From a virus, in IMG/VR virus record IMGVR_UViG_3300046534_000471, positions 1 through 20,491 of that record: DNA of 20,491 nucleotides. One strand, given 5' to 3'. The translations under genes and the position numbers were made by a program. This document shows, in pieces, positions 1 to 20,491 of this stretch (the stretch's first letter is position 1; each line of letters begins with the position of its first letter). The notes under the pieces are model-generated. The model was given only the letters and a program-made list of their open reading frames with translations. It was not told the DNA's origin and did not search any database.

Positions 1-948
1 GATGTTTTGGTGTATAAAGGTAAGGCTGGAGTGCTTAATGCTTACTACAATGCTGAAAAATATAAGCCTGATGACATCGTTACGTATTCAGACCGCAAGG
101 AATCTATTAAGAAACCTAAAGAAGTAGGATTTCCATACTACTACGAGAAGCTTACCAAGATATTGTTTGGTAGACGCTTCGGTGAGGTAGCAGTAGTTGG
201 TGCAGGTGTAAGTGTAGGTAAGACAGACTTTATCATGTCGCAGATTGCATTCGATTTAAAGCAGGGCTGGAATGTAGGTACGTTCATGTTAGAGCAGGAT
301 GTAGACGAGAGCTTTCAGCGGATAGCAGGTAAGATAGACGAATGCTTTTATCACAATCCTGATATTCCAATCAATGCAGAGCAATTAGATATTACTGGAG
401 AGAGATACTTTGAGTCACAACTTTTTGTGTTTAACAACTTTGGTAGTAATCAGTGGGAAACGATTAAAGAGAAGATACGGTATATGTATCACAGCTACGA
501 CTGTAAAATCTTTTATATTGACAACCTCACGGCATTGAATGCACATGCTTCAGATGAACGGCGTAATCTTGATGGTTTAATGGCAGAAGTAGCAGGATTA
601 GCCAAAGAGCTAGGCATTTGGATTATGTTGGTTAGTCACCTTAACCCTCCGAAGAAAGGCGTAAGCCATGAGTCGGGCGGAAGGACGGAGCAAGCTCAGT
701 TCACAGGTTCGAGAGCTATTATGCGCTGGGCAAATGTAATGTTTGGCATTGAGCGCAACACACTACACGACAAGCCTAGCGAGCGTAACAAAGGCTTGAT
801 ACGAGTGCTGAAGGACAGGTTCAGTGGAGGTGCTACGGGACTCACAACAGGATTCAGATACGAACCGACGAACGGGGTTGTATATGAGACTGAGGAGGTC
901 GACTTTCAAATAGAAAAAACAGGAGGGGATGATGACAACGATTTTTGA
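1..948 (+). CDS. Replicative DNA helicase, T7 gp4/DnaB-like, 5'-truncated by window
   Basis: Hexameric, NTP-driven 5'-3' helicase of the RecA/DnaB fold. The reading frame is open to base 1 (Asp-Val-Leu-Val...), so the TTG at 7 is unlikely to be the start and the gene probably continues upstream, perhaps into a primase domain. Counting from that TTG codon: Walker A GAGVSVGKT at 65-73, Walker B IFYIDNL around 168-174, the H3 motif MLVSHL at 207-212, the H4-like segment GSRAIMRWAN near 234-243, and RVLKDRFSG at 266-274, where Arg271 matches the arginine-finger segment RFTG of T7 gp4. The protein ends in an acidic tail with a terminal Phe (GGDDDNDF), as in T7 gp4, where this tail contacts the polymerase. 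The gene overlaps the polymerase gene by about 20 nt, which suggests translational coupling. The family is secure; the primase half is not visible. Confidence 0.9.
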   Translation, partial: DVLVYKGKAGVLNAYYNAEKYKPDDIVTYSDRKESIKKPKEVGFPYYYEKLTKILFGRRFGEVAVVGAGVSVGKTDFIMSQIAFDLKQGWNVGTFMLEQDVDESFQRIAGKIDECFYHNPDIPINAEQLDITGERYFESQLFVFNNFGSNQWETIKEKIRYMYHSYDCKIFYIDNLTALNAHASDERRNLDGLMAEVAGLAKELGIWIMLVSHLNPPKKGVSHESGGRTEQAQFTGSRAIMRWANVMFGIERNTLHDKPSERNKGLIRVLKDRFSGGATGLTTGFRYEPTNGVVYETEEVDFQIEKTGGDDDNDF

Positions 949-2776
949 CCTAGAGGCTAATGGCCTTTACTATGAGGCGACTGAAATACATTGTATATCT
1001 TTAAAGGTAGATGATAAGCCTACGGAAATATACACTAGCCGTCCGTTAAGGGGGGTACAAGGCACGATTGAAGACGCACTAGACCTACTTAGTCAGTCTG
1101 ACATTATAATCGGCCACAACGTCATTAACTATGATATACCGCTTATCAAGAAGTTGTACCCGGAATGGGAATACAAAGAATGCTTGGATACTTTAATCCT
1201 AAGCAGACTCTCAAATCCCAATCTAGGCGCTAAAGATGTGTTTCGCAAGTCAGTACCACCACGCCTCAAGGGAAGTCATTCTCTTAAAGCTTGGGGATAC
1301 CGCCTACGGAAACTCAAAGGTGACTTCGGAGAGACGGAATCATGGGATGTACTGACACAAGAGATGGCTGACTATTGTAAGCAGGATGTTGTAGTTACAT
1401 ACGCCCTATACCAAAAGATGGTAGAAGCTAATATCCCTACCGAGGCAGTATGGTTAGAGCATGAGTTTGCAAAAATAATAGACAGGCAAGAGAAGTATGG
1501 AGTCTATTTTGATGTTCAAGCGGCTAGAAAGCTTCACATCGAGCTGATGGAAGAGATTGATACAGCTGAAGAAAATTTATTCAAGGTGTTTAAGCCCTTG
1601 GATACATGGACACCAAAAACTTACCCAGCTAATCCAATTAAGAAAGATGGCACTAAGTCCGTTGCCTTCCTAAACCAAGAGTCATTGGGGTGCAGGTACG
1701 AAGACGGAGTATGGGGTTACTACAAGACGGTAGAGTTTAATCCGAGTAGCAGGCAGAACATTGCTAGGTGGCTGACAGAAGTTTATGGTTGGCAGGCTAC
1801 AGAGTTTACTGAAAAGGGCACACCAATTATTAACGAGGGTGTGTTGTCTGAACTAGACTTCCCGGAAGGTAAGATATTAGCCCACTACTTTATTGTGACC
1901 AAAATGATAGCAATGATAGCAGAAGGCAAGAATGCATGGCTTAAAATGGTTACAACCGACAGCCGCATACATGGACGAGTCAATACACTAGGCGCAGTTA
2001 GCCGTAGATGTACCCACAGCTCTCCCAATTTGGCTCAGGTACCTAGCGCTCGTAGTTATAAAGGCGCAGAGGCTAGGGCGCTCTTTAGGGCTCCAACAGG
2101 CAAGCGCTTTGTAGGATGCGATGCAGACGGACTAGAGCTACGAACCCTCAGCCATTACATGGCAAGGTTCGATGGAGGTAAATATGGCCTAGCTGTTGAC
2201 GAAGGGGTTAAGGATAAAGGTACAGACATTCATACCTTGAATCAAAAATCCGCAGGACTGCCTACGAGAGATGATGCAAAAACTTTCATCTATGCTTTCT
2301 TATATGGTGCAGGGGATGCAAAGATTGGCGAGATTGTGAAAGGCACTGCTGAGGATGGCAAGCGACTTAAAGATTCATTCTTTAGAAAGATTCCAGCAAT
2401 TAAAACGCTAGTCGAGCAAGTTGCCTTGACGTACAAGGCTTCAGGAACTCTTAAAGCTCTTGACGGCAACCCTTTCCATATACGAGCGGCACACAGCGCC
2501 TTAAACACGCTTTTACAGGGTGCAGGGGCATTGGTTATGAAGTATTACCTAGTCTTTGCAGACAAGGAGCTTCAGAAGCACTTTAAAGTTGGAGTTGAAT
2601 ACGAGTTTGTACTCAATGTCCACGACGAGGTACAAGTAGAGTGCGATGCAGGTGTGGCTGACAAAGTAGCTTCAATATTAGAGAAGGCTTTTGACGAGGT
2701 TACCACCCATCTCAAGTTTAGAATACCACTTAGAGGCACCGCTGTCATTGGAGACAGTTGGGCTCAAACACACTAA
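929..2776 (+). CDS. Family A DNA polymerase with 3'-5' exonuclease (T7 gp5-like)
   Basis: Replicative DNA polymerase with proofreading. Exonuclease motifs: DLEANGL (Asp7, Glu9), GHNVINYD (Asp69) and YCKQDVVVT (Asp153). Polymerase motif A is GCDADGLELR (Asp398). Motif B is RDDAKTFIYAFLYGAG (Arg447, Lys451, Tyr455); Tyr at this place is the T7-type residue that allows dideoxynucleotides. Motif C is NVHDEVQV (Asp566, Glu567). At 615 aa it is shorter than T7 gp5 (704 aa). Part of the shortfall falls before FNPSSR (270-275), where T7 carries its thioredoxin-binding loop: about 46 residues stand here instead of roughly 76. There are ATGs at 929 and 932; AGGAGG at 921-926 lies too close to the first, so the start may be 932. 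It overlaps the helicase gene and belongs to the same operon. Catalytic residues all look intact. Confidence 0.97.
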   Translation: MMTTIFDLEANGLYYEATEIHCISLKVDDKPTEIYTSRPLRGVQGTIEDALDLLSQSDIIIGHNVINYDIPLIKKLYPEWEYKECLDTLILSRLSNPNLGAKDVFRKSVPPRLKGSHSLKAWGYRLRKLKGDFGETESWDVLTQEMADYCKQDVVVTYALYQKMVEANIPTEAVWLEHEFAKIIDRQEKYGVYFDVQAARKLHIELMEEIDTAEENLFKVFKPLDTWTPKTYPANPIKKDGTKSVAFLNQESLGCRYEDGVWGYYKTVEFNPSSRQNIARWLTEVYGWQATEFTEKGTPIINEGVLSELDFPEGKILAHYFIVTKMIAMIAEGKNAWLKMVTTDSRIHGRVNTLGAVSRRCTHSSPNLAQVPSARSYKGAEARALFRAPTGKRFVGCDADGLELRTLSHYMARFDGGKYGLAVDEGVKDKGTDIHTLNQKSAGLPTRDDAKTFIYAFLYGAGDAKIGEIVKGTAEDGKRLKDSFFRKIPAIKTLVEQVALTYKASGTLKALDGNPFHIRAAHSALNTLLQGAGALVMKYYLVFADKELQKHFKVGVEYEFVLNVHDEVQVECDAGVADKVASILEKAFDEVTTHLKFRIPLRGTAVIGDSWAQTH

Positions 2777-2786
2777 AGGACATAAA

Positions 2787-3476
2787 ATGAAAATGACATT
2801 AGAAGAGTACAGAAAACTAGACGCTACTGGCATGCTTTGGGAGTTTTATCCTGAAGGGGTACAGATTATACCTGAGAAGCAAAAGAGAAGTGTGAGGGAT
2901 ACCACGCGCAATATGGAGAAGCCCCACATAGAGCCTGCCAAAGCTATGAATATGGAGGAGATTGGTGAGAAGATGCAGGCACAGCTAAAGAGACAATTGA
3001 ACATTGTTAACGAAGCATGTAATTCGCCTATGAATATTTTTGAGGCTGGGGTTATGACGGGAAAGATAGATACACTAGTTGCACAACAAAAAGAGAGTGC
3101 ATTAGACACTCAGGTGCAAGGAGGTGTTGGGGACGTAAACAGTAAAGAAAAAGGTAGTGGCGCACGGTATAACGAGGGCAAGCCAGACTTTTCATTGATA
3201 CCACTATGTACTTTAGCTGACGAAGCAAGAGTTTGGGCGTATGGTAAGAAGAAATATGCAGCTTGGAACTGGGCGAAAGGGATGGAATGGAGTATCCCCT
3301 ATTCCTGCGCCATGAGACATCTTAGCGCGTGGCAACGCGGCGAGGAAAACGACCAAGAAAGCGGGCTCCCCCATCTTGCACATGCAATCAGCAACTTGCG
3401 AATGCTAACGCTTTATAAAGATGTGTTCCCCGCTGGGGACGATAGGCCGACAAGGGAGCTTGAAGATGCAAAGTAA
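2787..3476 (+). CDS. dATP/dGTP diphosphohydrolase-domain protein (DUF5664-like, MazG-like) with N-terminal extension
   Basis: The 229-aa protein has a C-terminal domain (about 125-210) matching the phage family called dATP/dGTP diphosphohydrolase N-terminal domain (formerly DUF5664): RYNEGKPDFSLIPL, then WAYGKKKYAAWNWAKGMEW, AMRHLSAWQRGEE and ESGLPHLAHAISN. The family is all-alpha and MazG-like, and is thought to hydrolyse (d)NTPs to monophosphates; Glu186, Glu187, Asp189, Glu191 and the HLAH segment are candidate metal ligands. Residues 1-124 are not part of this core. They start with EEYRKLDATGMLWEFYPEG, a short motif I associate with phage proteins, followed by a charged, probably helical linker. 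The open frame extends upstream to 2691, but the ATG at 2787 is preceded by AAAGGA and lies 10 nt after the polymerase stop, so I chose it. Its neighbours suggest control of dNTP pools. Confidence 0.8.
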   Translation: MKMTLEEYRKLDATGMLWEFYPEGVQIIPEKQKRSVRDTTRNMEKPHIEPAKAMNMEEIGEKMQAQLKRQLNIVNEACNSPMNIFEAGVMTGKIDTLVAQQKESALDTQVQGGVGDVNSKEKGSGARYNEGKPDFSLIPLCTLADEARVWAYGKKKYAAWNWAKGMEWSIPYSCAMRHLSAWQRGEENDQESGLPHLAHAISNLRMLTLYKDVFPAGDDRPTRELEDAK

Positions 3477-3708
3477 ACTAAGTTCTTTTTATGAAGCAAT
3501 GCTTAACACGCTTATCGGGTACGTTGTCGCCTTGATTGCACAATTTATTGTCTACCCCTTGTATGGGCACAGTTTTACCTTTGGACAAAACATTCAAATC
3601 GGATTGATATTTATGGCTTTATCATTTGCTCGGAGCTACATTATCCGCAGATGGTTTAATGGTTACGTAAGCAAATTTGGCGGTTGGTTAGCGGGAGAAG
3701 ATAAATAA
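3466..3708 (+). CDS. Small two-helix membrane protein, DUF7220-like
   Basis: An 80-aa protein starting MQSKLSSFYEAML. It has two hydrophobic segments: one at about 14-31 (LIGYVVALIAQFIVYPLY), and one at about 42-56 (IGLIFMALSFARSYI), followed by the basic stretch RRW. The pattern SFYEAMLNTLIGY, then FGQNIQIGLIFM, then ARSYIIRRWFN matches a small membrane-protein family common in phage replication regions (DUF7220 as I recall it); no function is known to me. The start at 3466 overlaps the preceding gene by 11 nt and follows AGGGAG. The open frame runs up to 3421, but those codons lie inside the upstream gene and lack a ribosome binding site. Probably inner-membrane, with the basic C-terminal end cytoplasmic. 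Confidence 0.8.
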   Translation: MQSKLSSFYEAMLNTLIGYVVALIAQFIVYPLYGHSFTFGQNIQIGLIFMALSFARSYIIRRWFNGYVSKFGGWLAGEDK

Positions 3709-3733
3709 TGAGCTTTTTTAAAGGAGTATTAAA

Positions 3734-4111
3734 ATGAAAACAATATTGATAGCAGTAGCATTATTAACAACAGCTCTCGGAGCTTATGCAGGACTTGGGA
3801 CACACCAAACAGAGCATGTATACCGGGCATCTACAACCGTCCACTTTGTATACACACACAAACCTTGCGGGAGCACCGTTCTTGAAGAGGGGCTTAACGG
3901 AATACAACTAGTGCAGGGTTACGCTATTGACTTGCAAACTGGTAACCGAGCGGACGGCTGTGTAGCTTTATACCGTCACAAGGCGACAGGGCAGCCCATA
4001 GCAGAATTTATGCTTAGGTTTAAAGACGCAAATGGGGTTGACGTATTTTTAGAGCATCCTTTTAATCAACAGCTTTTTAACCACAGGAAGTTTGTATCAG
4101 ATGCCGGCTAG
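3734..4111 (+). CDS. Small exported protein of unknown function
   Basis: I do not recognise this 125-aa protein. It begins with a clear Sec-type signal peptide: MK, a hydrophobic core TILIAVALLTTALGAY, and a cleavage-like site AYA|GL after about residue 20. The mature part is about 105 residues, mostly polar, with two cysteines (in KPCGST and DGCVAL, about residues 49 and 76) that could form a disulfide in the periplasm. There is no lipobox, so it is not an obvious lipoprotein, and no second membrane segment. A strong ribosome binding site (AAAGGAG) lies 7 nt before the ATG. It follows a two-helix membrane protein and precedes nrdJ, so a role at the cell envelope, such as blocking superinfection, is possible but is only inference. 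Confidence 0.75.
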   Translation: MKTILIAVALLTTALGAYAGLGTHQTEHVYRASTTVHFVYTHKPCGSTVLEEGLNGIQLVQGYAIDLQTGNRADGCVALYRHKATGQPIAEFMLRFKDANGVDVFLEHPFNQQLFNHRKFVSDAG

Positions 4112-4190
4112 TTACGATGAATACCAAGATGACAAGTGCAAAGAGCGCACATATAAACCAAAACCTAAAGATAGTGAAGGGGTGGACTGA
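4101..4190 (+). CDS. Possible 29-aa small protein
   Basis: An ATG at 4101, ten bases after AGGAAG (4085-4090), opens a 29-codon frame: MPASYDEYQDDKC..., ending in KPKPKDSEGVD. It overlaps the end of the exported-protein gene by 11 nt, as is usual in this genome, and stops before the putative nrdJ promoter. The product would be charged and probably unstructured, with one Cys. There is no family resemblance. Without comparison to related phages it cannot be told from a chance frame. Confidence 0.3.
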   Translation: MPASYDEYQDDKCKERTYKPKPKDSEGVD

Positions 4191-4216
4191 CACCTTCCCC
4201 CCTATTAACTTATACA
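4187..4216 (+). promoter_or_regulatory. Candidate sigma70-type promoter before nrdJ
   Basis: CTGACA at 4187-4192 is followed after 18 nt by TATACA at 4211-4216, 26 nt before the nrdJ ATG at 4243. Each hexamer differs by one base from the bacterial consensus TTGACA / TATAAT. An 11-mer TTATACAATTA (4210-4220) recurs before the capsid gene (12508-12518). The spacer contains a run of C. This is a weak prediction from pattern only. Confidence 0.3.
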
Positions 4217-4242
4217 ATTATACAAGAACAGAAAGAACTCCT

Positions 4243-6093
4243 ATGGACAATAGCCAAGAAATACTATCAGAAATTACCGTCTTCAATAAGTACGCCAAGT
4301 TTTTACCCGCGCAAGAGCGTAGAGAGACTTGGGCAGAATTAGTTGACCGCAACAAAGAAATGCACCAAAAGAAGTATCCCGCCTTTACTGAGGAAATTGA
4401 AGAAGCTTACAAATATGTATACGCCAAAAAGATTCTACCCTCAATGCGAAGCTTGCAGTTTGGAGGCGCCCCTATTGAGTTGAGCAACAACCGTATGTTT
4501 AACTGCGCGTTTAGTCCTGCTGACCACCCGGCTGTGTTCAGTGAGACAATGTTTAACCTACTAGGGGGTAGTGGCGTAGGCTACTCAGTACAGAAGCGTC
4601 ACACAGAGCAGCTACCGACCGTTGTAGGTACTCTAGAACGCCAACGTAGGTTCTTAGTAGGGGATTCAATTGAAGGCTGGGCAGACGCTGTTAAAGTGCT
4701 TATCAAGGCCTACACTAAAGGCAAGAGCGACCCGCAGTTTGACTTCCGAGACATTAGACACAAGGGAGCTAGACTAGTAACAAGCGGTGGCAAAGCCCCC
4801 GGCCCCGACCCATTACGTATCTGCTTAGACAAGCTTCGTAGTGTACTTAACAATGCCATAGGTAGAAAACTACAGCCTTTAGAAGTGCACGACATGATTT
4901 GTCACATTGCCGACTCAGTATTGTCAGGTGGTATCCGTAGAGCAGCCTTAATTTGTTTGTTCGATAAAGATGACCTAGACATGCTATCAGCTAAGGCTGG
5001 CGCTTGGTGGGAACTAAACCCACAACGAGGCCGTGCTAATAACTCAGTCGTCCTTCACCGCGATGAAGTAACAGGCGGCGAGTGGAAAGAGATTTGGAAG
5101 AAGGTAGAGGACTCAGGCAGTGGCGAACCGGGCGTGTTCTGGACTAATGATTATGATATGGGAAGCAACCCTTGCTGCGAAATCGCACTGAATGCAAACC
5201 AATATTGTAACTTAACAGAGTGCAATGTAAGTGATGTAGACACACAAGAAGAGTTGAACAGCCGTGTTAAAGCAGCGACTTTAATTGGTACACTACAAGC
5301 TGGCTACACTGACTTCCATTACCTACGCTCAGTGTGGAAAGAAACAACAGAACGAGAAGCTTTACTAGGCATTTCTATGACAGGCATTGGCAGTGGGACT
5401 GTTCTTAAGCTAGACCTTAAGATGGCAGCTACTATAACTAAACAGGAGAATGAACGTGTCGCCACTATTATTGGTATTAACAGCTCTGCTCGCATTACTA
5501 CTGTCAAGCCTGCCGGGACAACCTCACTGGTCTTGGGTTCAAGTAGTGGCATCCACGCTTGGCATAATGACTATTATATTCGCCGTATGCGTGTTGGTAA
5601 GAACGAGCCTTTATATGCTTACATGAAAGAGAAAGTACCAGCCCTGATTGAAGACTGTGTACACAAACCTCACTTAGAAGCGGTAATGAGTTTCCCGCAG
5701 AAAGCACCAGAGGGCGCTATGCTACGGACGGAGAGCTACGTGGACTTGCTAGAGCGTGTTAGACGCTTTAACCAAGAGTGGATTGGGAACGGTCACAACT
5801 ACGGCAACAACACACACAATGTAAGCTGTACTATCTCATTGAAAGATGACGAGTGGGAAGAATGTGGCGAGTGGATGTGGAACAACCGTGAAGAGTATAC
5901 AGGTATTTCTGTACTACCTTACAACGGCGGTACCTATCAGCAAGCACCATTTGAGGACTGTACTAAAGAAGAGTTTAACGAGCTATACCAACACTTAGCC
6001 TCTATTGACTTATCTGAAGTGAAAGAGACAGAAGACAACACAGAAGCCAAAGACAACATTGCCTGTAGCGGCGGCACTTGCGAAATTACATAA
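4243..6093 (+). CDS. nrdJ: Adenosylcobalamin-dependent (class II) ribonucleotide reductase NrdJ
   Basis: Reduces ribonucleotides to deoxyribonucleotides with an adenosylcobalamin-generated thiyl radical, needing no oxygen and no second subunit. Family marks, numbered from the chosen start: MFNCAFSP (Cys88, first redox cysteine), GGSGVGYSV (108-116), KGARLVTSGGKAPGPDPL (174-191), NNSVVLHRD (266-274), SNPCCEIAL (Cys311 the likely thiyl residue, Glu313 the base), YCNLTE (Cys322, partner of Cys88), TVKPAGTTS (420-428), SVLPYNGGTYQQAP (556-569) and the C-terminal redox pair CSGGTC (Cys608, Cys613), as in the Lactobacillus enzyme. The family normally has NPCGEI; here Gly is Cys. Length is 616 aa against 739 for the Lactobacillus enzyme, and no ATP-cone is seen. 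The frame is open from 4117, but conserved reductase sequence begins after the ATG at 4243, which has GAAAG nearby. Monomeric NrdJ type most likely. Confidence 0.95.
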   Translation: MDNSQEILSEITVFNKYAKFLPAQERRETWAELVDRNKEMHQKKYPAFTEEIEEAYKYVYAKKILPSMRSLQFGGAPIELSNNRMFNCAFSPADHPAVFSETMFNLLGGSGVGYSVQKRHTEQLPTVVGTLERQRRFLVGDSIEGWADAVKVLIKAYTKGKSDPQFDFRDIRHKGARLVTSGGKAPGPDPLRICLDKLRSVLNNAIGRKLQPLEVHDMICHIADSVLSGGIRRAALICLFDKDDLDMLSAKAGAWWELNPQRGRANNSVVLHRDEVTGGEWKEIWKKVEDSGSGEPGVFWTNDYDMGSNPCCEIALNANQYCNLTECNVSDVDTQEELNSRVKAATLIGTLQAGYTDFHYLRSVWKETTEREALLGISMTGIGSGTVLKLDLKMAATITKQENERVATIIGINSSARITTVKPAGTTSLVLGSSSGIHAWHNDYYIRRMRVGKNEPLYAYMKEKVPALIEDCVHKPHLEAVMSFPQKAPEGAMLRTESYVDLLERVRRFNQEWIGNGHNYGNNTHNVSCTISLKDDEWEECGEWMWNNREEYTGISVLPYNGGTYQQAPFEDCTKEEFNELYQHLASIDLSEVKETEDNTEAKDNIACSGGTCEIT

Positions 6094-6114
6094 GTAGTAC
6101 AAAGGAGACTAAAG

Positions 6115-6717
6115 ATGGACGAAGAAGCAGGTATTAAAGAGTTAGTTAGGTTATTAAGCGCTAAACACAAAGCAAATGAATGGGATTCAGTTGTTCCGAT
6201 TAAGAAAGAGGGCGACACCTTTCACTGCTACCTTACAGGAGATGTTGAGGCTCCCGAAGTGTACAACGAAGTATGTCATGTGCTCGACCACACCACTTCC
6301 GACGAGAAAGTTGTCTTACACATCAACACGCCGGGAGGCTACATCGACAGCGCCTTTAAATTGGTAGCTTCCATCAAACGCTCGAAAGCGGCTGTGAAGG
6401 GAAGGCTTACAGGCACTGTAGCTAGTGCAGGAACCATCATCGCTTTATCTTGTGACGAGCTTGAGGTAGAGAAGTATACATGCATGATGATACACAACTA
6501 CTCAACAGGTACTTCAGGGAAAGGGCACGAGGTTATGGACTATATTAACTTTAACGACCGTACTCTGAAGCAAACATTCAAAGATGTCTACTGCGGCTTT
6601 TTAACTGAAGACGAAACACAGGAAGTGCTCAAAGGAAAGGATTTTTGGCTTACGTATAAGGAAGTAGCTGAACGCTGGGAAAAATTTAAAGGAGAACTGA
6701 ATGACGGTAACAAATAG
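6115..6717 (+). CDS. ClpP-like serine protease
   Basis: A 200-aa ClpP/crotonase-fold peptidase. Visible features: oxyanion-region motif INTPGG (70-75), nucleophile Ser104 in TGTVASAGTII, His127 in MMIHNYSTG and Asp176 in LKGKDFWLT. The Ser-His and His-Asp spacings (23 and 49) are close to E. coli ClpP (25 and 49), so the triad looks complete. The ATG at 6115 follows AAAGGAG with 7 nt spacing. The last 17 nt overlap the phosphoesterase gene. In many phages ClpP-like enzymes act as prohead proteases beside the portal, but this one sits in the metabolic operon between nrdJ and a phosphoesterase, far from the capsid genes. A role in degrading host or phage proteins, perhaps with a host Clp ATPase, is as likely. 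No unfoldase is visible here. Confidence 0.88.
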   Translation: MDEEAGIKELVRLLSAKHKANEWDSVVPIKKEGDTFHCYLTGDVEAPEVYNEVCHVLDHTTSDEKVVLHINTPGGYIDSAFKLVASIKRSKAAVKGRLTGTVASAGTIIALSCDELEVEKYTCMMIHNYSTGTSGKGHEVMDYINFNDRTLKQTFKDVYCGFLTEDETQEVLKGKDFWLTYKEVAERWEKFKGELNDGNK

Positions 6718-7411
6718 AAAAGTAATGGTTATAGGGGACTTACATATCCCCTACCACCACCCCGATGCATTTGCATTTTTAGCAGCCCTTAAGAAACACT
6801 ACAAAGGGTTTGATGCGGTAGTTAATATTGGAGACGAACTAGACCAACATGCAATCAGTATGCATGACAACGACCCTGACCTGCCAAGCGCAGGGGACGA
6901 GCTTAGGCACTCAAAGGGGTACGTAAAAAGTCTAGAAAAAATATTTCCCCAAATGACGTTAGTCGATTCTAACCATAGCTCCCTTGTCTACAGGAGAGCA
7001 TTAAAGTATGGACTACCAAAAGCCTACCTTAAAAGTTACAACGAGTTTCTTGACGTAGGGAAAGGCTGGGAATGGGTAGAGGACTTAACCCTCACACTTA
7101 GTGACGGCAGCCGTTGCTTCTTTACTCATGGAATGTCAGCCAACGTATTACAGGTAGCTCAGATGATGGGCATGCACTGTGTACAAGGCCACTACCACAG
7201 CAAGGCTAGTATTCAATACTACAGCAACCCTGACAAGTTAGTATGGGGAGCGCAGACCGGGTGCCTAACAAACCAAAAGTCGTTAGCCTTTGGCTATGCA
7301 AAGAACTTTAAGAATAGATTCATTATGTCGTCACTTGTGATTGCAGATGGTCAACCTCGCCTTCATCCGATGGTGATTGAAAATGGAAAATGGATTGGAA
7401 AAATAGTATGA
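6701..7411 (+). CDS. Calcineurin-like metallophosphoesterase
   Basis: A 236-aa protein with the ordered metal-binding motifs of this superfamily: GDLHIPYHH (Asp13, His15), GDELDQH (Asp45), SNHSS (Asn91, His92; the usual motif is GNHE), FTHGM (His143) and GHYHSK (His164, His166). It should bind two metal ions and hydrolyse a phosphoester; the substrate cannot be read from sequence and could be nucleic acid, a nucleotide or phosphoprotein. The GNHE-to-SNHS change is seen in some phage members and keeps the metal-binding Asn and the catalytic His. Its ATG lies inside the end of the clpP-like gene behind GGAGAA, and its stop overlaps the next gene by 4 nt (ATGA). Phage T7 has no equivalent at this position. 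Confidence 0.88.
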   Translation: MTVTNRKVMVIGDLHIPYHHPDAFAFLAALKKHYKGFDAVVNIGDELDQHAISMHDNDPDLPSAGDELRHSKGYVKSLEKIFPQMTLVDSNHSSLVYRRALKYGLPKAYLKSYNEFLDVGKGWEWVEDLTLTLSDGSRCFFTHGMSANVLQVAQMMGMHCVQGHYHSKASIQYYSNPDKLVWGAQTGCLTNQKSLAFGYAKNFKNRFIMSSLVIADGQPRLHPMVIENGKWIGKIV

Positions 7412-7872
7412 GTTTATTAAAAGCGTATCACATTCAACTAGACCCAGCACGCACACTGGAATTAATCAAGGCAGACTTCACTGCCGTTATTGCCGCTGTT
7501 ATGGAAGGCACAAAGAACGGTACAAAGTTTTGGAAGGAAGAGCTGCTTGCTCACCTTGTTATATACTACACCGAGTACAGCGTGACTTACCTAAACCACG
7601 TATCCATTAATCTTGACGAGCCTAGAGAAGCCACGGCCTCTATGAAGTTTATGAACAGCTACATTGTATCGCTCATTCACGAAGCAAAGCTGCATTACTA
7701 CGACCACGCGCAGGGCTTTTCTGTTATCGACAAAGCGGTACAGAAGGCGTTAGACAACCACGGCTTTTTAACAGTGTCCGATGTTACCGAAATCTTTGGC
7801 GTTATAGAAGCGTCATATATTGAAGAGGAGCCAGAAGAAGACTTGGCCTCAGAAAGTGACGACGAAAAATGA
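7408..7872 (+). CDS. Hypothetical acidic protein between phosphoesterase and exonuclease
   Basis: I do not recognise this 154-aa protein. It starts MSLLKAYHIQLD, is probably largely alpha-helical, contains a tyrosine-rich stretch (HLVIYYTEYSVTYLNH) and ends in a strongly acidic tail (EEEPEEDLASESDDEK), a trait of some phage ssDNA-binding or helicase-partner proteins, although no OB-fold is recognisable. An upstream in-frame ATG at 7390 exists, but the ATG at 7408 makes a 4-nt ATGA overlap with the phosphoesterase stop and is the more natural coupled start. Its own stop overlaps the exonuclease ATG by 4 nt. Tight coupling on both sides suggests a helper of replication or nuclease activity. Confidence 0.75.
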   Translation: MSLLKAYHIQLDPARTLELIKADFTAVIAAVMEGTKNGTKFWKEELLAHLVIYYTEYSVTYLNHVSINLDEPREATASMKFMNSYIVSLIHEAKLHYYDHAQGFSVIDKAVQKALDNHGFLTVSDVTEIFGVIEASYIEEEPEEDLASESDDEK

Positions 7873-8621
7873 TTGCTCTCGTAGATGCTGACAGTTTAGT
7901 TTACAAAGTTGGCTTTGCGATTGAAGATAAGGTGGTCTGGAACGAACTTGAACTAGCCACTGGGGAAGAGACAGAACCAGAAGTAAATTACTATACAAAC
8001 ATACCGACCTGCAAACAAACATTTGCTGGCCTAGTAGAAACTATCCTATATAACACAGGATGTGATTCTGCTATTTTGGTGTTTACTGGTAAAAACAACT
8101 TCCGCACTGCCTTCCCCACATCTTACAAGGAAAATAGGAAGGCTTCAAGAAAACCTGAAGGGTTCGCTGCAATACTACAGTACGCAAAAGATTCTTACAC
8201 CACCGTTATTATTGATGGGATAGAAGCTGATGACTATGTAGTGCAGTTAAAAACTCAGAAGCCTGATGATTATGTCTTGTGTGCAATCGACAAAGACGTT
8301 CTATATCAAACAGAAGGAGTCCACTATAACTACACAAAAGCAGAAGAAGTTACCACTACCTTGTGGGAGTCTATTTACTATGCATACTTTCAGACACTGG
8401 CTGGCGACACTACAGACGGCTATAAAGGATGCCCACAAATAGGTGAGAAAAAAGCCACGAAGTTATTAAAGGACTTAGATAATGAAAAAGCTTTATGGGA
8501 AACAGTCGTTGCAGCTTACGAGTCAAAAGGACTTACTGAAGACGATGCACTGTGGACAATGAGGCTTGCAAACATGCATCAATATGATGGCACCAAAGTA
8601 AAACTATGGAATCCTCCGTAA
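7869..8621 (+). CDS. 5'-3' exonuclease, FEN/T7 gp6-like
   Basis: A 250-aa flap/5'-nuclease of the PIN-FEN family. Metal-binding acidic motifs in order: LVDADSLVY (Asp6, Asp8), GIEADDYVV (Glu119, Asp121, Asp122), AIDKDVL (Asp141, Asp143) and GDTTDGYKG (Asp180, Asp183), followed by the helix-hairpin-helix GCPQIGEKKATKLL (187-200). Basic arch residues YKENRK lie at 86-91. In T7 the homologue removes RNA primers and degrades host DNA, and lies just before the structural genes, as here. The ATG overlaps the previous stop (ATGA). The stop codon lies within the first arm of a hairpin (8618-8642) that separates the metabolic and structural genes. Confidence 0.9.
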   Translation: MIALVDADSLVYKVGFAIEDKVVWNELELATGEETEPEVNYYTNIPTCKQTFAGLVETILYNTGCDSAILVFTGKNNFRTAFPTSYKENRKASRKPEGFAAILQYAKDSYTTVIIDGIEADDYVVQLKTQKPDDYVLCAIDKDVLYQTEGVHYNYTKAEEVTTTLWESIYYAYFQTLAGDTTDGYKGCPQIGEKKATKLLKDLDNEKALWETVVAAYESKGLTEDDALWTMRLANMHQYDGTKVKLWNPP

Positions 8622-8654
8622 CCCTTATGCCTCTTGGGTTACAGAGGTTTTATT
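8618..8654 (+). terminator. Alternative hairpins at the end of the metabolic operon; possible terminator/attenuator
   Basis: GTAACCC (8618-8624) pairs perfectly with GGGTTAC (8636-8642). Within its loop CCTCT (8630-8634) can instead pair with AGAGG (8643-8647), which is followed by TTTTATT. The second stem with its T-run looks like a weak intrinsic terminator. The two stems exclude each other, because there is no linker for a pseudoknot. Position at the join of two gene blocks supports a transcriptional role; strength is uncertain. Confidence 0.4.
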
Positions 8655-8702
8655 CTCTAGCGAGGACAGTCTAGATAAGGACTAACATAAAAGGACTCTG
8701 TT

Positions 8703-8879
8703 ATGGTAACACCTAACACATTAAACGACGTAATCAATTCCCTTGTTGAAAAGTATCCTAACCGCCTACCTTTGGAGAGTCTTACCTCCGAACAGCTGGC
8801 TAGGAAAATAGGGCAGCAAGACGTAATACTGTACCTCCTACAGCATTTAGAAAAGTCAGAGAGACGGACTTATGGCTAA
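8703..8879 (+). CDS. Small hypothetical protein (58 aa)
   Basis: A 58-aa frame from the ATG at 8703 to the TAA at 8877, preceded by AAAGGAC with 8 nt spacing. The product starts MVTPNTLNDVINSLVEKYP and ends EKSERRTYG; it looks like a short helical protein with alternating hydrophobic and charged residues (LTSEQLARKIGQQDVILYLLQ at about 27-47, helix-turn-helix-like in spacing but too short to call). It overlaps the GNAT-like gene by 8 nt, which favours a real coupled gene. It is the first gene of the structural block and lies where T7 has small genes 6.5-7. No known family is recognised. Confidence 0.7.
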   Translation: MVTPNTLNDVINSLVEKYPNRLPLESLTSEQLARKIGQQDVILYLLQHLEKSERRTYG

Positions 8880-9357
8880 TCCTGTAAAGATTGTAAAGTA
8901 CGACAGCTCTTATCAAAAAGAGCTAGAAAGCCTGCTACAAGACTTTAGCAAAGGCTTATTTGGCACTGGTAAAGCTAATGTCACAGCCTTTGTTGAAGGT
9001 CACTGGCAAGTATACCTAGCTTTAATAGATTCAAAAGTAGTAGGATTTGCAGGGTTTACTTATAACAGTTATTATGGTTTTAGAGAACCTTCCGTAGGAC
9101 TTACATATTTGTATGTCGCCCCTGAGCATCGCGCGTCTAGGGCTAACTACCTATTAAACATACAGTCAGGGGTTGTTTGCCTTGCCGAAAACATTGCACT
9201 AGAGCATTATTATGCGTCAGAAGCCTCAGTCAGAATGTCTAGCAAAATAAAAGGCAGAAAGATATATGAAGCGTGGATTTATGAAATTGATGAAGTACAA
9301 GTAGCGTTTAACAACCTAACCTCAAAAGTAAAGATAAGGAAAACTAATGAACTATAA
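8872..9357 (+). CDS. GNAT-like acetyltransferase-fold protein
   Basis: A 161-aa protein with the strand pattern of GNAT N-acetyltransferases: VYLALIDSKVVGFAGF (48-62, strands 2-3), VGLTYLYVAPEHRASRANYLL (75-95, strand 4 and the start of helix 3), then HYYASEAS and a C-terminal strand AWIYEID. The acetyl-CoA pyrophosphate loop normally reads (Q/R)xxGx(G/A); here it is RASRAN, with Arg in place of Gly, so the loop is degenerate and catalytic activity is uncertain. It lies between the exonuclease and the gp7.3-like and portal genes. It could modify a host or virion protein, or be a structural derivative of the fold. The start at 8872 overlaps the previous stop, and AGAGAGACGG upstream is a weak binding site. 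Confidence 0.65.
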   Translation: MANPVKIVKYDSSYQKELESLLQDFSKGLFGTGKANVTAFVEGHWQVYLALIDSKVVGFAGFTYNSYYGFREPSVGLTYLYVAPEHRASRANYLLNIQSGVVCLAENIALEHYYASEASVRMSSKIKGRKIYEAWIYEIDEVQVAFNNLTSKVKIRKTNEL

Positions 9358-9652
9358 CAACTTTGATATGCTCCCAGAGCTTGCATTTAAGAAAAAACCT
9401 TTTGGCAAAGGCCTAGCTACACTTGAAGGCGGAAACAGTGGTAAAAGCGAAAGCAGTAAAATCCAGACGCCTTCATTCAGACCGCCAGAAGCTGCCCCCG
9501 CAGTTGAAGCAACCTCAACTTCAATTGCCGCAATCACCCCAGAAGACGAAGCCGCAAGGAAAAAAGCCGCTTTAAAACTAGGCGCTAAATCCCTTGAAAT
9601 CCCAACAACTACAGGTGTAAAATCCTCTGGTAGCGTAGGCACAGGCACATAG
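9347..9652 (+). CDS. Small virion-associated protein, T7 gp7.3-like by position and C-terminal pattern
   Basis: A 101-aa protein of low complexity, rich in Lys, Ala, Ser, Pro and Thr. The N-terminus is MNYNNFDMLPELAFKKKPFG; the middle is probably disordered (PSFRPPEAAPAVEATSTS); the C-terminus reads EDEAARKKAALKLGAKSLEIP and then a Gly/Ser/Thr tail. T7 gp7.3 is also about 100 aa, lies just before the portal gene and ends with an acidic patch, a basic Ala/Gly patch, KSL and a Gly/Ser tail. By that analogy this would be a minor virion protein involved in tail assembly or ejection. There is an 11-nt overlap with the GNAT-like gene and a 9-nt gap to the portal gene. Homology is inferred from pattern, not proven. 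Confidence 0.5.
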   Translation: MNYNNFDMLPELAFKKKPFGKGLATLEGGNSGKSESSKIQTPSFRPPEAAPAVEATSTSIAAITPEDEAARKKAALKLGAKSLEIPTTTGVKSSGSVGTGT

Positions 9653-9661
9653 GAGAAATAA

Positions 9662-11233
9662 ATGGCTCAACAAAATACATACACAGCTGAGGAGCTTATT
9701 GAGCTACAGGGAGATTCTAAGACAATCTTTTCAAAGCTCGATGCAGACCGTTCAGGCGTACTTGATAGGGCGCGAGAATGTTCAAAGTTAACTATTCCGT
9801 CTGTAATTACCGAAGATGGGCATACAGAGACAGACGATTTAGCGTCTCCTTACCAATCAGTAGGCAGTCGGCTAGTTCATAACTTAGCGAGTAAGTTGCT
9901 CTTGGCCTTGCTACCTCCGAACACTAGCTTTTTTAGATTGCTCCCAAGCGATGACGTTAAAGCAGCACTAAATGAGCAAGAAGGCGCTAACGACGAGCTA
10001 GATAAAAACCTAGTGTCTTTAGAGCAGACTATGATGAAACAGATTGAGCGCGAAGCAATTCGGGTTCCTATCTTTGAAGCTTGTAAGAGCTTAATTATCG
10101 GCGGCAACGGCTTGTTGTATAAAACTGATGAAGGCATTAAAAGCTACAAGATGGCCAATTTTGTAGTCTCTAGGGATTACACAGGCAACCCTGTACAAAT
10201 CATTGCTAAAGAAGCTGTCACACGAGACACGCTACCTGAAGACATACGCAACCAATTATCAGACGACGCAGAAGTTGCGGACGGCGCTAAGGTAACTATC
10301 TATACTAGAGCTATCTATAAAGAAGGTTATTGGTATGAGTTCCAAGAAGTTGAAAGCGTCTATGTAGAAGACTCACTTGTGCGCTACAACAAACCTACTG
10401 AACTACGGTTTATTCCGTTACGATGGACTTCAATCAATGGCGAGAACTATGGTCGCGGCTTAGTAGAGCAATACTTAGGCGACTTCCGCTCAGTGGAGGG
10501 CTTATCTCAATTACTAATTGAATCGTCAGCTGTAATGTCGAGAGTATTGTTTGGTAAACGAGCAGGCTCTACAGTAGACATCGACGATATTAACGAAGCT
10601 GAAAATGGCATCTGTATCTTAGGTGACTTGGAAAACGATATTACTACCCTTCGTGTTGATAAGGGTGCTGATATGCAAGTACCGTTACAAATGGTACAAG
10701 ACCTTGTGCGTCGCCTTGAGCAAGCTTTCTTAGTTGCTTCTGCCGCAGCGCGTGATTCAGAAAGAACTACTGCTACAGAGATTCGTTATATGGCAGCCGA
10801 CCTTGAGAAATCACTAGGTGGCGTCTACAGCGTATTGTCCTTAGAACTACAACGACCACTTGCTTACTTATTACTCAGTCAATCTAAAGCCGACGTACAG
10901 TCACTCGGCATTGATATGGTTATTGTAACAGGAATTGAAGCGCTTGGGCGTAACGTAGAGCTAGATAAGATTCGTCAGTTCAACCAACTCATTCAAGAGT
11001 TAGGAAGTCCTGAAATTATTCTTAGTAGACTTAATGTCGGTGTATACATAGAGAAAATAGCTAATAGCTTGTCCCTTGATGTTACTGACTTAATTAAAAC
11101 TGAAGAGCAAATACAGCAAGAACAGCAAGCTGCTCAACAACAACAGCTACAGCAACAAGGGGCTCAAAACCTAGTTGACCAAGGCACAACAGAATTACCG
11201 CAACAAATGATGCAACAACAATCACAAGGCTAA
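9662..11233 (+). CDS. Portal (head-to-tail connecting) protein, T7 gp8 family
   Basis: A 523-aa protein close in length to T7 gp8 (536 aa). It forms the dodecameric ring at the unique vertex through which DNA is packaged and ejected and to which the tail tube is attached. Family-typical segments: DLASPYQSVGSRLVHNLASKL (about 59-79), LLPPNTSFFRL (83-93), the clip/wing region with VSRDYTGNP, LRWTSINGENYGRGLVEQYLGD, and DSERTTATEIRYMAADLEKSLGG, which closely resembles the T7 segment AERVTAEEIRYVASELEDTLGG. The last 50 residues are very Gln-rich (QQEQQAAQQQQLQQQ) and probably disordered. The ATG follows AGGAGA with 6 nt spacing. Confidence 0.95.
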   Translation: MAQQNTYTAEELIELQGDSKTIFSKLDADRSGVLDRARECSKLTIPSVITEDGHTETDDLASPYQSVGSRLVHNLASKLLLALLPPNTSFFRLLPSDDVKAALNEQEGANDELDKNLVSLEQTMMKQIEREAIRVPIFEACKSLIIGGNGLLYKTDEGIKSYKMANFVVSRDYTGNPVQIIAKEAVTRDTLPEDIRNQLSDDAEVADGAKVTIYTRAIYKEGYWYEFQEVESVYVEDSLVRYNKPTELRFIPLRWTSINGENYGRGLVEQYLGDFRSVEGLSQLLIESSAVMSRVLFGKRAGSTVDIDDINEAENGICILGDLENDITTLRVDKGADMQVPLQMVQDLVRRLEQAFLVASAAARDSERTTATEIRYMAADLEKSLGGVYSVLSLELQRPLAYLLLSQSKADVQSLGIDMVIVTGIEALGRNVELDKIRQFNQLIQELGSPEIILSRLNVGVYIEKIANSLSLDVTDLIKTEEQIQQEQQAAQQQQLQQQGAQNLVDQGTTELPQQMMQQQSQG

Positions 11234-11253
11234 AGCACTTAAAGGAGAATCAA

Positions 11254-11451
11254 ATGGCTAACACAAAATCATTATACGAACTAAAACAAGAAGGCAAGCG
11301 TAAAAAGAATCCGAACACGCTGACCGATGCAGACTATTACCTACGCGATAAAGTAACCGAAGCAAAAAACGGCTACCCTAACAGTCATGACATGACACCA
11401 CCACCACCTAAGCAAGAAGCAGAAAAGGCTTCAAAAACTAAGGGAGAGTAA
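11254..11451 (+). CDS. Small basic hypothetical protein between portal and scaffold (65 aa)
   Basis: I do not recognise this 65-aa protein. It is highly charged: MANTKSLYELKQEGKRKKN, then DADYYLRDKVTEAKNGYPNSHD, a TPPPPK proline run and a Lys/Glu-rich end. It has no membrane segment and no cysteine. A strong ribosome binding site (AAAGGAG) lies before the ATG, and the scaffold ATG is only 2 nt after its stop, so it is certainly within the head operon and probably well expressed. A minor head or assembly factor is possible. Confidence 0.75.
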   Translation: MANTKSLYELKQEGKRKKNPNTLTDADYYLRDKVTEAKNGYPNSHDMTPPPPKQEAEKASKTKGE

Positions 11452-11453
11452 AC

Positions 11454-12266
11454 ATGGCTGAAGAAAATCTAGCACAGGAAGAAGGGGCTGAAGCTGCGCC
11501 CCAACTGAATGACAAAGAAAGAGTAGAAAAAGAAGCAATTGAACGGTATGAACAATCACAGAAACCTAAAGACGACCAAGAGAATGAAGTCCCTGAAGGC
11601 TACAACGATGACGGCACACCTACTGAAGAGTTGATTGCAGGCAAGTTTAAATCTCAAGAGGATTTACTTACCGCTTATCAAGCGCTTGAGAAAAAACTAG
11701 GTGAACCTAAAGAAGAAGCCCCTAAAGAAGAGGCAGCTCCTCTTGATAACCCTACGGACGCTGGAGACTTTTCTACTGATGCTTATGAAAAAGAAGTGGC
11801 AGACAATGGCAAACTATCAGAAGCCTCCTATGCTGACCTAGCTAAAAAAGGCTTTACCAAGCAACAAGTAGACCAGTACATTCACGGACAAACAGCTTAT
11901 GCTGATACAGTGAAAAAAAGCGTCTATGATAAAGTTGGAGGAGAGCAACAATACTCAGAGTTGATGGATTGGGCTTCAGCAAACATGCCTGAAGACGTTA
12001 TCAACGATTACAACGACTCTGTCAATGCACTAGACACTAATAGAGTAATGCGTAATCTAGAGTATATGGCTATGAAACAACAGCAAGGTGCTCCACAGCA
12101 AACACGAAGACTCGAAGGAGACTCGCCAGCTGAAGGGATGCAGCCTTTTGCCGACAAGAATCAATGGCAACTGGCACAGCAAAATAGATTATATGGAAAA
12201 GACGCTAAGTATACCAATATGGTAGACAAACGCTTCTTGGCTTCTCGTAAGAGAGGCATTCTATAA
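11454..12266 (+). CDS. Capsid assembly scaffolding protein (T7 gp9-like)
   Basis: A 270-aa acidic protein. The N-terminal half is disordered and rich in Glu, Pro and Ala; a conserved scaffold-type segment AGKFKSQEDLLTAYQALEKKLG (about 62-83) follows, then helical regions (YADLAKKGFTKQQVDQYIHG; YSELMDWASANMPEDVINDY) and a basic C-terminus (KRFLASRKRGIL). Basic C-terminal ends of scaffolds bind the inner capsid surface. Scaffold guides assembly of the major capsid protein into procapsids and is then released. Size and place between portal and capsid match T7 gene 9 (307 aa). GGGAG lies before the ATG. A 13-bp hairpin follows 5 nt after the stop. Confidence 0.9.
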   Translation: MAEENLAQEEGAEAAPQLNDKERVEKEAIERYEQSQKPKDDQENEVPEGYNDDGTPTEELIAGKFKSQEDLLTAYQALEKKLGEPKEEAPKEEAAPLDNPTDAGDFSTDAYEKEVADNGKLSEASYADLAKKGFTKQQVDQYIHGQTAYADTVKKSVYDKVGGEQQYSELMDWASANMPEDVINDYNDSVNALDTNRVMRNLEYMAMKQQQGAPQQTRRLEGDSPAEGMQPFADKNQWQLAQQNRLYGKDAKYTNMVDKRFLASRKRGIL

Positions 12267-12271
12267 CCAAT

Positions 12272-12314
12272 TTGCCTTTGCCCATATTTCGTCTCCTTTC
12301 GTGGGCGGAGGCAA
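12272..12314 (+). promoter_or_regulatory. 13-bp stem-loop after the scaffold gene
   Basis: TTGCCTTTGCCCA (12272-12284) pairs over its full length with TGGGCGGAGGCAA (12302-12314), with two G-T pairs, around a 17-nt pyrimidine-rich loop. No T-run follows (TTCAAATAAAT), so it is a poor intrinsic terminator. It is more like an RNase III-type processing site, an mRNA-stabilising end or a partial attenuator separating scaffold from capsid transcripts. Confidence 0.55.
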
Positions 12315-12340
12315 TTCAAATAAATAAAGAAGAATAAGCA

Positions 12341-12360
12341 GTTTAGTAGACGTACTAGAC
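12341..12360 (+). promoter_or_regulatory. 8-bp hairpin in the capsid leader
   Basis: GTTTAGTA (12341-12348) pairs with TACTAGAC (12353-12360), one G-T pair included, around the tetraloop GACG. As DNA, the inner ten paired bases form the interrupted palindrome TAGTA-N4-TACTA, so a protein operator is an alternative reading. Confidence 0.4.
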
Positions 12361-12544
12361 AACTTAGCACATAGCGTAACCTATTAAAACTAGTAACATA
12401 GTGACCTTAAAGCATAGATTTATTAGTATTCTGTAAGCCCCCCAGAGAAAGGTACGCCCTGCTCTAAAGGACAACTTAAAGAAACTATAAAGCAAGCAAA
12501 GATTACATTATACAATTAAATCCAACACATTAAGGAATTACAAA

Positions 12545-13516
12545 ATGGCATTAACAGTAACAGATATTGGCAGTTTAGCAGGCGGCGGTACTCGTGGTCT
12601 TCCGACCGACATGGAAAACTCTCTTCAGATTTATTACGGTTCAGTATTAACAGCTTTTGACCGTAAACAAATTTTCTTAGACTTAGTAACAACTAAATCA
12701 ATCGAATCAGGTTCTTCAGTTTCAATCCCTGTATTTGGTCAAAGTTCTGACACAGACACTAACACTCACGTACCCGGTACTGAGTTAACAATGTCCTTAG
12801 TTGCAGTTAAAGAGCGTATCATCAACATTGATGCTCTTGAATACTTTGCAATGGCAGTGGATAAATTTGAAGAGAAAGTTCTTCATTTTGAAACACGCGG
12901 CGAACTGGCTAAACAAGCAGGCGAAGCTTTAGCTGTTAAGATTGACAAAGCTGTTGCAGCACTCTTAGTAACTGCATCACAAACTTCAGGTACAATCGGT
13001 GGCGTTGCAGTACAAGCTGACGGCACAGAAGTTAATAATGACGTTATTGATTCAGGTGCAACACCTAAAGCTAAAGGCGACGCTCTTATCGAAGCAGTGT
13101 TCAACGCCGTAGCGCAAATGGAAGTAAAAGATGTATCAGGTGAGAAATACTTAGTTGTATCACCGTTAATCTTTTCTTACCTAGCTCAATCAGACGCGGT
13201 AAACAAAGACATCACTTCAGGTGATAATGGTGGTATCAATAAAGGTACTGTAATGGAAGTTGCAGGTATTCGTATCTACAAATCTAATTACATCCCTACT
13301 GATTCTACTGTAGATGTTGGTGGAACTAACAAGAAACTTAAAGCTCTTGTATTCACATCAGAAGCAGTTGCAGTTGCTAAATTGATGGATGTTACTTCAG
13401 AAGTTAACTATCTACCAGAGCAATTAGCTACTTTAATGACAACATACTACTCATACGGTCTTGGTGTTCTTAAACCAGCAGCTTGTTGTGTAATTACAGG
13501 CGGCACAGTTGCATAA
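12545..13516 (+). CDS. Major capsid protein (T7 gp10-like, HK97 fold)
   Basis: A 323-aa protein (T7 gp10A is 345 aa) forming the icosahedral shell. Segments in common with the T7 family: YGSVLTAFDRKQ (31-42), SIESGSSVSIPVFGQ (52-66), HVPGTELTMS, ERIINIDALEYFAMAVDKFEE (90-110) in the E-loop/spine region, RGELAKQAGEALAVKIDKAV (118-137, spine helix), VSPLIFSYLAQ, GTVMEVAGIRIYKSNYIP and, near the end, a run ending YYSYGLGVLKPAACCVI. The start follows AAGGAAT. The codons look cleaner than in neighbouring genes (mostly GGT, GCT, GAA), as expected for a highly expressed gene. There is no slippery heptamer near the end that would give a T7 10B-like product. It stands alone between a structured leader and a terminator. 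Confidence 0.93.
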   Translation: MALTVTDIGSLAGGGTRGLPTDMENSLQIYYGSVLTAFDRKQIFLDLVTTKSIESGSSVSIPVFGQSSDTDTNTHVPGTELTMSLVAVKERIINIDALEYFAMAVDKFEEKVLHFETRGELAKQAGEALAVKIDKAVAALLVTASQTSGTIGGVAVQADGTEVNNDVIDSGATPKAKGDALIEAVFNAVAQMEVKDVSGEKYLVVSPLIFSYLAQSDAVNKDITSGDNGGINKGTVMEVAGIRIYKSNYIPTDSTVDVGGTNKKLKALVFTSEAVAVAKLMDVTSEVNYLPEQLATLMTTYYSYGLGVLKPAACCVITGGTVA

Positions 13517-13563
13517 GAGTTAGCTCTTAGTTAGAGATGCCTCCCTTCGGGGAGGTACTCTTT
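13515..13563 (+). terminator. Terminator after the capsid gene (T-phi-like position)
   Basis: CCTCCC (13540-13545), loop TTCG, GGGAGG (13550-13555) form a perfect stem with a cUUCGg tetraloop. It extends by G-T and T-A pairs and, across a bulged A, by AGAG (13533-13536) with CTCT (13558-13561), giving a 12-bp stem followed by TTATCTCTATATTT. A small hairpin, AAGAG-TTAG-CTCTT (13515-13528), precedes it right at the stop codon. T7 has its terminator at the same place. Confidence 0.75.
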
Positions 13564-13564
13564 A

Positions 13565-13618
13565 TCTCTATATTTGTGAATATTAGAGAGTCTCAGAGTA
13601 ATCACAAATATAAAGAGA
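13565..13618 (+). promoter_or_regulatory. Long hairpin abutting the gp11 ribosome binding site
   Basis: TATATTTGTG (13569-13578) pairs perfectly with CACAAATATA (13603-13612). Beyond a two-base bulge (13613-13614), TCTC (13565-13568) pairs with GAGA (13615-13618). The 24-nt loop contains ATTA/TAAT arms. The 3' arm runs into GAAGGA (13617-13622), the binding site for the gene at 13629, so folding could limit its translation; an RNase III-type cleavage site is another reading. Confidence 0.5.
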
Positions 13619-13628
13619 AGGAAAAACA

Positions 13629-14195
13629 ATGACAGAAATTGACGCAATTAACAGAATGCTCCGCTACATAGGCGAGCTACCTATCCCTACATCCGTGACT
13701 ATTGACAGTCTCCCTGAAGGACATGAGGCAGTTCAGGCGCGTGTAATTCTACAAGAAACACTGCGAGAAGAACAAGAAAATAAGCTATGGTTTAACACCT
13801 TTGAAGTGACTTATGTTCCTGACACAGACGGATACATTACACTACCCTCAAATTTAATTGCTTTTGAGAATACAGCTTACTTCAAAGAAGGCAACAATTT
13901 ATATACACGGGCAACTACATCAGCTATTTTTACAGACACTGTAACACTTACAACCCGTCTTGAAATAGGTTTTGATAACATCCCTGACATTTTTAGGACT
14001 TATATTGTATTGGTCGCATCTAAGCACTTACATGTATACTTAAATGGCGACGATACTACGCAAAAAGAACTAGAAACAAAAGTGGCCTTACAGCAAATTA
14101 AAGTTGAGCGCGAGCACCTCCGCCAATCTAAATTTAACTTGGTAAAAGGCACTCGCTTAATTGATAGAACTACTAATCCAACCCCATTATCGTAG
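13629..14195 (+). CDS. Tail tubular protein A (T7 gp11-like)
   Basis: A 188-aa protein (T7 gp11 is 196 aa) that forms the adaptor ring below the portal. It begins with the family-typical EIDAINRMLRYIGELPIPT, continues with AVQARVILQETLREEQENKLWFN (about 35-57) and ITLPSNLIAFEN, and ends with a helix bearing LRQSKFNLVKGTRLIDRT. Place, size and N-terminal motif agree. A long hairpin lies directly before its ribosome binding site, and tail tube B starts 9 nt downstream, so the two are probably cotranslated. Confidence 0.92.
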   Translation: MTEIDAINRMLRYIGELPIPTSVTIDSLPEGHEAVQARVILQETLREEQENKLWFNTFEVTYVPDTDGYITLPSNLIAFENTAYFKEGNNLYTRATTSAIFTDTVTLTTRLEIGFDNIPDIFRTYIVLVASKHLHVYLNGDDTTQKELETKVALQQIKVEREHLRQSKFNLVKGTRLIDRTTNPTPLS

Positions 14196-14204
14196 GAGGA
14201 ATAA

Positions 14205-16715
14205 ATGCCAAAGGTACATAAAGTCTACCCTCCATTTTACAACGGAGTTTCACAGCAAAATCCTGAATTGATACTAGACAATCAATGTAAAGAGATGGTA
14301 AATTGCATTCCTAGTGTTGTTGAAGGCCTTCTAAAAAGACCTCCTGTAAACCACCAATCAACAATTCTCTTTGCTGACAGCCCTGAGTTTACTGGCGGGA
14401 ACGTCTTTCACACGTATGACCGTGGAGAAGATGCCGAAGAGTACATTTTTATAGAAACAAGCGACTACGACAACCCAGTACAGGTTTTTAATCTAGCTGG
14501 TGAGCCTATGACTGTTGAGTTTGAAGCGGCGCACGCAACTACAATTAAAGATTACTTAGCTAATAGCAGCCTTAAAGCCTTAACTGTGCAAGATAGAACT
14601 TGGATGTTTTCACGGAATGCTTTAATTGGGATAGACAACACAGAAACCTTTCCTTTAAAGGCAGAGTATACTAGGGAAGCTTACTTCTGGCTAAAACGAG
14701 GCAGTGGCGATAGATACAACCCATATAACTATGCAGTGTATCTTGATGGGGTAGCAATTCAAGTAAACCCTAACAAGCCCTCTGTCCAAACGTATGACCC
14801 TGCTACTGGGTATGAAGACTCTGATTATGCAGCGGCTCAATTAGGCGCTCTGATTAGTGGGGCATCAACTTCTACACAAGAGACCTCTCAATACCTTGCA
14901 GCTAATGAAACAAAAACTGTTAGTATATATATTGGAGCAGGGAAAGAACTAGCTGACCCAGCAAACTCTTATGTGTTACCTCCAAATTATACAGCTCCAG
15001 CTTCCTATAGTGGTCACCGGGCATACTCTCTTGTTGTAACTGCGGAAACATACGACGCGGTAACAGGGTATTATACAGTAACCCTTCAGAATACCTCAAC
15101 TACTTTTTACTGTGACACAGCTACTATGGGCGGGTGTACTTCAGGCCATTACACTACAGATGTAGCAATGACCTTTTCGTACAGTGTGCTCTTTGCGGCT
15201 GCGGTAGGCTACGTAGCAGAAGTCAAAGGCTCTATAATTAAAATTACACGAGAAGACGGCGGCGATTTTGAGTTTAGTAGCTGGGACTCTTGGGGCAACC
15301 AAGCCTCTATCGGGTGGAAACAGTCTGTAAATAAAATTACAGATTTACCTAAAGACCATCCTTTTGCGGATACATACGTTAAAATTACCGGGGAAGAACA
15401 AACAACCTTTACTGATTACTTCGTAAAATGGAACGGCTCCTCTTGGGAAGAAACTTTAGACCCTGAAGAAAATCGGGGCGTACTGTCCAATATGCCAATT
15501 AAACTTGATAGGACTACACTTGTTGCAGGCGTAGCTACTTTTAAGTTTGACGTAATTGATTGGACAGCCCCTCGCGTCGGAAACCTTGAAAACAATCCTA
15601 ACCCTTCCTTTGCACCAAGTGAGGGAGGCTTACAGCGAGCAATTCAAGATATGTTCTTTTATAAGAATAGGTTAGGTATTGCATCGGATGATAGTATTGT
15701 TTTATCAGAAACCGCTAACTATACAAACTTTTATATTGCATCGGTAGTTTCTGCGTTAGACACAGATATTATCGACGTTACAGTGGCTACTAACCAAGCT
15801 AGTAAAATTCACTTTACAAAACCGTTTAATAACTCGTTGTACATCTTTACAAAGTATGCACAATATGAGTTGGTCAGTGAAAGAGCGTTTAGCCCTGACT
15901 CAGTCTCTTTAGTCAACACATCCAATTATCCGATGGCAACCAATGTTGAGCCTGTTGTAGTTAATGACAGTTTATACTTTATCTCAACGACTAACAATCG
16001 ACAACAACTACGTCAGTATATCAAATCAGATAACTTAAATATTGTAGGTATCGACTTAAATGTCAGCACTCCAACTTACTTAGCTGACCCTGTGCGTACC
16101 TTAATTGTGGATGGCGTACTAGGCTACATTGTGTGTACTACTGATACAAACGAAGTATACTTATATAACTTTAAAGAAGATGGCACTACTCGTATTCAAT
16201 CAGCATGGAGCAAATGGTCACTATTAAACGGCCTGACTGCAACTGCAAATTCTTTTGAATATCACGGTCTTTCTTCAAACCTTCTAGTATTTTGTAAGAC
16301 TGCTACCGATTATCGCTACCATAAATTACAACTAGATTCAAATGTACTTAATGGTAAAGTAGATACTTCTTCAGTTGACCATGTAGTATTTGACTCCTAC
16401 AACTATACATCCAGTGTAAAACTACCTGACTACTATCCTCTAATTACAGATATTAGGTCGCCTAAGCACAAGCTACTGATTAAAAAAGTAACGATTGAGG
16501 GCGAAGGGGCGTTTGACGCCTCAGTATATCGTAAGGATTATGACACAACTTACACAAAAACACATAATTTATCGTTGAAAGACTTAGACTTAACTGTAGC
16601 ATCACGGGTAGGTAACGTAGATATTACAGTATACGACGCTTCTGAAAATGATTTTAAATTAACCTCGGTTATAGTAGAAGGCATGCTAACAGTAACTTCT
16701 AAAGAAATGAAATAA
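14205..16715 (+). CDS. Tail tubular protein B (T7 gp12-like)
   Basis: An 836-aa protein (T7 gp12 is 794 aa) forming the nozzle of the short tail. The N-terminus has the hallmark YPPFYNGVSQQNPEL (8-22), then NCIPSVVEGLLKRPPV (34-49), equivalent to the GGISQQP and EGLQKRPP motifs of T7. The middle is beta-rich, with the FKFDVIDWTAPRVGN and FFYKNRLGIASDDSIVLSET segments (the latter about 484-503) typical of this family, followed by beta-propeller-like stretches and a C-terminal VIVEGMLTVTSKEMK. Insertions at about 210-345 with Ser/Thr/Tyr-rich sequence may account for the extra length. A strong AGGAGG binding site lies before the ATG at 14205. Confidence 0.93.
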   Translation: MPKVHKVYPPFYNGVSQQNPELILDNQCKEMVNCIPSVVEGLLKRPPVNHQSTILFADSPEFTGGNVFHTYDRGEDAEEYIFIETSDYDNPVQVFNLAGEPMTVEFEAAHATTIKDYLANSSLKALTVQDRTWMFSRNALIGIDNTETFPLKAEYTREAYFWLKRGSGDRYNPYNYAVYLDGVAIQVNPNKPSVQTYDPATGYEDSDYAAAQLGALISGASTSTQETSQYLAANETKTVSIYIGAGKELADPANSYVLPPNYTAPASYSGHRAYSLVVTAETYDAVTGYYTVTLQNTSTTFYCDTATMGGCTSGHYTTDVAMTFSYSVLFAAAVGYVAEVKGSIIKITREDGGDFEFSSWDSWGNQASIGWKQSVNKITDLPKDHPFADTYVKITGEEQTTFTDYFVKWNGSSWEETLDPEENRGVLSNMPIKLDRTTLVAGVATFKFDVIDWTAPRVGNLENNPNPSFAPSEGGLQRAIQDMFFYKNRLGIASDDSIVLSETANYTNFYIASVVSALDTDIIDVTVATNQASKIHFTKPFNNSLYIFTKYAQYELVSERAFSPDSVSLVNTSNYPMATNVEPVVVNDSLYFISTTNNRQQLRQYIKSDNLNIVGIDLNVSTPTYLADPVRTLIVDGVLGYIVCTTDTNEVYLYNFKEDGTTRIQSAWSKWSLLNGLTATANSFEYHGLSSNLLVFCKTATDYRYHKLQLDSNVLNGKVDTSSVDHVVFDSYNYTSSVKLPDYYPLITDIRSPKHKLLIKKVTIEGEGAFDASVYRKDYDTTYTKTHNLSLKDLDLTVASRVGNVDITVYDASENDFKLTSVIVEGMLTVTSKEMK

Positions 16716-16724
16716 GGAAAATAT

Positions 16725-17684
16725 ATGGAAACTCCAGCGAGACACTCCTTCACATTAGACGGCGCAACAAGGGTCTTCCCAATACCTTCTGATTTAAAAG
16801 GCGATAACTATGTAAGGCTCGAAGTTGATGGTGTAATTGTTGTTGATAGGGCAAAATATGACCTTGTTAATAATGCGGTTGTATTTAGCAACGTAGCGGA
16901 CTTGCCTTCGGGCAGTCAGCTTGACGTTCTTGTGGTACAATCAGAAGAAGCCATAGGCGCTTTGGCTATTACAACAAATATTGACATTGTGGCTACAAAT
17001 ATAAGCAACATCAATCTTGTAGGCCTTGATATCGCCTCTATCAACACTGCCTCTGCTAATATAGTAGATATACAAAATGCTGCGGCAAACGCGGCTTCAG
17101 CTACAGCGTCTGAGACTGCTACAGCAGCAGATAGGATTGCTACAGCAGCAGATAAAGTTTCTACTAATGCAGATAGAGTAGCAATTGAAACCTTATATGA
17201 TAATTTTGATGACCGGTATTTAGGGACGAAGGCAGCAGACCCTGCTCTAGATAATGATGGCGCGGCTTTGTTAATAGGCGCTACATACTACAACAGCACT
17301 TATAGCACAACTAGGTTCTATAACGGCGTTGATTGGGAATCTCCTCAAGAAACTGCGACCACAGGGGCTGCTACAGCTTCTGCACAGGCAACTATTGCTA
17401 CAGAAAAAGCAGCGATAGTAGTTGGTATATTTGATAGTGTTATTTCTGTTGTCAAAGTTAATACATCTTATGTTGCATCAGCAGGGCAAACTACTTTTAC
17501 ACAAGCTTACGATGTAGGCGCTGTTGATGTATATGTTGAAGGCCTTAAATTAGTGCCTGTTTTAGACTTTGCAGCTACTGACGGCACAACCTTAGTATTA
17601 ACATCAGCGCTGACTGTGGGCAAAAACGTAGAGATTATATCTCACGGCGTTGTTTCGAGTTCAGCTTCTCAGGTTGAATGGTGA
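16725..17684 (+). CDS. Tail fibre-like protein with T7-fibre-type N-terminus
   Basis: A 319-aa modular protein. Residues 6-75 (HSFTLDGATRVFPIPSDL, then YVRLEVDGVIVV, YDLVNN) look like the tail-attachment domain of T7-type fibres. Residues 85-155 are a heptad-like Ala/Asn coil (NIDIVATNISNINLVG; TAADRIA-TAADKVS-TNADRVA), probably a trimeric stalk. Residues 161-204 (FDDRYLGTKAADPALDNDG, then ATYYN, FYNGVDWE) are a module shared by many phage fibres. Residues 247-308 (TSYVASAGQTTFTQAYDVG, then VDVYVEGLKLV, VEIISHG) are another common fibre module that resembles the N-terminal domain in layout. No receptor-binding tip or chaperone is seen and the protein is short for a whole fibre, so it may be an adaptor to which later gene products attach. 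AAGGAAAA lies before the ATG. Confidence 0.8.
   Translation: METPARHSFTLDGATRVFPIPSDLKGDNYVRLEVDGVIVVDRAKYDLVNNAVVFSNVADLPSGSQLDVLVVQSEEAIGALAITTNIDIVATNISNINLVGLDIASINTASANIVDIQNAAANAASATASETATAADRIATAADKVSTNADRVAIETLYDNFDDRYLGTKAADPALDNDGAALLIGATYYNSTYSTTRFYNGVDWESPQETATTGAATASAQATIATEKAAIVVGIFDSVISVVKVNTSYVASAGQTTFTQAYDVGAVDVYVEGLKLVPVLDFAATDGTTLVLTSALTVGKNVEIISHGVVSSSASQVEW
17117..17154 (+). repeat. Direct repeat (17 bp, period 21) in the fibre stalk
   Basis: TGCTACAGCAGCAGATA occurs at 17117-17133 and 17138-17154. The 21-bp period encodes the heptads TAADRIA and TAADKVS, with a diverged third copy TNADRVA, which marks growth of the coiled-coil stalk by tandem duplication. Confidence 0.8.
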
Positions 17685-17869
17685 TGCTAGGAAACATAGA
17701 ACGGGCTAATTACGATTGGCGAGAAGCGGATGAAATAGCGGCTAATACAGCACAAGCAGCCCTCTTAACTATCAACCAAGCGGGGCAAGAGTTAGTGTTA
17801 ATAAACAACATAGCTAGACAACTACAAACCCAAAAGGTAATTTTACAAGGAAAAATAAATGGCGACTAA
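17678..17869 (+). CDS. Small helical protein of the tail-fibre region (63 aa)
   Basis: I do not recognise this protein. It begins MVMLGNIERANYDWREADE and continues as one long amphipathic helix (IAANTAQAALLTINQAGQE, LVLINNIARQLQTQKVIL). Two starts are possible: the ATG at 17678, or the ATG at 17684, which shares a base with the fibre stop (TGATG) and would give 61 aa. There is no strong binding site, so it is probably coupled to the fibre gene. It overlaps the next gene by 11 nt. The helix could pack onto the fibre stalk or adaptor. Confidence 0.6.
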   Translation: MVMLGNIERANYDWREADEIAANTAQAALLTINQAGQELVLINNIARQLQTQKVILQGKINGD

Positions 17870-18068
17870 TGAAAGCGTAATGATTGATTTTACAACACAA
17901 GCTTCAGCGTTATTTGAAGCTTCTTCCACTATACAAGATACTGTAGCTGCTGATATTGCGGCAGCTGTACTGGTTTCTGAAAATGCAGCACAAATTCCGT
18001 TGGCTCAAGTAGCTACAAACGTAATAGTCACGCAGACTATGCTTGTCAATCTTATAGCGGGTAATTAA
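17859..18068 (+). CDS. Small Ala-rich protein of the tail-fibre region (69 aa)
   Basis: I do not recognise this protein. It reads MATNESVMIDFTTQASALFE followed by Ala/Val/Thr-rich helix (TVAADIAAAVLVSENAAQIP, then QVATNVIVTQTMLVNLIAGN). Hydrophobic residues are spaced in heptad style rather than as a continuous membrane segment, so a coiled coil or helix bundle fits better than a holin. AAGGAAAA lies before the ATG. Together with its 63-aa neighbour it lies between two fibre-type genes. A small holin was considered but there is no endolysin beside it. Confidence 0.6.
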   Translation: MATNESVMIDFTTQASALFEASSTIQDTVAADIAAAVLVSENAAQIPLAQVATNVIVTQTMLVNLIAGN

Positions 18069-18070
18069 TT

Positions 18071-18685
18071 ATGACAATTGAAACCGAAGTAGCTGGCTTA
18101 ACTAGCGCGACTACTGCACTAACAACGGCAGTGGGAGTACAACAAACATCTATAGTTTCTGCTGTAGCAGGGTTTGCGACCACCACAACAAGAGTTAATG
18201 GCCTTAACAATGTAGAGAATACGGCTGATGCTGATAAACCGCTTAGTGACGCTGCGGTAGCTGAGTTTACAAGCTATGTAGAAACAACTAATTTAGCAAC
18301 TATAAATGGACAGCCAATAAACACAGGTCTTGCATTGTTAATCGCAAGCAGTCCTACATCGTTGACAAGCGCATTGTACGATTCCCGTGCTGCTTTACGT
18401 AGCCCAGTTAACCCTCAACCTATCGCAGGAGATGCTTTAATCTTAGAATACCTTGGACTGTTTCAGTTTTACACAACAGTTACCGAGCCTGATGATGACG
18501 AGACTTGTTTTACAGCAAACGACACCTCTACTGGATTACCGTATGGGCAATGGCGTTTAAGAGTGCCAGCGTATGAATGGACAGAGGCTCACGAAAAAAT
18601 TGAGTTTAGAGCATTAGAAGAGTGGCGTGATGATATGGACTCCACGATTTCTTTACTGCTAACAGCATATAACTTGCACCACTAA
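18071..18685 (+). CDS. Tail fibre module protein (204 aa)
   Basis: Residues 1-40 are a Thr/Ala-rich helix. Residues 41-70 carry RVNGLNNVENTADADKPLSD, a close variant of the GLGNVDNTSDADKPIS module found in many phage side-tail and collagen-like fibres. Residues 125-165 (EYLGLFQFYTTVTEPDDDET, then GQWRL) match another fibre module, LGLFrw..s...DDetvi...grWl. The C-terminal 35 residues form a charged helix (TEAHEKIEFRALEEWRDDMD) ending in NLHH. It is therefore a tail-appendage protein made of an oligomerising helix, a linker module and a small beta domain. There is no recognisable binding tip. Only 2 nt separate it from the preceding gene, and the binding site is weak. Confidence 0.65.
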   Translation: MTIETEVAGLTSATTALTTAVGVQQTSIVSAVAGFATTTTRVNGLNNVENTADADKPLSDAAVAEFTSYVETTNLATINGQPINTGLALLIASSPTSLTSALYDSRAALRSPVNPQPIAGDALILEYLGLFQFYTTVTEPDDDETCFTANDTSTGLPYGQWRLRVPAYEWTEAHEKIEFRALEEWRDDMDSTISLLLTAYNLHH

Positions 18686-18700
18686 AATAAGGACAAACTA

Positions 18701-20137
18701 ATGTCAGAATTAAGAGCATTAAGATTATTAAACGCAGTAGAGAACGGCACGGTTTTAGGTGCAGAATTTAACACATACTTAGGCGATGCAGGTAGGCTTG
18801 CTGAATTTACAGTCCTTCTAGCACAGCGAGGACAAGCTAAACGTATTGCAAACGGACAGACAACAATGACTGCGGTGGTCGCCAGCACTATTGCAATTAA
18901 CGCAGCTATTGTACAAGCAACAGCCTCTAACGACACAGTAGTCAAAGCGGTAGTCGCTAGTGCATTGGCTATGAGCACAGTGGCGGGTAATGCTAGTGTG
19001 CTTGAGAAAGTATCAGACAACCCTACGTCTTGGACTAATTTTATTGGTTCGGTATACTATGAATCACACATTAAAGACATTATAGCTAATCTAGCAGGGG
19101 TTGACCCTTCTCTTTATGCTACTACTGCGTTGCTAGTATTAGACCCGGCATCGATGGGTGACATTAGTATTAGTGAAAGAGCGATGCGTGCGTTAGTTAA
19201 TAGCACACCAACTGTTTCTACATTAGCAGGGAACTCAGCAGCAATGGCTTTAGTCGCAGCAGATACGGTTGCAATAACTCTAGTGGCACAGCAAACATCA
19301 ATCATGCCTACCATTGCAGCTAATACCCAAGCAATGGGTGAGATAATTTCACGCAGTGTTGCTACAGGTTTGATGGCTTCAAACGCAGGAGCTATTCAAG
19401 CAATTGCGGCTAACAGCACAGCATGGGCAGCATTTAAACTAGGCTCTTATTTATCAGCTAACTTAAAGAATGTCATTGCAAATATTGCAGGATTGAATCC
19501 GAGTGACTACGCAGATGCAACAGCGATGGCAGTTAATGCAACAGCGATGGCAGCAATTGTTCTTAATACTCAAGCGATGGAAGCCCTAGCAACTGACTCG
19601 GCAGCAATGACAGCTTTAGCTAACGACGCTAACGCATCACTTGTAATCGGTAGCACATTAGCAATGGGTGTACTTGGCGCAGACGAAGCATTCTTAATTG
19701 CAATGCTAGGTAACAGCGCATTAACAGCAAGCATCTTTGCAAGTTCTACTTTCAAAAACCTAATCATGGCATCCACTCCGTTAGTTGATGCGATTGCGGC
19801 TAACTCAGCGATTGTTGCCTTCTTAACAGCATCTTCTTCAACAGCTATGCCAGCAACATTAAGGTCTAGCACAACAGCGGCAGATGACCCATTCGATGGC
19901 ATTCCAACTAAAGTATTAAGCTTGTACGCCAAAGGTAATACAATTGTTGCTACCGCTGTTAATCACGACTTTGATGGCTCTCCAGCAGTTGGTACTGGTG
20001 CAACAGATGTTATCGGATTGGCTGGTACATTCACAACAGCTCATGTTAAAGGTTACACAAATATGACTTGGACAGTGGCAGGTATTGCAGCAACAGCAGC
20101 AGCATCACCTATCTTAACTTATTACGACATGACTTAA
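18701..20137 (+). CDS. Ala-rich decapeptide-repeat tail protein (478 aa)
   Basis: Residues 1-50 form a non-repeated start (ELRALRLLNAVENGTVLGAE, then RGQAKRIANG). Three repeat blocks follow (about 54-109, 141-240, 272-380) with a 10-residue unit of consensus AM-x-x-[IL]-A-x-N-[ST]-x; between 161 and 250 nine units follow without a gap. Blocks 1 and 2 each end in a copy of a spacer: TSWTNFIGSVYYESHIKDII (109-128) with ANLAGVDPSLYA, and TAWAAFKLGSYLSANLKNVI (240-259) with ANIAGLNPSDYA. Residues 385-478 form a distinct C-terminal domain (DGIPTKVLSLYAKGNTIVAT, then ATDVIGLAGTF, YTNMTWTVAG), possibly beta-rich and the exposed tip. No catalytic motif, signal peptide or membrane segment is seen. AAGGAC lies before the ATG. 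It is probably an elongated virion appendage or adhesin; function is inferred from the fibre neighbourhood. Confidence 0.7.
   Translation: MSELRALRLLNAVENGTVLGAEFNTYLGDAGRLAEFTVLLAQRGQAKRIANGQTTMTAVVASTIAINAAIVQATASNDTVVKAVVASALAMSTVAGNASVLEKVSDNPTSWTNFIGSVYYESHIKDIIANLAGVDPSLYATTALLVLDPASMGDISISERAMRALVNSTPTVSTLAGNSAAMALVAADTVAITLVAQQTSIMPTIAANTQAMGEIISRSVATGLMASNAGAIQAIAANSTAWAAFKLGSYLSANLKNVIANIAGLNPSDYADATAMAVNATAMAAIVLNTQAMEALATDSAAMTALANDANASLVIGSTLAMGVLGADEAFLIAMLGNSALTASIFASSTFKNLIMASTPLVDAIAANSAIVAFLTASSSTAMPATLRSSTTAADDPFDGIPTKVLSLYAKGNTIVATAVNHDFDGSPAVGTGATDVIGLAGTFTTAHVKGYTNMTWTVAGIAATAAASPILTYYDMT
18860..19840 (+). repeat. Coding region of degenerate 30-bp (decapeptide) repeats in three blocks
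   Basis: The translated repeat unit is ten residues and recurs about 25 times in three blocks. At the DNA level the units have diverged, but local identity remains: an 18-bp direct repeat ATGCAACAGCGATGGCAG at 19515-19532 and 19536-19553 (period 21), and frequent GCAATGG / GCGATGG at unit starts. The copies are old, with some recent duplication at the third block's start. Confidence 0.75.
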
Positions 20138-20152
20138 AAGGGTATAAAAATA

Positions 20153-20491
20153 ATGAGTACAATATATAAGGTAGATACCGATGGGAGCAAGCCGCTCCTA
20201 TCTAAAGGAGAACTAGGCTACGATGATTATACGGCTGGTTCAGATACGGGCAGGGTTTATGTAGGTGACGGAGCTTCTAATATAGCTCTTGCTAGAAAGA
20301 ATGAAGTTGATTTAAAAGCACCACTAGCCTCTCCTGCTCTTACAGGTAGTCCTACAGCCCCTACACAAACCGCAAGTGATAACTCGACTAAGATTGCTTC
20401 TACAGCGTATGCAGATGCTGCCGCAGAGGCCGCAAAAACAGCCGCAGAAGCGGCGTCCTTGGCGTTGGCAGGGGGCGCTATGACAGGCCCT
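20153..20491 (+). CDS. Tail fibre protein, 3'-truncated by window
   Basis: An open frame of 113 codons runs from the ATG at 20153 to the window end without a stop. Residues 1-45 (MSTIYKVDTDGSKPLLSKGE, then LGYDD, TGRVYVGDGAS) resemble the short N-terminal attachment domain of phage tropism and fibre proteins of the kind LxxGELGY...GRlyiGdG. Next comes LKAPLASPALTGSPTAPT and DNSTKIASTAYADAA, a widespread side-tail-fibre module, then an Ala/Glu-rich coil (AAEAAKTAAEAASLALAGG) and GAMTGP, which normally introduces a repeated fibre shaft. This is probably the true receptor-binding fibre, with its tip outside the window. AAAAGGGT lies before the start. Confidence 0.8.
   Translation, partial: MSTIYKVDTDGSKPLLSKGELGYDDYTAGSDTGRVYVGDGASNIALARKNEVDLKAPLASPALTGSPTAPTQTASDNSTKIASTAYADAAAEAAKTAAEAASLALAGGAMTGP

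Follow-up and report, generated by a model that had tools for sequence, protein, structure and literature searches.

A probable tail fiber protein with decapeptide repeats and a predicted α-solenoid shaft, encoded in a gene cassette found in dissimilar phages

Introduction

Textbook tail fibers are trimeric rods built from β-structure or coiled coils. The DNA analyzed here (the window, a virus record of 20,491 bp with a T7-like podovirus gene order) encodes a 478-aa protein, referred to as P0001, in which runs of an alanine-rich ten-residue unit are separated by two copies of a spacer. What kind of shaft is formed by such a period, and what is the protein for?

Results

Ten-residue period and duplicated spacer

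The frame of P0001, with ATG at 18701, a stop codon ending at 20137, and no internal stops, specified a product with 20.9% Ala and no Cys. In a self-comparison of residues 41-385, identities of 17.6, 16.3, and 19.4% were obtained at lags of 10, 20, and 30, respectively (z = 4.7, 3.9, and 5.7), values equalled in 0, 1, and 0 of 1000 shuffles; all other lags up to 40 gave z ≤ 2, and neither a heptad nor a hendecad period was found. The first-pass annotation had described this period as almost perfect, and its significance was borne out at all three lags, but the wording was too strong: 14 units exceeded the 1% shuffle level with a decad profile, the most regular runs being residues 159-240 and 280-310. 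At the DNA level, tandem 30-bp repeats were looked for in the P0001 gene, and none were left. The three repeat blocks proposed earlier were seen (Table 1).

The same annotation had placed a copy of one spacer at the end of blocks 1 and 2, and this duplication was confirmed: 15 of 34 residues were identical between residues 107-140 and 238-271 (score of 82, reached in 0 of 2000 shuffles, the maximum of which was 50), and the top-scoring window pairs all shared the spacer offset of 131 residues. The second half of its proposed motif (K-[DN]-[IV]-I-A-N-[LI]-A-G-x-[DN]-P-S-x-Y-A) matched both copies, while the first half (WxxFxxGSxY) matched neither exactly, the openings being WTNFIGSVYY (copy 1) and WAAFKLGSYL (copy 2). 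The spacer-to-spacer distance was 129-134 residues in three homologues, and since these are only about 30% identical to P0001, the duplication must be old. Within the homologues, the direct likeness between the two copies has faded: the observed score was reached in 0 (L008), 5 (L021), and 206 (L015) of 2000 shuffles.

Table 1. Features of the window and of the P0001 gene.
Feature	Position (nt)	Residues of P0001	Strand	Evidence
Portal gene	9662-11233			phrog_449
Podovirus nozzle (tail tube B)	14205..16715		+	PF25675, E 1.8e-103
319-aa protein, candidate tail adaptor	16725..17684		+	PF03906, E 0.035 (below cut-off); tail-fiber PHROGs
69-aa cassette partner gene	17859..18068		+	homologues in L002, L008, L015, L020, L021, 41-57% identical
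204-aa cassette partner gene, candidate connector	18071..18685		+	homologue directly upstream of fiber gene in relatives
P0001, 478-aa decapeptide-repeat tail fiber protein	18701..20137		+	PHROGs; AF2 mean pLDDT 82
N-terminal anchor domain	18701..18856	1-52	+	common to proteins with differing bodies
Decapeptide block 1 (irregular)	18857..19021	53-107	+	lag analysis; AF2 helices
Spacer copy 1 (W111 ... Y139)	19022..19123	108-141	+	copy-versus-copy comparison
Decapeptide block 2	19124..19411	142-237	+	lag analysis, decad profile, AF2
Spacer copy 2 (W242 ... Y270)	19412..19516	238-272	+	copy-versus-copy comparison; resembles haloarchaeal fiber spacers
Decapeptide block 3	19517..19840	273-380	+	lag analysis, decad profile, AF2
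C-terminal β domain, putative tip	19841..20134	381-478	+	AF2 strands at pLDDT 37-63
Start of next fiber gene, cut by contig end	20153..20491		+	PF18454, E 7.6e-4 (below cut-off); tail-fiber PHROGs

Anchor domain and relatives of P0001

Relatives were gathered by degenerate DNA patterns in IMG/VR and by HMM searches, and are designated here by L numbers. Full-length homologues were 95% (L002/L003) or about 27-34% identical in alignment (L008, L015, and L021/L019), and partial ones were found in L007, L017, and L020. The N-terminal anchor (LLNAxExGTxxGAxLxxxLxDxGRLAEFxxLLxxRGQAxRIA) was 46-65% identical to those of L008, L020, L021, L163, L165, L151, and L133, the bodies of which differed; it belonged to no Pfam family, and tblastn against phages and plasmids gave no match. 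L163, L165, and L151, related by the anchor only, carried near-perfect AASSTAMTAV decapeptides and another β-like C-terminus.

Two loci illustrate how far the body may vary. In L133 (1935-3302), the anchor (58% identity across 52 residues) and the upstream partner domain were kept, but the shaft was swapped for a repetitive body that by eye looks like a β-propeller, as in a natural domain swap. In a bacterial genome, L192 (484-1131) encoded 215 aa consisting of the anchor, two to three decads, and a C-terminus ending in YFGVLRCDI; with P0001-like kinds of upstream and downstream genes, this locus is probably a prophage, and it was the sole match among 399 genomes of one order. None was found in 369 genomes of a class, where empty results prove little. 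A search by tblastn of 50,697 phage records with whole P0001, anchors, spacer, and the 204-aa partner gave no match, BLAST masking the Ala-rich part; a scan of a genome collection with the family alignment yielded no relative, and a pattern scan of genomes yielded none convincing by HMM.

A comparison of repeat number among related phages, suggested at the outset, revealed variation, with about two decads at the low end and upward of a dozen (~14) at the high end. Together with the 30-bp unit in L163 DNA (7.5 copies, 92% match), this is the expected appearance of a shaft of adjustable length. The near-perfect 30-bp tandem repeats coding for AASSTAMTAV in L163 (3308-3533) and L165 (6772-7251) are candidates for unit-by-unit length change. 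Separately, a 376-aa tail protein of L009 (1133-2260) contained near-identical 30-residue super-repeats of three decapeptides each, the sequence of which suggests amplification by 90-bp units.

Relationship to fibers of phage CDHS-1 and haloarchaeal viruses

P0001 matched phrog_7809 (E 8e-9), which scored 1181 bits with the CDHS-1-type protein, and phrog_18723 (E 5e-5), which scored 329-670 bits with proteins of the haloarchaeal viruses phiH and phiCh1. All the decapeptide-bearing family members tested matched the CDHS-1 PHROG. According to the PDB title and to citations of the preprint of Dowah et al. 2021 in PMC9615553 and PMC12680318, PDB 7QLR is gp22 (CDHS1_22) of C. difficile phage CDHS-1, a receptor-binding protein; like P0001, it is fiber-like and has a β C-terminus. 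Both proteins also contain AMxxIAxN[ST]-type decapeptides in tandem and share a fold as judged by Foldseek score, 7QLR being the best PDB match of P0001 (E 1.2e-6, TM 0.21). On the other hand, gp22 comes from a phage of a Gram-positive host and has another N-terminal region without a P0001-type anchor, and the spacer was not detected in it; the PHROG and phmmer matches fell in the repeat part of P0001, outside the anchor.

With Foldseek against BFVD, the top hit was a fiber protein of phiH ("repeat-containing capsid protein", E 5e-8), followed by one of phiCh1 ("capsid protein", E 4e-7). These genes are in fact invertible tail-fiber genes, lying within an invertible segment with a recombinase (PMC4284463, PMC6471424), and phiCh1 ORF34/36 are tail fibers that are varied by the recombinase and bind galactose through the C-terminus (PMC4284463). 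Like P0001, the proteins of phiH (PhiH1_165) and phiCh1 (ORF34/ORF36) consist of decapeptides (theirs SQTAMDAVST) broken by spacers of matching geometry. In the archaeal plan, a Trp occupies the Met position of the decad, [YF]-[AT]-D follows 25 residues on, and the next decad Met comes exactly 13 after; both P0001 spacers followed this plan with distances of 28 and 13, the archaeal spacers being 3 residues shorter. The arrangement of Trp, Tyr or Phe (25 or 28 on), and Met (+13) was thus common to all five haloarchaeal spacers, the two of P0001, and the first copy in L008, and P0001 contained the W-x(24-27)-[YF]-x(12)-M pattern of the phiH/phiCh1 fibers.

Did these repeats arise only once? A short Ala-rich helix-turn unit may be easily evolved and amplified, and the repeats of P0001-type phages, CDHS-1, and haloarchaeal viruses would then have independent origins; the low-complexity composition, the ready amplification of 30-bp units exemplified by L163, and the N- and C-termini, which differ among the three groups, are consistent with this. 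The spacer HMM of the marine family also scored phiH at E 0.38 only, under some shuffled sequences. Independent origin is nevertheless rather unlikely, in view of the common spacer plan, the scores of the five archaeal spacers with P0001 copy 2 (reached by 0-9 of 5000 shuffles; copy 1 was much weaker, with 58-1743 of 5000), the top rank of phiCh1 ORF36 with the same HMM (E 1.3e-4) among 3010 sequences, of which 3000 were shuffled, and BLASTP of P0001 against the haloarchaeal fibers (E 6e-11 and 3e-7, the former being a single comparison with phiCh1 ORF36). Common descent of the P0001 and haloarchaeal repeats and spacers is likely, but not proven.

Several traits set the haloarchaeal fibers apart: their N- and C-terminal domains are different, and they belong to myoviruses of archaeal hosts. 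No invertible segment, recombinase, or second fiber copy was recognized among the ORFs of the window, the contig of which ends 354 bp past P0001, and the galactose-binding C-terminal domain of the phiCh1 type was not found in P0001, which had no Pfam domain. A match of Peptidase_S6 on phiCh1 ORF36 (E 2e-4, below cut-off) was rejected as an effect of composition.

Gene order, and exchange of a three-gene cassette

The earlier assignment of P0001 to a tail-protein setting was supported by the nozzle and fiber-like genes upstream and a further fiber gene downstream. The closest portal among isolated phages was that of roseophage CRP-143 (43% identical). The 319-aa protein showed weak likeness to the N-terminal domain of T7 gp17, and was followed by small frames before the 204-aa gene; PF03906 (Phage_T7_tail N-terminal domain) was absent from P0001 itself in the Pfam search. 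The gene at 20153-20491 had a start like that of Mtd_N (major-tropism-determinant-N), followed by a PLASPALTGSPTAPT fiber repeat. Elsewhere in the window, a ClpP-like protease gene (6115-6717; PF00574, E 3e-11) adjoined a ribonucleotide-reductase-like gene (4117-6093).

The genes for proteins of ~69, ~200, and ~480 aa constitute a cassette: the homologues of the first two lay directly upstream of the fiber gene in L002, L008, L015, L020, and L021, and the C-terminal domain of the 204-aa partner (RAALR...LGLFQF...DDDET.F...GQW) was also found upstream in L133, L151, L163, L165, and L192. The DNA of the window was 88% identical to L002 over 17926-20139 and 91% identical to L003 over 18562-20139, and in both cases this identity ended two bases past the P0001 stop codon; outside the cassette, no similarity to the window was detectable. 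L002 and L003, separate contigs that were assumed to represent one kind of phage, differed from the window in their portal (L002, phrog_1216) and their capsid protein (L003, phrog_267). In them (L002:3-4209; L003:140-3780), the cassette came after the portal gene in L002 and before the scaffold and major capsid genes in L003, an odd position for tail-fiber genes. The L015 contig (197 kb) encoded a tail sheath, as in a contractile-tailed phage, and the loci of L163 and L165 were placed after a tape-measure gene; the module therefore crosses tail types. The 72-kb contig that carried the cassette in L020 also encoded, at L020:7807-10947, a ribonucleotide reductase of 1046 aa that is apparently interrupted by an intein, the insert of which ends in VHNC.

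A comparable case among distant marine phages is that of Alteromonas phage A5/V22, the host-recognition modules of which are common to several phage families (PMC10579305). There too, a fiber module is exchanged between morphologically distinct phages; that fiber is a different one with a chaperone partner, and the likeness is one of description.

P0001 might instead be a connector or length spacer only, with host recognition left to the fiber starting at 20153. The fiber-like nature and Mtd_N-like start of that next gene suit this idea, as does the C-terminus of P0001: between the L002/L003-type protein and P0001, block 1 and the first spacer were the most divergent parts and the C-terminus the most conserved outside the anchor (99% identical, versus 30-35% to L008/L015/L021). 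This identity between phages that recently exchanged the cassette shows no sign of tip diversification, and the phages may share a receptor. We regard the connector reading as improbable, because the fold relatives are receptor-binding fibers, relatives have the anchor followed by swapped bodies and tips, and the cassette was exchanged without the downstream gene.

Predicted structure

AF2 with an alignment of 14 sequences gave a P0001 monomer with a mean pLDDT of 81.6 and a pTM of 0.76 (pLDDT of about 75-97 over residues 1-380 and 37-63 over the last 98). The model was an α-solenoid of about 35 helices, mostly of 7-9 residues, with a median start spacing of 10; N, S, D, or T preceded 26 of the 31 post-anchor helices, as helix caps would. 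The earlier expectation that the repeat would be neither a heptad coiled coil nor a β-helix agrees with these short helices, and both folds were rejected on the basis of the period and the AF2 model. Its suggestion of an unusual solenoid held as regards a solenoid with a 10-residue repeat, but not as regards novelty, because the α-helical type has already been solved (7QLR) and is present in haloarchaeal fibers. A distinct C-terminal domain, also anticipated, emerged as a poorly modeled β domain after the solenoid. The N-terminal anchor and the three-gene cassette with its wide distribution had gone unnoticed in that annotation.

Without an alignment, AF2 was uninformative (pLDDT of 34). This value, with the Ala content and lack of Cys, is what might be expected if the repeats were an Ala/Ser/Thr-rich low-complexity stalk, be it a flexible linker or a trimeric coiled coil of the ordinary kind, in which the repeats would not pack periodically. 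Such a stalk is very improbable given a period of 10 rather than 7 or 11, short helices and turns modeled confidently throughout once relatives were supplied, the conservation of the spacer and spacer distance, and a closest solved relative (7QLR) that is folded and was matched over its length.

With Foldseek against PDB, 7QLR came first (probability of 1.00), followed by armadillo repeats (β-catenin and others), α-solenoids matched only at E 2e-3 to 1e-1. Since the TM-scores were low (about 0.2), the agreement is limited to local helix packing and does not extend to the overall curve. The armadillo repeat is eukaryotic and has about 42 residues and three helices, unlike that of P0001 with 10 residues and one helix; a repeat of about 40 residues with two or three helices, or a Pfam match to the armadillo/HEAT class, was not found in P0001. 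A Pfam match to UBQLN1 (E 0.058) was dismissed as compositional.

Discussion

We consider it highly likely that P0001 is a tail fiber of the receptor-binding type, with a docking anchor, an α-solenoid shaft, and a β tip, and part of an exchangeable host-recognition cassette. Residues 1-52 would attach it to the tail, probably via the products of the two genes just upstream (69 and 204 aa) and the candidate adaptor resembling gp17 (16725-17684). Residues 53-380 would form the shaft, in which, according to the model, each decapeptide is one short helix with an N/S/D/T cap and a tight turn, so that about thirty such helices are stacked into a rod. At two points separated by 13 decads, the stack would be interrupted by a spacer that starts with a Trp in place of the decad Met. 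These spacers probably serve as joints, and the C-terminal ~98 residues, a small β domain, probably contact the host surface. By analogy, these roles of docking, joint, and tip are suggested by the naming of the closest solved relative as receptor-binding and by the fiber role of phiCh1 ORF34. Exchange of the cassette between unrelated phages fits a host-range module, which may be its purpose.

The only solved example of a solenoid shaft of ten-residue helices appears to be that of a C. difficile phage. The repeat itself is already known in the CDHS-1 protein and haloarchaeal fibers; what is added here is a three-gene cassette traveling between very different phages. We tentatively propose that bacterial and archaeal tailed viruses share, by descent, an extendable shaft in which each decapeptide forms one helix and a standard module forms the joints. 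Shaft length would be changed by gain or loss of 30-bp units and the fit to the tail and receptor by swaps of anchor and tip, and the three-gene set would be passed between podo-, sipho-, and myoviruses.

The evidence from P0001 connects the solved C. difficile shaft type with the phase-variable fibers of haloarchaeal viruses, and also with environmental phages that have several kinds of tail. It also supplies a recognizable anchor domain, absent from Pfam, behind which hypothetical proteins with an "Ala-rich repeat" become annotatable, and the family of P0001 offers a tractable model for the tuning of fiber length and the exchange of host recognition.
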